Shown here one piece after another: positions 1 to 64,000 of a DNA stretch of 64,000 nucleotides. Position numbers and translations under genes: made by a program. The notes below the pieces were generated by a model. It made no database searches. It saw only the letters and a list, made by a program, of their open reading frames with translations, and was not told the DNA's origin. Source of the stretch: Cyclobacteriaceae bacterium (lineage in GTDB: Bacteria; Bacteroidota; Bacteroidia; Cytophagales; Cyclobacteriaceae); NCBI GenBank assembly GCA_029858965.1, contig JAOUDZ010000009.1:1-64000 (forward strand), read 5' to 3'. The number at the start of each line of letters is the position of its first letter. Within the stretch, counting starts at the first letter, position 1.

Positions 1-699
1 TACCTGAAAACATTTGAAAAAGTTTTTCCAGTCAATTTCAAAGTCGCATATTCGGCCGCAGCGATTCCGTCTCGAATAGCCCTGGAGAACAGAAACTGGA
101 CAAGCGCCGCCAGGCTGCAGTTTCCTTCCGTTGAAATTGACTGGAATGCTTTCCCATGGGAAAAATCCATTCTGCATTTCGCAAGGGCCATAGGATCTGT
201 CCGCTCAGGGGATATACAATCATCAGAAAGTGAACTTGCCATACTGCGATCATTGCATCAAGAACTCCTGGATATGGGTGATGAATACAAAGCCAATCAG
301 GTTCAGATTCAAATAAATGCTACGCAAGCATGGATCCATTTCGCGAATGACAAAAGTGAATACGCAGTTTCATTGATGAAAGAAGCTGCCAGAATGGAAA
401 ACAATACATCTAAACATCCGGTAACACCCGGTGAAGTTCTGCCTGCGGGAGAACTTCTGGGTGATCTCCTGTTGTCCATGGACAGGCCTGCAGAAGCTTT
501 GAAAGAATACGAGTATGATTTGCAGCAACATCCAAACAGATTTAATGGCTTGTACGGAGCAGCCATTGCCGCGAAGGAAATCGGTGATAAGATGAAAGCC
601 ACGCACTATTTTGAGTTGCTGCTTTCACTAACTAAAAACTCAAACAGTGATAGACAGGAAATTAAGGAAGCAAGAGCCTATATTGGACAAATGCAATAG
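1..699 (+). CDS. TPR-repeat protein, 3' part only (5' end outside window)
   Basis: The reading frame is open from base 1, so this is the C-terminal 232 residues of a larger protein. An internal TTG at 253 should not be taken as the start. The visible part begins with a helical stretch (YSAAAIPSRIALENRNW) typical of the C-terminal region of large TPR proteins found in many bacteria, then helix pairs including LSMDRPAEALKEYEYDL and NRFNGLYGAAIAAKEIGD that fit tetratricopeptide repeats. TPRs mediate protein-protein contacts; the partner cannot be told. No catalytic motif is visible. Function unknown; the TPR call is fairly secure. Confidence 0.7.
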   Translation, partial: YLKTFEKVFPVNFKVAYSAAAIPSRIALENRNWTSAARLQFPSVEIDWNAFPWEKSILHFARAIGSVRSGDIQSSESELAILRSLHQELLDMGDEYKANQVQIQINATQAWIHFANDKSEYAVSLMKEAARMENNTSKHPVTPGEVLPAGELLGDLLLSMDRPAEALKEYEYDLQQHPNRFNGLYGAAIAAKEIGDKMKATHYFELLLSLTKNSNSDRQEIKEARAYIGQMQ

Positions 700-712
700 C
701 TAAAATGATAAC

Positions 713-746
713 AAGGGGGCAAGTGTGATAAACACGCTTAGCCCTT
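713..746 (+). terminator. Imperfect stem-loop after the TPR gene
   Basis: AAGGG (713-717) pairs with CCCTT (742-746) and GTGT pairs with ACAC around a short GATAA loop, with small bulges between. It lies just after the TPR stop codon and before the dipeptidase. No strong T-run follows, so a terminator role is tentative. Confidence 0.35.
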
Positions 747-784
747 AAACGTTCAATAAAAAGAATAATTACCAACTATAACAT

Positions 785-1858
785 ATGTTCACCATCGACG
801 CACACCTTGACTTAAGTATGAACGCCATGGATTGGAACCGCGACCTGCGAAAGCCTGTTCATGAAATCAGAATCCGTGAAAAAGGTATGACGGACAAGCC
901 TGACCGCGGCAATAACGTGGTGTGTTTTCCGGAGCTCAGAAAAGGAAATATTGGGCTCGTGGTAGCCACACAAATAGCGCGATATGTAGCCGCTGATAAT
1001 CCTTTACCAGGCTGGAATTCTCCCCAACAGGCATGGGCACAAACGCAAGGGCAACTGGAATGGTATAAGGAAATGGAGCTGGAAGGTGAACTGGTCCAAA
1101 TTAATTCGATCACTTCGCTGGAAGAACACATTGGGAAATGGATGGACGGAACTTCAAATGACAAAAAACCAATTGGCTATATCCTTAGCCTGGAAGGGGC
1201 AGATTCAATTGTGACACTGGCGCACCTCGAAAAAGCTTACGCTAAAGGACTTCGCGCACTTGGCCCGGCACACTATGGCCCGGGGAGATATGCCCAGGGT
1301 ACCAATGCAACAGGAGGATTAGGTAAAGATGGTAAAGCGTTGCTGAAAGAAATGGAGCGGCTCAATATCATTCTTGACGCGACACATTTGTGTGATGACA
1401 GCTTTTGGGAAGCAATGGAAAACTTCAGCGGACATGTGTGGGCAAGTCATCATAACTGCAGGGCCCTGGTGAATCACAACCGCCAATTCAGTGATGATCA
1501 ACTCAAAGAACTTATCGCACGCGGAGCAGTCATTGGTGGCGTGTTGGATGCATGGATGATGGTACCGGATTGGATTTTGCATGTCTCTACGCCCAAAGAG
1601 ATGAACTGTAATTTGGAGAGAGTTGTTGACCATATGGATCATATCTGCCAACTTGCCGGAAATGCCCTTCACATTGGTATCGGTTCAGACCTGGACGGTG
1701 CCTTCGGCAAAGAACAAAGCCCCTACGATCTGGAAACCATCGCAGACCTGCAAAAAATACCAAAAATGCTGTCCAACCGCGGTTATCGTGACCAGGATAT
1801 AGAAAACGTAATGCATGGCAATTGGCTAAGGTTTTTGCGGAACGCCTGGCAGCAGTGA
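785..1858 (+). CDS. Membrane dipeptidase family protein (peptidase M19)
   Basis: 357 residues, the usual length of bacterial renal-dipeptidase-like enzymes. The N-terminus carries the metal-binding IDAHLDLS (His-x-Asp), followed by ILSLEGAD (the bridging Glu region), LDATHLCDDSFWEAM, ASHHNCRALVNHNRQ (metal His and substrate Arg) and IGIGSDLDGAFG near the C-terminus, which together define the dinuclear zinc TIM-barrel M19 family. These enzymes hydrolyse dipeptides, some with D-residues. No signal peptide is visible, so it is probably cytoplasmic. ATG at 785 is chosen because the conserved His-x-Asp motif follows within six residues. Single-gene unit. Family secure, substrate unknown. Confidence 0.9.
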   Translation: MFTIDAHLDLSMNAMDWNRDLRKPVHEIRIREKGMTDKPDRGNNVVCFPELRKGNIGLVVATQIARYVAADNPLPGWNSPQQAWAQTQGQLEWYKEMELEGELVQINSITSLEEHIGKWMDGTSNDKKPIGYILSLEGADSIVTLAHLEKAYAKGLRALGPAHYGPGRYAQGTNATGGLGKDGKALLKEMERLNIILDATHLCDDSFWEAMENFSGHVWASHHNCRALVNHNRQFSDDQLKELIARGAVIGGVLDAWMMVPDWILHVSTPKEMNCNLERVVDHMDHICQLAGNALHIGIGSDLDGAFGKEQSPYDLETIADLQKIPKMLSNRGYRDQDIENVMHGNWLRFLRNAWQQ

Positions 1859-2020
1859 GCATGCATATTTTGAACGGCTGCACACGAGGCCGGAATATTG
1901 TTTGAAAATCACGGATTTCACATCGAATTAACACCAACTAAATCCGTAATTTTGGGAAAGTTGCCAAATCACATACTTTTCCCTCTGTATTGCGTTGCTA
2001 CATTTGAAATACCTTACACA

Positions 2021-3667
2021 ATGAACAAAAAGATCATCTACATATTTTCGGCGCTATTTTTTGTAGCCGCGTTATCCTTCACGAAACCAGCAGAACGTTA
2101 TTTCGAAATAGCAAAGAACCTGGATATTTTCGCAACGCTGTTTAAAGAAGTTAATGCGCTTTACGTTGATGAAGTAAATCCAAATAAACTGGTGCGCACA
2201 GGCATTGACGCCATGCTTACCTCCCTTGATCCGTATACGAATTACATTCCTGAAGACGAAGTAGAAGACTTTAGAACAACAAATACGGGCCAGTATGGAG
2301 GCATTGGCGCTATAACGCGAGAGATCAGGAACCGCACTGTTGTCACCATGATTATGGAAGGATACGGTGCACAAAAAGGAGGTCTGAAAATTGGTGATGA
2401 AATCATTAAAATTGATGACATCGATCTTTCAAAATTAACGCGTGAAGAATCCGGACAGCTGATGAAGGGCCAGGTAGGCACGCCTGTCAGTCTAACCATC
2501 AAGCGCTTCGGTACAGAAGAAGTAATAAAACTTGCTTTCAAGCGCGAAAAAATAAAACTCAACAACGTCCCCTATTTCGGCATGGTAGACCATGACATTG
2601 GCTATGTTCGGCTGACGGATTTTACACCTGATGCTGCAAAAGAAGTTAAGAACGCAATGATGGTTTTGAAGGAACAAGGCGCCAGGGGTTTAATACTGGA
2701 CTTGCGTGGAAACCCCGGTGGACTCTTGATTGAAGCCGTAAATATCAGCAATCTATTTATTCAAAAGGGGAAACTTGTCGTCAGTACAAAAGGCAAGATA
2801 CCCGAGAATAATTTAAACTATGAAACGCTTAACGTACCGGTCGATACCGAAACACCTGTCAGCATTTTAATTAACCGTGGAAGTGCCTCGGCCTCTGAAA
2901 TAGTAGCTGGAACATTGCAGGACTATGACCGGGCCGTTGTGATTGGTGAAAAGTCCTACGGAAAAGGACTGGTACAGGTTAGCCGTCCCCTCTCTTACAA
3001 TTCGCAATTAAAAGTAACTACGGCGAAGTATTATACACCAACGGGACGTTGTATTCAGGTTCTGGATTACACACACCGGCGAGAGGATGGCAGCGTTGGT
3101 TCCCTTCCGGACTCACTCAAGAAATCATTCAGGACGACAAATGGCCGTACAGTTTATGACGGCGGTGGCATTGATCCTGATATCAAAACCGAAACACCGG
3201 AAGCCCACGTATTAACACAAGTGTTATTCGAAAAAGGGTTCTTATTTGACTTTGCCGCAGAATATGCATTCAGGCATACAGAAGCTGTTGATGCCAGAAC
3301 ATTTACTTTAAGCAATGAGGAATATCAACAGTTTATCACATGGATGAAGGATAAAAACTACGCTTATAAGTCATACCTGGAATATCAGATGCAGCAATTG
3401 AGCGAAGAAGCCAAAAAAGAAAAGTATTATTCTGAGCTAAAAGGTCAATTGGATCAAATTTCTGCACGGATTGCAGAAAGTAAAAAGAATGAACTAATAC
3501 TCTACAAAGATGAAATAAAAATGTTGTTGGAGGAAGAAATCGTCTCCCGCTACCATCTTGAAAAAGGAAGCATTGAATCCAGATTTAAATACGACGAGGA
3601 CGTGAAGAAAGCTACTGCTGTTCTGCACGACAGCACTTATTATAAAAAGCTTCTAAATATTCAATAG
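2021..3667 (+). CDS. Carboxy-terminal processing protease, peptidase S41
   Basis: 548 residues. An N-terminal hydrophobic segment (IIYIFSALFFVAALSF, residues 5-20) is a signal anchor, so the protease acts in the periplasm. A PDZ domain spans about residues 90-170 (GGIGAI...GGLKIGDEIIKIDDIDL), then the S41 core with LRGNPGGLL, the nucleophile Ser290 in GSASASE and the general base Lys315 in YGKGLVQ; this Ser-Lys dyad 25 residues apart is diagnostic. The last ~100 residues are charged and helical. The frame can be extended to a TTG at 1898, but that would put 41 non-conserved residues before the signal anchor, so ATG 2021 is preferred. It sits 2 bases before a hydrolase gene, probably co-transcribed. 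Confidence 0.92.
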   Translation: MNKKIIYIFSALFFVAALSFTKPAERYFEIAKNLDIFATLFKEVNALYVDEVNPNKLVRTGIDAMLTSLDPYTNYIPEDEVEDFRTTNTGQYGGIGAITREIRNRTVVTMIMEGYGAQKGGLKIGDEIIKIDDIDLSKLTREESGQLMKGQVGTPVSLTIKRFGTEEVIKLAFKREKIKLNNVPYFGMVDHDIGYVRLTDFTPDAAKEVKNAMMVLKEQGARGLILDLRGNPGGLLIEAVNISNLFIQKGKLVVSTKGKIPENNLNYETLNVPVDTETPVSILINRGSASASEIVAGTLQDYDRAVVIGEKSYGKGLVQVSRPLSYNSQLKVTTAKYYTPTGRCIQVLDYTHRREDGSVGSLPDSLKKSFRTTNGRTVYDGGGIDPDIKTETPEAHVLTQVLFEKGFLFDFAAEYAFRHTEAVDARTFTLSNEEYQQFITWMKDKNYAYKSYLEYQMQQLSEEAKKEKYYSELKGQLDQISARIAESKKNELILYKDEIKMLLEEEIVSRYHLEKGSIESRFKYDEDVKKATAVLHDSTYYKKLLNIQ

Positions 3668-3669
3668 CT

Positions 3670-4566
3670 ATGGCCTTCAACATCGGAAGGAGTGTAACGT
3701 GGATATTTTTTCTATGCATTGCTGCAATACCCGTGTTCCTGTATTCTTGTATGACCTTCCGCATGAGTAAAAAAGAAGTTGATGACTTTTTTGCAGAACG
3801 GAATATTCACGGAACCCAACACAGTTACAAGGTTGGCTTTCGCGAAATGCATTATGTAAGTGCAGGGGATTCATCAAAACCCCTAATATTGTTTGTACAT
3901 GGCTCCCCGGGTTCATTAAGTGCCTTTATTAACTTCCTGGCAGACACCGCGTTGCTTGGTCGTGCCCTCCTGATTTCTACGGACCGGCCTGGTTTCGGAT
4001 ACTCAAATTTTGGGAATGGAGAAGCTTCGCTCACGAAACAAAGTGAAGCCCTCAAGCCCATATTGGAAAAATATAAAGACAACCGACCTATCATCCTGGT
4101 AGGGCATTCCCTTGGGGGCCCGCTAATTGCCCGGATGTCTGTAGACTATCCCGAATTGGTCGATGGATTAATTATTGTCGCGGGTTCCATCGATCCCGAC
4201 CTGGAACCAAACGAAACATGGTTTCGGGCACCTCTTGCATCACCCTTTCTCAGCTGGCTTTTGCCCCGATCCTTGCGAGCTTCAAATGAAGAGATTTATC
4301 ATCTGAAGCCCGAACTCGAGAAGATGTTGCCCTATTGGTCCGATATTACATGCCCTGTGACAGTGATTCAGGGGCAGCAAGACTCCCTGGTTCCTCCCGA
4401 AAATGCTGATTTCGCAAGAAGAATGCTGGTTAATGCCCCAGTTGAATTCATCTTCAAAGCAGACATGGACCATTTTGTACCATGGAGTAATCCGGAATTG
4501 ATTCGGCGCGCGATTCTTGCAATGACCACAAAAAACACCCTCGCACAACATTATTCACCAAAGTGA
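3670..4566 (+). CDS. Alpha/beta-fold hydrolase, probable lipoprotein
   Basis: 298 residues. The N-terminal hydrophobic stretch ends in FLYSC, which fits a lipobox, so the protein is probably membrane-tethered on the periplasmic side. The alpha/beta-hydrolase core shows the oxyanion-hole motif VHGSPGS, the nucleophile elbow GHSLGG, an Asp in QGQQDSLVPPENA and the catalytic His in DMDHFVPW near the end. The reaction is likely ester or related hydrolysis; the substrate cannot be read from sequence. It starts 2 bases after the S41 protease stop, so the two are likely one transcript ending at the 4664-4695 hairpin. Confidence 0.85.
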   Translation: MAFNIGRSVTWIFFLCIAAIPVFLYSCMTFRMSKKEVDDFFAERNIHGTQHSYKVGFREMHYVSAGDSSKPLILFVHGSPGSLSAFINFLADTALLGRALLISTDRPGFGYSNFGNGEASLTKQSEALKPILEKYKDNRPIILVGHSLGGPLIARMSVDYPELVDGLIIVAGSIDPDLEPNETWFRAPLASPFLSWLLPRSLRASNEEIYHLKPELEKMLPYWSDITCPVTVIQGQQDSLVPPENADFARRMLVNAPVEFIFKADMDHFVPWSNPELIRRAILAMTTKNTLAQHYSPK

Positions 4567-4663
4567 ATCAACTATTAGCAGTAGTTTCATCTCTTTCCTG
4601 GCAACATGATCACTTTGGATGGTCGTGATTTTGATTTATGCACAGAATATTGCAAACAGAAAA

Positions 4664-4695
4664 AAAAGCGGATTTCAATTAAGAAATCCGCTTTT
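4664..4695. terminator. Bidirectional intrinsic terminator between hydrolase and glnN
   Basis: A perfect 13-bp stem (4664-4676 with 4683-4695; core GCGGATTTC/GAAATCCGC) with a six-base loop AATTAA. It lies between two convergent genes. The A-run at 4661-4667 gives a T-tract on the minus strand after the stem and TTTT closes the plus-strand side, so it can stop transcription both ways. Confidence 0.85.
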
Positions 4696-4723
4696 GTAGT
4701 AGGTATGGCGCAGCCTGACAAAC

Positions 4724-6889
4724 TTAACGCAGAAACAACAGCTCTCTGTATTTTACCAATGGCCAATCCTCATTGTCTATAAGTAGTTCAAGTTTGTCAA
4801 CCGCATCACGGATAACATCAAAATACTTTTCTTTAACATCATCACAATAACCAACGGCACGCTCGTGCGTATCGGCTATTTTGTTGATGCGCTTACGTTC
4901 TTCAACCATGGCACGCACACTGGTTTTGATGATATCAATATGTCCAGATATTTCCTTAATCGTTTGTACGACAGTTGCATTGTCCACGCCAAGCCCTTTT
5001 AATCCATTGGCATTGGTTATCAATTTAGTTTGGTATGCAATAGCCGTGGGCACGATATGGTTCATGGCCAAGTCACCCATAACGCGTGCTTCAATTTGAA
5101 CGCGCTTTATATACGATTCAAGCTTTATTTCAACGCGTGCCTCATTTTCCTTATGACTCATCACACCATGCTTCTCAAACAAGGCAACTGATTTCTTAGT
5201 CAAGTATGCATCCAGCGCACGCACCATGTTTTTAACATTTCCAAGTTTGCGCTTAGCGGCCTCTTTTACCCAATCCTCTGAATACCCATCTCCTTCAAAG
5301 CGGACATCCTTTGATTCTTTGATATACTTACGCAGAACGTTTACTATTGCCAAACGCTTCTCCGCACCTTTCTCCATCTCCTTACTCACGGCTTCAGCGA
5401 ATTCTTCTAGCTGATCTGCAACAATTGTATTCAAAGCTGCCATGGCCGTACCACAATTATCACTTCCGCCAACAGCACGGAATTCAAACTTGTTGCCTGT
5501 AAAAGCAAAAGGTGAGGTTCGGTTACGATCGGTAGCATCCAAAATGATCTCAGGAATTTGATCTATCCCGAGCTTCATATACATATTGTCTCCTTTTTCA
5601 ATTTTTACGTTACCGCCTTTTTCCTCTAACTCATTCAAGACCGCAGTCATTTGCGAGCCAATGAATACGGAAACAATTGCAGGTGGTGCTTCGTTGGCCC
5701 CCAGACGAAAATCATTGCCCGGTGTAGCGATACTCGCACGCAAAAGGTCGGCATGTTCGTGAACCGCTTTGATCGTAGTAACAAAGAATGTCAGGAACAT
5801 CAGGTTATCCCGCGCACTACTCGTTGGCGCATATAAATTGACTCCCGTATCGGTAATCAAAGACCAGTTATTGTGCTTTCCGGAACCATTTAATCCCGCA
5901 AAAGGCTTCTCATGGAAGATAACCCTCAGGTTATGTCTGTCGGCCACTCTGGCCATCACATCCATCATCAGCTGGTTATGGTCATTGGCTACGTTAACTT
6001 CTTCAAATAAAGGAGCGACTTCAAATTGGCTGGGCGCTACTTCGTTGTGTCGCGTGCGCACCGGGATGCCTAATTTCCATGCTTCAATTTCAAAGTCTTT
6101 CATGAAATCGTAAACCCGAGGAGGTATGGAACCAAAATAATGGTCTTCCATTTGCTGCCCGCGGGCAGGCGCATGACCAAAAACCGTACGGCCGGCCATT
6201 ACAAGATCCGGGCGGGCGTCAAATAATGCTTTGTCTACGACAAAATATTCCTGCTCAGGGCCCAGAGATGCAACTACGTGTTGAATATCTTTATCAAACA
6301 GCTGACATACCTTTGTTGCCGCTTTATCAACAGCCTTCAGCGCCTTTAACAATGGAGCTTTAGCATCAAGTGTTTCACCGGTATAAGAAACAAAAATCGT
6401 AGGAATACTGAGCGTCTTCCCATACAGGAACATGGGAGATGTTGGGTCCCAAGCCGTGTATCCGCGCGCTTCAAAAGTGCTTCGAATGCCCCCACTTGGA
6501 AAAGAAGAAGCATCAGGTTCTTGCTGAACCAACTCGCTTCCCTTGAATTTTTCTATCCCTGCTATTGCATCAAAGAAAGAATCGTGCTTTTCAGCGGTCC
6601 CACCCGTCATCGGCTGAAACCAGTGCGTAAAATGTGTTGCACCTTTGGCAATCGCCCAGGATTTTGCTGCAGAAGCAACAGCATCTGCCGTGACTTCATC
6701 AATTTTTTCATGGTTTTTAATCGCCTGACTTACTTTTTTGAACACGGCAGGAGAAAGTGTCGCACGCATTTGCTCGGAACCAAAGACGTTTTCGCCGTAA
6801 AATTTGGAAACGTTGGGGCTGGGCAGATCAGTGTGGACGCTGGGACGTTGGCTCAGTTTCTTCAGAGCTTCGAATCGTAGTTTAGCCAT
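4724..6889 (-). CDS. glnN: Glutamine synthetase type III
   Basis: 721 residues, the length of the large GSIII subunit of Bacteroidetes and cyanobacteria rather than the ~450-residue GSI. It makes glutamine from glutamate, ammonia and ATP in the cytoplasm. Visible family motifs are TRHNEVAPSQFEVAPLFEE, ATP/glutamate-site sequence NGSGKHNNWS, GANEAPPAIVSVFIG, the Arg-bearing ATDRNRTSPFAFTGNKFEFR segment and the long helical C-terminal domain peculiar to GSIII. It is monocistronic, between a strong terminator and a divergent PAP2 gene. The upstream minus strand holds TAGTTTTG (6920-6927), a possible -7 element without a convincing -33 partner. Confidence 0.96.
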   Translation of the reverse strand: MAKLRFEALKKLSQRPSVHTDLPSPNVSKFYGENVFGSEQMRATLSPAVFKKVSQAIKNHEKIDEVTADAVASAAKSWAIAKGATHFTHWFQPMTGGTAEKHDSFFDAIAGIEKFKGSELVQQEPDASSFPSGGIRSTFEARGYTAWDPTSPMFLYGKTLSIPTIFVSYTGETLDAKAPLLKALKAVDKAATKVCQLFDKDIQHVVASLGPEQEYFVVDKALFDARPDLVMAGRTVFGHAPARGQQMEDHYFGSIPPRVYDFMKDFEIEAWKLGIPVRTRHNEVAPSQFEVAPLFEEVNVANDHNQLMMDVMARVADRHNLRVIFHEKPFAGLNGSGKHNNWSLITDTGVNLYAPTSSARDNLMFLTFFVTTIKAVHEHADLLRASIATPGNDFRLGANEAPPAIVSVFIGSQMTAVLNELEEKGGNVKIEKGDNMYMKLGIDQIPEIILDATDRNRTSPFAFTGNKFEFRAVGGSDNCGTAMAALNTIVADQLEEFAEAVSKEMEKGAEKRLAIVNVLRKYIKESKDVRFEGDGYSEDWVKEAAKRKLGNVKNMVRALDAYLTKKSVALFEKHGVMSHKENEARVEIKLESYIKRVQIEARVMGDLAMNHIVPTAIAYQTKLITNANGLKGLGVDNATVVQTIKEISGHIDIIKTSVRAMVEERKRINKIADTHERAVGYCDDVKEKYFDVIRDAVDKLELLIDNEDWPLVKYRELLFLR

Positions 6890-7199
6890 ATGTGGTTGTA
6901 ATTTTGATCAATTTGCCTCCAAAACTATTAGAAATTTCGAGACCGCGTTAAAAAATAATCCACAATTTTAATTATTTATTAAGAACACGTTTGCAGAGGG
7001 GTCATTTCGTATCTTCGACAGCCTTTTTTTTAATTCTCCTTGCATGCCACCCTGAAGCACGCTTGAATTTCTTAGCCGTGATGTGCGTATTGATCAAATA
7101 TAAATTTACTTTGTCCATCCAATTCTTTACGCTACCCAACATTTGACAAGCATTCGGTACTTTGTGGTAATCCCATCCTCTTTCTCGCCAAAAGCGGCC
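6890..7199. other. Intergenic region between glnN and PAP2 gene
   Basis: 310 bases, AT-rich near glnN. A minus-strand frame from ATG at 7142 to 7002 could encode a 46-residue very basic peptide (MLGSVKNW...RRIKKKAVEDTK); I see no family resemblance and no ribosome site, so it is noted but not called. No repeats or hairpins stand out. Confidence 0.3.
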
Positions 7200-7862
7200 A
7201 TGTCCACCATGGTAGCATATGCTTCCGTAATATGCTCCCTCGTTCTGGGCGCGCTTATTATAGATAAGGGACAATGTGTTTTGTGGATAAATGGGCATAA
7301 CCATCCAATCCTCGACACCTTTTTTAAGGTCATTACAAACCTCGGAGACGGATTAATATTTCTACCCATTATTCTCATCTTACTTTTTGTCCAGTTCCGG
7401 TTTGCATTAATGGCGGTAATGCTTATGGCTGGCAATGCATTAATGGTGAGCCTTTTCAAAAGAGTTTTGTTTTATGGATTAGAAAGACCACGTACTTTTT
7501 TGGGTGAGAATCTTCTACACTTTGTTCCCGGCGTTGAAGTGTACGGCATCAATTCATTCCCCTCTGGTCACACCGCAACCGCTTTTAGCGCAGCCCTCTT
7601 CATCGCATTTTTGAACGGAAATAAAAGGATTAGAATTTTGGCACTTTTTACGGCGGGACTCGTTGCCTATTCTCGCATGTATTTAGCGCAGCATTTTCTC
7701 ATCGATGTGGCTGGCGGGGCGGTAATAGGGACATCAGTAACGTACATACTTTGGCTTGTCTTTAAAAATATCCATAATCCAAAATGGATGACCATGAAGC
7801 TAAGTTTACCCCAAAAATCAGCCCGCACAGGTTCTGAAAGCGCCACCAACCACACTGCCTGA
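7200..7862 (+). CDS. PAP2-family membrane phosphatase
   Basis: 220 residues with about six membrane segments. The acid-phosphatase signature is present: RP in YGLERPRTF, the PSGH motif in NSFPSGHTATAFS, and SRMYLAQHFLID matching S-R-x5-H-x3-D, which supplies the catalytic His pair. Family members dephosphorylate lipids such as undecaprenyl pyrophosphate or phosphatidic acid at the membrane. The spacing between the first Lys and RP is longer than the usual K-x6-RP. An upstream TTG (7143) is in frame, but the added residues are not hydrophobic or conserved, so ATG 7200 is preferred; ATG 7209 is also possible. It converges with the GT39 gene with no spacer, a context suggesting lipid-carrier recycling. 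Confidence 0.85.
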   Translation: MSTMVAYASVICSLVLGALIIDKGQCVLWINGHNHPILDTFFKVITNLGDGLIFLPIILILLFVQFRFALMAVMLMAGNALMVSLFKRVLFYGLERPRTFLGENLLHFVPGVEVYGINSFPSGHTATAFSAALFIAFLNGNKRIRILALFTAGLVAYSRMYLAQHFLIDVAGGAVIGTSVTYILWLVFKNIHNPKWMTMKLSLPQKSARTGSESATNHTA

Positions 7863-9428
7863 TTACTTTTCCAGTATCAAGGTAGTGCGGCTTTCAAACA
7901 GGTCTTTACCTTCAAATATCACACGGGCATCAAGCGATTCCAGTTCTGACAAAAACCTTTTTTGGGTAATCAAATAAAATCCCGCTGCTGAACCGGAATA
8001 TGCCTCCGCCTCCCGGGCCGTGCCTATCGCATTAATGGGATGCCGCAGCGCAAAAACGAATGCCGGATTAAAGTCCCTGTAATAAAGAACAGGTTTTTCC
8101 GGATGCACCATCAAGGGAAGGCTCTGCAGAACAGGATTTTGCTGATCAATTCTTGGGTATATCCCATAAAAGAAGATTAAGAGAAGCAATACAGATGACG
8201 TGGTATAGGCATACACTACATATGCAATTTCCTTTCTGATCATAAAATACAATCCAAGGAATGCCCCAAGTGATAGGATGGAAAAATAGCCCGCCGAGTA
8301 TCTCAAATCGCGCAGCGGTTCTTCATAACCAAGTCCGATCCATACCGCAAAAGGAATGGCCATTGAAACAATAACGTATACAATGGCATTAACATGAAGC
8401 CGCTGTTTCTTTATGATTTCCGGACGTGCATAAATTGTGCTGAGGTAAAAGCCCAGAAGCAGCGCAAAAAAAGGCAACGCCGGTTCCGGATAATTGGGCA
8501 GGATTGTTCGGGAAAAGGCGAAGAAGATTACGACGACTCCGGTGGCGATAAGACAGAATTGAATAAAGGGATTGGTTTTCTGTTCGTGCCAAATGTTTCT
8601 GATTGCTTGTGGAAAGAAAAAAGAAAAAGGCACCAAGGCGCCTATGACAATAACAAATGAAGCCAACGGAAAACCACCGTGACCTTCCATCGTGGAGGTA
8701 AAGCGGTTAATGTTGTGCTTGAAAAAAAATTGTTCAATCCATTCACCTTCGGTGGCTATGCCCACCAATATATACCATGGCAAAACAAGAACCAGGAAAA
8801 TCAATATCCCCTGTGGAACCTTGATCTGAAGTAGCGTTTTAACCTTGAAATTCTGCTGTGCCACCAGAAAAATCAGTACAGTCAACCCGGTAAATAAGAT
8901 TGCTACTGGGCCTTTCGACAGCGTTGCAAGGCTTATTGCGACATAAAAAAGATAATAAAATCTGCTTTTCTGCAGCAGGTATGCATAGATGAAACTCAAA
9001 TAACCCAGCGTCAGAAAGAAAATCAGGCAAGGATCAGGCACCGCCAGATGGAATTGCACTGCGAGCTGCAGCGAAGAAATCAGGATCAAGGCCGAAAAAA
9101 AAGACGTTTGTTCGCCAGCAAGTTTTCTTCCAAAAAAATAAACCACCAATACCGTTAATAAGCCCATCACTGTTGCATACAACCGGGCAGAAAATGCATT
9201 GATACCAAAAACGCGGTAGGATAATTGCATCAAATAGTAATGCAATGGAGGTTTATCTGTTCGCAATTCACCATTGAAAGTTGGCACTACCCAGTCATTT
9301 CGCTGGTACATCTCCATAGCACAACCCGCATTCCTTGCTTCATCTAATACGTATACAGACGTTTTCCAGGTATTTGCAGAATAAACTACGGCCGACAGGA
9401 CCAAAATAACAATCAGATTCTTATTCAT
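7863..9428 (-). CDS. Glycosyltransferase family 39 (ArnT/PMT-like) membrane protein
   Basis: 521 residues with roughly a dozen hydrophobic segments. The first periplasmic loop carries the GT39 acidic motif VLDEARNA and the following DWVVPTFNGELRTDKPPLHYY, very like the N-terminal region of ArnT and related undecaprenyl-phosphate-sugar transferases. Such enzymes use a polyprenyl-phosphate sugar on the periplasmic side to modify lipid or protein. The C-terminal ~100 residues form a soluble domain. It lies next to a PAP2 phosphatase and divergently from a GT2 that could make its donor. Acceptor and sugar are unknown. Confidence 0.85.
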   Translation of the reverse strand: MNKNLIVILVLSAVVYSANTWKTSVYVLDEARNAGCAMEMYQRNDWVVPTFNGELRTDKPPLHYYLMQLSYRVFGINAFSARLYATVMGLLTVLVVYFFGRKLAGEQTSFFSALILISSLQLAVQFHLAVPDPCLIFFLTLGYLSFIYAYLLQKSRFYYLFYVAISLATLSKGPVAILFTGLTVLIFLVAQQNFKVKTLLQIKVPQGILIFLVLVLPWYILVGIATEGEWIEQFFFKHNINRFTSTMEGHGGFPLASFVIVIGALVPFSFFFPQAIRNIWHEQKTNPFIQFCLIATGVVVIFFAFSRTILPNYPEPALPFFALLLGFYLSTIYARPEIIKKQRLHVNAIVYVIVSMAIPFAVWIGLGYEEPLRDLRYSAGYFSILSLGAFLGLYFMIRKEIAYVVYAYTTSSVLLLLIFFYGIYPRIDQQNPVLQSLPLMVHPEKPVLYYRDFNPAFVFALRHPINAIGTAREAEAYSGSAAGFYLITQKRFLSELESLDARVIFEGKDLFESRTTLILEK

Positions 9429-9541
9429 ATAGCAAGTTTACGTGAAAAAACAATACGGCTATGCAAGACGTATGTCGTTCACAAAATAGTAATACCATAT
9501 AAAGAGTGGATAAATATTTATATCTTTCTTGATAACCTGAA

Positions 9542-9549
9542 TACCTTTG
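9542..9549 (+). promoter_or_regulatory. Bacteroidota -7 element (TACCTTTG) in front of the GT2 gene
   Basis: TACCTTTG matches the TAnnTTTG -7 consensus of Bacteroidota promoters exactly. A TTG occurs at 9529-9531 but the spacing (10 bases) is too short for a normal -33 box. The element ends six bases before the first ATG. Confidence 0.45.
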
Positions 9550-9554
9550 CAACC

Positions 9555-10535
9555 ATGAATAAGGTTATGGAGCTGTCTGTAATTATCACACTTTTGAACG
9601 AGGAAGATAATATTGAACCACTCTTTCAAAGCATCAGCCATGCGTTGGACGGTTTTCAATATGAATTGATTTGCGTTGACGATGGATCAACAGACGCGAC
9701 GGTAAGTAAGATAAAATCGCTTGCTGACGATCACACAAAACTAATTTCACTCTATAGAAACTATGGACAAACAGCAGCCATGGCCGCCGGTATAGATAAC
9801 GCTGTTGGTGAATATATTGTAACAATGGATGGGGACTTACAAAATGACCCCTCGGATATCCCGGTAATGCTTGACCTATTGAAAGCTGCAGATTGGGATG
9901 TTGTGGCAGGCAACAGAAAGAATCGAAAGGATGGAATGTTGTGGCGAAAAATTCCCAGCAGAATAGCCAATAAGATGATTCGCGGACTTACCGGTGTTTC
10001 CATCCAGGATTATGGCTGCACGCTGAAGATTTTCAAGGCAGACATGGCGAAACGACTTGACCTCTATGGTGAGCTTCACCGTTTTGTGCCGATTCTCGCT
10101 GTACTGCAAGGCGGACGTATCACAGAAATGGATGTGAAGCACCATCCCCGTGTGCACGGCACCTCCAAGTACGGTATCGGGCGTACGTTCAAAGTAATGA
10201 GTGATTTGATACTGATGGTTTTCTTTCAGAAATATTTTAGGCGGCCTATTCACTTATTTGGTCCCATTGGGATCATTTCATTTCTATTGGGATGTGGCAT
10301 AAACCTGTATTTATTGGTCCTGAAGATATTGGGAGAAGATATATGGGGAAGGCCAATTCTGCTGCTTGGCGTAAGCCTGTTGCTCGCAGGTATTCAATTC
10401 CTGACGTTCGGCCTCATTGCCGAATTAATCATGCGCACTTATTATGAATCACAAAACAAAAAAATCTACGATATACGGGAAGTTTTTATGGGTTCGAAAT
10501 CGGAACCCGGTATTGAATCCGCCGCGGTTGTATGA
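9555..10535 (+). CDS. Glycosyltransferase family 2, polyprenyl-phosphate sugar synthase type
   Basis: 326 residues. The N-terminal GT-A domain shows LSVIITLLNEEDN, CVDDGSTD and the donor-binding MDGDLQNDP, followed by HHPRVHGTSKYGIGRTFKV; two membrane segments at about residues 235-300 complete the GtrB/ArnC/DPM1-like architecture. These enzymes transfer a sugar from a nucleotide donor onto polyprenyl phosphate on the cytoplasmic face. The start may be ATG 9555 or ATG 9567; the latter gives MELSVIITLLNEE, the more usual family N-terminus. It lies divergently from the GT39 gene, which could use its product. Its 3' end overlaps the convergent hydroxylase gene by 70 bp. Confidence 0.88.
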   Translation: MNKVMELSVIITLLNEEDNIEPLFQSISHALDGFQYELICVDDGSTDATVSKIKSLADDHTKLISLYRNYGQTAAMAAGIDNAVGEYIVTMDGDLQNDPSDIPVMLDLLKAADWDVVAGNRKNRKDGMLWRKIPSRIANKMIRGLTGVSIQDYGCTLKIFKADMAKRLDLYGELHRFVPILAVLQGGRITEMDVKHHPRVHGTSKYGIGRTFKVMSDLILMVFFQKYFRRPIHLFGPIGIISFLLGCGINLYLLVLKILGEDIWGRPILLLGVSLLLAGIQFLTFGLIAELIMRTYYESQNKKIYDIREVFMGSKSEPGIESAAVV

Positions 10536-11308
10536 ATCGCCGTTCGTGATTTTACATTTTCAAAATTCTCGTCATAGTTGGATTGGAGCGTTCCCATCCA
10601 TCTGTCCCACCAGAGAAAATACAATCCATAGTTGCCCTGAATATGTTGGTGATGCATATTGTGGTTCACAGCTGTATTGACCCATTTCCCTATCCAGCTC
10701 CTGGAAAATCCCTTCGGGTAAAGCTCATACCCAAGATGACCATAAACATTGTAAGCCATCATTAGCAAAAGGAAGATTCCTATTGCCAGGGGATGTACCG
10801 GAAAAAGGAATGCCATGAGTGCGATTACGCTGCCTTCCACGACAGCTTCCAGCGGGTGAAAAGCCATTGCTGCCCAGGGTGACGGATTTGTGGAAAGATG
10901 ATGAACCCGGTGAACTATTCTGAAAACGGATTTACCATGCATCCAACGGTGGGTCCAATAGAAATAGGTATCGTGTACAAGGATCATGAGAAAAATGCTA
11001 AAAATAAAATATCCAACGCTGTGCTCATGGATATCCCAGTACGTTTGGGTGAGTCTCGACACGGGCGTCACGAAAACCAAATAGCCTATGCTCGCAAAGA
11101 TGACTGCCGTCAGGCACGAATACAAAATCTCTCTTACGTAATCTTTGTTCGCCGGAAGCCTGGGCTGTATTTTCTTGAATAGAATCTTTCGAACCCTGAT
11201 TACATAAAAAATTACAAATGCTGCGGTTGCCAAAAGAAGGTACCGAAGGATTATTACCAGAAGAATAACCCAGAAGTTTTTGTCACCTGTGAGAAAATGG
11301 GAAGTCAT
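10466..11308 (-). CDS. Fatty acid hydroxylase / sterol desaturase family membrane protein
   Basis: 280 residues with several membrane segments and the eight-histidine di-iron signature: HDTYFYWTHRWMH, HRVHHLS and NHNMHHQHIQGNYG. Family members hydroxylate or desaturate lipids using a membrane di-iron site; bacterial paralogues of this length are common and mostly uncharacterised. The frame opens at TTG 11332, but ATG 11308 (MTSHFLTGDKNFW) is a normal start just before the first membrane segment and is preferred. The final ~23 codons overlap the GT2 gene on the opposite strand. It is not CrtZ; the carotenoid hydroxylase is a separate gene at 36818. Confidence 0.85.
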   Translation of the reverse strand: MTSHFLTGDKNFWVILLVIILRYLLLATAAFVIFYVIRVRKILFKKIQPRLPANKDYVREILYSCLTAVIFASIGYLVFVTPVSRLTQTYWDIHEHSVGYFIFSIFLMILVHDTYFYWTHRWMHGKSVFRIVHRVHHLSTNPSPWAAMAFHPLEAVVEGSVIALMAFLFPVHPLAIGIFLLLMMAYNVYGHLGYELYPKGFSRSWIGKWVNTAVNHNMHHQHIQGNYGLYFLWWDRWMGTLQSNYDENFENVKSRTAIHTTAADSIPGSDFEPIKTSRIS

Positions 11309-11395
11309 GCGATGCTCAATTCCTGTCTGCAAAGATAATACGAACGCTGCCTTATCCGAGCATCAAAGTTTGAAATAAGGCAAGCTTACAATGCT

Positions 11396-12079
11396 TTAGT
11401 CTGATTTTTTTACCGAACCGCCACTGCTTGAATTGGTGATGGATTTATTTGGATTTCCACGATAGCGAATACTTCCTCCGCTGCTGGCATGTGCCTCAAG
11501 CTCCATTGTGGCGGTTACCTTAACAGATCCTGCGCTGCTTGCTTCAACTGCTACGCGCTCAGCCACCAGATCATACGCATCAATCTCGCCGGCACTACTG
11601 GCATCAGCGTCCAGTGACCTTGATTTGCCTTTCAATTCAACCTCGCCAGCGCTCGAGGCACTCACCTCCACAGAGCCAGCATTCAAGGTAATATCTACAT
11701 TTCCGGCACTCGAGGCAGTAATTTCCAACGCATCCGTGTTCAGCGTTCCATCGGAGAAAATACTCCCCGCTGAACTAGCCGATAATTTATTGATCTTCAA
11801 ATACGTAACATAAACTTTGGCATCAACCCGGCCGCGGTAATTCCCATCGCGCATATGAACCTTCAAATAGCTTCCGGACACCTCTGTAATTACATTCTCC
11901 AATTTTGTTCCCGTCACTTCTACCCTAACGCTTTCCTTACTTCCTTTTAGTAAGTAAACATCAATCCCTTCGGCGGCTTTTACGCCAGTAAATGAGCTAA
12001 CGTTCCTGGTCTCTGATTCCTGAGCCCATAAACTATCGGTTATGGCAATGAATAAGAGAATGGTCAATAAATTCTTCAT
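11396..12079 (-). CDS. DUF2807 (GIN domain) secreted beta-helix protein
   Basis: 227 residues. A cleavable signal peptide (MKNLLTILLFIAITDSLWAQ) sends it to the periplasm or cell surface. The body fits DUF2807, a putative adhesin-head domain: an N-terminal segment (GIDVYLLKGSKESVRVEV) followed by seven repeats of S-A-S-S-A-G or S-S-G-G spaced about 17-20 residues apart, the pattern of a right-handed parallel beta-helix. The function of this domain is unknown in general. The start at 12079 is chosen because it gives the signal peptide; a longer frame to 12142 adds 21 non-signal residues. Monocistronic. Confidence 0.85.
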   Translation of the reverse strand: MKNLLTILLFIAITDSLWAQESETRNVSSFTGVKAAEGIDVYLLKGSKESVRVEVTGTKLENVITEVSGSYLKVHMRDGNYRGRVDAKVYVTYLKINKLSASSAGSIFSDGTLNTDALEITASSAGNVDITLNAGSVEVSASSAGEVELKGKSRSLDADASSAGEIDAYDLVAERVAVEASSAGSVKVTATMELEAHASSGGSIRYRGNPNKSITNSSSGGSVKKSD

Positions 12080-12182
12080 AAAGCATTGAAATTTGGTATA
12101 AAGACTAAGTCCAAAGATAAGGGTTGCATCGATGCCGTTCATCGGGAATAATTTTGCTGATGTCCCAAAACATCGTATTTTA

Positions 12183-12196
12183 CGCTATATTTCACG
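12183..12196. repeat. Intergenic 14-mer CGCTATATTTCACG, copy 1
   Basis: CGCTATATTTCACG lies 43 bases upstream of the TerB-like gene and recurs exactly at 14520-14533. In both places a TTTGCA follows five to seven bases later. It may be a shared regulatory site or chance. Confidence 0.3.
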
Positions 12197-12238
12197 GTAA
12201 ATTTTGCATGACTTATATCTCAACCTAATATAGCTACT

Positions 12239-12649
12239 ATGATTTTTGACAAGAAAGCAGAATTAAATGTTCTGATCAACCTGGCTGCAAGCGACAGCAA
12301 TGTGGCCGCCAGAGAAGCTAAACTTATCCATACGGTGGGAACTGCAAATGGAATAAGCAAAGAGGAAATAGAAAAAATGCTGCAAAACCCTAAGCCCATT
12401 GGAAGTGTTGATACGCTAACCCCGGACGAAAAGTTTGAGCACTTGTATCACCTGATACAACTGATGAAGATGGATGGGCAAGTTTTTCGCAGTGAGATCG
12501 TTTTTTGCGAGCATATTGCTGATAAACTGGGATTCAAAAAGACCGTAGTTGCTGAGATTTCTCAACATGTGTACAGTGATCCAACCATTACCGCCGATCG
12601 TGATATGGTCAAAGCAAAAGCAATGAAGCTCCTAAAATCTAAAGATTAG
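12239..12649 (+). CDS. TerB-like tellurite-resistance domain protein
   Basis: 136 residues, all helical and soluble. It matches the TerB-like fold: an N-terminal helix pair LINLAASDSNVAAREAKLIHTV, then GISKEEIEKML, a second EF-hand-like repeat HLYHLIQLMKMDGQVFRSE and FCEHIADKLGF. TerB-like domains are found in stress and membrane-associated complexes and may bind metal through the acidic helices; the role here cannot be told. It stands alone, facing a terminator shared with the convergent amidohydrolase. The name does not imply tellurite resistance, as no terC/terD genes are nearby. Confidence 0.75.
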   Translation: MIFDKKAELNVLINLAASDSNVAAREAKLIHTVGTANGISKEEIEKMLQNPKPIGSVDTLTPDEKFEHLYHLIQLMKMDGQVFRSEIVFCEHIADKLGFKKTVVAEISQHVYSDPTITADRDMVKAKAMKLLKSKD

Positions 12650-12654
12650 CAGAA

Positions 12655-12684
12655 AAAAAAAGGGAATGTCACTTCCCTTTTTTT
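12655..12684. terminator. Bidirectional terminator between TerB-like gene and amidohydrolase
   Basis: Twelve complementary bases (A-run plus GGGAA at 12655-12666 with TTCCC plus T-run at 12673-12684) around loop TGTCAC. It follows the plus-strand TerB-like stop and contains the last codons of the minus-strand amidohydrolase, so it can serve both. Confidence 0.75.
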
Positions 12685-14393
12685 AGCTCCTGGTAGACCA
12701 CCTTACCGCCCAGAATGACCATGGAGACGTTCGTTTCCAATATTTCGCTTTCTGGTATAGTCATGATGTCTTTCGAAAAGACTGTAAAGTCAGCCAATTT
12801 ACCCGGCTCAATTGATCCTTTGAGCTGTTCTTCAAATGCGCCGTAGGCGGCGTCCAACGTATATGAAATCAAGGCCTGGTTTCGTGTCATTCTTTGTGCT
12901 GGCTCATAGCCTCCCTGCGGTTCACCCCTTAGTGTTTTTCTCGCAACGGATGCGTAAAATGACGGAATTGGATTAAGGGGCTCGACAGGCGCATCTGTTC
13001 CATTGACAATTCTTGCGCCGGTTTTCAGCAGCGACTCCCAAACATAAGCGCCATCTTCAATACGCCTTTCACCCAGCCTGTTTATTGCCCAAGGCCTGTC
13101 CGAAGACATGTGTACGGCTTGCATGGCCGCAAGTACACCGAGCTCAGCAAATCGGGGAATATCCGTGGGATGAAGATGCTGTGCATGTTCAATACGGAAC
13201 CGATGATCGGTAGCCTTCCCGGGGTTGTCACGAAAGGCAATTTCATAGCGATCCAGCACTTCTCTGTTGGTACGGTCACCAATAGCATGTGCACAAACCT
13301 GGAAGCCATGCTTTAATGCTTCAATAGAAGTTTTTAAGACGGTATCCATGGACAAGGTCGGCATACCATAAAAACCCGGGCGGTCCGAATAGGGCTCCAG
13401 CAACCAGGCACCTCGTGAGCCCAAAGCACCATCACAATTAAGCTTGATAGCACGGATAGTAAGCCATCCTGTTGAGTCAATTTCAGGCCCCCGCTGTAGC
13501 CATTCGTAAACTAAATCCCTGTCACCACCAGTAATCATTACATACAGCCGGACACCAAGCTTTCCTTCTTCTTTGAATTGATGGTATAAATCAATGTACT
13601 GACGAGAAGCCCCTGCATCATGAAAGGTAGTGATGCCATTTCTCAGACAGGCCTCCATTGCAAGTTCAAGTGCCTGCCTGTCGTCAGCGGCGGTTTTCTC
13701 CGGAATATTCGCCGTAATTAATCCCATTGCATTTTCAATAAACAATCCCGTCGGATTGCCCAGTCCATCACGAATAATCTCTCCCCCCTCACCCTCCACC
13801 TTTTTTTGCTTTTCAATCGAAAGTTGGTTCACACCCGACAATTCCATTGCCTTGGCATTGGCAAGACCCGCGTGACCGCTGGCATGCGACAGAAAAACTG
13901 GATTGTCTGGCGACACTTCACTGAGCCTGTTATGCAACGGAAAGCCCTTCATCATTATATCAGGTTTTGCATCCCATTTATCCTGATGCCAACCTCTTCC
14001 AACGATCCATTGCCCTGGTTTGGTTTTGCTGACCGCTTGCCTTACGTTGTCGATTATTTCATCGTAGTCCTTTACATTCATTAGGTCAAGGTTAAGTTCA
14101 TTGTAACCAACACCCATCAAGTGACCATGACCTTCTATAAATCCCGGTGTCATAATTTCCCCATGCAAATCAACTACGGTAGTCTCATCGACGATAAAAT
14201 TACGCGCCTCTTCTTCAGTACCGGCAAATACAACTTTATCTTCCAGTACTGCCACAGCCTCAACAACTGGTGTTGAATCCGTAACGGTGTAAATCTTACC
14301 GCCGAGAATTACCATATCAGCGGATAATTTTTTCTTGCCGCACGAAAAGAATGCCAGCAAAAGGACGAGAAAAAAACAGCGATTGAAGAACAT
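12669..14393 (-). CDS. Amidohydrolase family 3 (YtcJ-like) lipoprotein
   Basis: 574 residues. The N-terminus MFFNRCFFLVLLLAFFSCGKKK is a lipoprotein signal with Cys after FFS, so the enzyme is probably anchored in the periplasm or outer membrane. The metal motif GFIEGHGHLMGVG, then GRGWHQDKWD, FHDAGASRQ, HAIGDRTNREVLD and NGTDAPVEPLNP mark the YtcJ-like amidohydrolase-3 family, metal-dependent hydrolases acting on amide or cyclic amide bonds. Substrate unknown. The C-terminal PGKLADFTVFSKD is the usual composite-domain ending. Single gene on the minus strand. Confidence 0.9.
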   Translation of the reverse strand: MFFNRCFFLVLLLAFFSCGKKKLSADMVILGGKIYTVTDSTPVVEAVAVLEDKVVFAGTEEEARNFIVDETTVVDLHGEIMTPGFIEGHGHLMGVGYNELNLDLMNVKDYDEIIDNVRQAVSKTKPGQWIVGRGWHQDKWDAKPDIMMKGFPLHNRLSEVSPDNPVFLSHASGHAGLANAKAMELSGVNQLSIEKQKKVEGEGGEIIRDGLGNPTGLFIENAMGLITANIPEKTAADDRQALELAMEACLRNGITTFHDAGASRQYIDLYHQFKEEGKLGVRLYVMITGGDRDLVYEWLQRGPEIDSTGWLTIRAIKLNCDGALGSRGAWLLEPYSDRPGFYGMPTLSMDTVLKTSIEALKHGFQVCAHAIGDRTNREVLDRYEIAFRDNPGKATDHRFRIEHAQHLHPTDIPRFAELGVLAAMQAVHMSSDRPWAINRLGERRIEDGAYVWESLLKTGARIVNGTDAPVEPLNPIPSFYASVARKTLRGEPQGGYEPAQRMTRNQALISYTLDAAYGAFEEQLKGSIEPGKLADFTVFSKDIMTIPESEILETNVSMVILGGKVVYQELKKGK

Positions 14394-14519
14394 AAGGTTT
14401 GTGTTTACGCCTTAATGTTAACAGAAATTCCTGAGGTTACCATCCGCTATTGCTATCGTCAGTAAATTATATGGCAGCAGAAAATTAGCACGCGATACTT
14501 AATTCGGGAAATTCAACAT

Positions 14520-14533
14520 CGCTATATTTCACG
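14520..14533. repeat. Intergenic 14-mer CGCTATATTTCACG, copy 2
   Basis: Exact match to 12183-12196, here about 205 bases before the outer-membrane protein gene and followed by TTTGCA. Exact 14-mers recur by chance in a window of this size, so significance rests on both being intergenic with the same follower. Confidence 0.3.
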
Positions 14534-14686
14534 CTGCGTTTGCACGGTCACTATAACTGAGATAACATTATTATGCTAATTTTTTTCAGGTTTTTCACAG
14601 GCATTAGGGTATTCCACTAATGAAGAACACCGGATCAGTGCAAATTTAATTTCCGATTTTAACATCAGAACGCAGTACGTTATTTA

Positions 14687-14714
14687 TTGAAAGCCGGAGT
14701 AATACCTACCTTGC
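14687..14714 (+). promoter_or_regulatory. Putative promoter of the outer-membrane protein gene
   Basis: TTG at 14687-14689 and TACCTTGC at 14707-14714, 17 bases apart, resemble the Bacteroidota -33 TTTG / -7 TAnnTTTG pair with one mismatch in the -7 box. The start codon follows at 14739, leaving room for a short leader. Confidence 0.4.
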
Positions 14715-14738
14715 ATGGATTAATTAAAGTGCGAGGTT

Positions 14739-15449
14739 ATGAAATACATTAAAGCGCTGTTTTTCTTTTTGATAGTAAGTTCCACGGCTTGCGCCCAGGA
14801 ATTCGGATTATCCTTTTCCTATTTTATACCAAAGAATGGATACTTCTCTACCCCTATCAGTCCGTTTTCAATACGTGGTCTCGGTGTAGACCTGAACCGC
14901 TTTCTGGCGCTGGAAACTGGCGCCTCGTTGTATCGGATGTCGGGACTAAATGTAAAAGACCTTCCCTTTGAAACCAAAGATGCCCTGGTAGGCCCAAACT
15001 TCACCATCCTGGTACCTGCCGAGTTGGTCCTTGAATTCAAGGGATCACCTGCATCATTTGCTATTAAAGGTGGTGTTTTTGGATTTTATGGTTTCAGTCA
15101 AAAAATCAATTATGGAAACCTTGATAGGGCCATTCGAGAATACGAGGGTTGGGAGGTTGTGAATAGTGAGTTCACCTATAAGAACAAGCCCGGATGGGGG
15201 TATCATGCTGGAGTGGAACTAACGGTGTACGTTACACAACAGGTAGGCGTATCTATAGAGACTAATTACCTGATGGGTCAATCCGGGTTCCCGCTTACAG
15301 GAAGTTATACGGGTGGCAATGCTTCTCTGGAAACCAAACCCACTGAATATCCGGATGCCAAAATTGACTTGACCGGATTGGAATTTTCAATCGGGCTGAT
15401 GTTTAACTCTGGTCAGGGTGGAAGGCAGAAGAAAAGAAAGCGGAGATGA
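14739..15449 (+). CDS. Probable outer-membrane beta-barrel protein, unknown function
   Basis: 236 residues. A signal peptide (MKYIKALFFFLIVSSTACAQ) is followed by alternating hydrophobic and polar residues with many Gly and aromatic residues (FGLSFSYFIPKNGYFSTPI, SFAIKGGVFGFYGFSQKI, GWGYHAGVELTVYVTQQVG, GLEFSIGLMFNSG), the pattern of a small outer-membrane beta-barrel. The C-terminus GGRQKKRKRR is unusually basic for a barrel, which commonly ends in an aromatic residue. I do not recognise a named family. It is monocistronic and converges with the CapA-like gene. Confidence 0.65.
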   Translation: MKYIKALFFFLIVSSTACAQEFGLSFSYFIPKNGYFSTPISPFSIRGLGVDLNRFLALETGASLYRMSGLNVKDLPFETKDALVGPNFTILVPAELVLEFKGSPASFAIKGGVFGFYGFSQKINYGNLDRAIREYEGWEVVNSEFTYKNKPGWGYHAGVELTVYVTQQVGVSIETNYLMGQSGFPLTGSYTGGNASLETKPTEYPDAKIDLTGLEFSIGLMFNSGQGGRQKKRKRR

Positions 15450-15558
15450 TTTTGGAATTTGGTCCGCAGCTTCGCCAGGATTCTTATAGAACCCAATATG
15501 CAAGACTCATTTTTGAATGAAGGTACTCCAATAGTCGGGGAAGATTCGAATAGCGTTA

Positions 15559-16701
15559 TTATAAGTCTTCATTCTTTGGCTTGACCACGTAGGACTTGGG
15601 AAGGTTGGTCATTTCCAAAACGTTTTGATTATATTTTTGATAAAGCAGCCTGGAGTCTTCCGCGAATGTTTTGAATGCCGCGCGTGATGACGCATCTGCA
15701 ATAAAACTTATGCTATCATTTTCAACCTTTGCAGCAGGAAGCACGTAATAATCCTTGTCGAGGGTTCTGTACACCCAGTCCAGGTAATAGCCTGCACTAT
15801 CAATAGTAGTTACGGCGCTGTCGGGCCTGTACTGTACTTTTTGAAGTTCCACGTAAGCCAAAGCGCCTCCATCTGTATATCGCTTGCGTTGACCCGACAC
15901 AAAGTTGCCAAGGGAATAAGCTACAAATTGATTTGATTCCCTCTTCCATTCCATGGGCTGCAAAACGTGCGGATGAGACCCAATGACCAACCGCACCCCT
16001 TGCTGAAAGCAAAACGCTGTCAGATCCTTTTCCCTTTTGGAGGGCAAGCTTTCGTACTCGATGCCCCAATGCGTAAAGACGATAATTGCGTCGGGGTTTA
16101 GTTTTTTTGCCCTGGCAATATCCCGCTTCAAGGCTACAGTATCCAGCAGATTCACGATGCTGGATTTAGGTACAGCAAGTCCGTTTGTACCGTAAGTATA
16201 ATTCAGGAGCGCCAGCATGAATCCATTTTTTTCAATTATTAAAGGAGAATCATTCAACCACGATACTGTATCGACAAAAGTTCCTGTATGCGCAATCTCA
16301 AAACTATCCAACATGGCAATAGTCCGTTCTAACCCTGGCTTACCCCGATCAACGCAATGATTATTTGCAGTGACCAGCGCGTCAAATCCAATGGCTTTCA
16401 GGGCCAATGCCAATGCATCCGGGGAACTGAACTGAGGATAGCCTTTATAAGGAGGACCAGCAAGGGTTACCTCCAAATTTGCAATAGAAACATCCGCAGA
16501 TGCAACATAAGGCTTTATGAATTGAAAGCAACTCGTATAATCGTATGTGTCGGTTGTCGGGCTATACGCCGACGCAATCTGAGAATCGTGTCCCATTATA
16601 TCTCCGGCAAAGAGTAATGAAATGCGGGTTGTGTCCTGCGCGAAGACATGGATTGAAGAAATGATGAAAAATATTGATAGCATTACGCTTGCGTATTGCA
16701 T
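15559..16701 (-). CDS. CapA-family metallophosphatase-like protein
   Basis: 380 residues with a signal peptide (residues 1-21, ending HVFAQ), so exported. The fold motifs of the CapA/PgsA (poly-gamma-glutamate synthesis) family are present: LLFAGDIMGHDSQ, SIANLEVTLAGPP, VTANNHCVDRGKPGLERT, VFTHWGIEYES and VIGSHPHVLQPMEW, all metal-ligand positions of a calcineurin-like hydrolase. Without capB/capC neighbours a capsule role is not supported; many Bacteroidota have orphan copies of unknown substrate. Its start lies 10 bases from the stop of the pdeM gene upstream, so the two may share a transcript. Confidence 0.85.
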   Translation of the reverse strand: MQYASVMLSIFFIISSIHVFAQDTTRISLLFAGDIMGHDSQIASAYSPTTDTYDYTSCFQFIKPYVASADVSIANLEVTLAGPPYKGYPQFSSPDALALALKAIGFDALVTANNHCVDRGKPGLERTIAMLDSFEIAHTGTFVDTVSWLNDSPLIIEKNGFMLALLNYTYGTNGLAVPKSSIVNLLDTVALKRDIARAKKLNPDAIIVFTHWGIEYESLPSKREKDLTAFCFQQGVRLVIGSHPHVLQPMEWKRESNQFVAYSLGNFVSGQRKRYTDGGALAYVELQKVQYRPDSAVTTIDSAGYYLDWVYRTLDKDYYVLPAAKVENDSISFIADASSRAAFKTFAEDSRLLYQKYNQNVLEMTNLPKSYVVKPKNEDL

Positions 16702-16710
16702 ATGTGCCTG

Positions 16711-17355
16711 TCAATTTGGATGAACTGCGATAATTTTATCTTCAACGATAACAAATACTTTATCTTCCTTCCCGGGATGAATTCGCGCTAAGCCGGTAAA
16801 CGTTCCAAACGCCGGTAACAAACCAGCGTGCTTGCCAAAATAGAAACAAGGTAACGTTACGGATTGCCTGGCTTTTCCAGTCATTCTCACACCCGGATGA
16901 AGATGCCCTGCAAGATTATACAAATTTACATCAACTTCAGTTCTTGGATGATGCGTGAATATAAAAGGTTCAATGCAAAGCGCTTCATGCACTGCAATCC
17001 CCTTTCGCCTGTATTGCTGATCACTCATGATGTCATGATTGCCCAGCACAAGTTCAAAAGATGTATTGCTGAAATGACTAACGAGTTCTCCAAACACTTC
17101 CCACTCCGGGTTGTAATGACTGTGAAACAAATCTCCGAGACATATAACCCGTTTTGGGGCTGTTAAGTTTATTAGTTCGACTATACCTTCAAGGTTTTTA
17201 TCATTTGCTTTAGCTGGCACAGCAATACCCGATTTGCGGAAGTGATTGATTTTTCCCAAATGCAAATCAGCTAAAAATAGTATCCCTTTTCTCTTCCAGA
17301 AAACCGCCTTTTGGGGGAACAATTCAAGCTGTTCACTAAAAACCACTACATGCAT
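16711..17355 (-). CDS. pdeM: Ligase-associated DNA damage response endonuclease PdeM
   Basis: 214 residues, calcineurin-like phosphoesterase. Motifs in order: LFLADLHLGKINHFRKSGI, VICLGDLFHSHYNPEW, VLGNHDIMSD, FIFTHHPR and NLAGHLHPGVR, the metal-binding Asp/His/Asn set. The DLHLGKxxHFRxxGI(x)VP opening is specific to the PdeM family, which accompanies an Lhr-type helicase, a ligase and an exonuclease in a DNA-damage gene set. Here the helicase lies about 1.6 kb away on the same strand (18958-21414), but an oppositely oriented phosphate transporter sits between them. Ligase and exonuclease are not in the window. Confidence 0.88.
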   Translation of the reverse strand: MHVVVFSEQLELFPQKAVFWKRKGILFLADLHLGKINHFRKSGIAVPAKANDKNLEGIVELINLTAPKRVICLGDLFHSHYNPEWEVFGELVSHFSNTSFELVLGNHDIMSDQQYRRKGIAVHEALCIEPFIFTHHPRTEVDVNLYNLAGHLHPGVRMTGKARQSVTLPCFYFGKHAGLLPAFGTFTGLARIHPGKEDKVFVIVEDKIIAVHPN

Positions 17356-17517
17356 AATGTGGCAATCTATTTCAGTTGTGAATCAATACTATATACATAA
17401 CAAGGACTTGAAAACCAATTGCTTAGAATTTCCATTAATTTCATGAGGAAAAAAGTTAGTGCAAAATTAATATTACACATCCTATTTAGGTTAGATTGCA
17501 CACCGAATTAACGGTTT

Positions 17518-18930
17518 ATGTTCGAATTAGATTTTGCATACTCGGCCCTCCTTATTGTTTGTCTCTTCGCTGCTTGCTCCTTTGAATTTGTAAATGGCTT
17601 TCACGATACAGCCAACGCCGTAGCAACGGTGATTTATACCAATTCTCTCAGACCCTGGATTGCCGTAATATGGTCTGGATTCTGGAATTTTTTAGGCGTT
17701 TTTGCCGGTGGTATTGCCGTGGCTGTGGGTATTATCAACCTGCTTCCGGTAGAAACATTGGTCGACCAAAACATTGCACACAGTATTGCAATGGTCTTGG
17801 CACTGCTGCTTACCGCGATTTTCTGGAACCTGTTAACATGGTATTTGGGAATTCCCTGCTCAAGCTCGCATACGCTTATTGGCTCTATCCTCGGTGTCGG
17901 ACTAGCCTATTCGCTATTGCCCGGATCTGCAGGTGAAGCGGTAAATTGGGGAAAAGCTCAAGAAATCGGAATGTCATTGTTAGTCTCGCCATTGTTTGGC
18001 TTCTCCATGACAATTATTCTGATGTATGTTATACGGACCACTACAAAAAAAACTTCCTATGGAGACAGCCTGTTTAAAGAGCCAAAAAAGAACAGCCCAC
18101 CCCCGACGTGGATTCGCGGGATTCTTATCATTACCTGCACCCTGGTTAGTTTTTTCCATGGATCAAACGATGGCCAAAAGGGTGTTGGATTAGTGATGCT
18201 CATACTCATTGGCATTGTCCCAGCTTATTTCGCATTGAACCAATCACTCTTGCCCGATAAAATTTCAGGATCCTTAACCCGCATTGATCATGCAATAACC
18301 TCTATAGATTCTTCACATTTATCTGCAACTGATAGGGTATTGCTTTTGGATGCTGCTGTCATGAACCAAAGGCTTCAAAAACGTTTTTCAGGCCTCCGGG
18401 AAATCAGTGCCATTCCAAAAAGCGAACGATTCCTTGTACGAAAAGACATCATGATGATGTATCGCGCCATAAATGATATCGTCAAGAAGGAAGATGTAAC
18501 GCTCAGCGAGCATGCAAAAGGCGCATTGGCTGCTGATTTGAAGGAAGTGCGAAAGGCGACTGACTACGCACCTAATTGGGTATTGCTGATGATTTCAATT
18601 TCTTTGGGTCTGGGTACGATGATCGGCTGGAAGCGCATCGTGAAGACAGTCGGCGAAAAGATTGGAAAAGAGCACCTCACGTATGCGCAAGGCGCAAGCG
18701 CTGAACTTGTAGCAGCCAGTACTATCGGACTCTCTTCCTACTTTGGTTTACCTGTTAGTACAACGCACGTTCTTTCCTCTGGTATTGCTGGTAGCATGGT
18801 TGCAAACAAGGGTGTTAAAAATCTTCAGCCTGATACTGTCCGCAATATTTTAATCGCATGGTTTCTCACGCTGCCTGTGGTTATGGTTATGGCTGGAACT
18901 TTGTTCTTGATGTTCCGGGCTATTTTTTAA
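17518..18930 (+). CDS. PiT-family inorganic phosphate transporter
   Basis: 470 residues with about ten membrane segments in two homologous halves. Both halves carry the family signature: NGFHDTANAVATVIYT near residues 26-41 and HGSNDGQKGVGLVML after the first five segments; the C-terminal half has GLPVSTTHVLSSGIAGSMV. PiT proteins are low-affinity phosphate symporters driven by proton or sodium gradients. A long soluble helical loop (about residues 255-355) between the halves is normal for bacterial PiT of this length. No phoU/DUF47 partner is adjacent. It divides the pdeM/helicase pair and converges with the helicase gene. Confidence 0.93.
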   Translation: MFELDFAYSALLIVCLFAACSFEFVNGFHDTANAVATVIYTNSLRPWIAVIWSGFWNFLGVFAGGIAVAVGIINLLPVETLVDQNIAHSIAMVLALLLTAIFWNLLTWYLGIPCSSSHTLIGSILGVGLAYSLLPGSAGEAVNWGKAQEIGMSLLVSPLFGFSMTIILMYVIRTTTKKTSYGDSLFKEPKKNSPPPTWIRGILIITCTLVSFFHGSNDGQKGVGLVMLILIGIVPAYFALNQSLLPDKISGSLTRIDHAITSIDSSHLSATDRVLLLDAAVMNQRLQKRFSGLREISAIPKSERFLVRKDIMMMYRAINDIVKKEDVTLSEHAKGALAADLKEVRKATDYAPNWVLLMISISLGLGTMIGWKRIVKTVGEKIGKEHLTYAQGASAELVAASTIGLSSYFGLPVSTTHVLSSGIAGSMVANKGVKNLQPDTVRNILIAWFLTLPVVMVMAGTLFLMFRAIF

Positions 18931-18957
18931 GGTGTGCAGCAGAAATCTCAACGCCGA

Positions 18958-21414
18958 CTATTCATCATACTGTACTGCCATCCGCTTAATCCGATCCGCT
19001 AACTTCTCTGAAGTAAGCTTCTCACGAAGGCGGTCTACCATGATAGGAAATGCAAACGGGGTTGGCTTTTCCGGGTAAGTAACAATTATCTTTTGCGTAG
19101 CAATCCTCTCCAGGGCGGTCCGCAGCCGTGCCTCCTCCAATTGAAAATCCATTACTTCTTCAAATGCCTGTTGTAATAACAGGTTATGCGCATCATAGTC
19201 ATGAAACACATTGAAAAAAAGCTGTGAAGTAGATTGCAGGTGTTTATCCTTCACAGGTTTGCCGGGATATCCTTTAAAAACCAGGCCGGAAATGGCAGCA
19301 ATATCCCGAAATTTCCTGCGCGCCATTTCAGTGGCGTTAATGCTGGCCTGAATATCCTTAAACAAGTCATCGACACCCAGCACGTTGGTCTCAATAGCTT
19401 CTTCTATGGGAATGGGCTGGTCCGACAACAATTCAAATCCATAATCATTCATCGCTATGGAGAATGTCAGTGGCTGAATCTGTGCAATACGATAGGCCAT
19501 CAGCGCCGCGATACCTTCATGCACAAACCGCCCTTCAAAAGGGTACATCACCACATGGTACCCCTCATTGGTTTGAAAGTACTCAACCAGGAATTCCTGT
19601 TTCCCCGGTAAAATGGATCGCTCCCGCTGCAAATCGAAAAGCGGCTTCAAGAAAACCAACTCAACATCCTTTTCTTTCCCCCGGACCACTTCATCGAGCT
19701 TAATTCGAATCATCTCACTCATTTGTGATGATAACGGCATGCGCCCACCTTGCCATGAAGGTACGGCACCCGATTTCTTATTAGACTTTCTTACTTGCAC
19801 TTCCATTTCCTTTATTCGAACCAGTTCCAGGTTCCTTCCTGCAAACCAAAACACATCCCCCGGACTTAGTCGTGAAATAAAATACTCTTCAATCGTGCCG
19901 AGGTACTTCCCCGACAGGAATCGTACAAAAAGTGAGCTATCGCCCACGATGGTTCCCACTGATAATCTGTGCCGCATGGAGATGGCGCGATTCTCAACCC
20001 TGTAGATACCATCGTGAATTGTTACCTTCCGATATTCATTGTACGCCTGAAGCGAGTCCCCGCCCGTCGTAATAAAATTAAGGACCCAATACCACTCCTC
20101 CTCCGATATGGTCGCATATGCAAAAGTTGTTTTCACCTCCCGAAATAGTTGATCAGCTTCAAATCCCTCGGACACGGCTAGCGTGATAAGGTATTGGATC
20201 AACACATCAAAAGATCTCAGATAAGGGAACCTGTCTTCGACAACTTTTTTCTCAATAGCCTCACGTATGGCGGCCGCTTCTATTAATTCGAGTGCATGCG
20301 TAGGCACAAAATATATTCTGCTTACTGCCCCAGGTTGATGACCACTGCGGCCAGCGCGCTGCAAAAACCGGGCAACACCTTTTGGCCCACCTACCTGAAT
20401 CACTGTTTCCACTGGGCGGAAATCAACCCCCAGATCAAGGCTGGAAGTACATACCACTGCTTTTAGTTTTCCTTCGTGCAGCTGCTCTTCCACCCAACTG
20501 CGCAATTCCTGGCTGATAGACCCATGGTGCATGGCCATTAAGCCGGAGAGCTCCGGAGCGCTGTCCAGCATCTTGTGGTACCAGATTTCAGCAAAAGACC
20601 TCGTGTTCGTAAAAATCAATGTGCTTGTGCTTGCTTTCACGATTTCAATGACCTTTTCAAGGAGTTGAATACCAAGGTGACCTGACCATGGCATGCGTTC
20701 CAACGAATCCGGCAAAATTGATATGACTTCAATTCTTTTTTCAAGGTCCGCTTTAATCACGCGGTATTTTTGTTCCTGAAAATAATTACCCAAAAGGGCC
20801 TCAAGCGCCTGGTCCATGTTGCCAATCGTTGCCGATATGCCCCAAATCTTAAGTGCCGATGATATTGTTTTTAATCTCGAAATTGCGAGTTCAACTTGTA
20901 CACCACGCTTGGAGCCCATAAGTTCATGCCATTCATCAGCGACAATAGATTTGAGTTTTTTGAAAAATTCCGGATATCCTTTTTGCGCAAGCAGGAGATG
21001 TAAACTCTCCGGCGTCGTGATCAGTAATTCTGGTGGTTTCTCCCTTTGCTTAGCACGTTCCTTCAACGATGTGTCACCGGATCGAACACCTACGCGCCAG
21101 GGTAGCCCAAGTCCATCAATCGCCCGAATTGCAGACAACTCAATTTCCTTTGACAATGCCCTTATGGGTGTAATCCAAATGACCTGAAGGCCGCTGTTAG
21201 CCTGTGTTTTAAAGTCCGGATTATTCCTTATGAATTCCAATAAAACCGGAATCAGCAAAGAATACGTTTTTCCGCTTCCGGTAGGTGCATTCACCAAACC
21301 ATTGTGCCCTTCAAGATAAGCCCGCCAGGTATTGAGCTGGAAAGGAAATGGACTCCAATTCATTGAAGCAAACCAATCTTTGCCTATTTTTAAATGCATC
21401 TCCTTTGTGTCCAT
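18958..21414 (-). CDS. Ligase-associated DNA damage response DEXH-box helicase (Lhr-like)
   Basis: 818 residues, the length of the Lhr-core helicases. RecA-like domain 1 has Walker A (APTGSGKT, residues 43-50), TPIRALSKEIE, TTPESLHLLLAQKGY, ADEWHELMG (DEXH box) and SATIGN; domain 2 has FTNTRSFAEIWYH, CTSSLDLGVDF and QRAGRSGHQPG. The rest is the winged-helix and Lhr-core region ending near the C-terminus. Members unwind DNA and are found with PdeM and an ATP-dependent ligase in DNA-damage gene sets. The upstream region (21415-21490) is shared with the divergent MerR gene. Confidence 0.92.
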   Translation of the reverse strand: MDTKEMHLKIGKDWFASMNWSPFPFQLNTWRAYLEGHNGLVNAPTGSGKTYSLLIPVLLEFIRNNPDFKTQANSGLQVIWITPIRALSKEIELSAIRAIDGLGLPWRVGVRSGDTSLKERAKQREKPPELLITTPESLHLLLAQKGYPEFFKKLKSIVADEWHELMGSKRGVQVELAISRLKTISSALKIWGISATIGNMDQALEALLGNYFQEQKYRVIKADLEKRIEVISILPDSLERMPWSGHLGIQLLEKVIEIVKASTSTLIFTNTRSFAEIWYHKMLDSAPELSGLMAMHHGSISQELRSWVEEQLHEGKLKAVVCTSSLDLGVDFRPVETVIQVGGPKGVARFLQRAGRSGHQPGAVSRIYFVPTHALELIEAAAIREAIEKKVVEDRFPYLRSFDVLIQYLITLAVSEGFEADQLFREVKTTFAYATISEEEWYWVLNFITTGGDSLQAYNEYRKVTIHDGIYRVENRAISMRHRLSVGTIVGDSSLFVRFLSGKYLGTIEEYFISRLSPGDVFWFAGRNLELVRIKEMEVQVRKSNKKSGAVPSWQGGRMPLSSQMSEMIRIKLDEVVRGKEKDVELVFLKPLFDLQRERSILPGKQEFLVEYFQTNEGYHVVMYPFEGRFVHEGIAALMAYRIAQIQPLTFSIAMNDYGFELLSDQPIPIEEAIETNVLGVDDLFKDIQASINATEMARRKFRDIAAISGLVFKGYPGKPVKDKHLQSTSQLFFNVFHDYDAHNLLLQQAFEEVMDFQLEEARLRTALERIATQKIIVTYPEKPTPFAFPIMVDRLREKLTSEKLADRIKRMAVQYDE

Positions 21415-21458
21415 TAACTAAAAGTATGATTTCCATGTATGCAATAAAACAATTCGTG

Positions 21459-21484
21459 GTTGAACGTGTTAAACGAGGTTAAAC
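21459..21484 (+). promoter_or_regulatory. Three phased GTTRAAC direct repeats before the MerR gene
   Basis: GTTGAAC (21459-21465), GTTAAAC (21468-21474) and GTTAAAC (21478-21484) are spaced 9 and 10 bases apart, ending six bases before the regulator's ATG. Helically phased direct repeats fit a site bound by a multimeric regulator, possibly the MerR-B12 protein itself. Inference only. Confidence 0.35.
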
Positions 21485-21490
21485 ACCAGA

Positions 21491-22375
21491 ATGGGTAAGT
21501 ATTCAATCAAAGAACTCGAGCAGCTTTCCGGCATAAAGGCCCATACGATCAGGATTTGGGAGAAACGTCACAATATTATTTCTCCATCCAGAACGGCTAC
21601 CAACATCCGCTTTTATTCCGATGCAGACCTGAAAAAAATAATGAACGTTTCATTACTTAATAATTGCGGCATTAAGATTTCAAAAATAGCCGACATGACG
21701 ACGAATGATATCAATCAGCAGGTCATGCAGATCAGTAATGTGAAAAATGAAGCTCTTATTCATATTGATCAATTGGTTGTCGCCATGATCGATATTGATG
21801 AGGAAGCGTTTGAGAAAATTTTGAGCAATCTAATACTGCGCAACGGCTTTTTCAAAACGATCACTGAGATTATCTATCCTTTTCTGGAAAAAATTGGTGT
21901 CCTCTGGCTGACGCAAAATATTACGCCAGCGCATGAGCACTTTATTGTTAATCTAATCCGGCAAAAAATCATTGTTGCCATTGATGGCTTACCCATTCCC
22001 CCGAAAACGGCAAAAAGAATCCTGCTCTACCTGCCAGAAGGAGAATTGCATGAACTCGGACTTTTGTTCTACAACTTTATTGCCCGAAACGCAGGCTTTC
22101 GAACATACTACCTGGGCCAGAATGTGCCACATGCGGATCTGGTCTCAGTTTATAAGGAGCATCGACCTGATTACCTGATAACTTCCGTTACGACTACACC
22201 GAAAGACCCCGTTGAAGGCTACTTCGACAGGCTCAGAAAGGATTTTCCCACCATACCCATCCTGATTTCAGGATACCAGGTTGAGCGCTACAAGGGCATG
22301 CCATTTGGCAATATTCAACCCTTTTCTACAGCATTGGAGCTCTCAGCTTTGCTCCAAGCCAATACGAAACAGTGA
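21491..22375 (+). CDS. MerR-family B12-binding transcriptional regulator (CarH/LitR-like)
   Basis: 294 residues. Residues 3-70 form a MerR winged helix (YSIKELEQLSGIKAHTIRIWEKRH, FYSDADLKKI). Residues ~85-165 form the four-helix cap and ~172-290 the Rossmann cobalamin domain. The cap has Trp139, nine residues, then Glu149-His150, matching the W-x9-EH signature of adenosyl-B12 CarH/LitR light sensors; the Rossmann part has E185-x-H187-x-x-G190, the lower-axial-ligand motif. Residue 140 after the Trp is Leu, not the His reported to coordinate cobalt after illumination in Thermus CarH. Such proteins repress carotenoid genes in the dark. It precedes an ECF sigma gene and crtI-crtB-idi, which supports that role. 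Light response is inferred. Confidence 0.85.
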   Translation: MGKYSIKELEQLSGIKAHTIRIWEKRHNIISPSRTATNIRFYSDADLKKIMNVSLLNNCGIKISKIADMTTNDINQQVMQISNVKNEALIHIDQLVVAMIDIDEEAFEKILSNLILRNGFFKTITEIIYPFLEKIGVLWLTQNITPAHEHFIVNLIRQKIIVAIDGLPIPPKTAKRILLYLPEGELHELGLLFYNFIARNAGFRTYYLGQNVPHADLVSVYKEHRPDYLITSVTTTPKDPVEGYFDRLRKDFPTIPILISGYQVERYKGMPFGNIQPFSTALELSALLQANTKQ

Positions 22376-22466
22376 ATTTGCGCATTGTGAGCGCCAAAAC
22401 GCATCATTATTTTTGTTTATCTTTTTTAATAAAAATTTAAACATTTATGCTGTTATTTGATTAAGG

Positions 22467-22500
22467 TTGTTATATTTGTTCATTATTTAATGTATAACAA
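22467..22500. promoter_or_regulatory. Inverted repeat TTGTTATA-N18-TATAACAA, candidate operator
   Basis: A perfect 8-bp inverted repeat (22467-22474 and 22493-22500) in the 139-bp gap before the sigma gene. The left arm overlaps TATATTTG (22471-22478), the likely -7 box. A second small palindrome CATTA-TT-TAATG (22481-22492) lies inside. The position suits repression by the adjacent MerR-B12 protein. Confidence 0.5.
22471..22478 (+). promoter_or_regulatory. Bacteroidota -7 element (TATATTTG) of the sigma-crt unit
   Basis: TATATTTG matches TAnnTTTG exactly and lies 36 bases before the sigma-factor ATG. The nearest upstream TTTG (22456-22459) is only 11 bases away, shorter than the normal spacing, so the -33 box is uncertain. 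Confidence 0.45.
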
Positions 22501-22514
22501 TAAACACTTTAAGT

Positions 22515-23015
22515 ATGACCGCAATAGAATTCACCCATGAGATCGCTGGTATGAGAAGTACCTTGCAGAACTTCACGAGCAGGTTCACCAACGACCGCGA
22601 TGAGTCGCTCGATCTGGTACAAGACACAATCCTGAAGGCCCTCACCTATCGCGACAAATTCCGGGAAGACACAAATTTAAAAGGATGGCTTTTTACGATC
22701 ATGCGCAACACATTCATCAACAACTATCGCAAAAACAAACGCGCACGAACTTCGAATGACAACACAAAAGACTTATACTTTTTGAATGTGGAGGAACCAC
22801 ATACCTTCAATCGTCCACAGGAGAGCATGGAGTTTAAGGAAATCTGGAGAAATGTGAACAATCTCAGGGATGAACTCCTTACGCCGTTCAAGATGCACAC
22901 TACTGGTTACAAGTACCACGAAATTGCAGAGCACCTTAACATTCCAATTGGAACAGTGAAGAACAGGATCTTCCATGCACGAAAAGAGATACAGAAGAGT
23001 TTACAGGGTTATTGA
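22515..23015 (+). CDS. ECF-type RNA polymerase sigma factor (LitS-like position)
   Basis: 166 residues. Region 2 shows RDESLDLVQDTILKAL, FREDTNLKGWLFTIMRNTFINNYRK (core binding and -10 recognition); region 4 shows TTGYKYHEIAEHLNIPIGTVKNRIFHARKEIQ, a helix-turn-helix for the -35 element. No anti-sigma gene is adjacent; instead it lies between a CarH/LitR-like regulator and the carotenoid genes, as in light-induced litR-litS type loci. It probably directs transcription of crt and perhaps photolyase genes. It is 33 bases upstream of crtI, probably in one transcript. Confidence 0.88.
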   Translation: MTAIEFTHEIAGMRSTLQNFTSRFTNDRDESLDLVQDTILKALTYRDKFREDTNLKGWLFTIMRNTFINNYRKNKRARTSNDNTKDLYFLNVEEPHTFNRPQESMEFKEIWRNVNNLRDELLTPFKMHTTGYKYHEIAEHLNIPIGTVKNRIFHARKEIQKSLQGY

Positions 23016-23048
23016 TTAACTTTCCCGGGAACTTTCACAAGCTATGCG

Positions 23049-24530
23049 ATGACGCGGATTGCAGTAATCGGATCTGGTTTTTCAGGACTTTCAGCTTCGT
23101 GCTTCCTGGCAAAGGAAGGATTTGATGTTACGGTTTTTGAAAAAAATGATTCGCCTGGCGGCAGGGCCAGAAAATTCGAAGCACAGGGATTTACATTCGA
23201 CATGGGTCCCAGCTGGTACTGGATGCCAGATGTATTCGAAACTTTTTTTGGTAAGTTCGGGAAACACCCCTCAGACTATTATGACCTGATTAGACTTAAT
23301 CCCTCCTACCGCGTTGTCTATTCCAATACCGAAAAACTGGACGTTCCTGCAGGCATCCAAAATCTATGCGACATGTTCGATTCCCTCGAACCTGGCAGCA
23401 GTACACATTTATTGAAATTTATTGAAGAAGGAAAGTTCAAATATGAGATTGGCATGCAGGATCTTGTGTATAAGCCTGGCCTCTCCGTTACTGAGTTCTT
23501 GGATATTGAACTGCTAAAGGGTGTTTTCAAGCTACACGTATTTGAGTCCATTTCAACTTACATTAGAAAATTTTTCAAGTCTCCAAGGTTGGTTCAGCTA
23601 CTGGAATTCCCCGTTCTCTTCCTGGGGGCCAAACCTGAAAAAACTCCTGCGTTGTACAGTTTAATGAATTACGCTGACATGGCACTGGGGACATGGTATC
23701 CTATGGGTGGGATGCACAAGGTTATTGAAGGTATGATTTCGCTGGCGCAATCACTTGGTGTTCAATTTACGCTCAATAGCAATGTCCAGAGACTTGATCT
23801 GAATTCAACCAAAGCAAAAGGTCTAATAGTCAATGGCTCCTTTCAATCTTTCGATTATGTTATTGCCTCGGCAGATTACCATCACGTGGAGCAGCATTTA
23901 TTGCCTTCCTCACATCGTCGGTACTCTGAAGACTACTGGCAAAAAAGAGTGATGGCGCCTTCCAGTCTGATCTTCTACCTGGGTATTGACAAGAAAATTG
24001 ACAATATTTTACATCATACCCTGTTTTTCGATGAGGATTTTCAGAAACACGCGGCGGAAATATACGACCATCCAGAATGGCCAACAGCACCTCAATTCTA
24101 TGTGTCCTGCCCGTCCAAAACGGACCCCTCAGTAGCGCCTGCAGGATTTGAAAATGTATTCATTCTGATTCCCGTCGCACCGGGTTTGGTTGACAGCGAA
24201 CCCATTCGCGAAAAATACTTTGAAATGGTTATAAAAAGGCTTGAAAGCCTGATTGGGCAAAACATTCGGGATCATATCGTGTTTAAGAGAAGTTATGCCC
24301 ACAACGATTTCATAAACGACTACAATGCCTTTAAAGGAAATGCCTACGGACTTGCGAATACACTTTTGCAGACCGCTAACCGCAAGCCGTCAATAATAAA
24401 TAAGAAAGTGAAAAACCTATTTTATACAGGTCAGTTAACCGTTCCCGGCCCAGGAGTTCCACCCTCTATCATTTCTGGAGAGGTTGTAGCGAAAGAGCTT
24501 ATTAAAAAACATCAGGAATTCTTAACTTGA
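23049..24530 (+). CDS. crtI: Phytoene desaturase
   Basis: 493 residues, usual for bacterial CrtI. The N-terminal FAD-binding motif IAVIGSGFSGLSASCFLAKEG is followed by VFEKNDSPGGRARKF and FTFDMGPSWYWMPDVFE; the C-terminal signature LFYTGQLTVPGPGVPPSIIS is diagnostic for carotenoid desaturases. The enzyme introduces conjugated double bonds into phytoene to give lycopene at the membrane. A neighbouring ATG at 23044 is in another frame; ATG 23049 places the FAD motif at once after the start. The downstream crtB begins 7 bases after the stop, one operon with crtB and idi. Confidence 0.95.
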   Translation: MTRIAVIGSGFSGLSASCFLAKEGFDVTVFEKNDSPGGRARKFEAQGFTFDMGPSWYWMPDVFETFFGKFGKHPSDYYDLIRLNPSYRVVYSNTEKLDVPAGIQNLCDMFDSLEPGSSTHLLKFIEEGKFKYEIGMQDLVYKPGLSVTEFLDIELLKGVFKLHVFESISTYIRKFFKSPRLVQLLEFPVLFLGAKPEKTPALYSLMNYADMALGTWYPMGGMHKVIEGMISLAQSLGVQFTLNSNVQRLDLNSTKAKGLIVNGSFQSFDYVIASADYHHVEQHLLPSSHRRYSEDYWQKRVMAPSSLIFYLGIDKKIDNILHHTLFFDEDFQKHAAEIYDHPEWPTAPQFYVSCPSKTDPSVAPAGFENVFILIPVAPGLVDSEPIREKYFEMVIKRLESLIGQNIRDHIVFKRSYAHNDFINDYNAFKGNAYGLANTLLQTANRKPSIINKKVKNLFYTGQLTVPGPGVPPSIISGEVVAKELIKKHQEFLT

Positions 24531-24537
24531 TAATCGC

Positions 24538-25374
24538 ATGAAGGAATTGTTTGACAAGGTTTCTATCCGATGCAGCCGAATGACCACAAGGGCCTACAGC
24601 ACGTCTTTTTCCCTGGGCATACGATGCCTTGAAAAACAATTGCGCGATCCAATCTACTCAATTTACGGTTTCGTACGATTTGCTGACGAAATCGTGGATT
24701 CTTTTCATGGTTTTGATAAGGAAAAACTTCTCGCTCGATTCAAGGAAGAGACCTACCGATCCATACAGGATAATATCAGTCTGAATCCGATCCTTAATAG
24801 TTTTCAATTCACTGTAAATCGTTACCACATTGAGGATTCGCTGATTGAACAGTTTCTGAAAAGCATGGAAATGGACCTTTCCAAAATAAGCTACGATCCG
24901 GATTCATTTAAGGAATACATATTGGGATCCGCGGAAGTGGTTGGTCTTATGTGTCTTCGCGTATTTTGCAAAGGCAAAAAGGAAATGTATGAAACCCTCA
25001 AGCCTTTTGCCATGAGTTTGGGTTCAGCATTTCAAAAGATAAACTTTCTTCGGGACCTCCAGGCGGACTACGTTGGACTCGGTAGAACTTATTTCCCTGG
25101 AATAGAGATGGATCAGTTTAATGAACAGACCAAGAAATCAATTGAAGAAAACATAAAAGCTGATTTTGATGAAGGGTACAAAGGCATAAAACTGTTGCCA
25201 CGTTCAGCGAAGTTTGGCGTGTATGTAGCTTATGTTTATTATCTCGCGCTGTTTAGAAAAATTCAGAATACTCCAACAGATCTTATATTGAGTAAACGAA
25301 TCAGCATCCGAAAAAGACACAAGGCGAGGCTTCTGGCTTATTCATTTGTAAAACATCAACTGAATTTGATCTGA
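24538..25374 (+). CDS. crtB: Phytoene synthase
   Basis: 278 residues, squalene/phytoene synthase family. The first aspartate-rich motif is DEIVDSFHGFD (about residues 42-52) and the second NFLRDLQADYVGLGRTYFP (about residues 168-187), which bind the Mg-diphosphates of two GGPP molecules condensed head-to-head to phytoene. SFSLGIRCLEKQLRDPIYSIYGFVR near the start is a family hallmark. The stop overlaps the idi start (TGATG), indicating translational coupling. The GGPP synthase gene is not in the window. Confidence 0.95.
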   Translation: MKELFDKVSIRCSRMTTRAYSTSFSLGIRCLEKQLRDPIYSIYGFVRFADEIVDSFHGFDKEKLLARFKEETYRSIQDNISLNPILNSFQFTVNRYHIEDSLIEQFLKSMEMDLSKISYDPDSFKEYILGSAEVVGLMCLRVFCKGKKEMYETLKPFAMSLGSAFQKINFLRDLQADYVGLGRTYFPGIEMDQFNEQTKKSIEENIKADFDEGYKGIKLLPRSAKFGVYVAYVYYLALFRKIQNTPTDLILSKRISIRKRHKARLLAYSFVKHQLNLI

Positions 25375-25889
25375 TGGATGAAATTATTCTTGTAGACGAG
25401 AACGACAACGCGATTGGCACGATGGAAAAAATGGAAGCCCATCGAAAGGGTGTTTTGCACCGCGCCTTTTCAGTTATTTTATTCAATTCGAGAGGTGAAG
25501 TCCTGCTCCAGAAGCGAGCCAAAAAGAAATATCACAGCGGGGGCTTATGGACCAATACCTGTTGCAGTCACCCTTCTCCTGATGAATCGACTAAGGACGC
25601 ATCGCGGAGAAGGCTAATGCAGGAAATGGGCATTGACCTTCAACCAGAGTTCGCCTTCAAGTTTGTTTACAAAACAGATCTAGACCATGACCTTGTCGAG
25701 CATGAATACGATCATGTCTTCATAGGTGCTTTTGATGGCATACCCGTCATTAACAAGGATGAAGTAGACGAATGGAAATTCATGAATCTGCAGTCCCTGA
25801 GAATCGATATCGAACAGTCTCCTGAAGCGTATACTGAATGGTTCAAGTTGATTCTAAGCCATCCTGAATTAAGCGTTATCGCTGCCTGA
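25374..25889 (+). CDS. idi: Isopentenyl-diphosphate delta-isomerase, type 1
   Basis: 171 residues, Nudix-fold type 1 isomerase. HRAFSVILFNSRGEVLLQKRA, then WTNTCCSHP with the catalytic Cys, the RRLMQEMGID Nudix-like helix and EHEYDHVFIG with the catalytic Glu are all present. It interconverts IPP and DMAPP in the cytoplasm and supplies precursors for carotenoids. Its ATG overlaps the crtB stop by one base, so it is the last gene of the sigma-crtI-crtB-idi unit; a 297-base gap follows. Confidence 0.95.
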   Translation: MDEIILVDENDNAIGTMEKMEAHRKGVLHRAFSVILFNSRGEVLLQKRAKKKYHSGGLWTNTCCSHPSPDESTKDASRRRLMQEMGIDLQPEFAFKFVYKTDLDHDLVEHEYDHVFIGAFDGIPVINKDEVDEWKFMNLQSLRIDIEQSPEAYTEWFKLILSHPELSVIAA

Positions 25890-26186
25890 ATATTCTTCTC
25901 TCTCCAATTGTCATTGTGACCTCCATCCTGGCAATAAGGAGAAACACAATATTCCCTTCGGCTATGCTCATCATACCTTGCCAATCCCCGCGGGAGGTGC
26001 AACCGAACTGTTTATCTTACCAATGTGTGCGCTGTCCATCGAATGTGTATCATCGAAATGCGATGCTATTTGGCGGAAATGAATAATATTTCACAATGAC
26101 TGTTGCGTTTTACCACGTTCCTTTGTATGATACGAGTCTTACTGAGTAGCAGACTACAACACAATCGATCGAAAAAGAGACTGACT
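25890..26186. other. Intergenic region between idi and the FAH-fold gene
   Basis: 297 bases without a credible gene. It ends the crt operon and must carry the promoter of the next two genes; TTCCTTTG at 26118-26125 is one mismatch from the -7 consensus but has no well-spaced -33 box. No strong terminator hairpin is visible. Confidence 0.4.
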
Positions 26187-27038
26187 ATGAAAATATACAG
26201 AACACAGCAGGGCATTATTATTGAGTCCGATGCTAATTTCTTTATTTCGGCTCAGAAAGACTGGGACGGATATATCAATCGTGACGATTTATACCAATCA
26301 GTTTCAACTGAGCTACAACATCTTACGCCTGATCCTGCACTAAGGCAAAAGCTGGACAAGTATTTATTACCACCCATCCACCAACAGGAAGTCTGGGCTT
26401 CAGGCGTTACCTATATGAAAAGCAGAGAAGCCCGGATGGATGAATCCAAAGATGCAGGTGGTGGTGATTTTTACGCCCGCGTATACGATGCAGATCGCCC
26501 GGAGCTTTTCTTTAAAGCCACCGCGGCCAGGACTGTTGGCTCTGGCGACAACGTATTAATTCGCCGCGATTCCAACTGGAATGTTCCTGAACCCGAACTA
26601 ACACTTTTTGCCACAACGAATGGTAAGATTGTAGGTTACACCTGCGGCAACGACATGAGTTCGCGGGATATTGAAGGCGAAAATCCGTTGTATTTACCGC
26701 AAGCCAAAAGTTATGACGGCGCAGCAGCAATTGGCCCGTGTTTATACGTGCCCTCACAGGCCATAGACCCAGACACGCAAATCCACTTGTCAATTTTGAG
26801 AAATGGGCTAAACATGTTCTCGGGAAGCATCGGAATCAACCGAATGAAACGGTCACACACGGAATTAATCGGCTATCTATTTCGTGAAACCTCCTTCACG
26901 CACGGCGTGTTTCTGATGACAGGAACAGGCCTTGTTCCCCCGAATGATTTTACATTGCAGGTAGGTGATGAAATCAGGATTACAATTGATAATATTGGAA
27001 CGCTCATCAACACTGTTACACAAAAACCACTTGACTGA
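26187..27038 (+). CDS. FAH-fold sugar-acid dehydratase/hydrolase (2-keto-3-deoxy-acid type)
   Basis: 283 residues, fumarylacetoacetate-hydrolase fold. Metal-site residues lie in VPEPELTLFATTNG (Glu-x-Glu) and NDMSSRDIEGENPLYLPQAK, followed by YDGAAAIGPCLY and the C-terminal TGTGLVPP. The downstream gene (1-bp overlap) is an NADP-type aldehyde dehydrogenase resembling alpha-ketoglutarate semialdehyde dehydrogenase; the pair fits the Weimberg-type step from 2-keto-3-deoxy-pentonate to alpha-ketoglutarate semialdehyde. A 2,4-diketo-acid hydrolase role is the main alternative. A longer frame opens at 26103, but ATG 26187 gives the natural family N-terminus (MKIYRTQQG). Confidence 0.82.
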   Translation: MKIYRTQQGIIIESDANFFISAQKDWDGYINRDDLYQSVSTELQHLTPDPALRQKLDKYLLPPIHQQEVWASGVTYMKSREARMDESKDAGGGDFYARVYDADRPELFFKATAARTVGSGDNVLIRRDSNWNVPEPELTLFATTNGKIVGYTCGNDMSSRDIEGENPLYLPQAKSYDGAAAIGPCLYVPSQAIDPDTQIHLSILRNGLNMFSGSIGINRMKRSHTELIGYLFRETSFTHGVFLMTGTGLVPPNDFTLQVGDEIRITIDNIGTLINTVTQKPLD

Positions 27039-28615
27039 TGAATTTAACAGGCAAACAAATTATCGGACTTACCTTCTCTGCTGAAGGGTCAACTGTATTT
27101 CAAAGCTTGAATCCGACAACGGGCGAGAAATTGCCCACCCAGTTCCATGCCGCAACTCTAGCAGAGTTGGATCAGGCCGCACATAAAGCCCAAATAGCAT
27201 TTCAGGTGTACAGGCAGAAGTCGGGAACAGAAAAAGCCCTATTCCTTGAAAAAATTGCTGAAGAGATCGACAACCTGGGCGATGATCTAATCAATATCGC
27301 AACCGCTGAAACTGGTTTACCTGCAGGTAGAATTGCGGGCGAAAGAGGGAGAACAACTGGTCAGTTGCGACTTTTTGCGCAGCTTTTGAGGGACGGATCA
27401 TGGGTAAATGCACGCATCGAGACAGCGATACCCGACCGCCAGCCGCTGCCGAAGGTGGATATAAGAATGATGCACCGGGCACTCGGTCCTGTGGGTGTAT
27501 TTGGTGCAAGCAATTTCCCATTGGCCTTTTCAGTGGCCGGAGGTGACACAGCTTCCGCCCTTGCAGCAGGATGCCCTGTCATTGTAAAAGCCCATTCTGC
27601 GCATCCTGGTACTTCTGAGCTGGTGGGCAGCGCTATTCAGCAGGCTGCATTGAAATCAAAGATGCCAGAAGGAGTATTTTCGCTGCTTCACGGAAGCGGT
27701 ACTGTTATCGGTTCAGCGTTGGTTCAGCATCCAGTTATAAAGGCTATTGGCTTTACAGGATCGTATCAGGGTGGAATGGCACTTTTTAACTTGGCTGTCA
27801 AAAGGCCTGTGCCTATTCCCGTCTACGCTGAAATGGGCAGCACCAATCCAGTCTTTATATTACCTAAGATTATGCAGGAAAAAGGTGCTTTAATAGCCCA
27901 GCAATTTGCCGCATCAGTAACATTGGGCGTAGGCCAATTCTGTACAAATCCAGGGATGATGATTATTAACCAGTCCGGAGCGTCGCAGGGTTTCAAAAGT
28001 GATTTATCAAAAGAGTTCCGGCATGCAAAAGGTGGGGTTATGCTCACCAAAGGAATTCAGGATGCTTACCACAAGGGCGTTGCAAAACACCTGGAAAAAG
28101 AAAGTGTAACGGTGATGGCAGAAGGAGACGAAGGCGGTGGCTTTACGGCTGTCAAGCCTGTATTATTCGAAACAAATGGACAAGCGGTTGATGCAAACCC
28201 GGAATTATCAGAAGAGATATTCGGGCCAGCCAGCGTACTGGTCGAAACGCAAAGCAAGGAAGAGCTATTGCACATTGCGCAGAACCTGGAAGGTCACCTG
28301 ACGGCAACTGTGCACGGAACTCCTGAAGAGCTAACCGAATATGCTGACTTGCTTGAATTATTAGAACAAAAAGTGGGACGCCTAATTATCAACGGCTTTC
28401 CTACTGGCGTTGAAGTTTGTCACGCCATGATGCATGGCGGACCATTCCCCGCAACAACAGATTCCCGAAGTACTTCTGTGGGGACGGCCGCGATTTATCG
28501 GTTCACCCGGCCGGTGAGTTATCAGAATTTTCCGGAAAACCTCCTTCCTGACGAGCTGAAAACCAATAATCCGCTTCGGGTTTGGCGTCTGGTTAACGGT
28601 GCATTTCAACAATAA
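27038..28615 (+). CDS. NADP-dependent aldehyde dehydrogenase, alpha-ketoglutarate semialdehyde type
   Basis: 525 residues, ALDH superfamily. GASNFPLAFSVAGGDTASAL and CPVIVKAHSAHPGTSE form the coenzyme site, FTGSYQGGMALF the Rossmann glycine segment, AEMGSTNPVF the catalytic Glu and GVGQFCTNPG the catalytic Cys. The GASNFPLAF and KAHSAHPGTS forms are typical of the KGSADH/YcbD-like class that oxidises alpha-ketoglutarate semialdehyde to alpha-ketoglutarate. It overlaps the preceding FAH-fold gene by one base (TGATG), indicating coupled expression. Upstream steps of the sugar-acid pathway are not in the window. Confidence 0.88.
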   Translation: MNLTGKQIIGLTFSAEGSTVFQSLNPTTGEKLPTQFHAATLAELDQAAHKAQIAFQVYRQKSGTEKALFLEKIAEEIDNLGDDLINIATAETGLPAGRIAGERGRTTGQLRLFAQLLRDGSWVNARIETAIPDRQPLPKVDIRMMHRALGPVGVFGASNFPLAFSVAGGDTASALAAGCPVIVKAHSAHPGTSELVGSAIQQAALKSKMPEGVFSLLHGSGTVIGSALVQHPVIKAIGFTGSYQGGMALFNLAVKRPVPIPVYAEMGSTNPVFILPKIMQEKGALIAQQFAASVTLGVGQFCTNPGMMIINQSGASQGFKSDLSKEFRHAKGGVMLTKGIQDAYHKGVAKHLEKESVTVMAEGDEGGGFTAVKPVLFETNGQAVDANPELSEEIFGPASVLVETQSKEELLHIAQNLEGHLTATVHGTPEELTEYADLLELLEQKVGRLIINGFPTGVEVCHAMMHGGPFPATTDSRSTSVGTAAIYRFTRPVSYQNFPENLLPDELKTNNPLRVWRLVNGAFQQ

Positions 28616-28702
28616 TAGCAATCGCCACGTGTCAGTGGTCTCTATATCATACCGCCAAAACCGGGTGAATATCAGGTCAAAAGGTTAGCGAATTACGAAT
28701 CG

Positions 28703-28725
28703 GTCCTCCTATGGCGCATAGGGAC
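28703..28725 (+). other. Stem-loop upstream of the DUF6435/photolyase pair
   Basis: GTCC (28703-28706) pairs with GGAC (28722-28725) and CTATG with CATAG around a GCG loop, with a two-base bulge. No T-run follows, so it is more likely leader structure or chance than a terminator. Confidence 0.3.
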
Positions 28726-28818
28726 AGGCCATTAGCTTCTGCCAACCTATTTACGCGACATGCACAATATCCAATAACATCCCCGCGCCTTATGTGTTTT
28801 AAGGTATAAAGAACAATT

Positions 28819-29007
28819 ATGTTTTCATTTTTTAAGAACAACCCGGTTAAGAAACTTGAGGATAAGCGCAAGAAGTTATTGGAAGAAGCCATGCATACGC
28901 AGCGTTCGGGGGATTTGAAGGCATATGCATTGAAAATGGAAATGATCGACAAACTGGAAAAGGAAATTGAAAGCCTTCAATCTCAAGAACGCGGACGCCC
29001 TCGTTAG
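28819..29007 (+). CDS. DUF6435-like small protein
   Basis: 62 residues beginning MFSFFKNNPVKKLEDKRKKL, then EEAMHTQRSGDLKAYALKMEM and a helical charged end. This resembles the DUF6435 small proteins of proteobacteria and Bacteroidota, of unknown function; the match is by eye. ATG 28819 is preceded by an A-rich region. The 3' 41 bases overlap the apparent start of the photolyase gene in another frame, so the two are probably co-transcribed and translationally coupled. Confidence 0.7.
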   Translation: MFSFFKNNPVKKLEDKRKKLLEEAMHTQRSGDLKAYALKMEMIDKLEKEIESLQSQERGRPR

Positions 29008-30292
29008 TCCGACCACGACAGTATTTTGGTTTAGAAGAGACTTGCGTCTTTCCGATAACGCCGGCATGTATCACGCGTTGCAGGAAAACAAAAATGTTCT
29101 TCCCCTATTTATCTTCGATACTGAAATCCTGGGAAAACTGGAAGATAAAAAAGATAGCCGGGTAACGTTCATTCACCAATCACTAAGATCGCTAAAGTCT
29201 CAATTGGAAGAAATAGGAAGTTCACTTCTGGTTTTCCATGGGAATCCACGGGAATTTTTCAAAATAATAAGCCCTAAAGCGGTTTACACCAACCATGATT
29301 ATGAGCCGTATGCCCTGCAACGTGATCAGGATATCAATGCGATTCTTGTGCAGCGAGGCTCCACATTAAAGATATTCAAGGATCATGTAATCTTTGAATG
29401 CAACGAGATATTAAAAGATGACGGGAAGCCCTACACTGTTTTCACGCCGTACTGCAGAAAATGGAAATCCAAATGCACCAAATTCCATTTAAAAAATTAT
29501 CCCACAGAAAAATATTTCGCACATTTAAAACAAGTTGATCCAATACCATTTCCATCCCTTAAGGATATTGGCTTTGAGAAGTCCGAAATTACTTTTCCCA
29601 ACCGCATTGTTAGCAAATCAATAGTTGAGCATTATGACAAGACCCGTAATTTTCCAGCCATTCAAGGTACAACGCAATTAAGCGTTCATATTCGTTTCGG
29701 GACAATCAGTATCAGGAAATTGGCGCGTCTTGCCATTCAACAGAATGAAGTCTGGCTTAACGAACTGATTTGGCGTGATTTCTATCATATGATACTCTGG
29801 CATTTTCCGCACGTTGAAACAAAAGCCTTTAAGCCTGCTTACGATAGGATAGCGTGGAGAAATGATCCTGAAGAATTTAATGCCTGGTGTGAAGGAAGAA
29901 CGGGTTACCCGATTGTGGACGCCGGCATGCGGGAGTTGAACGCAACCGGTTTCATGCACAACCGTGTGCGTATGATTGTTGCCAGCTTTCTCACAAAACA
30001 TCTATTGATAGACTGGCGCTGGGGAGAAGCGTACTTTGCCCAGAAATTACTGGATTACGACCTTGCTGCGAATAATGGTGGCTGGCAGTGGGCTTCAGGC
30101 GCTGGGTGTGACGCAGCACCCTACTTCAGGATATTCAATCCGAAACTGCAAACCGAAAAGTTTGATCCACAGCTGTCATACATCAACAAGTGGGTTCCGG
30201 AGCACAATAACCCGGAATACCCTGCCCCTATTGTAGATCACAAATATGCGCGTGATCGGGCTCTGAGAATATACAAACAGGCATTGGGATAA
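28967..30292 (+). CDS. phr: Deoxyribodipyrimidine photolyase (class I-like)
   Basis: 441 residues. The N-terminal antenna domain begins TTVFWFRRDLRLSDN; the C-terminal FAD domain holds LNELIWRDFYHMILW, WCEGRTGYPIVDAGMRELN, GFMHNRVRMIVASFLTKHL, DWRWGEAYFAQKLLDYDLA and NNGGWQWASGAGCDAAPYF, the signatures of light-driven CPD repair enzymes that split pyrimidine dimers. No in-frame ATG or GTG lies before the first motif; TTG 28967, inside the preceding small gene and 21 bases after an in-frame stop, is the only usual start. The nearby CarH-like regulator and sigma factor suggest light control. Confidence 0.93.
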   Translation: MKAFNLKNADALVSPTTTVFWFRRDLRLSDNAGMYHALQENKNVLPLFIFDTEILGKLEDKKDSRVTFIHQSLRSLKSQLEEIGSSLLVFHGNPREFFKIISPKAVYTNHDYEPYALQRDQDINAILVQRGSTLKIFKDHVIFECNEILKDDGKPYTVFTPYCRKWKSKCTKFHLKNYPTEKYFAHLKQVDPIPFPSLKDIGFEKSEITFPNRIVSKSIVEHYDKTRNFPAIQGTTQLSVHIRFGTISIRKLARLAIQQNEVWLNELIWRDFYHMILWHFPHVETKAFKPAYDRIAWRNDPEEFNAWCEGRTGYPIVDAGMRELNATGFMHNRVRMIVASFLTKHLLIDWRWGEAYFAQKLLDYDLAANNGGWQWASGAGCDAAPYFRIFNPKLQTEKFDPQLSYINKWVPEHNNPEYPAPIVDHKYARDRALRIYKQALG

Positions 30293-30327
30293 TCCAGGTA
30301 TAATTCCTCCTATTCGGCGGACCTAAC

Positions 30328-32475
30328 TTAGTAGACGAAGATCTCGTCAATAAATACCCAACCCTTCTGCCCTTTTCCGTTATGCCATGCGGGCAATTTG
30401 GCGACGGGTTTGGCAACCACTTTATAATACGAATACGAAGCCGGTTCAAGAGGTATGAACAAGGCTCGAACACCCTGCGGCTCATTTCCTGCTGGTTGGT
30501 CAGGCTTTAATCTTTTAATTAACCTTAGCTCATTTTTGTTCTCACCTGCCCATACTTCAACTTCTTCAGGTGGGAAACAGAAAGCCCCAATATTTTTTCC
30601 ATAGCTAAGTACGATCTGCTTTACCGTAGCAGTTTGCCCTGCAAAGGAGATTCCAGCCACAAAAGGTTCATTGCGATATCCTAGCCATGAAGGTTCTTGC
30701 AACACATCAGGCACACCTTTTCTTCTATCCACCAGACTCGCCTGCCCCTGGCCCCTATACCGCGGATCGGGCTGCGTGAGCAATTCGACCTGTGTTGGAT
30801 TTAATCCCGCAACGAAACAGGTTACTTCATACACCCCGCTGCAATACCAGGATTCCTTGCAGGCCCGTGCTTTGATTACCGTAGTCTCACTGAACTTAAG
30901 CGGGTGATCATAAACCAACCCCTTTAACGTATCCGGCTCTGAACCGTCCAATGTATAACGGATTGCAACACCGGGCATAGGATGCTTTAGCCTGATGTCC
31001 GCATTGCTTTGCACCACGCCTTCATTGTCCAAAATCGGTTTACTTAATTTTAATATTGACTCATCATTAAATTGGCTATTGATAATCGAAACCTTCGGAT
31101 ACAAGGTAGAAAGAGAGTCAAGCTGAGTATCGGATATTTTTGTACTCCATACAAAGACATCGCGAAGGTTGGGTAATGACAAAATATAACCCAGACTGCC
31201 TGCTCCTATCGCTGTGCCAGCAAGGGCAATAGATTTTAGGTTTTTCAAACCTCCAAGTTCTGCCAGGCCATCACCTTTAATGGCTGAAAAATTAAGATTC
31301 AGGTACTCCAGATTTACAAATAATTTAATTGTCGACAAATCTTTATCTTCAACAGGCATCTTGGAAAGATTCAAAACGACAAGTTGATCTTTAATAACGC
31401 TCAGCTCGTCCAACGCCTTTTTTTCAAAAGATTTCCGAACAAAAAAATCCACTTGCAGGGCAGGACTATTTTGATACAACGGAAGGACCGTTCGAAATGG
31501 CGTATTCAGATTTTTGACAACGTACTCTGAAGCAGCTTCAAATGTGTACTGCTCCTCTACAGGAGGTGGGGGTTGTGCAGCAACGATAGCAGCCACCATG
31601 GATTTCAAAGAATCTCCATCATCAAATTGACTCAATTTTTTTTCAAAATCAGCGCCGGATTTTATCCATGCCTTTAAGGCTGCAATTTCAATTCGGGTAA
31701 GTTGTGGCTTTCCGTCCGGCGGCATATGTGCCTCCTCGCTGAGGGGAAGATAAAATGCCTTAATCATTCGGCTGGCGGAAGGATCTCCTTCAACCCATGG
31801 CTTCCCATTCTCTCCACCGGCTTTAAACTTATCGACAGAAGTCATGATTAATCCGCCTTTGGCTTTGGATTCATTATGGCATGTGAAACACTTTCTCTCC
31901 AGGATTGGCTCGACAGCGTATTTATAAACAGAAGCATTATCAGCTGTCAAAACAATTTTCGATTTGGAAATAGGTGCTAACAGGAAATTATCGCCATGCG
32001 TCAACACAGCGCCAGTATGCCCTGTAAAAACCAGCACCAAACAAGAAAGGATACCTATGCCAAAGAATATAGATTTTTTTTTAGCTGCATTGTGCAACAA
32101 AAGCGCTGCATAGCAAAGAAAGCTCAGCAAAACCCCGCTGATTTTATGTCGCGCTAATACCTCTGGACCATAGTCACTTTGAAGGCTTAAAAAAAAACCA
32201 AAGAGCGCTGCAGCGGAAGCCGAAAGGGAGGTCAACAATAGCCCAATGTGAATTACATGATGTGTAACAACTTTGTCATTATCTTTTTGCACGAGCATCA
32301 GTACAACAAGAAAGACTATTGCACCAATAGGGAGATGCAAGACTAGTGGGTGCATTCGGCCTGCAACTTGTAACCAGGCTGGAAGGTCGATTCGATTTTC
32401 AGCAAATAATAAGAAAAGCAAGAAGACCTGAATGCAGAAAATCAGGTTGAGGACTACACGACTTAAACGCTCCAT
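30328..32475 (-). CDS. Membrane cytochrome c protein with LRR-like and chitobiase-C-like domains
   Basis: 715 residues, multidomain. About four N-terminal membrane segments (residues 10-165) resemble DUF2231-type membrane domains. A planctomycete-type cytochrome c domain follows at ~190-285 with ERKCFTCHNES (CxxCH) and a distal Met in EAHMPPDGK. Residues ~385-470 look like leucine-rich repeats (FVNLEYLNLNFSAIKG, LKNLKSIALAGTAI). Residues ~505-565 match the beta-strand domain seen at chitobiase C-termini (IRYTLDGSEPDT, TTVIKARACKESW), and the last ~145 may be a discoidin-like carbohydrate-binding fold. Last gene of the three-gene operon. Likely periplasmic-facing; substrate unknown. Confidence 0.78.
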   Translation of the reverse strand: MERLSRVVLNLIFCIQVFLLFLLFAENRIDLPAWLQVAGRMHPLVLHLPIGAIVFLVVLMLVQKDNDKVVTHHVIHIGLLLTSLSASAAALFGFFLSLQSDYGPEVLARHKISGVLLSFLCYAALLLHNAAKKKSIFFGIGILSCLVLVFTGHTGAVLTHGDNFLLAPISKSKIVLTADNASVYKYAVEPILERKCFTCHNESKAKGGLIMTSVDKFKAGGENGKPWVEGDPSASRMIKAFYLPLSEEAHMPPDGKPQLTRIEIAALKAWIKSGADFEKKLSQFDDGDSLKSMVAAIVAAQPPPPVEEQYTFEAASEYVVKNLNTPFRTVLPLYQNSPALQVDFFVRKSFEKKALDELSVIKDQLVVLNLSKMPVEDKDLSTIKLFVNLEYLNLNFSAIKGDGLAELGGLKNLKSIALAGTAIGAGSLGYILSLPNLRDVFVWSTKISDTQLDSLSTLYPKVSIINSQFNDESILKLSKPILDNEGVVQSNADIRLKHPMPGVAIRYTLDGSEPDTLKGLVYDHPLKFSETTVIKARACKESWYCSGVYEVTCFVAGLNPTQVELLTQPDPRYRGQGQASLVDRRKGVPDVLQEPSWLGYRNEPFVAGISFAGQTATVKQIVLSYGKNIGAFCFPPEEVEVWAGENKNELRLIKRLKPDQPAGNEPQGVRALFIPLEPASYSYYKVVAKPVAKLPAWHNGKGQKGWVFIDEIFVY

Positions 32476-32482
32476 GAATCCA

Positions 32483-33934
32483 TTATGCTAAAATGCCATT
32501 CACCACTTTCCCGGCCACATCGGTTAAGCGGTATCTTCGCCCCAGATGCTTAAATGTGAGCTGCTCGTGATTAAGCCCCATAAGATGCAATACAGTTGCA
32601 TGAAAATCATTTACGTGCACGGGGTCTCGCACAATATTATAACCAAACTCATCTGTCTCACCATAGACCGTACCGGGCTTTACGCCACCGCCAGCCATCC
32701 ATATTGTATAGCTCCTTGGATGATGGTCTCTGCCATAATTTTCTTTTGAGAGATTTCCCTGGCAATAATTTGTTCTGCCGAATTCGCCACCCCATATTAC
32801 CAGTGTCTCGTCCAACAGGCCACGTTGTTTCAGGTCCATGATCAGGGCTGCGGTTGCGCGGTCAACATCTTCGGCTTGCAGAGGCATTTCACCTACCATA
32901 TTTCCATGCTGATCCCAGCCCTGATGATATAACTGGACAAAGCGAACTCCTGATTCAGAAAGCTTGCGGGCGAGCAAACAATTGGAGGCATATGTGCCTG
33001 GCACCAGGCAATCTGCACCATACATCTTAATGATATGGTCAGGTTCTTGAGAGAGGTCTGATAATTCCGGAACTGCTGCCTGCATTCTGTATGCCATTTC
33101 GTACTGTTGCACCCTTGCCTGAATTTCCGGATCACCAAAATCGGTGTAATTCAAATCATTTAGTTGGGCAAGATTGTCCAACATCTTCCGGGTATCCTGC
33201 CTGTCTCGTCCAGCGGGATCTTTCAAATAGAGAACACGCTCTTCACTGCTGCTAAATTGAACACCCTGATGGATACTGTCTAAGAAACCATTGCTCCAAA
33301 GTTTTGAATATACGCCCTGACCGTTACCTCTTCCCCGGGATAACAAAACACAATAAGCGGGAAGGTTCTTATTTTCACTTCCCAAACCGTAACTCAGCCA
33401 CGCACCCATGCTTGGCCGATTCCCCTGCTGGGCGCCCGATTGCATAAAAGTCAACGCCGGATCGTGGTTAATGGCTTCGGTATGCATGGTTTTAATGAAG
33501 CATATATCATCAACAATCTTGGCGATGTTCGGGAAGATTTCGCTTACCCAGGCTCCCGATTTCCCGTACTGTTTAAAAGAAAAATGAGACCCTACAAGCG
33601 GAAATTTTGCCTGATTAGATGTCATGCCCGTTAGCCGTTGTCCCTGCCGAATTGAAGCTGGCAAATCCTGACCCGTCATTTTATTAAGCAACGGCTTGTA
33701 GTCAAAACTTTCCAGCTGCGATGGAGCCCCATTCTGAAACAGATAAATAATTCGTTTTGCCTTTGGTGCAAAATGGGGTAATCCCGTTAACTGTGAAAGT
33801 CCATCATCACCCGATTTGAACAGGTCTGGTATCAACAGAGATCCCAGTGCAACAGACCCCAGGCCCAAGCTCATTTTTCCCAGAAAATGCCTGCGTGTAA
33901 TATGAAATCGTTGATTTATAAATTCATTCTCCAT
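32483..33934 (-). CDS. DUF1501 protein with Tat-type signal
   Basis: 483 residues. The N-terminus has TRRHFLGKMSLGLGSVALGSLL, a twin-arginine-like export signal, so it is folded before export. The body fits DUF1501, a sulfatase/alkaline-phosphatase-like fold: LFQNGAPSQLESFDYKP, the KTMHTEAINHDPA segment, WDQHGNMV, VIWGGEFGRTNYCQG and GRDHHPRSYTIWMAGGG. DUF1501 genes regularly follow DUF1549/DUF1553 cytochrome genes, especially in Planctomycetes and Bacteroidota. It lies 3 bases after the upstream 770-residue gene and 7 before the 715-residue gene, middle of the operon. Biochemical role not established. Confidence 0.9.
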   Translation of the reverse strand: MENEFINQRFHITRRHFLGKMSLGLGSVALGSLLIPDLFKSGDDGLSQLTGLPHFAPKAKRIIYLFQNGAPSQLESFDYKPLLNKMTGQDLPASIRQGQRLTGMTSNQAKFPLVGSHFSFKQYGKSGAWVSEIFPNIAKIVDDICFIKTMHTEAINHDPALTFMQSGAQQGNRPSMGAWLSYGLGSENKNLPAYCVLLSRGRGNGQGVYSKLWSNGFLDSIHQGVQFSSSEERVLYLKDPAGRDRQDTRKMLDNLAQLNDLNYTDFGDPEIQARVQQYEMAYRMQAAVPELSDLSQEPDHIIKMYGADCLVPGTYASNCLLARKLSESGVRFVQLYHQGWDQHGNMVGEMPLQAEDVDRATAALIMDLKQRGLLDETLVIWGGEFGRTNYCQGNLSKENYGRDHHPRSYTIWMAGGGVKPGTVYGETDEFGYNIVRDPVHVNDFHATVLHLMGLNHEQLTFKHLGRRYRLTDVAGKVVNGILA

Positions 33935-33937
33935 AAG

Positions 33938-36250
33938 TCAGACTTTGGTGATGGATTCTTCCAAATTATAAATGGTATGGACAACCTGCATTAAAGCCGC
34001 CAGCGACACTTTATCTCGCGTATCGATAAAAGGGTACTCACCAACATTTACAAATTCTTTTGCTTTTTCGGGTGATTCAGCAAATACCGTTTTCTCGTCC
34101 GCGTAGTATCGCATCAGAATTTTCAATTCCTCTGGCTTTGGCATTCGACATACAATAGCCCGAAAGGCGGCATTGATCTTTTCTTCCACCGTGGAATTGC
34201 TTTGCATCAATCGTTCAGCAAAAACGCGGGCCGACTCCAGGATAACCGGATCATTTAATACGAGCAATGCTTGCAGGGGTGTATTCGTGCGTAGCCTGTT
34301 CACCTCACATTGATCCCTATTGCTGGCATCAAATACCAGCATGCCTGGCGGCGGCACGGTACGTTTAATAAAACTATACAAACCTCTTCTGTACAAATTA
34401 TCGCCGTGGTCCTGAACATAGCGCGCTAAAACGCCACGTCCGGAAGTTGCGGACTCCCACACACCTTTTGGCTGGTACACCTTCATGCTTGGACCTCCAA
34501 TTTCTCTTACCAGAAGACCGCTGCTGGCCAATGCCATATCCCGAATTGTTTCGGCTGCCATTCTGGTGCGTGGTCCGCGTGTCAACAAAATATTTTCCGG
34601 GTCAGCCGCTTTTTTTTCTTCAGTCAGCTCAGAAGACTGCCGGTACGTTGCAGACATGACAATCTTCTTCAAAAGTCGCTTCACATCCCATTCATGATCC
34701 ATAAAATCCAGGGCAAGCCAGTCCAGCAGTGCAGGATGTGATGGCATCTCTCCCTGCATACCAAAATCACCAGAAGTCTTTACGATGCCTCGCCCGAAGA
34801 GCTCCTGCCACATTCTATTTACGAAAACCCGAGCGGTCAATGGGTTTTTTTTGTCAACCAGCCACTTCGCAAGACCGAGCCGATTGTTTCCGTATGTTAC
34901 AGAATCGAAAGGCATGATAGCTGATGGCAATCCGATGTGCACCCGTTCATCAGGTGCGTCATAAACACCACGCTTTAATAAATATGTTGGTCTTCGAATA
35001 GGCGCATCTTTCATCACCATTACTTCCACTGCCGTAGTATCTTTCTTGTTGATGAATGTCAGAATCTTGCTGACATCCTCCGTGGTGATCTTCATCTTGG
35101 GTGGATCAGCCAAGGAGGCGAGCGAAATATCACCCACCAAGCCTTTTTCCGGGACCTGGTTGAAAAAGGCAAAAACACTATAATAGTCCTTCTGTAAAAT
35201 CGGATCATACTTATGATCGTGACACTTTGCACACTCAAACGTTAATGCCAGAAAAGCCTTTCCAAATGTATTTGTCCTATCCGTCACATATTCAATGCGG
35301 TATTCTTCATCTATCACACCGCCTTCCTGTGTAATTTTATGATTACGGTTAAAGCCCGTTGCCAATAATTGCTCCGGGGTGGCATTGGGCAAGATATCGC
35401 CGGCGAGTTGCCAGGTGACAAAGCTGTCGTAGGGATAATTCTCATTAAAAGCATGAATAACCCAATCGCGCCATGGCCACATCGTACGAAGGCCATCATC
35501 CTGGTATCCATGTGAGTCTGCATAACGGGCCACATCCAGCCAATAGGTTGCCATTTTCTCTCCGTATGCCGGTTGCGCCAATAGCTCGTCCACTATTTTC
35601 TCATAGGCACCTGCTGAATTATCCAGCAGGAATTCTTCCTGCAATTCAACTGAAGGAGGAAGGCCAGTCAGAGCAAAGCTAACACGTTTCAATATTCTTT
35701 CTTTATCAGCGGATTTGTTTGGTTCAAATCCGGAGCGTTCCATCTGGTCTAAAATAAAGTAATCAATTTCATTTATGGGCCATGTTGCATTGGTGACTTC
35801 AGGAATCGGCGAAGCTTTTGGGCGGATAAAAGCCCAATGAGGTTTATACCTGGCACCCTGCGCTATCCACTTTTCAATGAGTTCAATCTCAGATTCATTC
35901 AGGCTTAGGTTAGACTTAACGGGAGGCATAACCACAGCCGTATCTGGAGACGATATGCGAATAAAAACTTCAGACGTTTCAGGATGCCCTGGGGTAATAG
36001 CATGCCCAGTCGGATCGTCCTTAAGGGCGGCCAGCGCACCTTCATGGGTATCAAGCCTTAGATTTGCTTTGCGCTGATTGGCGTCGGGGCCATGGCATTT
36101 AAAGCAGCGATCAGACAGGATCGGCCGGATATCAAGATTGTAATCGACCGAATCGGTAAGCCGGGCGGTAATGGACTTCTCTTTACACGACCAGCCCAAT
36201 AAGCCGAATATAAAAAACGTAATATTTGTGAATCGGGTAATTCTCCTCAT
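33938..36250 (-). CDS. Planctomycete-type cytochrome c with DUF1549 and DUF1553 domains
   Basis: 770 residues. A lipoprotein-like N-terminus ends GLLGWSC. A cytochrome c domain (about residues 38-140) carries DRCFKCHGPDANQRKANL with CxxCH and a Met in VVMPPVKSNLSLNE. Then DUF1549 (about 150-360, with YWLDVARYADSHGYQDDG and CAKCHDHKYDPI, which holds a second CxxCH) and DUF1553 (about 455-720, with RVFVNRMWQELFGRGIVKT and RLRTNTPLQALLVLNDP). This architecture is abundant in Planctomycetes, where related genes accompany polysaccharide degradation, but its reaction is unproven. First gene of a minus-strand operon with DUF1501 and the 715-residue protein; divergent from the SRPBCC-crtZ unit. Confidence 0.92.
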   Translation of the reverse strand: MRRITRFTNITFFIFGLLGWSCKEKSITARLTDSVDYNLDIRPILSDRCFKCHGPDANQRKANLRLDTHEGALAALKDDPTGHAITPGHPETSEVFIRISSPDTAVVMPPVKSNLSLNESEIELIEKWIAQGARYKPHWAFIRPKASPIPEVTNATWPINEIDYFILDQMERSGFEPNKSADKERILKRVSFALTGLPPSVELQEEFLLDNSAGAYEKIVDELLAQPAYGEKMATYWLDVARYADSHGYQDDGLRTMWPWRDWVIHAFNENYPYDSFVTWQLAGDILPNATPEQLLATGFNRNHKITQEGGVIDEEYRIEYVTDRTNTFGKAFLALTFECAKCHDHKYDPILQKDYYSVFAFFNQVPEKGLVGDISLASLADPPKMKITTEDVSKILTFINKKDTTAVEVMVMKDAPIRRPTYLLKRGVYDAPDERVHIGLPSAIMPFDSVTYGNNRLGLAKWLVDKKNPLTARVFVNRMWQELFGRGIVKTSGDFGMQGEMPSHPALLDWLALDFMDHEWDVKRLLKKIVMSATYRQSSELTEEKKAADPENILLTRGPRTRMAAETIRDMALASSGLLVREIGGPSMKVYQPKGVWESATSGRGVLARYVQDHGDNLYRRGLYSFIKRTVPPPGMLVFDASNRDQCEVNRLRTNTPLQALLVLNDPVILESARVFAERLMQSNSTVEEKINAAFRAIVCRMPKPEELKILMRYYADEKTVFAESPEKAKEFVNVGEYPFIDTRDKVSLAALMQVVHTIYNLEESITKV

Positions 36251-36326
36251 TATCTTATAACGCGTCGTGTCCTGTTTTCCAAAGCAGCTGAAAACCCTTT
36301 GCCCTCAAGATTGTTAATTCAAAGAT

Positions 36327-36815
36327 ATGAAAATCTACACACTAAAAAGGACCCAGTTTCTGCCCATTACCCTTATGAAGGCCTGGGATTTTTTCTCATC
36401 GCCGCAGAATTTGAGTAAGATTACGCCGGAACACATGCAGTTCAAAATTTTGTATATCTCGGGAGAAAATCAAATGTTCCCTGGCCAGCTAATATGCTAC
36501 AAGGTGAATGTGCTTCCTAAATTTCCTGTACAATGGGTTACAGAGATAACGCATATGAGCAAACCGAATTACTTCGTTGACGAACAAAGGTTCGGCCCTT
36601 ACGCCCTTTGGCACCATGAACATCATTTTAAGGAAGTATCTGGTGGTGTTGAAATGACTGACGAGGTGAATTATGGCCTTCCACTGGGTGTTTTAGGTAA
36701 ATTGGCGAATTGGCTTTTTGTGCAGCAAAAGGTAAATGCTATTTTTGACCATCGTTCCAAGATTTTGTTGGATTTTTTTGGTAGTAGCAGAACGGAAATT
36801 ACACACTCAGCATAG
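36327..36815 (+). CDS. SRPBCC-family ligand-binding protein in the carotenoid cluster
   Basis: 162 residues. MKIYTLKRTQFLPITLMKAWDFFSSPQNLSKITP followed by PVQWVTEITHMSKPNYFVDEQ and FGPYALWHHEHHFKEV fits the helix-grip START/SRPBCC fold, which binds hydrophobic ligands in a cavity. Two bases separate its stop from crtZ, and the lycopene cyclase follows, so it is the first gene of a three-gene carotenoid unit. Homologues in such clusters are usually annotated only as SRPBCC or cell-division-inhibitor-like; a role in handling carotenoids is inferred from position. The HHEHHF segment is histidine-rich. Confidence 0.85.
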   Translation: MKIYTLKRTQFLPITLMKAWDFFSSPQNLSKITPEHMQFKILYISGENQMFPGQLICYKVNVLPKFPVQWVTEITHMSKPNYFVDEQRFGPYALWHHEHHFKEVSGGVEMTDEVNYGLPLGVLGKLANWLFVQQKVNAIFDHRSKILLDFFGSSRTEITHSA

Positions 36816-36817
36816 CC

Positions 36818-37312
36818 ATGGATTTGGTAATGATTTTACTTTGTTCGGTGATCGTCATCGGTACTTTTCTTTTCTGGGAGTTTATTGCCTGGTTTACGCA
36901 CAAGTATATCATGCATGGTGTTTTGTGGACCTGGCACAAATCACATCACACCGTGCATAATCATGCGCTGGAAAAAAACGATCTTTTTGCGCTTGTCTTT
37001 AGTATTCCCTCTATTGGACTTATCTACTACGCCACGGTAGTAAATTATAATCCATATCTAATTTCCGTAGGTATAGGCATTTTTTGTTACGGTGCATTCT
37101 ATCTGATTTTTCATGACCTTCTGGTTCATCAGCGCATGAAATGGAGACCACAAAAAAAGAGCAAGTACCTGCAAAGAATGATACACGCGCACTACATTCA
37201 TCATAGTAAGCACTCAAAAGATGGCTGTGAAGCCTTTGGTTTTTTGATTGCCCCGAAGAAGTATGAACCAAAAAACTTTACCATCAAACTCGATCGACAA
37301 GAAACCCAATAA
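36818..37312 (+). CDS. crtZ: Beta-carotene hydroxylase
   Basis: 164 residues, membrane di-iron hydroxylase of the CrtZ type. Four histidine clusters are present: HKYIMH, WHKSHHTVH, HDLLVHQR and HAHYIHHSKH, spread among about four membrane segments. The enzyme adds hydroxyl groups at C3/C3' of beta-ionone rings, giving zeaxanthin from beta-carotene. It lies between the SRPBCC gene (2-bp gap) and the lycopene cyclase (6-bp gap) and is clearly distinct from the generic hydroxylase at 10466-11308. Confidence 0.95.
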   Translation: MDLVMILLCSVIVIGTFLFWEFIAWFTHKYIMHGVLWTWHKSHHTVHNHALEKNDLFALVFSIPSIGLIYYATVVNYNPYLISVGIGIFCYGAFYLIFHDLLVHQRMKWRPQKKSKYLQRMIHAHYIHHSKHSKDGCEAFGFLIAPKKYEPKNFTIKLDRQETQ

Positions 37313-37318
37313 ACCGCT

Positions 37319-38032
37319 TTGAATTCAAAATACCTTTATCTTTCACTAGACCTGCTTTCTTTTATAGTCCCTTTCTGTGCAAGTTTTCAAAAAAAAGCAC
37401 CCTTCTATAAAAAATGGAAATACTTTGGCATTGCGTTGCTCATTACAGCAACCATTTTTGTCGTATGGGATGAAATCTTCACTCGTGAAAATGTGTGGGG
37501 TTTCAACCCAAAGTATCTAACGGGTGTGTTTATCGGATCATTACCGATTGAAGAAATATTATTTTTTATATGCATCCCTTACGCCAGTGTCTTTACATAT
37601 TTTTCGCTTAACCATTTGATAGAAAAAGATCATCTTTTTCCGCATCAGGAATTAATATCCAGTTTGCTGATTATTATATTGCTTATCTCCGGGATCTATA
37701 ATGTTGATAAGTGGTATACAGGTGTTACATTTATTTCATTGGCCTTATTCCTGGCATACCAGATGTTGAAAATAAGGCCACGCTATATGGGAAGATTTTA
37801 TTTTGCCTTCGGTATTCTGCTGGTACCATTTTTTATCATAAATGGTATATTGACCGGATCTTTCATAGAAGGTGAAGTGGTGTGGTACAATAAGCAACAC
37901 ATTCTTGGAATAAGGATTGGCACTGTTCCCTTTGAGGATATATTTTATGGGCTTCTGCTTATTCTCATGAATATCGCAATTATGGAATGGCTGGAAGAAA
38001 GGGAGTATTACAGAAAAAAAAGAGCCCACTGA
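37319..38032 (+). CDS. Lycopene beta-cyclase, fused CrtYc-CrtYd membrane type
   Basis: 237 residues with about seven membrane segments. It contains two lycopene-cyclase-domain repeats: PKYLTGVFIGSLPIEEILFFICIPYASVFTYF in the first half and ILGIRIGTVPFEDIFYGLLLILMNIAIMEW in the second, each with the Pro-x-Glu-(E/D) acidic pair. This is the fused form of the heterodimeric CrtYc/CrtYd enzyme common in Bacteroidota. It cyclises lycopene to beta-carotene at the membrane. The start is TTG 37319: it gives the usual family N-terminus (YLYLSLDLLSF) and no in-frame ATG precedes the first membrane segment. Last gene of the SRPBCC-crtZ unit. Confidence 0.92.
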   Translation: MNSKYLYLSLDLLSFIVPFCASFQKKAPFYKKWKYFGIALLITATIFVVWDEIFTRENVWGFNPKYLTGVFIGSLPIEEILFFICIPYASVFTYFSLNHLIEKDHLFPHQELISSLLIIILLISGIYNVDKWYTGVTFISLALFLAYQMLKIRPRYMGRFYFAFGILLVPFFIINGILTGSFIEGEVVWYNKQHILGIRIGTVPFEDIFYGLLLILMNIAIMEWLEEREYYRKKRAH

Positions 38033-38042
38033 CAGTGTGCTC
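38022..38042 (-). terminator. Intrinsic terminator for the Lys-rich small gene
   Basis: GAGC-C-CACT, loop GAC, AGTG-T-GCTC (38022-38042) with one C-T mismatch. On the minus strand it is followed by a run of eight T (A-run 38014-38021). It overlaps the last codons and stop of the lycopene cyclase gene on the plus strand. Confidence 0.65.
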
Positions 38043-38069
38043 AAAATGTAGTCTCTTTACTAAACCAGA

Positions 38070-38369
38070 TTAAACGGACTCAATGTCTATCTTCTCAAAT
38101 TTCATTTTCTTTGGCTTAGCATCCTTTTTGGATTTTCCGCTTACCGCGTTCTCCATAAACTTTTGCGCTTTCCTTTTTTTCTTGTCCTGACGTTTGATCA
38201 CATTGGCAAAAATCGAAGCGAGTTTTTTAGCATTGCTGCGGAGTAATCTCTTTGCCTTTTTGCCGGGCGGCGGCAGTTCCAAACTTTTAAGAGCTTCCTG
38301 CATCGAATCGTTTATCAGACCCTGCAGGGCTTTTTTTGATGTCTTTGTCTTTTCCATAATAGTGGTCAT
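38070..38369 (-). CDS. Lysine-rich small protein, unknown function
   Basis: 99 residues, about a quarter lysine (24 Lys), with a mid-protein SLELPPPGKKAKRLLRSNAKK and two long basic helices rich in Lys-Lys and Lys-Arg. There is no signal peptide or membrane segment. I do not recognise a family. The composition would suit binding to nucleic acid or ribosome, but that is inference. It has its own downstream terminator (38022-38042) and probable own promoter in the 140-base gap after the FtsX operon, so it is likely a real monocistronic gene rather than a chance frame. A start at the fifth residue (Met) is also possible. Confidence 0.6.
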   Translation of the reverse strand: MTTIMEKTKTSKKALQGLINDSMQEALKSLELPPPGKKAKRLLRSNAKKLASIFANVIKRQDKKKRKAQKFMENAVSGKSKKDAKPKKMKFEKIDIESV

Positions 38370-38458
38370 TAGTACCCTAAAATACGAATGTTCAAAGAAT
38401 TAAGAATGACATAAACCAAAAATTAACAATGGGTATAGAAATGGCCAAAAACAAGAAA

Positions 38459-38481
38459 AAAAGGCGCTTTTGGCACCTTTT
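38459..38481 (-). terminator. Intrinsic terminator of the FtsX permease gene
   Basis: AAAAGGCGC (38459-38467), loop TTTTG, GCACCTTTT (38473-38481), nine pairs with one C-A mismatch. On the minus strand a T-rich tract follows. It sits 29 bases beyond the permease stop. Confidence 0.65.
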
Positions 38482-38509
38482 CTGCCTAACCAATGACAGT
38501 CTGCCGTGG

Positions 38510-40918
38510 CTATTCATAACGCAATGAATCAACAGGGGAAGTAGAGGCCGTCTTTACAGACTGATAGCTTACAGTAACCCACGCGATAATAACTGCCACC
38601 ATGCCACTTGCAAGGATAACAATGGGGTCCACTTCGATCCTATAAGTGAAGCCTTCAAGCCACTGATTGGATATGAACCAGCCTGCTATGGCGGCTGGGA
38701 TGAAGGCAATGACCACAAGTTTGGTGAACTCTTTGGATAGTAATAAAGTAAGTCCTGCTACGGAGGCTCCCATTGCTTTTCGGATACCAATCTCCTTCGT
38801 ACGCCGCTCTGCAGTAAACGCCGCAAGCGCAAACAATCCCAGGGAGGCAATAAATATAGCCAACGCTGAAAATATACTGAAGATGTATCCCATCCGCTGT
38901 TCCGCGCGAAAGAGCTCATCAAAATTTTCATCCAGAAACACAAATTCAAACGGTTCATTGCTGGCATGTTCCTTCCAGCGCTTTTCAACATTAGCAACTA
39001 TATCTTTTGGATTTCCTTCATACCTGATGAGCAGGTTGTTTGCGTTTGCCGTATACCGAATGGATATCGGCCTGACTTCAGTCTTGAACGATTCAAAATT
39101 AAAATTTTTAACAACGCCCACCACCTTCAGGCGTTCAATGCCTGATCCACTACTGCTATATAAAATTTCCTCTCCTATTGGATTCGCAAATCCAAATTCC
39201 CGCACGGCAGCTTCGTTTAGTATGATGGCTGTCGTATCAGATGGGAAGTCTTTTGAGAAATAGCGTCCCTCTTTTAATTCAAACTTGATAACATCCATAT
39301 GGTCCTGATCTGCGTAATACACGCCCATGATATGATCCTGGTCAGATGCCGACGCCTTAAAGACCGTTGTATTATTAATGCCTGGAAAGGTATTGTTCGT
39401 ATAACTCATTTTCTCGATTCCCGCCTGCTGCGCCAAGGCATTTTTAAATGCGTCCTTGTTCGTACCCAGCCTGTCGGTATTCTGAAGTACCAGGATATTG
39501 TTTTTATCAATACCCAGATTCTTCTCTTGCATGTATTGAATCTGTTGATACACCACCAGCGTGAAAATGATCAGAAATATCGACAGTGCAAATTGGAAAA
39601 CAACCAGCAAGCTGCGTATACCCTTCGTCTTCATCCCGGCTCTTACTTTTCCCTTTAGCACGTCAACAGGGCTGAACGACGTCAGGTAAAACGCAGGATA
39701 ACTTCCGGCAATCAATCCTACCAAGGCAATCAGTGCAAAAATGCCCGCGATGAAGCTAGGAGTTGCAATTATTTGCATGTCCAGCATCTTACCAGAAAGC
39801 AGATTGAAGTAAGGCAGGAGTAAGTAACAGACCACAAGTGCCAGCACTACGGCCAGCGCACTATACAACATTGATTCCGCCATGAACTGAATTATCATCT
39901 GTCCACGGAGCGAACCCAATGTCTTCCGCAAACCAACTTCTTTCGCCCTACCTGCCGACCGGGCTGTAGAGAGGTTCATAAAGTTAATGCAGGCAATAAC
40001 AATGATGAATATGCCTATAGCCCCGAAGAAATAGATGTACGTAACATTACCGCCTGCTTCTATTCCATCCTGGGTAGTGGAATGCAGATGAATATCCGTC
40101 AATTTTGTTGAAAAATAACCATATTCTCCATCTTGCTCCCGCATCTGCCTGAGGCTGGTACCCATGAATCGTTCGATTTCCGGGCCGATATACTTTGTCA
40201 CCAGATCCTCATATTTGCTGTTTACTTGCGCCACATCAGCATTGGAACGAAGCGTGAAATAGGTAAACATGAAGTTGTTCAGCCAAATGCCTTCTTTAAG
40301 GCGATCGTTTGAAGCTGCCGATATGAGCATGTTAAATCCAAAATGGGAATTTGGTGGCGGGTTCGCTGCCACACCGGTAACCTTAAACGTCTTGTTTTCA
40401 CTACCAATAACGAGCAGTTTGTTTATGGGGTTTACTTCGCCAAAATACTTCTTAACCATCTCCTCCGTCAGTACTACGGTATTAGGCTCTTTCAGGGCTG
40501 TTTTCACATCTCCCTCTTTTAAAACAAAACTGAAAAAATCAAAAAAGTTGGAATCAGCATAGAAGACTTTTTCTTCTGTCAGAATTTTTTCCTCATATTT
40601 TATTGCAGGTCGTCCAAAATAACGAATAAGGCGCGTCGCTGATTCTACTTCAGGAATCTCCGCAACAAGTGCAGCAGCCATCGGTGGACAAGTGTTTGAG
40701 ACTCGAATATCCTGACCCCCTATTTTACCATGGAGCCCGACCTGATAAATCCGATCTGCGTTTGCATGAAACCGATCGTAGCTCAATTCATCTGCTATGT
40801 ATAAAATGATTAGCAGACAGGCTGCAACGCCAATAGTCATCCCGAGCACATTAATAGCAGAGAAGAACTTGTGCTTGAGTATATTTCTAATGGCAACGTT
40901 GAAATAGTTTTTGAACAT
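38510..40918 (-). CDS. FtsX-like ABC transporter permease (MacB-type)
   Basis: 802 residues. The N-terminus FKNYFNVAIRNILKHKFFSAINVLGMTIGVAACLL is the standard opening of large Cytophagales permeases; a periplasmic MacB-PCD domain (about residues 50-270) follows, then three membrane segments with the FtsX domain, a second periplasmic region (about 440-660) and three more segments (FSALAIFIASLGLFALAAFTAERRTKEIGIRKAMGAS). It probably works with the ATPase at 41385-42074 and the HlyD adaptor at 42203-43453 as a tripartite export or mechanotransmission system. Whether it transports peptides, lipoproteins or drugs is unknown. It is separated from the ATPase by a truncated permease remnant. Confidence 0.92.
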   Translation of the reverse strand: MFKNYFNVAIRNILKHKFFSAINVLGMTIGVAACLLIILYIADELSYDRFHANADRIYQVGLHGKIGGQDIRVSNTCPPMAAALVAEIPEVESATRLIRYFGRPAIKYEEKILTEEKVFYADSNFFDFFSFVLKEGDVKTALKEPNTVVLTEEMVKKYFGEVNPINKLLVIGSENKTFKVTGVAANPPPNSHFGFNMLISAASNDRLKEGIWLNNFMFTYFTLRSNADVAQVNSKYEDLVTKYIGPEIERFMGTSLRQMREQDGEYGYFSTKLTDIHLHSTTQDGIEAGGNVTYIYFFGAIGIFIIVIACINFMNLSTARSAGRAKEVGLRKTLGSLRGQMIIQFMAESMLYSALAVVLALVVCYLLLPYFNLLSGKMLDMQIIATPSFIAGIFALIALVGLIAGSYPAFYLTSFSPVDVLKGKVRAGMKTKGIRSLLVVFQFALSIFLIIFTLVVYQQIQYMQEKNLGIDKNNILVLQNTDRLGTNKDAFKNALAQQAGIEKMSYTNNTFPGINNTTVFKASASDQDHIMGVYYADQDHMDVIKFELKEGRYFSKDFPSDTTAIILNEAAVREFGFANPIGEEILYSSSGSGIERLKVVGVVKNFNFESFKTEVRPISIRYTANANNLLIRYEGNPKDIVANVEKRWKEHASNEPFEFVFLDENFDELFRAEQRMGYIFSIFSALAIFIASLGLFALAAFTAERRTKEIGIRKAMGASVAGLTLLLSKEFTKLVVIAFIPAAIAGWFISNQWLEGFTYRIEVDPIVILASGMVAVIIAWVTVSYQSVKTASTSPVDSLRYE

Positions 40919-41043
40919 GTTATTGTCGTTTTGAGTAAGACGCAGTGATCAACTAAAAGTTACCGATTTGGAACCGAAAAAGTCAGCGACAGGGAGTCAT
41001 GCACCGCCCTTTTCGGACTTTCATTCAGTACCCGACATTTATT

Positions 41044-41190
41044 CTACGCGAATTGTGAATCAAATTCACAATTAAAATCAGCCACTATGCAACACGCAAT
41101 GGCAATTCCCATCCCAAAGACATTGATGAAAATGAAAAGTTTGTTCTTCAGCAGATTGCGAATCGTGATGAGCAAAAAGTTCTTGATCAT
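41044..41190 (-). pseudogene. Truncated FtsX-like permease remnant (N-terminus only)
   Basis: From ATG 41190 the frame encodes MIKNFLLITIRNLLKNK, then LFIFINVFGMGIAIACCIV, the unmistakable first membrane segment of an FtsX-like permease, and stops after 48 residues, just past the segment. An intact homologue would be ~750-800 residues. The sequence beyond (down to 40919) shows no further permease coding. It lies between the ATPase and the intact permease, so this locus seems to have had two permeases. A promoter-like pair is retained upstream (41204-41231). A short functional peptide is possible but unlikely. Confidence 0.7.
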
Positions 41191-41203
41191 GGGGTAGATT
41201 TTG

Positions 41204-41231
41204 CAAGTATAAGACTTAAATGCATGACAAA
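41204..41231 (-). promoter_or_regulatory. Promoter-like pair upstream of the permease remnant
   Basis: On the minus strand TTTG (41228-41231) and TATACTTG (41204-41211) are 16 bases apart, close to the -33/-7 arrangement with one mismatch in the -7 box, and 13 bases before the remnant's ATG. Confidence 0.35.
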
Positions 41232-41384
41232 AGGTTAAATACACCGCCGACCAGCCACCTGTATCTACTCCGGCACAGCGCCATCAAAACCTGGATAGGA
41301 TCTGAACCGGGACATAGAGAAGGAAAACATATGAGGCTCCTAGCTCGGGCTGTTGCCCTGATATGTCTTCCTTTGGAAACTCAC

Positions 41385-42074
41385 TTAAATATGGAATTGC
41401 TCCTTAATATTTTCAGTAACTACCTTCCCATCGAACAGGTTAACAATACGATGGGCATAGTTGGCATCATATGGAGAGTGCGTTACCATAATGATCGTTG
41501 TTCCTTCTTCATTAAGTTGAGATAGCAGTTTCATAACCTCCTGACCATTGGCAGAATCCAGGTTACCAGTCGGCTCATCGGCTAGTATTACTTTTGGCTT
41601 TGCAACGATAGCCCTCGATACCGCTACGCGCTGCTGCTGACCACCTGATAATTGTTGCGGAAAATGATTTCTACGGTGCATAATGTTCATGCGTTCCAGC
41701 ACTTCCTCCACGCGTTGTCTTCTTTCGGCAGCGGGAACCTTCATATACAACAATGGCAGTTCAACATTTTCGAAAACTGTCAGCTCATCAATGAGGTTAA
41801 AGCTTTGAAATACAAACCCGATAGAACCTTTGCGCAATTGTGCACGCTGTCGTTCAGAATACTTCGCAACTTCATGCTCACCAAAATGATACTCTCCATT
41901 GGTTGGATTATCCAGTAATCCAATAATATTCAACAGGGTAGACTTACCACAACCGGAAGGACCCATTATGGCAACAAATTCACCCTCTTTGATGTCGAGG
42001 TTAATACTGTTCAGAGCTGTCGTTTCTACTTCTTCTGTGGTGTAGACTTTTTCGAGATTCTTTAGCTTAATCAT
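41385..42074 (-). CDS. ABC transporter ATP-binding protein (LolD/MacB-type)
   Basis: 229 residues. Walker A is GPSGCGKSTLLN, the Q-loop FVFQSFNLIDELTVFENVE, the signature LSGGQQQRVAVSRA, Walker B VILADEPTGNLD, and the switch His is in IIMVTHS. It matches the MacB/LolD subfamily that drives FtsX-type permeases. HlyD adaptor lies upstream with a 128-base gap and the permease remnant then intact permease downstream. It supplies the ATPase of the putative tripartite system. Confidence 0.95.
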   Translation of the reverse strand: MIKLKNLEKVYTTEEVETTALNSINLDIKEGEFVAIMGPSGCGKSTLLNIIGLLDNPTNGEYHFGEHEVAKYSERQRAQLRKGSIGFVFQSFNLIDELTVFENVELPLLYMKVPAAERRQRVEEVLERMNIMHRRNHFPQQLSGGQQQRVAVSRAIVAKPKVILADEPTGNLDSANGQEVMKLLSQLNEEGTTIIMVTHSPYDANYAHRIVNLFDGKVVTENIKEQFHI

Positions 42075-42202
42075 GGCTGGTTATTTACAGTTTTGATGTT
42101 TAATGTTCATTTTTAGTTGTACACAAATGCCTGTTTATACTTCAACGGCTATTTCTTTTGACCGTTTTTTACGTCGAGGGGTTACACTAACTCCAATTCG
42201 CA

Positions 42203-43453
42203 TCAATGAAGTATCAATACTTCATTGTTTCCAAAATTTTCATACGAGGAAGTAATCACTCTATCACCTGGTTTCAACCCTTCCAGTACTTCAAAGTATT
42301 CACTCCCCATCTTCCGCCCCAACTTTATATCCTGACGAACAGCTCTGCCACCTTCTTCAACCAAAAACACCCAATTTCCTCCCGTGTCTTTATAAAAACC
42401 TCCAACGGGCAAAAGCAATTCTTCCGAGGACTGCCCAAGTTCTATCCTCAACCGCAGCGAAAGACCTCTGCGCAGACCGGGAGGTGTTTCTCCAATAAAA
42501 TTCATATCCACTTCAAATCTTCCATTGATTACGCCCGGATAGATGTACATGATCTCCAATTCGTAATCCTTATTATTGAAAGTCGTTGTAGCGTGTAAGC
42601 CGGTTGTAATCCGTGGCAGATACAATTCATCTATGGGTACCTTAACCTTATAGCTTCCAACTACATCGATCCAACCCATTCTTTGACCTGGATTAATATT
42701 TTGGCCAGGGTCCAACTGCGGTCTGGAAAGCTGACCATCAATCGGTGCCCGGATAACGAGGTTGTCCAGGATTTTTCCCACACCTTCAAGGTTCAAACTC
42801 ATCCTTTTTTCCAATGCGTTAATTTCATTGAGTTGTCTCTTTCGGTCCAGGGAATCATTTCTGTACACTTCATATGTAAACTTTTTACGTTCAAGGTTAT
42901 ACTTGTAATCTGCCTCAGTCCTTTCAAATTCCTGTGCAGAGATCAATTTCTTTTCATACAGTTGCTTTTGCCTGCGGTATTGTGGTTCCAAAATAGCCAA
43001 CTGATTGTCGATGAGCGCCAACTGGCTCCGCTGCTCCAGTTCGTTGCGGGTTATCCCAAGCCTTGTATCGCGATTTCGGTTAATACTCTCACTCAATTGG
43101 GCTTCCTGACTTAAGACCTGCAATTCACGGTTAAGGTTGCTTAGCTCCAAAACAATATCTCCCGCTTTCAGCATTTCACCGCTTTCAGCTACAACCCGTT
43201 TTACGGTTCCACCCTCTACGGCGTCCAGGTAAACCGTGCGGCTTGGTTCAATTGTGCCAGTTTGCGGAATGTACTCCTTGAATTCTCCCCGTTTAACCTC
43301 TGCAATCGTTATCTTATCCCTTTCAATTTTAAGTTTAGAACGTCTATCGGCGAAAATGAACTGATAGCCGATAAATGCCACAAAAAGTGCAATCCCGCCA
43401 TAGGTAGCGATACGCTTAACAGTCCATATCTTCTTCTCGATTTTCTTATCCAT
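42203..43453 (-). CDS. HlyD/RND-type periplasmic adaptor subunit (membrane fusion protein)
   Basis: 416 residues. One N-terminal membrane anchor (IATYGGIALFVAFIGYQFIF, residues ~14-33) is followed by a lipoyl half (VYLDAVEGGTVKRVVAESGEMLKAGDIVLEL), a long coiled-coil hairpin (about residues 110-225, with QLALIDNQLAILEPQYRRQKQLYEKK), the second half (LVIRAPIDGQLS...PGQNINPGQ) and beta-barrel and membrane-proximal domains. Such adaptors link an inner-membrane transporter to an outer-membrane channel. First gene of the transporter set; its promoter region is shared with the divergent response regulator. No TolC gene is in the window. Confidence 0.93.
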   Translation of the reverse strand: MDKKIEKKIWTVKRIATYGGIALFVAFIGYQFIFADRRSKLKIERDKITIAEVKRGEFKEYIPQTGTIEPSRTVYLDAVEGGTVKRVVAESGEMLKAGDIVLELSNLNRELQVLSQEAQLSESINRNRDTRLGITRNELEQRSQLALIDNQLAILEPQYRRQKQLYEKKLISAQEFERTEADYKYNLERKKFTYEVYRNDSLDRKRQLNEINALEKRMSLNLEGVGKILDNLVIRAPIDGQLSRPQLDPGQNINPGQRMGWIDVVGSYKVKVPIDELYLPRITTGLHATTTFNNKDYELEIMYIYPGVINGRFEVDMNFIGETPPGLRRGLSLRLRIELGQSSEELLLPVGGFYKDTGGNWVFLVEEGGRAVRQDIKLGRKMGSEYFEVLEGLKPGDRVITSSYENFGNNEVLILH

Positions 43454-43777
43454 TTTTTCTATGGCTAAAATGCATTTTTCGTTATCTGGTAACCATTCCT
43501 GACTATTTCAAAAGTACTTAAATCAGGGGCGTTCTCGCCATAATTGCCAACAAGTGTGCCAACAGTGTAAATGCATTTTTTGGTGCCCTTTCCATGAAGA
43601 TCTGATGCAACACCAGTTCAATTGTGAACGTAATTGTCCGTAACCGAACACATTAATGAACACTATTTGCTATTTTTGATTGGATAGGCCGTTAATACAT
43701 TTCGGTATGCACTTTGCCCATTAACGGACAACTGTGTTTGTTTACGATACAGTTAGGGTGCAATAAACAGGATTTGA
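43454..43777. other. Divergent regulatory region between HlyD adaptor and NtrC-type regulator
   Basis: 324 bases without a gene. It holds two AAATGCATTT palindromes (43468-43477 within a perfect 12-bp AAAATGCATTTT at 43467-43478, and 43569-43578) about 101 bases apart, and a set of related inverted elements: TTGTCCGT (43634-43641), CCGTTAAT (43689-43696) and ATTAACGGACAA (43720-43731). No sigma-54 site with correct spacing was found. Confidence 0.5.
43689..43727. promoter_or_regulatory. Inverted repeat CCGTTAAT-N23-ATTAACGG upstream of the response regulator
   Basis: A perfect 8-bp inverted repeat (43689-43696 and 43720-43727), with a third related element TTGTCCGT at 43634-43641 whose complement ACGGACAA occurs at 43724-43731. 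This fits binding sites for a dimeric activator such as the adjacent NtrC-family protein. Confidence 0.4.
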
Positions 43778-45157
43778 ATGGAACAGAAACAAGGAAAAAT
43801 TCTCATTGTAGATGACAACGAAGATTTGCTGAAAGCTGCCAAGATGCATCTCAAGCGTCATTTTGCACAAGTTGATACCGAAAAGAAACCAGAAGCACTT
43901 CCGGCACTGATGAACAACGAAGATTATGATGTCATCCTGCTGGATATGAACTTCACCAAAGACGTTAGCAGCGGCGGTGAAGGGTACTATTGGTTGGAGC
44001 GCATTCTGGAGATCGACCCTTCCGCGGTTGTTGTTCTGATCACAGCGTACGGTGATATTCAAATGGCTGTTAAAGCCATCAAGGCTGGCGCCACAGATTT
44101 CGTTCTCAAGCCCTGGGAAAATGAAAAGCTGCTGGCCACACTGCACTCAGCTATGCGCTTGCGGGAGTCGTTGGATGTCATTGAAAGTCTGAAGTTCAAA
44201 AACCATGAAATCAACCAAGCCCTAAATGAACGGTATAGCGAGATAATCGGTCAAAGTAGTGCTATGCAAAAAATATTTCAAACCATTGACCGTGTTGCAA
44301 CGACGGACGCAAATGTTCTTATCCTGGGAGAAAATGGTACGGGTAAGGAATTAATCGCACGTGCAATTCACAGAAATTCATCGCGAAAAAGTGAAAATTT
44401 TGCCAGCGTTGATTTAGGGTCTATCACGGAAACACTTTTTGAGAGCGAACTTTTTGGTCATAAAAGAGGAGCATTTACCGATGCAAAGGAAGATCGCGCA
44501 GGACGGTTTGAGCTTGCCAACCGGGGTTCGCTTTTCCTGGATGAAATTGGGAACCTTTCCTTGCCTCTTCAGGCAAAGTTGCTGACCGTATTACAGAATA
44601 GAAAGGTAAGCCGGGTAGGTGCAAACAAAGAAACACCCGTTGATATCCGCCTCATTTGTGCTACCAATATGCCATTGTATGAAATGGTAAAAGAAAATCG
44701 ATTTCGGCAAGATTTGCTTTACCGCATTAACACAATAGAAATTGAAATACCAGCTTTGCGTGAGCGTTTTGAAGACATACCGATACTTGCAAATCATTTC
44801 CTGAAACACTATGCAGCCAAGTATGACAAAAACGCGATGAAAATCAGTGAAGGTGCAATGGCCCGTATGCATAAACATCCCTGGCCTGGAAATATTCGCG
44901 AACTACAGCATGCGATAGAAAGAGCCGTTATTCTCAGTAGCGGAAGCGTTTTACAACCCGAGGATTTCAACTTTGCCCCTGCTCCCGCCAAAGAAGACGG
45001 GCAACTTAGCCTTGAGCAATATAATCTTGAAGAGGTCGAGAAACTCTTAATCCGCAAGGTGCTGAAGAAATATAACGGAAATATTACGCAAGCCGCCTCA
45101 GAGCTCGGGCTGACCAGATCTTCGCTTTACAGAAGACTAGAGAAATATGGATTATGA
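43778..45157 (+). CDS. NtrC-family sigma-54-type response regulator
   Basis: 459 residues. Receiver domain 1-125 with acidic pocket Asp12/Asp13 (IVDDNED), phospho-acceptor Asp56 (VILLDMNF) and Lys in FVLKPWE. AAA+ domain ~150-390 with Walker A GENGTGKELIARAIH, Walker B LFLDEIGNL and the sigma-54 loop as GAFTDA rather than GAFTGA. The C-terminal Fis-type helix-turn-helix is NITQAASELGLTRSSLYRRLEKYGL. It probably responds to the histidine kinase encoded 142 bases downstream and may control the divergent HlyD-ABC genes. Target promoters are not proven. Confidence 0.94.
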   Translation: MEQKQGKILIVDDNEDLLKAAKMHLKRHFAQVDTEKKPEALPALMNNEDYDVILLDMNFTKDVSSGGEGYYWLERILEIDPSAVVVLITAYGDIQMAVKAIKAGATDFVLKPWENEKLLATLHSAMRLRESLDVIESLKFKNHEINQALNERYSEIIGQSSAMQKIFQTIDRVATTDANVLILGENGTGKELIARAIHRNSSRKSENFASVDLGSITETLFESELFGHKRGAFTDAKEDRAGRFELANRGSLFLDEIGNLSLPLQAKLLTVLQNRKVSRVGANKETPVDIRLICATNMPLYEMVKENRFRQDLLYRINTIEIEIPALRERFEDIPILANHFLKHYAAKYDKNAMKISEGAMARMHKHPWPGNIRELQHAIERAVILSSGSVLQPEDFNFAPAPAKEDGQLSLEQYNLEEVEKLLIRKVLKKYNGNITQAASELGLTRSSLYRRLEKYGL

Positions 45158-45299
45158 ATATCCGACCTTGCCTCGTCTCAGTACAAGCAACGAAAATTAA
45201 GGATATTTGACCCAGACGGAGGCGGAAGTGGCGAACCACTGTTTATTTGACACAGTCTAGCAATGAAAGTAGTCCATGAAATTGACATAACCATTCACC

Positions 45300-46652
45300 T
45301 TGAACTTCAGACTAAATGATTTTCGTACCCGGGTATTGCTACGGGTAATTTTCCTTGGGCTGGCGATGGCCTTGTTTATACTTATGCTTTCGCGACCCAA
45401 TACGCTATTCGCCGCCATTCTCATGGGGACGATCATCGTTGTACAATTGGCTGACCTTTTTAAGTTTGTTAGCCAGACGAATAGAAAGCTCACCCGTTTT
45501 CTGGAATCTGTAAAATACTCCGACTTTATATCCGGTTTTACCGCAGACCATAAGCTGGGAAAATCATTTAAAGACCTAAACCTTGCTTTCAACGAGGTGT
45601 TGGAAGCTTTCAGGAAAGCACGCGCAGAAAAAGAAGAACACGGCCAGTATCTTAATACGGTGGTCCAACAGGTAAGTACAGGCATCCTATCATTTGATAA
45701 TGAAGGCAATGTTCAACTCATGAACACGAATGCAAAACGCTTTCTGGGCATTGCAACCATTAAGAATATCCATGAATTCGCCAGCATCAATCCTAAACTC
45801 CATCAGGCCATTATTGCTGTTGCGCCCGGGAAAAGTGAACTCTACAAAGGTGGCAATGAACTTTTTCTAACGATCCAGGCAACCGAATTGCGCATCCGCG
45901 GAACAAGTGTAAAATTGTTAACACTTCAAAATATTCAACCTGAATTGCAGAAGCAAGAACTCGAAGCATGGCAAAACCTTACTCGTGTTTTACGCCATGA
46001 GATTATGAATTCGATTACACCCATATCTTCGTTAACCTCCACGCTGCGGGAAATTCTTAACCACGATATGAAAAAGATAGACGAGCATTATGAGTTAAAG
46101 GAAGAGGGCGCGGAAGACTTGCGCGATGGACTTATTACAATAGAAAGCCGAAGCAAGGGATTAATTAAATTTATAGACGCATACAGGGAATATACTTCCT
46201 TGCCAAAACCTAAAATCAAAACGGTAAGGTTAAATGAACTTATTGAACACGTGGCTCAGCTCATGAAAACAGAACTAAAAAAGACCAACATACATTTCCG
46301 GCATTCATGCAGTTCAGCATTCCTCACCATTAACGCGGATATTGAAATGATCGAGCAAGTTTTGATAAATCTTCTGAAAAATGCGATTGAAGCGCTTGAT
46401 GGCAGTGAAAATCCGACGCTTGACCTTATCGGTCGGTACGATGAAAGCTCAGTAAAGATTGAAATTATTGACAATGGTTCAGGCATCGTCAAGGAGGCAC
46501 TGGAACATATCTTCGTTCCCTTCTATACGACCAAAAGAACTGGCTCAGGTATCGGTCTGAGTTTGTCCCGTCAGATCATGCAGATGCACCACGGTTCGAT
46601 TTCAGTTGAGTCAGTGCCTGATGTGAGGACCATATTCACGTTGCGGTTCTAG
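45300..46652 (+). CDS. Sensor histidine kinase
   Basis: 450 residues. Two N-terminal membrane segments (about residues 13-55) enclose almost no periplasmic loop; a PAS-like region (about 120-210) follows, then the H-box RVLRHEIMNSITP, N-box NLLKNAIEAL, G1 DNGSGIVKEALEHIF and G2 GSGIGLSLSRQI. It lacks its own receiver and probably phosphorylates the NtrC-family regulator just upstream. The first start codon after an in-frame TAA is TTG 45300, placed just ahead of the first membrane segment; no ATG fits better. Small or absent sensor loop suggests membrane or intracellular sensing. Confidence 0.9.
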   Translation: MNFRLNDFRTRVLLRVIFLGLAMALFILMLSRPNTLFAAILMGTIIVVQLADLFKFVSQTNRKLTRFLESVKYSDFISGFTADHKLGKSFKDLNLAFNEVLEAFRKARAEKEEHGQYLNTVVQQVSTGILSFDNEGNVQLMNTNAKRFLGIATIKNIHEFASINPKLHQAIIAVAPGKSELYKGGNELFLTIQATELRIRGTSVKLLTLQNIQPELQKQELEAWQNLTRVLRHEIMNSITPISSLTSTLREILNHDMKKIDEHYELKEEGAEDLRDGLITIESRSKGLIKFIDAYREYTSLPKPKIKTVRLNELIEHVAQLMKTELKKTNIHFRHSCSSAFLTINADIEMIEQVLINLLKNAIEALDGSENPTLDLIGRYDESSVKIEIIDNGSGIVKEALEHIFVPFYTTKRTGSGIGLSLSRQIMQMHHGSISVESVPDVRTIFTLRF

Positions 46653-46672
46653 TTCTGCCAACTCTGATTCCT

Positions 46673-49600
46673 TTAGTGGCTTTCCGGGAGTTCAATAAAA
46701 AATGTAGTCCCTTGTCCCGCGGCTGTCTCAAACCATATCCTGCCTTCCATCTGCTCAATAGCCTGTTTCGCAATGGCTAAGCCAAGACCTGAACCGGACT
46801 TCTTAGTGCTAAAATGCGACAGGAAAATCCGCTCTGCGATATGAGCTTCAATCCCCTTACCGTTGTCTTGAAAGATTAAGAGGTACCCGGAACTTCTCTT
46901 TTCCAACTCAATTCGTAGCCGCTGCTGGCGGCCAGGCATAGCTGATTGGAATGCATTAAGAATGATATTTGAAAACGTTCGCCCAAGCAGCTGTTCATCC
47001 CCCCGGATAAAAGCCTCCTTCACAGATGTTGTAAATACCAGGTCACCTGATTGGCTGTGAAGGAGCACAATCCGCCTGACCAAAGAAACTAACTCAAGCC
47101 GCTGAATAACCGGCTCAGGCATCTTGGCAAAAGTGCTGAAAGACGAGGCGATATCATTCAATGTTTCCACTTGCGACAGCAAGGAGGATACCGCTTTTTC
47201 CGTCTTCTCTGGTGTATGCGTGGCTCCGTGCAAGGATCGCTGGAGTTGCTGTAGTGTCAACTTCATGGGTGTGAGTGGATTTTTGATTTCATGCGCTACT
47301 TGTTGGGCAATTTCGCGCCATGTGCGCTCACGCTGTGTTTGTTCTAGCTCGGCCTTACTTTCGCTTAGCTTGAAGAGCATCTGGTTATACTCCTTAACCA
47401 TCAATCCAATTTCATCATCCGCTTTCCATTTTAGCGGCTGATTTATTTTAGTCAGCGAAGTCCGTTGCAGCGATTGCGTAATAAATTTTAACGGAAAAGT
47501 CAGCCACAGCGAAACAAAATACGATAAGATCACAAGCGCTATAAAAATCAGTGCGAAAATATTCAAGATATTGGCGAGAATGTTGATCTGTACTTTTTCC
47601 ATCAAATGTCCGGATTGAAAGAAGGGTATTCCCAAGATCCCGATTAGCTCACCCGTTAGCGGAGCTTTTAATGCGGCATACGAAACTGAATACTCTAGCT
47701 TTCCAACGCGCTCTGTTTCAATCATTACATTTTCCCCTCTTCTTATATTTCGCAGTGCATCAGCGTTGATAAAGGTAGACAGCAAATTGTTTTCAAAAAT
47801 CTGAGGTTGACTTGTTGCCAACAGCACACCTTCAGCATTGTAAACATTAGCGTCCAGCTTAGTTGATTTAGCTAAGTCTGTTAGCTGGTTCTCGAAACTT
47901 ACGGAAGTTTCCTGATCACCGCTCAGATAGTCTTCTAACTGAGCAGAAAGCTGCCCGCTGAACGATTCAGCTTTACTCAAATACTCTTCATTTAGCTGGT
48001 TCTGAGAAGAGCGATTTGTAAGATTTAGCGTAGTAACGCTAACCAACATTAGGGGCAAAAAGAAGGCAAGATTCAGCAAGAGTTGAATGCGGGCAGAAAA
48101 ATAGAGTTTCTCACCACCAAGATAATTGGTTATGCCCTGCGCTAGCAAAAACAAAAGTATGATTACTAACCCCAGCACCAGGAGAAAAGAAAAATTTGCA
48201 AGGGTATATGTTCGGGAGAGTTCAGGTGACGAAACGACTGCTACGCGATCATTTTCATCTTCTTGGCCAATGTGCACGAAGCCGGCGGCAGTGATTCCTG
48301 TCCTGTACAGGGCAGGATCGCCGAGTAAATCCCCGTCAAAGGAGAGTCCATAATTAAATTTTCCAGCACTGAATAACATCGAAGTGCTCGAAAAAACGGC
48401 ATAACTAATATCCTGTGCATGATAAAACTGTTGAAAGCTATTGTCGACCAACAGTTCAGGATAAACATTTTCCGGAATTATCTTCTTTAAGGATAGCTCC
48501 AGCATGATATATCCTATGGTAGAATCTGTACGTAGAATAGCTATTTTCACGAGATATTTCTGAGCTATATCACGGGATGGGCTAGTGATGAAGTACACTC
48601 CTTCCGCTGGGGTGCGCAATGCATCTTTATCATAGAGGTCTACAAATTCTGACAAAGTAGCAGGTGATCGATTATTTAACGGCTCACCAGTGGATCCGAA
48701 AAGAAATATTTCCACGTCGTACTTATTAAAATAAGAGGGCAAAAAAACCTGCCTTATTTTTTGCCGGATAGCGTCACGGTTTAAGAAAGGAGTACTAAGG
48801 CGGCTTTGAATAAAAGCATCATTTTCAATTTTTATTGCCGTTTCATGAAGCAAATACTCCCCAAAAATGTCACGATTAACCAGGAAATCATCAGCAAATT
48901 TGAACTGGTTGTTGATCTTTTCCTGGCGGCTAAAATAATGAATGGCGTAGGCACCATTGGACGACAGAAAAAAAATGGCGATGAATAAGTAAGAGAAAGT
49001 CGCAAAAGTAAGTCGCTTTAACCCAGCGTATAATTTTAAGAAATAGACCAGAAAAAAATAGCTGCTACCAAGGACGAGCGAAGAAACATACTGCTGGCCT
49101 GTTAGTGTGTTGATCAATGCAAACAGCAACACTGCCATAAGAAATGAGAATACAACGCGTCCTTTTCTCCCATCCGCAATCATCAATCGTATGAATGTAT
49201 GGGCAAATAAAAAGGAACACACACCCGATATTATTACAACCGTGATAGCAACTATCCGTATGCTATCAAAATCCAAGGATCGAGAGATGTCCAGGGCAAT
49301 TGTTGAATTGTTGTATAAGGTCTGAATGGTTAGAAAGGGGAACAGAATAGCAAAGAGAATACACAAGCCAGCCAATATAGAGAGGAACCAGGAAACAAAG
49401 TTCCCCAGGTACAGGTATTGAAAAATTTTAAACCGGTGGTAATTTCTAAATAAATAAAAACACAACAAGAGTACAGCTAACTCATTTAGAATAAGATCTC
49501 CCAGTGAAGCATTTAAGGGTGAAGAGGCAAAAAACTGTGGATTAAACAAATCTGACTGATAAACTGCGTTTGGAAAATTGAGCTTAATCATGGCCAGGCG

Positions 49601-50314
49601 CAAACCGTGAAGAAACACATAAAGAGACACAAACCCGATTGCAGGATATTTCATTCTTCTTGCAAGCTTGTACATAAATACAATAAGCAATACAATGGAA
49701 ACTGAAAAAGATATGACAGCCAGGAGATGTACCTGCTGATGAACCGGAAGTGCGTCACGCAGGAAACTTATCTTGAAGGGGCATTGGCCTTGTACGCAGA
49801 CTACGATACCAAGACTGGAATTTGGCTCAAGGATGCTAATGTTGCCGGATGGAAAGATATGTGGATTCCACCACGTACTAAGGTAGTTGTTCGAAATATT
49901 GAATTTCCGGTATAAGGGAATGATGCCCACCAGGTATTGTGTTTCGCTGATGTACCATTTTTTTGCTAAGTAATCTCCATTGCCGGCCTTCAGCAATTTT
50001 AGTTTAAAGGTATCTGCAACAGACGCCAACGCGGGCACAAAGTGATTATCTGACCAGGAGATTACCTGTTGTTTGTTGCAGACAATAAATGAATGCGAAC
50101 TTTGTGTAATATCACGGTCAGCACTTTGCTGAAATTGACCAAGAAGTGTTTCAGCGTCATTGTCGATTGACGCCATTTCTTCGCTGAGATTTGAAACAAG
50201 TTTTTCAATACGGCTTTGCGGAGAATAAGGGCGGCTTAGATAATAGGACGCCACTAGTCCCACGAACAGGAACAACAAACAACTTCCTAAAAGTATTGAA
50301 GACTTTAATCTCAA
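46673..50314 (-). CDS. Very large multi-membrane-span sensor histidine kinase
   Basis: 1213 residues. One N-terminal membrane segment, an extracytoplasmic domain (~30-190), a block of about eight membrane segments (~195-480), a second extracytoplasmic domain (~485-700), another segment pair around a third sensor region (~720-920), HAMP near 930-985 (WLTFPLKFITQSL), then H-box REIAQQVAHEIKNPLTPMKL, N-box, and G boxes DNGKGIEAHIAERIF and GSGLGLAIAKQAIEQM. The architecture recalls NtrY-like kinases greatly enlarged. No receiver is attached. It converges with the other kinase and lies 38 bases downstream of the DUF983 gene. Start is TTG 50314, the only start codon after an in-frame stop. Confidence 0.88.
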   Translation of the reverse strand: MRLKSSILLGSCLLFLFVGLVASYYLSRPYSPQSRIEKLVSNLSEEMASIDNDAETLLGQFQQSADRDITQSSHSFIVCNKQQVISWSDNHFVPALASVADTFKLKLLKAGNGDYLAKKWYISETQYLVGIIPLYRKFNISNNYLSTWWNPHIFPSGNISILEPNSSLGIVVCVQGQCPFKISFLRDALPVHQQVHLLAVISFSVSIVLLIVFMYKLARRMKYPAIGFVSLYVFLHGLRLAMIKLNFPNAVYQSDLFNPQFFASSPLNASLGDLILNELAVLLLCFYLFRNYHRFKIFQYLYLGNFVSWFLSILAGLCILFAILFPFLTIQTLYNNSTIALDISRSLDFDSIRIVAITVVIISGVCSFLFAHTFIRLMIADGRKGRVVFSFLMAVLLFALINTLTGQQYVSSLVLGSSYFFLVYFLKLYAGLKRLTFATFSYLFIAIFFLSSNGAYAIHYFSRQEKINNQFKFADDFLVNRDIFGEYLLHETAIKIENDAFIQSRLSTPFLNRDAIRQKIRQVFLPSYFNKYDVEIFLFGSTGEPLNNRSPATLSEFVDLYDKDALRTPAEGVYFITSPSRDIAQKYLVKIAILRTDSTIGYIMLELSLKKIIPENVYPELLVDNSFQQFYHAQDISYAVFSSTSMLFSAGKFNYGLSFDGDLLGDPALYRTGITAAGFVHIGQEDENDRVAVVSSPELSRTYTLANFSFLLVLGLVIILLFLLAQGITNYLGGEKLYFSARIQLLLNLAFFLPLMLVSVTTLNLTNRSSQNQLNEEYLSKAESFSGQLSAQLEDYLSGDQETSVSFENQLTDLAKSTKLDANVYNAEGVLLATSQPQIFENNLLSTFINADALRNIRRGENVMIETERVGKLEYSVSYAALKAPLTGELIGILGIPFFQSGHLMEKVQINILANILNIFALIFIALVILSYFVSLWLTFPLKFITQSLQRTSLTKINQPLKWKADDEIGLMVKEYNQMLFKLSESKAELEQTQRERTWREIAQQVAHEIKNPLTPMKLTLQQLQRSLHGATHTPEKTEKAVSSLLSQVETLNDIASSFSTFAKMPEPVIQRLELVSLVRRIVLLHSQSGDLVFTTSVKEAFIRGDEQLLGRTFSNIILNAFQSAMPGRQQRLRIELEKRSSGYLLIFQDNGKGIEAHIAERIFLSHFSTKKSGSGLGLAIAKQAIEQMEGRIWFETAAGQGTTFFIELPESH

Positions 50315-50352
50315 AAGCCGATCAAGATATAATAATCAATAAAGTTAACAAA

Positions 50353-50739
50353 TTACTTTGTTTGCGACAGTTGAGGGTTGTATTTGATCCCCCCAAATAA
50401 AAGCAGATAGAAAATACGGGAATAACGATAATTAAATGGGACGAGAAAAACCATGACGGCGATGATTGTCCCGATGTATACCCATTCTGAAGGATCTCCG
50501 GCAACATAAATCGCAATACCAAGGATTACCAGCACCGCTACGGTAAACGCATAGCCCACGTACATCGCGCCTTGAAAGAACCCCGGTTCAGGTTCCAATC
50601 TAACACCACAATGGGGGCAGATTTCATTCATTATGTTGAATTTCGAAATCCTGCTTATTGGATACATAAAAATATGGCCTTCACGGCAACGGGGACACTT
50701 ACCGCGCAGAAGGGCCTCCGTGTAACTGTTTTTGCGCAT
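50353..50739 (-). CDS. DUF983 membrane protein
   Basis: 128 residues. Two CxxC pairs, CPRCREGHIF near residue 15 and CPHCGVRLEPEPGFFQGAMY near residue 42, look like a zinc-ribbon; two or three membrane segments follow (VAVLVILGIAIYVAG, WVYIGTIIAVMVFLVPF). DUF983 proteins commonly accompany heme-copper oxidase genes; their role may be assembly-related but is not proven. Its start lies 41 bases inside the preceding 85-residue gene, in another frame. Last gene of the respiratory operon before the kinase gene. Confidence 0.88.
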   Translation of the reverse strand: MRKNSYTEALLRGKCPRCREGHIFMYPISRISKFNIMNEICPHCGVRLEPEPGFFQGAMYVGYAFTVAVLVILGIAIYVAGDPSEWVYIGTIIAVMVFLVPFNYRYSRIFYLLLFGGIKYNPQLSQTK

Positions 50740-50956
50740 TCTTGCTGGATTTATACCACAAATATCCGATTAACAACACCGCCAGATAAGGCATTGAAAG
50801 CAGGTACAAGATTCCGGTATTGATCCCTGCGGCAATTCCCGGATTTCCGTTTGAAAAGTTATTCTCCAAGGTAGACCGGCACATTGCGCATTGCGCAATA
50901 CCCAGGTTAACAAAACCGGCTGTCAACATAATACCTAACAGTAGCACCTTTTTCAT
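50699..50956 (-). CDS. Small CxxC membrane protein of the oxidase cluster
   Basis: 85 residues. A signal-like segment ends at ...NLGIAQ and is followed by CAMCRSTLENN (CxxC), then GIAAGINTGILYLLSMPYLAVLLIGYLWYK, one membrane segment, and a basic tail. I recognise this as a recurrent small protein beside cytochrome oxidase genes in Bacteroidota, but it has no established name or function. The CxxC could bind a metal or be redox active in the periplasm. It overlaps DUF983 by 41 bp. Confidence 0.7.
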   Translation of the reverse strand: MKKVLLLGIMLTAGFVNLGIAQCAMCRSTLENNFSNGNPGIAAGINTGILYLLSMPYLAVLLIGYLWYKSSKNAQKQLHGGPSAR

Positions 50957-50988
50957 TTCAACAAGAATATAAGATCAAGAATATGTAT

Positions 50989-51525
50989 TTACAAATAATA
51001 AGGGCTTATCATTAAGTATACCATTACGCCGGTAATGGCAACATAAAGCCATACTGGAAACGTAAATCTAGCAAGTGCCTTGTGCCTTACAAATTCTCCT
51101 TGCCATGCTCTCAAATAAGTGAACAAAACCATGGGTATAACGCCAATAGACAAGAAAATGTGCGTAACCAGGATAAAATAGTAGACATACCGGATTGCCC
51201 CTTGCCCGCCGAAGGGTGTCGATTCACTGGTCATGTGATAAAGTACATAGAGCACCAAAAATAGCGCTGACAACAAAATGCACGTTTTCATGAGTCGTTC
51301 ATGGTATTTCCGGTATCCGCTTTTTATACAGATTATGGCAGCAATAAGTAATACGGCAGTAATACCGTTGATTGTGGCGTAAACTGGCGGCAGGAAGCTT
51401 AATGTATAGCCGGGCACTTTCACGCCAAATAAGATTGCGACTACAACAGGAATCAGGACCGAAACTGTGACGATCACCTTTGTGTATTTTCTATTCTCCT
51501 GAACAGCAGTAACCTCTTTTTTCAT
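50989..51525 (-). CDS. DUF420 membrane protein (oxidase cluster)
   Basis: 178 residues with five membrane segments and conserved histidines in KYHERLMKT, LYHMTSES, LVTHIFLSI and VRHKALARFTFP. DUF420 proteins (YozB/CtaM-like) accompany heme-copper oxidases and are involved in their assembly in some Firmicutes; the role here is inferred from position. It starts one base after the SCO-like gene stop and is followed by the small CxxC gene, clearly in one operon. Confidence 0.88.
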   Translation of the reverse strand: MKKEVTAVQENRKYTKVIVTVSVLIPVVVAILFGVKVPGYTLSFLPPVYATINGITAVLLIAAIICIKSGYRKYHERLMKTCILLSALFLVLYVLYHMTSESTPFGGQGAIRYVYYFILVTHIFLSIGVIPMVLFTYLRAWQGEFVRHKALARFTFPVWLYVAITGVMVYLMISPYYL

Positions 51526-51526
51526 C

Positions 51527-52018
51527 TTAATACTGCTTTAGCATTATGCTCAACTCTGTTGAGAGTCTGTCCATTTCTTCACGTTTTGCACTTTCATACT
51601 GCCCTCGAATCATTCCCTTCCTATCCAACAAGACTACATCAAAAGGATTTCGCAAGAAGAAAATGCAGTTTTTCCAATAGCGGGTTTTGTCGGTGTTTGG
51701 CAGCATCAGAATTACGACGGGGAATTGCATGAATTCTGTTTCAATGCGCCTAAGCAGATTTGAAGATTCATTTGTTATTTCCCCGGTATAGACAATGACA
51801 AGACTATCATTTTCAAATGGCAATTGTTCCTTTATGCTATCGGGAATATGATAGGGAAGTGCTTGTATGGCCTGGCAACCATCCTGAATTTCCGGATATA
51901 CATCCACAAATAAGGGTTGCACCGAGAATTCATTCTTTCCAAAAAATTTAAGAAATAGGAAGATACAAATGGGTAATATTAATGCCAGAAAAAGAAAAAC
52001 TACTTTTTGTTTATTCAT
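51527..52018 (-). CDS. SCO-like thioredoxin-fold protein lacking the copper-site residues
   Basis: 163 residues. An N-terminal anchor (KVVFLFLALILPICIFLFLKFFG) matches that of Bacteroidota SCO1/SenC proteins. Where SCO proteins have the CPxxC site, this has VIVYTGEITNESSNLLRRIE, keeping the NLLRR helix but with neither Cys. The distal metal His region reads FLRNPFDVVLLDRKGMIRGQY, keeping LLDRKGxIRG but with no His. Both Cys and the His of the copper site thus appear lost while the fold is retained. It lies at the SCO position in the oxidase operon. ATG 52018 is preferred over ATG 52027. A non-copper assembly role is inferred. Confidence 0.7.
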   Translation of the reverse strand: MNKQKVVFLFLALILPICIFLFLKFFGKNEFSVQPLFVDVYPEIQDGCQAIQALPYHIPDSIKEQLPFENDSLVIVYTGEITNESSNLLRRIETEFMQFPVVILMLPNTDKTRYWKNCIFFLRNPFDVVLLDRKGMIRGQYESAKREEMDRLSTELSIMLKQY

Positions 52019-52110
52019 ACAATTCACCTCAGCCCAAAACCTCCCAGGATTAGCATCAAAAAAAGAGGCCTAAGTCTTCACCTAAGCCCCTGCCGTACTG
52101 TGCGTATTTC

Positions 52111-52440
52111 CTATAATCGCAGATCAGAAATAATGATTCCCTCGTATATGAAAGCGACGAGCATCCAGATGACAAAAGTCAAAGGAATCAGGATAGACCA
52201 AAACAACACCTTTACTTCATAGCGCAGATGCATAAATTCACCGACAATGTAACTGGCTTTGACAATAGTCAAGCCAATAAAAATAGCCGTTTTTAGTGGT
52301 CCGTGATGCATGGTAAAGGCGATCAAGAATTCAACTGCCGTTACTGCACCCAGTATTGCGGCTACAGTCCAAAGTTTCTTGATTTTTTCTTTATCAGGGG
52401 GCAGTACGTTTACCTGTACATTATCTTCAGCGTGATCCAT
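52111..52440 (-). CDS. Cytochrome c oxidase subunit IV, prokaryotic type
   Basis: 109 residues with three membrane segments (LWTVAAILGAVTAVEFLIAF, GLTIVKASYIVGEFMHLRYE, LIPLTFVIWMLVAFIYEG). The FMHLRYE(V)K motif at the end of the second segment is typical of the small CyoD/CtaF-like subunit IV of bacterial heme-copper oxidases. It stabilises the complex in the inner membrane. It follows the second subunit III gene in the same operon. Confidence 0.9.
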   Translation of the reverse strand: MDHAEDNVQVNVLPPDKEKIKKLWTVAAILGAVTAVEFLIAFTMHHGPLKTAIFIGLTIVKASYIVGEFMHLRYEVKVLFWSILIPLTFVIWMLVAFIYEGIIISDLRL

Positions 52441-52473
52441 GTGCTAATAATTTAGAATTAATCAACTTGATAA

Positions 52474-53217
52474 TTAAACGAGATAGAAAAAAGTAAATAC
52501 AAACACCCATACTAAATCAACAAAGTGCCAGTACAACCCAACCTTCTCCACCATCTCGTAGTGGCCTCTTCTATCATAGGTACCCATTACGGTGTTGTAA
52601 TAGATAAGGAAATTTAAACAAACACCACTAAATACGTGAAAGCCATGAAATCCTGTAATAAAAAAGAAGAATGCAGCAAAATCGGGCGGTCCATATTGAT
52701 TGTGGGCCAGATTTGCTCCAAAGAACGTAGTTCCTTCCGCTACTGCTTTGCCAGTTTCAGCACCATGAATGAAATGACCCCATTCCCAGGCCTGACAACT
52801 TAGGAAGGCCAGTCCACCCAGAATGGTCCATAGCATCCACTTTTCAACGGCTTTCCGATCCATTCGATGACCGGCCTCAACCGCCAAAACCATCGTAACG
52901 CTACTCATGATGAGAATAAAGGTCATAATCCCCACAAATACCAATGGCGCTGTGAGGCCATGCAGGAACGGTACAGCTTCAAAGACTTTTTCAGGAATAG
53001 GCCAATAGGCCTGTGAGAAGGTAAAAGCATCAACAGCACCCTGATACGCTTGATGGGAAGAACGGACCAAGCCATACGTCACGAGCAATGCTGAGAAAGT
53101 AAATGCATCGGATAGCAAAAAGAACCACATCATGAGCTTGCCATAGCTGACGCCCATTGGTGATACACCACCATCCCATTCGCTCCTTGCTGGAGCTGCT
53201 GCCGCTGTACTTGCCAT
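52474..53217 (-). CDS. ctaE: Cytochrome c oxidase subunit III (longer copy)
   Basis: 247 residues, seven membrane segments. WDGGVSPMGVSYGKLMMWFFLLSDAFTF, CQAWEWGHFIHGAE, FYFITGFHGFHVFSG-like sequence (FFFITGFHGFHVFSGVC) and the C-terminal VGLYWHFVDLVWVFVFTFFYL are subunit III hallmarks. It is the second of two tandem subunit III genes; the shorter one is just upstream at 53298-53879. Subunit III stabilises subunit I and may aid oxygen access. Confidence 0.93.
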   Translation of the reverse strand: MASTAAAAPARSEWDGGVSPMGVSYGKLMMWFFLLSDAFTFSALLVTYGLVRSSHQAYQGAVDAFTFSQAYWPIPEKVFEAVPFLHGLTAPLVFVGIMTFILIMSSVTMVLAVEAGHRMDRKAVEKWMLWTILGGLAFLSCQAWEWGHFIHGAETGKAVAEGTTFFGANLAHNQYGPPDFAAFFFFITGFHGFHVFSGVCLNFLIYYNTVMGTYDRRGHYEMVEKVGLYWHFVDLVWVFVFTFFYLV

Positions 53218-53297
53218 AGGTAAAGTTTACGTTAATTATAATCTGTTATTGGGTGTGTAAGTTGCGTGTGTGGTGTTATTCTGTGAATACTACTCTT

Positions 53298-53879
53298 TTA
53301 CCGGTTCAATAATAGAAAAACAAATAAATATAGCCAAAGTACATCCAAAAAATGCCAATAGGTGGCACACATTTCTATCTGCGAAAGGCTCTTGGCATGC
53401 ACCTTGTATCGGAATGCCGCTACCAACACAATCAATAAAAAAACAACACCGCCAACGATGTGCATGCCATGCAAGCCGGAAATGACGTAAACAAACGATC
53501 CGGATGGATTGCCAACAAAATATACGTTGCGTTTCACAAGCTCACCCCACGCCATGAACTGGCCAACGAGAAAGGCAAGGCCCAAAACCAAGGTGATACC
53601 AATCGCTATTTTCGTTCCCTCCAGATCGTCCTTTTTAGCTGAGACGTAGGCCCAGTGCATCGTACCGCTGCTGAGTACTATTATTGCCGAAGTGATCCAA
53701 AATAGATTCGGCAGGTCAAACATCATCCAGTTACCATCCGACTGGCGCACGATGTAAGCACTGGTCAGGGAGGCGAAAATCATAACCACGCTGGCAATAA
53801 AGAGCCAAAGCGCAAACTTCTTAGGATGCATTGCCAATGGCTTGTTCGCTTCTTCTACTATTCTCAATTCTGTCGCCAT
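53298..53879 (-). CDS. Cytochrome c oxidase subunit III (shorter copy)
   Basis: 193 residues, five membrane segments, beginning with a soluble stretch (ELRIVEEANKPLAMHPKKF). SAYIVRQSDGNW, GQFMAWGELV, YVISGLHGMHIVGG and the C-terminal ATYWHFLDVLWLYLFVFLLL mark a five-helix subunit III. Tandem short and long subunit III genes are normal in this phylum's caa3 operons; how they share one complex is not established. It lies between ctaB and the longer copy. Confidence 0.9.
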   Translation of the reverse strand: MATELRIVEEANKPLAMHPKKFALWLFIASVVMIFASLTSAYIVRQSDGNWMMFDLPNLFWITSAIIVLSSGTMHWAYVSAKKDDLEGTKIAIGITLVLGLAFLVGQFMAWGELVKRNVYFVGNPSGSFVYVISGLHGMHIVGGVVFLLIVLVAAFRYKVHAKSLSQIEMCATYWHFLDVLWLYLFVFLLLNR

Positions 53880-53910
53880 AAATATTATTTGTATTTGATC
53901 TTGTTCTTCC

Positions 53911-54807
53911 TCAAACTTTATCCAACAAGTATGCTATCTGAACTATTGGCAAATAGAGAAAAGAAGCGAACATGATCTTCAATGCTGACTTCCGGTCTCC
54001 AGACTTCATTAATGAGAATGTCAATGCAAAAAAAAGTACACCGCAAATTGTGGCTACAATCGCTGAATTGACGCCAGTAATGCCAAATGTGGCGGGTAGC
54101 AGTCCCAGCGGAATAAGAAACATGGTGTATATCATAATCTGTATGGCCGTGTTAAGGTCCTTCTGGCCACCAGATGGAAGAAGTTTAAATCCTGCTTTCT
54201 TATAATCCTCATCTGCAACCCAGGCGATGGCCCAAAAGTGTGGAAATTGCCAAATAAATTGAATTCCAAAAATGATTAATGCCTCATAAGATATTCCACC
54301 TGTTGCCGCTGTCCACCCCAGTAATGGAGGAAGTGCACCAGGTATTGCCCCAACAAAAACAGCAATTGGTCCAACACGTTTCAGCGGCGTATAAACAAAA
54401 CCGTAAAGAAGCATTGAACCCACAGAAAGCACGGTTGTCAGATAATTGGTATACTGCATCAAGATCGCTACCCCTCCCACCAAACAAATTGCCGCGAGCG
54501 TGGCGGCTTCGTTTACAGAAACACGTTGCGTGGGCAGAGGTCGCTTCATCGTACGAACCATTAATTTGTCCAGGTCTTTTTCGATGATCTGATTGATGGT
54601 AACCGCAGCACCCGATAGCAAAAAACCGCCAACGAAAAGCATGCCCAGTGTAACCCAATTCACCCGCGAGGAAGCCAGCACAAAGCCGAAGGCGCAAGAA
54701 AATGCCACCAAAAATGAAAGCCTGAACTTCAATAACTCCCAAAAGGCTTTGCCTTTCGCAATCGCGAAAGTAATCCCTGTTAAACCATTAACCTGACTTA
54801 CCATCAT
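53911..54807 (-). CDS. ctaB: Protoheme IX farnesyltransferase (heme O synthase)
   Basis: 298 residues, UbiA-family prenyltransferase with about nine membrane segments. The first Asp-rich motif is NQIIEKDLDKLMVRTMKRPLP and the later YTPLKRVGPIAVFVGAIPGALPPLLGWTA and AWVADEDYKKAGFKLLP complete the CtaB/CyoE signature. It adds farnesyl diphosphate to heme B to give heme O, which CtaA converts to heme A. Starts 3 bases after the ctaA stop. Met codons at 54807 and 54804 are equivalent choices. Confidence 0.95.
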   Translation of the reverse strand: MMVSQVNGLTGITFAIAKGKAFWELLKFRLSFLVAFSCAFGFVLASSRVNWVTLGMLFVGGFLLSGAAVTINQIIEKDLDKLMVRTMKRPLPTQRVSVNEAATLAAICLVGGVAILMQYTNYLTTVLSVGSMLLYGFVYTPLKRVGPIAVFVGAIPGALPPLLGWTAATGGISYEALIIFGIQFIWQFPHFWAIAWVADEDYKKAGFKLLPSGGQKDLNTAIQIMIYTMFLIPLGLLPATFGITGVNSAIVATICGVLFFALTFSLMKSGDRKSALKIMFASFLYLPIVQIAYLLDKV

Positions 54808-54810
54808 ACT

Positions 54811-55818
54811 TTACGAGAATGCAACTTCATCATTTCGCTTAAGCTTCAATAAAAACAAAAACTGCACTCCAAAAGTAATTGTGGCAAGCAGCAAATGAAC
54901 CGGCTGAAGGACTGGGGGTACAGCAAAATAGGCCATCCCCATACCTGTCAGAATTGTACCCAAAATTAACAGGATTAGGGTAAGGGCGAAAATTTTTGAA
55001 CCTTCAGTTTTATGTAATTTCACCATTAATCCAACGTGCATAACCAGCACGATCCAGGAGAAAGAGCGATGAATGATGAATTCCAGACCCAGGTTTGCGA
55101 TCCAGGTCTCACGCACGAAGGCGCTGGTAACCCTGTCTATGGCCTCTCGAACTTGTGTGCCCAACAAAATCTGTATAAGCAAAACAATCATGGACCCAAT
55201 CAACCACCAGAAGACTGCGTTAGAGGCAATCTTTGCGTTATAACTGCTTTGATGTACCAGAAATATCAGCAATGCAACGATTGCCAGTGCCAGAAACATA
55301 TGTATGGTTATTGTCCAGGGTGTAAGATTTGTGGAGACCACAATAGAACCCATCCACCCCTGAAACCCCACCAATAAAAATGCCGCCAGTGCAACGATGG
55401 TGAGTTTTCGTTCTGTTTTCCAGTAACGTATCGAAGTAACGAAGACCGCGAAAATCAGTATGCCTATGACAACACCGATGAGCCTGTTGATATATTCAAT
55501 CCATGTTTTCACCGGGTTGAAGTCATTCTCCTGAAGCACGGCAGGATCGTTCGTTATACTTGAAGCCGTGGCTGTCATGCCAAGGGCTTCTAAATATCTT
55601 ACAAAACGCAGATTCTTCTTTTCCCGGTAGGCCGAATAAATTTCCTTATAGTTCTTGGGCAACTCTGATACTGATGTTGGAGGCACCCAGCGGCCAAAAC
55701 AAGTTGGCCAGTCCGGGCAACCCATTCCAGAGCCTGTACTGCGAACTATACCACCCACAAGTATTAGGATATAAACCGCAACCAGGGTAGAAAACAAAAG
55801 CCTGCGAAATGATCTCAT
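54811..55818 (-). CDS. ctaA: Heme A synthase (COX15/CtaA)
   Basis: 335 residues from ATG 55818, about eight membrane segments. FRRLLFSTLVAVYILILVGGIVRSTGSGMGCPDWP with the paired Cys region CPDWPTC, EYINRLIGVVIG and WTITIHMFLALAI with heme-ligand histidines, then HRSFSWIVLVMHVG and PVHLLLATITFGVQ are family features. It oxidises heme O to heme A in the membrane. The frame extends to 55857, but the shorter start directly precedes the conserved FRR segment. Followed at once by ctaB. Confidence 0.93.
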   Translation of the reverse strand: MRSFRRLLFSTLVAVYILILVGGIVRSTGSGMGCPDWPTCFGRWVPPTSVSELPKNYKEIYSAYREKKNLRFVRYLEALGMTATASSITNDPAVLQENDFNPVKTWIEYINRLIGVVIGILIFAVFVTSIRYWKTERKLTIVALAAFLLVGFQGWMGSIVVSTNLTPWTITIHMFLALAIVALLIFLVHQSSYNAKIASNAVFWWLIGSMIVLLIQILLGTQVREAIDRVTSAFVRETWIANLGLEFIIHRSFSWIVLVMHVGLMVKLHKTEGSKIFALTLILLILGTILTGMGMAYFAVPPVLQPVHLLLATITFGVQFLFLLKLKRNDEVAFS

Positions 55819-55910
55819 AGCTTTTTCCGATGCACTGTCAGGTGAATAAAAAACCAAGGTTCAAAGTTTGTCCCCGACCAGGTAAAACCTTGAGCATGAG
55901 TGGGAAATAC

Positions 55911-57800
55911 CTAATGCTTGTCGTTTTCTATCACAATAGCCCCATCTCCATCAGAAGTCGATTCCAACTTGATCAACTCGTTTTCGTGTGGCAAGTTGGA
56001 TTCAGGGGTTTCGGAATATGGAATATGCTGCGGAATATAATCTTCTTTTGCTCCTGGTTTGCTGTAATCATATGGCCATCGGTACACCGAAGGAATTTCT
56101 CCAACCCAATTTCCGTGACCCGGATGCAGGGGGGTAGTCCATTCAAGGGTATTTGATTCCCACGGGTTAGCTGGTGCTACCCTACCACGGAAAATACTGT
56201 AGAAAAAGTTGAACAAAAAGATAAACTGTGCAGACAACGTCACAATGGCTGCAACACTCACCAACATATTTAAATCAGTAAAACCGCTAAAGGTTTCAAA
56301 GTTAGTCCATGAATAATATCTTCTGGGAAATCCTGCTATACCGATATAGTGCATCGGGAAGAATACTAGGTAGACACCAACAAAAGTCAGCCAAAAGTGG
56401 ATGTACCCAAGTTTGTGATCCATCATCCTGCCGAACATTTTCGGAAACCAGTGATATACTCCGGCCATCATGCCGAAAAAAGAAGCGCTCCCCATCACGA
56501 GATGAAAGTGTGCAACCACGAAATAGGTGTCGTGCAGTTGAATATCAATCGCCGAGTTACCCAGGAATATCCCAGTAATACCGCCGGTAAGAAAAAAGGA
56601 CACCAACCCGATAGAGAATAACATGGCCGGTGTAAATCTGATGTTGCCTTTCCAAAGTGTGGTAACGTAGTTAAATATTTTCACAGCAGAGGGAACCGCG
56701 ATAATCAATGTCAGCAACATGAAAATCGAGCCCAGGAACGGATTCATTCCCGTAACGAACATATGATGCGCCCAAACAACAAAGGATAGAATTGCTATAA
56801 AGAGCATTGAACCGATCATCGCCTTATAACCAAAAATGGGTTTACGGGAATTCGTGGCAATGATCTCTGAAGAAAGTCCAAGGGCTGGCAACAAAACAAT
56901 ATACACTTCAGGGTGCCCTAAAAACCAAAACAAATGTTGAAATAGTATCGGACTTCCTCCATCATGTGCCAGCGCTTCACCACCGATATAGATGTCGGAT
57001 AAATAGAAGCTGGTACCAAAGCTGCGGTCAAATATAAGTAACAATGCAGCAGCGAAAAGTACCGGAAAAGAAAGGACGCCGATTATGGCAGTAAATAAAA
57101 ATGCCCATATCGTGAGTGGCATTCTTGTAAATGACATACCCTTGGTGCGCAAATTGATTACAGTCGTAATATAATTTATACCCCCCAGTAATGAACTTAC
57201 TATGAACAGGGCCATGGCTACCAACCACATGGTCATTCCAAGGCCAGAGCCCTTAATGGCCTGCGGCAATGCGCTGAGCGGAGGATATATTGTCCAGCCT
57301 CCCCCCGCTGGTCCTGTTTCCAAAAAAAGCGACGTAAACATGACAACACTGGATAGAAAGAAGAACCAGTACGACAGCATATTCATAAAACCAGACGCCA
57401 TATCGCGTGCGCCAATTTGCAACGGTATGAGAAAGTTGGAGAAAGTGCCGCTTAGCCCTGCCGTTAGGACGAAAAACACCATAATCGTACCATGCATGGT
57501 TACCAGGGCCAGGTAAAATTCGGGGTCAAGTTTCCCATCCGGCGTTATCCATCCACCCAGCACAGGTTTCAACCATTCCAGATTCATTCCAGGAAAACCC
57601 AGTTGCAAGCGAAAGATTACCGATAGCATACCACCCAACAGCGCCCAGAAAATACCAGTAATAAGAAATTGCTTTGCAATTACTTTATGATCTTCGCTAA
57701 AAATATAGCTCCTCCAAAAATTAGTCTCATGGTGCTCATGCTCATCATGATCATCGTGATCATGAACTTGCTGATGTTGGTGAATATCTGTTGTTGCCAT
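55911..57800 (-). CDS. ctaD: Cytochrome c oxidase subunit I
   Basis: 629 residues, 12 membrane segments. Heme and CuB ligands are seen in VTMHGTIMVFF (heme a His), GHPEVYIVLLPALG (CuB His and cross-linked Tyr), WAHHMFVTGMNPF (CuB His pair) and HDTYFVVAHFHLVMG (heme a3 and a His). The N-terminus is strongly His/Asp-rich (about residues 5-25, HDHDDHDEHEHHE) before the first segment. It reduces oxygen to water and pumps protons. The HPEVY form puts it in the A-type family. It lies between coxII and ctaA in one operon. Confidence 0.97.
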   Translation of the reverse strand: MATTDIHQHQQVHDHDDHDEHEHHETNFWRSYIFSEDHKVIAKQFLITGIFWALLGGMLSVIFRLQLGFPGMNLEWLKPVLGGWITPDGKLDPEFYLALVTMHGTIMVFFVLTAGLSGTFSNFLIPLQIGARDMASGFMNMLSYWFFFLSSVVMFTSLFLETGPAGGGWTIYPPLSALPQAIKGSGLGMTMWLVAMALFIVSSLLGGINYITTVINLRTKGMSFTRMPLTIWAFLFTAIIGVLSFPVLFAAALLLIFDRSFGTSFYLSDIYIGGEALAHDGGSPILFQHLFWFLGHPEVYIVLLPALGLSSEIIATNSRKPIFGYKAMIGSMLFIAILSFVVWAHHMFVTGMNPFLGSIFMLLTLIIAVPSAVKIFNYVTTLWKGNIRFTPAMLFSIGLVSFFLTGGITGIFLGNSAIDIQLHDTYFVVAHFHLVMGSASFFGMMAGVYHWFPKMFGRMMDHKLGYIHFWLTFVGVYLVFFPMHYIGIAGFPRRYYSWTNFETFSGFTDLNMLVSVAAIVTLSAQFIFLFNFFYSIFRGRVAPANPWESNTLEWTTPLHPGHGNWVGEIPSVYRWPYDYSKPGAKEDYIPQHIPYSETPESNLPHENELIKLESTSDGDGAIVIENDKH

Positions 57801-57827
57801 TTCTTTGATAAATCTTTTTTTACTCCT

Positions 57828-58904
57828 TTATTCCTTAAGTTCTGCTACGGATGATCCCGGATCCTTCTCCATGCCTGCCTTGATCATTGCTGCTTCCTGC
57901 AAAGCACTAGGTACCTTCTTCAGATAATCAGGATTCTGCTTTAACCAGGCTTCTTGTGAAGCCTTCCATCGCTCATACGTTGCCTGATCTTCAACAACCA
58001 CTGCCATTTTCATAGAGAAGTGCCCTTTCCCGCATACCTCGGTACAGGCCATTTCATAATTGAAATCCGGATTTCCCAATTCATCCCGCATCTGGGCAGT
58101 AGTTTTGGTGGCCTTAAACTTGAACTGCGTTGGCATTCCAGGCACGGCGTCCATCTTCAGTCTGAAGTGCGGTAAGAACACGCTATGCAAGACATCCTTA
58201 GCTCTGATCTTCAATAAAATTTCCTTATCCACCGGGAGATGTAACTCAAGCGACTTAAAATCATCAAAAGAGTTCTTGTCCGTAAGATCCAGGCCGAATT
58301 CATTTCCAAAATTGTCAATCAACTTATAGTTTACTTTCCCCAATATATTATCCTTGACACCGGGATAACGGACTGACCAAGCAAACTGTTGACCAATCAT
58401 CTCGATCACTTCAGCTTCTTTGGAAGCCGGAGAAGTAATGTCATTCCAGGCGCGAAGACCGGTGAAGATTAATACAGCCAAAACAATAGCCGGGATAATT
58501 GTCCATGCCAACTCCAAAACATGACTGTCTGGAAAGTATTTTGCTTTCTGCCCTTCACGGTACTGATACTTGTAAATAAATATAAACATGATGATACTAA
58601 TGATCACGAAAGCAACAACAGTGATACCCATTGTCACCCAGAACAAAGTATCTGTAACCTTGCCATGTTCTGAGGCAATAGGTAAATGGTAGGAGTCAAA
58701 ATGAACAATCGAATACCAAAAAAACCATCCAAGGCTTCCGACCATGAAAACGATAAAGAGAGCAGCATTGATTTTGTTCGCCGAACTGGCTTTCTCATTA
58801 CCTACGTCTCCCTTTGCAATACTAACCAGGTTGCTCACTCTGAAAATCATGTATAAGATTGCCAGGACCAGAACGACACCAATAAAAATAACCAAACTCG
58901 TCAT
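57828..58904 (-). CDS. ctaC: Cytochrome c oxidase subunit II
   Basis: 358 residues. Three N-terminal hydrophobic segments (~3-20, ~48-68, ~90-115) precede the periplasmic cupredoxin domain, which holds DVLHSVFLPHFRLKMDAVPG and the CuA motif CTEVCGKGHFSMKM (Cys-x3-Cys-x3-His-x2-Met). No CxxCH follows, so there is no fused cytochrome c domain; electrons are presumably delivered by the ACIII cytochrome subunit ActE or another cytochrome. It lies 14 bases after the actF stop, joining ACIII and oxidase in one transcript. Confidence 0.95.
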   Translation of the reverse strand: MTSLVIFIGVVLVLAILYMIFRVSNLVSIAKGDVGNEKASSANKINAALFIVFMVGSLGWFFWYSIVHFDSYHLPIASEHGKVTDTLFWVTMGITVVAFVIISIIMFIFIYKYQYREGQKAKYFPDSHVLELAWTIIPAIVLAVLIFTGLRAWNDITSPASKEAEVIEMIGQQFAWSVRYPGVKDNILGKVNYKLIDNFGNEFGLDLTDKNSFDDFKSLELHLPVDKEILLKIRAKDVLHSVFLPHFRLKMDAVPGMPTQFKFKATKTTAQMRDELGNPDFNYEMACTEVCGKGHFSMKMAVVVEDQATYERWKASQEAWLKQNPDYLKKVPSALQEAAMIKAGMEKDPGSSVAELKE

Positions 58905-58918
58905 ATCAGTTCTATAAT

Positions 58919-60307
58919 TTAAATGTGGTGATGAAGACTCTCTTGTAACATAGGATCATTTTTGCCGAACAGCGGCATTTTCGATAAACTATTTAACACT
59001 ACCAAGAGAAATGCCGCAAGGAAAATCAGCCCTACACCGATTTCCATAAATCCAACACCACCATCATGATGCATAACCCCAGGTGTAACCATGTTAAAAA
59101 AGTCAAACCAATGACCAATAATGATAATGGGGCACACCAACTTGAGTGTTGATAGCTGACGCTTCGCATCTCTTGTCATTAGTAACAGGAGTGGAAGTGC
59201 AAAGTTCAAGATTATGTTTAAATAGAATATCCAGCTGTATGGACTACTCCCCATCCGCTCAACGAAATAAACTGATTCTTCGGGAATGTTGGCATAGTAG
59301 ATCAACAAGAACTGGCTGAACCAGATATACGTCCAGAAGATTGAGAATGCAAATATGAATTTTCCAAGATCGTGCATGTGGTTTGCATTGACAATCTTCA
59401 AATAGCCTGCATCTTTCAAATAGGCAACAATCAGGGTAATGGCTGCAAGGCCTGTTACCCACCAGCTGGCAAAAACATACCAGCCAACCATAGTGCTGAA
59501 CCAATGCGTATCTATACTCATGACCCAATCCCAGGCCGCAACGGAAGAACTTAGGCCAAAAAATATCAGAAATACCGTTGAAAGAACCTGATTCTTGTGC
59601 CAATATGAAGTTGAAGGATCAACATCCTCTGCCAACATATTCTTGCGGATCTGGGTCAAGAACCAAAACCAAACGCCAAAGAACAATACCATCCTGAAAA
59701 GATAGAATAAAGGGAAACTACCACCAGCAAGCGGCCAGAAAAAGAAAGGCGACTTATCAGCAATTATTTTATCAAATGAAGGGTTAGTGCTGCCATCCGG
59801 CAGCATCTCCTCATATAAAGAGCTGTGCGTCCAGTGGAAAATATCATGGCTTGTGAGAAACCAAAGTCCAAGCATCAAAAGACCCGCAATGGGTATCCAT
59901 GCTCCCATGGCCAGCGCTACCCGTTTCACCCCCACTGACCAACCCGCCTGCGCAGCAAATTGTATGGCCACAAAAAAAAGACCTATAATACCTAATCCTG
60001 TAAAGAACACATTGTGCATCCAAAGCGTGGTGTATAGTTTCTTCAACCACGTAGCTGTTTCCGCATGATGCATTTCCGCTTCCTGCCCGCCCGATGCTGC
60101 ATCGTGTTGATCAGCACTCGCCACAAGTTCATTTGATATCGTCGCTGCGTGACCACCGCCATGTTCTTCCTGACCACCACTATTCATATCCAATATCAAT
60201 CCAAGGAATAACAATGCTATCCCCACAGCCAGTAGAATGTAAAGCTTCTTCCTGGTCTCCGGTTTGAATACATATTGATCTTCAGTAACTTCTGCTTGAT
60301 GAGCCAT
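58919..60307 (-). CDS. actF: Alternative complex III membrane subunit ActF
   Basis: 462 residues, about ten membrane segments, NrfD/PsrC-like second quinol subunit of ACIII. After a first membrane segment comes a Gly/His/Glu-rich loop (residues ~46-82), then LYTTLWMHNVFFTGLGIIGLF, DIFHWTHSSLY, WAWD-type WDWVMSIDTHWFSTMVGWYVFAS and FWTYIWFSQFLLIYYANIPEE, all typical of ActF. It sits between actE and subunit II. ACIII oxidises menaquinol and passes electrons to cytochrome c or directly to the oxidase. Confidence 0.92.
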   Translation of the reverse strand: MAHQAEVTEDQYVFKPETRKKLYILLAVGIALLFLGLILDMNSGGQEEHGGGHAATISNELVASADQHDAASGGQEAEMHHAETATWLKKLYTTLWMHNVFFTGLGIIGLFFVAIQFAAQAGWSVGVKRVALAMGAWIPIAGLLMLGLWFLTSHDIFHWTHSSLYEEMLPDGSTNPSFDKIIADKSPFFFWPLAGGSFPLFYLFRMVLFFGVWFWFLTQIRKNMLAEDVDPSTSYWHKNQVLSTVFLIFFGLSSSVAAWDWVMSIDTHWFSTMVGWYVFASWWVTGLAAITLIVAYLKDAGYLKIVNANHMHDLGKFIFAFSIFWTYIWFSQFLLIYYANIPEESVYFVERMGSSPYSWIFYLNIILNFALPLLLLMTRDAKRQLSTLKLVCPIIIIGHWFDFFNMVTPGVMHHDGGVGFMEIGVGLIFLAAFLLVVLNSLSKMPLFGKNDPMLQESLHHHI

Positions 60308-60356
60308 TATTTTGTTATTATCCGTTATCAGTTCAGCGTTTTGAATTACGTATCTG

Positions 60357-60980
60357 TTATTTCTGCAGCGTCTTCACATACCTGGCAATCTTCCAGCGAT
60401 CTTCCGGGCTGACCTGCGAGCCATGCGCCCACATCAAGTTTTTCCCATATGTAATTACATGGAATATATGACCTTCAGTAATGTTTTTTAGCGCATCAGA
60501 ATTATAATTGGGAACACCATTGTACTTTTCTGAAACTTTCCCATTCCCCTCGCCTTTGGGGCCATGGCAATGATTACAATACATTTGATATAAAACTTTT
60601 CCATCTGCAACAACGGCAGCGGTTGAGTCTAAAGGGTTCTTCAAGGTCCTTGACGCATAATCCAGGCTGTCCTTCGGGATTCTGTAGGGAAGCCATCCAT
60701 TTTTATTTCTGCTTACCGTATTCTCGGGTGCTTCACGCAAATTCATTCTGAAAGGGTTGAATTTGTTTGAGTTAAAGAATTCAGCATGACCATCCGGATA
60801 ATCAATCGAAGTTAACCACCTTCCGGCATCCTCATCTACGATTTGAGAATACGGTTCGTAGGCTACAGAATGATACATGTTGGGAGCATATTCTGAACCT
60901 TGGTTATCACCACCTGCACCGCATGAAGTTAATAATGCAACCGCTGATAATACTAAAACAAAACTTAATATAAAGCGCAT
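60357..60980 (-). CDS. actE: Alternative complex III monoheme cytochrome c subunit ActE
   Basis: 207 residues. A lipoprotein signal MRFILSFVLVLSAVALLTSC is followed by the ActE-type sequence MYHSVAYEPYSQIVDEDAG, LREAPENTVSRNKNG and the heme site QMYCNHCHGPKGEGNGKV (CNHCH = CxxCH). A Met in KNLMWAHGSQV may be the distal ligand. The frame opens further up to 61061, which would overlap actD; ATG 60980 is chosen since it yields a proper signal peptide. It probably carries electrons from ACIII to the CuA site of subunit II. Confidence 0.92.
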   Translation of the reverse strand: MRFILSFVLVLSAVALLTSCGAGGDNQGSEYAPNMYHSVAYEPYSQIVDEDAGRWLTSIDYPDGHAEFFNSNKFNPFRMNLREAPENTVSRNKNGWLPYRIPKDSLDYASRTLKNPLDSTAAVVADGKVLYQMYCNHCHGPKGEGNGKVSEKYNGVPNYNSDALKNITEGHIFHVITYGKNLMWAHGSQVSPEDRWKIARYVKTLQK

Positions 60981-60996
60981 AATTGATATCCTATGA

Positions 60997-61527
60997 TTAA
61001 TCAAAACTCTTTTCATTAACTTCTGACGCACCGGCAGCTTTGAGGATGCTGGAAATTTCATCTTTGTTCTTACTCTTATTCAGGGCAAGATCAATCGCCA
61101 TGACATGCTTGTCTTCCGTACTGCGGATATCAAACTGGCGTGGCCATTTGTATGGCTTTAAATCACTGGCAATCAAGAATGTAGCGACCATTCCCAACGA
61201 TGCTAACAATACGGTTAATTCAAACGTGACCGGAATAAAAGGGGGCAATGAAGCAAAGTTTTTGCCACCGATGATCATTGGCCAGTCATACCCAAGCATC
61301 CATATCTGCATGACCAACGCTATAGAAGTACCTGTTATACCGAACATAAAAGCTGCTATGGGCAGGCGGCTACGTTTGTAACCCAATACTTCATCGAGGC
61401 CGTGGACAGGAAAGGGCGAATATACTTCATGAATCTTCACACCACTTTGTCTTACAGCGGTTACACCACTGATTACAGCGTCTTCGTCATCAAACACGCC
61501 CACTAAAAAGTTTTTATCTGCGTCCAT
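60997..61527 (-). CDS. actD: Alternative complex III subunit ActD (DUF3341)
   Basis: 176 residues. DUF3341: N-terminal soluble domain (FLVGVFDDEDAVISGVTAVR, VYSPFPVHGLDEVLGYKRSRLP) then two membrane segments (IAAFMFGITGTSIALVMQIWM, PVTFELTVLLASLGMVATFLI) and a short C-terminal domain. ActD is a membrane scaffold subunit of ACIII. It lies between actC and actE, matching the conserved order. Confidence 0.93.
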   Translation of the reverse strand: MDADKNFLVGVFDDEDAVISGVTAVRQSGVKIHEVYSPFPVHGLDEVLGYKRSRLPIAAFMFGITGTSIALVMQIWMLGYDWPMIIGGKNFASLPPFIPVTFELTVLLASLGMVATFLIASDLKPYKWPRQFDIRSTEDKHVMAIDLALNKSKNKDEISSILKAAGASEVNEKSFD

Positions 61528-61557
61528 TGTCTATAAGTTTAACACGACTGCGATGCA

Positions 61558-62946
61558 TCAGTGAGGTGTCTCGTCAGTCTTTTTCTCAGACCCTATACTA
61601 ATAATACTTTTTACTTCAGCCATATTGATCACCGGGAAGAATTTTGCGAAGAGCAAAAACGCCCCGAAGAAAAATCCGACTGTAAACAAAAACTGACCAA
61701 TGTCATACATTGTTGGGTGGAACATGGTCCAGCTTGAAGGAATATAATCCCGGTGCAATGATGTAACAATGATAACAAACCGTTCGAACCACATTCCGAT
61801 ATTCACAACGATTGAAAGAATAAATGTAGCTGCAATACTTGTTCTTATTTTCTTGATCCAGAAGAGTTGTGGGGAAACAACGTTACAGGTCATCATTGAC
61901 CAATAGGCCCAGGCATACGGTCCCTGAATCCTGTTGTAAAATGCATATCCTTCATATTCAACACCGGAGTACCAAGAAATAAACAACTCCGTTATGTATG
62001 CAATACCTACGATTGAACCTGTAACAATGATGATGATGTTCATCAGTTCAATGTGGTAAATTGTGATGTAGTCTTCGAGTTTGAAGACTATTCGCGTTAT
62101 CAGCAGCAGCGTCAATACCATCGCAAAACCAGAAAATATAGCCCCGGAAACGAAGTATGGCGGGAAAATAGTCGTGTGCCAGCCTGGTATTACAGAAGTG
62201 GCAAAATCCATTGACACAATGGTATGGACGGAAAGCACGAGTGGCGTTGATAACCCGGCGAGGATCAGGGCTACAGATTCGTAACGCATCCAAGTCTTCG
62301 CACCCCCTTGCCAGCCAAAGCTTAGTGCATTATAAATCATGGCCCGTATATTATTTCCATGAATAACCGCCCGATCTCTGATTACTGCGAAATCAGGAAT
62401 CAGTCCAATGTACCAAAAGACCAACGATACTGTAAAGTACGTGGAGATGGCAAACACATCCCACAGCAGCGGCGAGTTAAAGTTTGGCCAAAGTGAACCA
62501 AATGTATTGGGTAACGGCAATGTCCAATAGAAACCCAACCAAAGTCTACCCATATGCATTAATGGGAAAGTAGCGGCACAAATAACGGCAAAGATTGTCA
62601 TCGCTTCTGCAGCCCTGTTGATTGACATTCTCCAGCGCTGCCTAAACAATAGCAGGATAGCAGAGATCAATGTTCCCGCGTGACCGATACCGACCCACCA
62701 GACGAAGTTTGTAATATCCCACGCCCAGCCTACCGTTTTGTTTAGTCCCCATACCCCTACACCGGTCCACAACAAAGTAAGCGTGCAATAAAGTCCAAAG
62801 GTCAAAAACGCCATCGCGACAGCAAAAGCCGACCACCACAACCGTGTAGGTTTGCCCTCCACCTGGCGGCTAATGTCATGCGAAACATCCTTGACCGTTT
62901 TGCCGCCGGTTACCAGGGGATCGCGAACTACTGAAGTTACCTGCAT
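61558..62946 (-). CDS. actC: Alternative complex III membrane subunit ActC (NrfD family)
   Basis: 462 residues, about ten membrane segments, NrfD/PsrC-type quinone-binding subunit. FVWWVGIGHAGTLISAILLLFRQRWR, MHMGRLWLGFYW-type PLMHMGRLWLGFYWTLPLPNT, SVHTIVSMDFATSVIPGWHTTIFPPYFVSGA and FERFVIIVTSLHRDYIPSSW are signatures of ActC. It anchors the iron-sulfur subunit ActB and oxidises menaquinol. It is the first complete gene of the operon in the window, 94 bases after actB. Confidence 0.95.
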   Translation of the reverse strand: MQVTSVVRDPLVTGGKTVKDVSHDISRQVEGKPTRLWWSAFAVAMAFLTFGLYCTLTLLWTGVGVWGLNKTVGWAWDITNFVWWVGIGHAGTLISAILLLFRQRWRMSINRAAEAMTIFAVICAATFPLMHMGRLWLGFYWTLPLPNTFGSLWPNFNSPLLWDVFAISTYFTVSLVFWYIGLIPDFAVIRDRAVIHGNNIRAMIYNALSFGWQGGAKTWMRYESVALILAGLSTPLVLSVHTIVSMDFATSVIPGWHTTIFPPYFVSGAIFSGFAMVLTLLLITRIVFKLEDYITIYHIELMNIIIIVTGSIVGIAYITELFISWYSGVEYEGYAFYNRIQGPYAWAYWSMMTCNVVSPQLFWIKKIRTSIAATFILSIVVNIGMWFERFVIIVTSLHRDYIPSSWTMFHPTMYDIGQFLFTVGFFFGAFLLFAKFFPVINMAEVKSIISIGSEKKTDETPH

Positions 62947-63040
62947 GTTATCGTTAAAAGTTAATCGTTACCAATTTTTAAGTGTGTGCGTGCTGGCTCT
63001 ATATGTGTAGCGAGTTTCCGCATTGGAAACCACCCATGCT

Positions 63041-64000
63041 TTAAGCTTTCACTGCTTCTTTGTTTCTCACTTTTGTTAAATACCAAATATTTGGCTTCAC
63101 GCCGATTTCCTCCAGTACCTGATAGGCGCGTGGATTATCGGTTACCTTGTCTACACGATGGGGATGCTTCTCATCCTTTGGCCTGATCTTAAGCAATTTT
63201 GACAATTTACTATCCGGATTGTTGATATCGCCAAACACGATTGCGCCCGTTGCACAGGAAGCCTGACAAGCGGTTACAACTTCTCCATCGTTCATCGGTC
63301 TTCTTTCCTTTTTCGCTGTCAGTTTACCTTGCTGAATGCGCTGCACGCAGAATGAACATTTTTCCATTACCCCGCGTGAGCGAACAGTAACATCCGGATT
63401 CAATACCATTTTACCCAAATCCGTATTCATTGACGGATTTGCAGACGCAAACTGATCGTTATCATGCAATTTAAACCAGTTGAATCTTCTTACCTTATAG
63501 GGGCAGTTGTTTGCGCAATAGCGTGTACCAATACAACGGTTATACGTCATTTGATTCAGTCCTTCTGTGCTGTGCGTTGTTGCTGCAACGGGACAGACGG
63601 TCTCGCAAGGCGCATTATTGCAATGCTGACAGAGCATAGGCTGAAATATCACTTCAGGATTCGCTGATGCTTCTTCAATACCTCTCCAATCGTCGGCAGG
63701 GGCATCACTACTATAATAGCGATCGATTCGCAGCCAATGCATTTCCCGACGATTGATTACTTCTTCACGCCCAACAAGGGCCACATTATTTTCGACATTA
63801 CAAGCTACCACGCAGGCACCACATCCTATACAAGTATTGAGATCAATTGCCATACCCCAATGATGGTCCTTATACTCATGACCTCTCCAAAGAGAAATAG
63901 CACCCGGGTCAACCTTATGCTGGGGATCTGACCACGTAGAAACTTTAGGATGGAATTCGCGATCCCAATGCTTGTCTTTAAAATTGCTTAAAGAAGTCTC
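63041..64000 (-). CDS. actB: Alternative complex III subunit ActB, C-terminal iron-sulfur part (5' end outside)
   Basis: The frame is open through the window edge: 319 residues visible plus the stop at 63041. The visible part is the NrfC-like ferredoxin half of ActB with four cysteine clusters: TCIGCGACVVACNVEN, CQHCNNAPCETVCPV, CIGTRYCANNCPYK and CSFCVQRI...CQASC, enough for three [4Fe-4S] and one [3Fe-4S] clusters as in known ACIII. The Met at 63853 is internal, not a start, because SLWRGHEYKDHHWG precedes it in frame and is typical of ActB. The molybdopterin-like N-terminal domain lies outside the window. Confidence 0.95.
   Translation of the reverse strand, partial: ETSLSNFKDKHWDREFHPKVSTWSDPQHKVDPGAISLWRGHEYKDHHWGMAIDLNTCIGCGACVVACNVENNVALVGREEVINRREMHWLRIDRYYSSDAPADDWRGIEEASANPEVIFQPMLCQHCNNAPCETVCPVAATTHSTEGLNQMTYNRCIGTRYCANNCPYKVRRFNWFKLHDNDQFASANPSMNTDLGKMVLNPDVTVRSRGVMEKCSFCVQRIQQGKLTAKKERRPMNDGEVVTACQASCATGAIVFGDINNPDSKLSKLLKIRPKDEKHPHRVDKVTDNPRAYQVLEEIGVKPNIWYLTKVRNKEAVKA

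Follow-up and report, generated by a model that had tools for sequence, protein, structure and literature searches.

A copper-free relative of SCO kept beside CtaM in the oxidase operon of a Cyclobacteriaceae bacterium

The cytochrome oxidase operon of a Cyclobacteriaceae bacterium contains, at its SCO locus, a gene for a membrane-anchored SCO relative from which all three copper ligands have been lost. The gene lies in the window, the stretch of 64,000 nucleotides that we analyzed (GenBank assembly GCA_029858965.1, contig JAOUDZ010000009.1, positions 1 to 64,000). With a probability of roughly 0.5, we favor the reading that copper delivery has passed to another SCO and that the operon SCO has been reduced to a disulfide-stapled assembly scaffold.

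The open reading frame starts with the ATG at 52018, six bases downstream of a GAGGTG box, and ends with a stop codon at 51529-51527, one base before the start codon of the DUF420 gene. Genes for COX1, COX2, two COX3 proteins, and COX15-CtaA, as well as a UbiA-type gene that by its position we take to encode heme O synthase, are on the same strand. The initial annotation had placed the protein at the SCO locus beside subunit IV and DUF420, and the PF03626 and PF04238 matches of the neighbors bear this out (Table 1). Beyond DUF420, at 50353-50739 and 50699-50956 of the minus strand, are genes for a DUF983 protein whose N-terminus is rich in cysteine and for a small CAMC-containing membrane protein, which may belong to the same operon as DUF420; a similar pair occurs near DUF420 in locus L088.

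Table 1. Coordinates of the SCO relative, its parts, and neighboring oxidase genes in the window.
Feature	Position	Strand	Basis
Copper-free SCO relative, 163 aa: TM anchor and reduced thioredoxin fold	51527..52018	minus	ORF, AlphaFold, hhalign
DUF420 (CtaM-type) assembly protein	50989..51525	minus	PF04238, 8e-44
Oxidase subunit IV (COX4_pro)	52111..52440	minus	PF03626, 9e-13
Oxidase subunit II, intact CuA ligands (CTEVCGKGHFSM and DVLHSV)	57828..58904	minus	PF00116
TM helix (3-26) and juxtamembrane FGKNEF motif, codons 3-38	51905..52012	minus	AlphaFold helix; segment identity
C48, first Cys of second pair (Ca)	51875..51877	minus	aligned columns
GEITNESSN, residues 79-87, place of lost CxxxC loop	51758..51784	minus	hhalign alignment
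C118, second Cys of pair (Cb; C of ARCGF in canonical operon SCO)	51665..51667	minus	aligned columns
Residues 128-163: two strands (VLLD..IRGQY) and C-terminal helix	51530..51637	minus	AlphaFold; segment identity

Profile comparison identifies the window protein as an SCO homologue by descent. In hhalign, a profile of 24 copper-less relatives aligned with one of 18 canonical SCOs from the same position at 99.9% probability (E 6.9e-35, 166 columns), which together with the graded series of proteins at this locus described below upholds the SCO ancestry claimed at the outset. Searches with the single protein were far less informative. No Pfam family, PF02630 included, matched at E up to 1; NCBIfam gave nothing useful (a RutD match at 0.016 looks like chance), nor did PDB sequences, and a GMP synthase match at 0.18 likewise looks like chance. 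PF02630 itself matched 33 of the 99 members of the alignment for this position, canonical ones included.

The AlphaFold model (pLDDT 95.6, pTM 0.84) places a TM helix at residues 3-26, which is conserved and corresponds to the membrane anchor of SCO1/SenC, followed by a strand, helix, strand, helix, two strands, and a final helix. As the proposed kinship suggested, this is a thioredoxin fold, and the SCO structures 4hde (Z 9.1, 111 residues aligned, residues 31-161) and 1xzo (Z 8.8, 114 aligned, residues 31-163) were among its best matches in VIA-align. The fold is that of SCO1/SenC, though it is unspecific for SCO: thioredoxins (aligned from residue 59) and peroxiredoxins or DsbE (from residues 31-34, 106-109 aligned) tied with SCO in Z, as illustrated by peroxiredoxin Q 5iiz (Z 8.9, 107 aligned, residues 34-161), and Foldseek ranked thioredoxin-like domains of flavin monooxygenases and thioredoxins first, so we discarded fold alone as a route to SCO ancestry. 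Because the fold is shared with thioredoxins, peroxiredoxins, and DsbE, SCO descent rests on the profile comparison and on the graded series. A 138-residue form of the protein (L050) was also modeled with confidence (pLDDT 94.1), with helix a2 down to about one turn; no SCO entry stood among its best 50 structural matches, a result that we did not count against SCO descent. The CxxC at the start of helix a1 expected of thioredoxin, ResA, or TlpA is absent, and neither CxxC nor CxxxC occurs past the anchor of the window protein.

In the hhalign alignment, the canonical copper loop FFFTSCPSICPVM faces VYT-----GEITNESSN, and the corresponding segment of the window protein, VYTGEITNESSN, is thus five residues shorter and has neither cysteine; a search for a cysteine pair at the aligned CxxxC place found none. 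The distal histidine falls within a deleted stretch of 12 residues. The loss of all three copper ligands, as initially annotated, therefore stands, with the correction that the distal histidine was not replaced but deleted with its surroundings. Absence of both CxxxC and the histidine sets the protein apart from SCO copper chaperones, as a copper-free variant derived from SCO.

A survey of this locus in relatives adds a point missing from the initial annotation, namely that loss of the copper site recurs in the family and the class. We took the gene before DUF420 from 106 genomes (110 loci, L005-L114, four of which gave no first-pass row: L026, L027, and L029, stretches without DUF420, and L088, which is inverted); rows for L051 and L058, which missed the anchor pattern, were added by hand. 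CxxxC plus histidine was present in 29 of these 106 operon proteins, which are 216-222 residues long. The other 77 lacked the full copper site and measured 134-237 residues (median 181), short lengths being approximate because the start codon is uncertain in eight proteins. Among these 77, L021, L039, and L046 keep CxxxC without the histidine, L019 has no CxxxC yet has a histidine at the aligned place, and a few, such as L032 and L066, retain a single cysteine or a nearby CxxC. With five more genomes added, the tally for the GTDB family of the window came to 105 genomes and 83 genera, of which 57 lacked the full site (53 without CxxxC, 4 with CxxxC only) and 26 were canonical, with no genus mixed. 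Reduction is extreme in some lineages (134-144 residues). Close relatives occur in named taxa, among them Chryseolinea serpens, Chryseolinea lacunae, Ohtaekwangia koreensis, Chryseosolibacter, Fulvivirga, and Roseivirga.

For the class, we examined one genome from each of 58 other Bacteroidia families. Twelve of the 58 stretches were excluded because they contained no SCO-like ORF, one of them (L189) being a contig end of 875 bases; seven were centered on an SCO match rather than on DUF420, and three of these seven (L237, L239, L243) have no DUF420 and are absent from the class tree. The remaining 46 comprised 32 canonical proteins, 13 with an incomplete or missing copper site (among them L201 and L235, which keep CxxxC), and one Cx5C variant. 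That variant, the operon SCO of L241 (genome G050), has CGNPDFC and the distal histidine; it alone matches PF02630 in its genome at E up to 1e-5, so its wider loop probably still forms part of a copper site. Addition of three canonical families (f2, f4, f20) and four ligand-less ones (f6, f8, f11, f14; the f6 locus, L026, being one of the stretches that gave no DUF420) gave 35 canonical and 17 ligand-less families outside that of the window, as called by pattern and by eye from one genome per family. A quick DUF420 tree (63 rows, 16 from the family of the window) required 18 label changes, with 8 independent pairs on starred branches. A tree of DUF420 plus subunit IV required 7 label changes, at least 3 of them forced by starred branches, and 12 losses under Dollo parsimony; with each fork counted once, 8, 5, or 3 losses had branch support of at least 80, 90, or 95, and we give these counts as ranges because this tree has many weak branches and two long ones. 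By these trees, loss of the copper site in the operon SCO of Bacteroidota is repeated.

Retention of the operon protein is general in the family. In the genomes examined, every one of the 83 family genera with DUF420 has an operon-type protein, in one case (g92) as an inverted copy beside it; an 84th genus, represented by one genome of 52% completeness, gave no match. In G097 (L175) and G150 (L177), the gene is convergent to DUF420 and encodes CxxxC (CESAC and CDENC, respectively) without the histidine; an apparent absence of the gene from G097 was ruled out, as it is inverted there. NG86 dN/dS values for copper-less pairs were 0.150 (L110/L111) and 0.135 (L007/L008), with rougher values, owing to dS above 1.4, of 0.139 (L006/L007), 0.160 (L054/L108), 0.247 (L072/L112), and 0.199 (L041/L113). 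Three further copper-less pairs and two of three canonical pairs were saturated; the one unsaturated canonical pair gave 0.023, a stronger constraint than in any copper-less pair. Judged by these substitution ratios, the copper-free operon protein is under purifying selection, and retention together with selection makes some function likely.

Constraint has also shifted within the protein. Mean pairwise identity in the former copper-loop segment is 0.13 among 73 proteins without CxxxC versus 0.76 among 28 canonical ones, and the linker, b2-a2, and C118 segments also drop, to 0.06-0.15 (gaps counted as mismatches). By contrast, the TM, juxtamembrane, b3-b4, and C-terminal helix segments remain at 0.40-0.44 in the same 73 proteins, with 0.40 and 0.44 for the TM helix and juxtamembrane segment of codons 3-38. 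Of the individual residues, P16, F22, L23, F26, G27, N29, C48, C118, L130, D132, R138, G139, D150, R151, and E155 are conserved in 90% or more of the 73 proteins. Copper-less members keep the anchor, the juxtamembrane FGxNxF motif, the strands with IRGYY, the C-terminal helix, and the C48/C118 pair.

This second cysteine pair had been overlooked in the initial annotation. C48 lies between the TM helix and the fold, before strand b1, and C118 at the end of helix a2. In the aligned columns, both cysteines are present in 101 of 106 proteins, neither is present in five (L016, L025, L031, L037, L048), and one alone never occurs (104 rows by alignment, L051 and L058 by eye; Fisher 1e-8, uncorrected for kinship). 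The pair could be read in 79 of 80 further loci, with both cysteines in 69, neither in 2, and only C118 aligned in 8, where a cysteine was seen by eye close to the C48 column. This co-occurrence makes a C48-C118 disulfide most likely. The pair is found in canonical operon SCOs too, besides CxxxC and histidine, which indicates that it arose before the copper site was lost and looks structural; four proteins without CxxxC (L016, L025, L037, L048) do without it, so it is not required for the role.

The prediction of a canonical SCO elsewhere in the genome proved right. The genome of the window has one PF02630 match over the cut-off, outside the window (L001, 92.6 bits), which has the copper ligands (TSCRTICP...FIHSGAF) and has a UPF0093 gene upstream of it and a c-type cytochrome gene downstream. 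A PF02630 match away from the operon was present in 56 of the 57 copper-less family genera, the exception being G077, an 82% complete genome whose sole match is its own operon protein, and CxxxC plus histidine was intact in the second SCO of all 50 genera (of the 56) whose locus was read. We collected 60 SCO sequences, several from one genus, three from other families, and two from canonical genera (one of which, L149, is an operon copy); 56 of the 60 fit the CxxxC/His pattern and four were confirmed by eye. A permissive lipobox pattern occurred in 55 of the 57 found by the Cys pattern, so most second SCOs look like lipoproteins. None of 56 non-operon SCO sequences has a cysteine after CxxxC, and 43 of the 56 are followed by a CxxCH ORF, whereas none of the 56 is preceded by one. 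One SCO-like protein, L138 (G019:C61), has a lipobox-like start and an extra cysteine-rich N-terminal segment (VCPMSCKG...CPVCHM) that may be a fused metal-binding domain. In four other families (L203, L211, L214, L187), the canonical SCO beside DUF420 is itself lipoprotein-like (LSC, VAC, ASC, and SAC starts); the positions of the two types of SCO may therefore be interchangeable.

Within the family, possession of a second SCO is the rule, as 25 of 26 canonical genera also have at least two PF02630 matches. Outside the family, a second SCO, counted by PF02630 match with ligands read in 3 of the 17 (L116, L121, L140), occurred in 17 of 17 ligand-less and 25 of 35 canonical genomes (Fisher p 0.021; 0.075 with L241 taken as ligand-less, 0.080 on tree rows), and a kinship-paired test, which has no power here, gave on average 1 pair for, 0 against, and 7 ties. 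By these counts, ligand loss is only weakly associated with a second SCO. The ligands of the copper center to be served persist. In 30 of 30 genomes whose operon SCO lacks the full copper site, the CuA ligands of subunit II (two Cys, two His, Met) are intact, as read in one piece for 29 and with the first His read separately for L262; this rules out that ligand loss is tied to loss of CuA. Subunit II is on the same contig as the operon SCO in 26 of the 30. The genome of the window has two further COX1 matches (L275 and L276, on G000:C62 and G000:C129), one of them close to the start of a contig and the other in a 790-residue frame.

How might a copper-free SCO act? In the reading that we favor, a second, mostly lipoprotein-like SCO would metallate CuA. 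The TM/FGxNxF end would hold the operon protein in the membrane, and the C48-C118 disulfide would keep it rigid. Its C-terminal beta-hairpin and helix would bind an oxidase intermediate still under construction (subunit II and/or CtaM/DUF420), and the protein would serve as a placeholder or scaffold during assembly. Operon SCOs would then have had two jobs from the start, only the copper-free one always being required. A docking scaffold in oxidase assembly is suggested by the conserved membrane end, the conserved C-terminal face, and the CtaM neighbor, and we infer docking on subunit II or CtaM from gene order and the conserved ends. The initial annotation had already proposed a copper-free assembly role; its SCO ancestry, ligand loss, locus, and SCO elsewhere all held, while that role can be called likely only, and a physical partnership with the other SCO, also raised there, is conjectural. 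We propose more tentatively that an ancestral copper-independent scaffold function of caa3-operon SCOs survived repeated loss of the copper site and yielded minimal (about 135-165 residues), disulfide-stapled pseudo-SCOs that Pfam misses.

A scaffold used in assembly must be weighed against the alternative that the protein has become a small accessory subunit, permanently part of the caa3 oxidase or an ACIII-oxidase supercomplex. Tight coupling to subunit genes, conservation of the membrane anchor and juxtamembrane motif, and retention in all 83 genera speak for it. We consider this alternative doubtful, as the profile of 24 copper-less members matched no PDB chain at E up to 10, even though a Flavobacterium ACIII-oxidase structure has been deposited (that species may have a canonical operon SCO or none); a profile including canonical members matched only the SCO entry 4hde among PDB sequences. 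Entry 6BTM presumably contains oxidase chains. Excerpts of one article name it in connection with the Flavobacterium structure (PMC8552683), and canonical SCOs are described as assembly factors in excerpts of a review (PMC9145763). The near-invariance of C48 and C118 (0.95 and 0.95 in the 73 proteins without CxxxC), always both or neither in the aligned set of 106, could instead mean that they are the active site, either for thiol-disulfide chemistry or for a metal, and have inherited the redox part of what SCO does, which is to keep the CuA cysteines reduced. This seems improbable to us, because the same pair accompanies CxxxC and histidine in canonical operon SCOs and so predates the loss, because it forms no CxxC motif, with C48 ahead of strand b1 and C118 where helix a2 ends, and because four proteins have neither CxxxC nor the pair.

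The least probable alternative, and a very unlikely one in our judgment, is that the gene is an accidental relic, kept because translation of DUF420 is coupled to it. The one-base gap between the gene and the DUF420 start codon, an estimated spacing of -49 to +67 bases in other loci, and shrinkage to 134-144 residues in some lineages are all as a relic would have them. Purifying selection nevertheless acts on the amino acids (dN/dS 0.14-0.25), near-invariant residues are scattered along the protein, and even the 138-residue form gives a confident, compact model. Moreover, the gene persists in G097 and G150, encoding CxxxC without histidine, where its convergent orientation makes translational coupling to DUF420 impossible.

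Comparison with known systems places the window protein closest to the SCO1/SenC/YpmQ copper chaperones of CuA (PF02630), with which it has in common a single TM anchor, a thioredoxin fold, an oxidase/CtaM gene neighborhood, and profile homology; unlike them, it has neither CxxxC nor the histidine stretch, is about 58 residues shorter (163 versus 216-222), and falls below Pfam detection. Excerpts of two articles describe Arabidopsis HCC2 as a plant SCO without copper ligands (PMC5877523, PMC3971200). As portrayed there, this mitochondrial paralogue keeps its thioredoxin domain alongside canonical HCC1, and its knockouts retain normal oxidase activity and show UV-B sensitivity. Here, by contrast, it is the operon gene itself that lacks the ligands, the loss is recurrent, and the protein is often much reduced. 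Excerpts of the review equate DUF420 with CtaM, without which aa3/caa3 oxidases of Bacillus and Staphylococcus are not active, perhaps because it acts at CuB or another late step (PMC9145763). As the immediate operon neighbor, CtaM may share an assembly step with the SCO relative, although it is a multi-TM protein of another family. A literature search by title and start of abstract, with most subscription journals outside its scope, returned no account of a copper-less bacterial operon SCO; that such proteins are new to the literature is a weak claim.

Whether SCO acts as a copper carrier or as a thiol reductase is a long-standing debate, as noted in excerpts of one of the plant studies (PMC3971200). 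Repeated removal of the copper site with the rest of the protein kept separates the copper role from another role of SCO, and this copper-independent role is open to testing in cultured relatives such as Chryseolinea, Ohtaekwangia, Fulvivirga, and Roseivirga. It also supplies a reading for a set of proteins mostly missed by Pfam, including the window protein, which Pfam leaves unlabeled and for which NCBIfam offers just the chance match to RutD.
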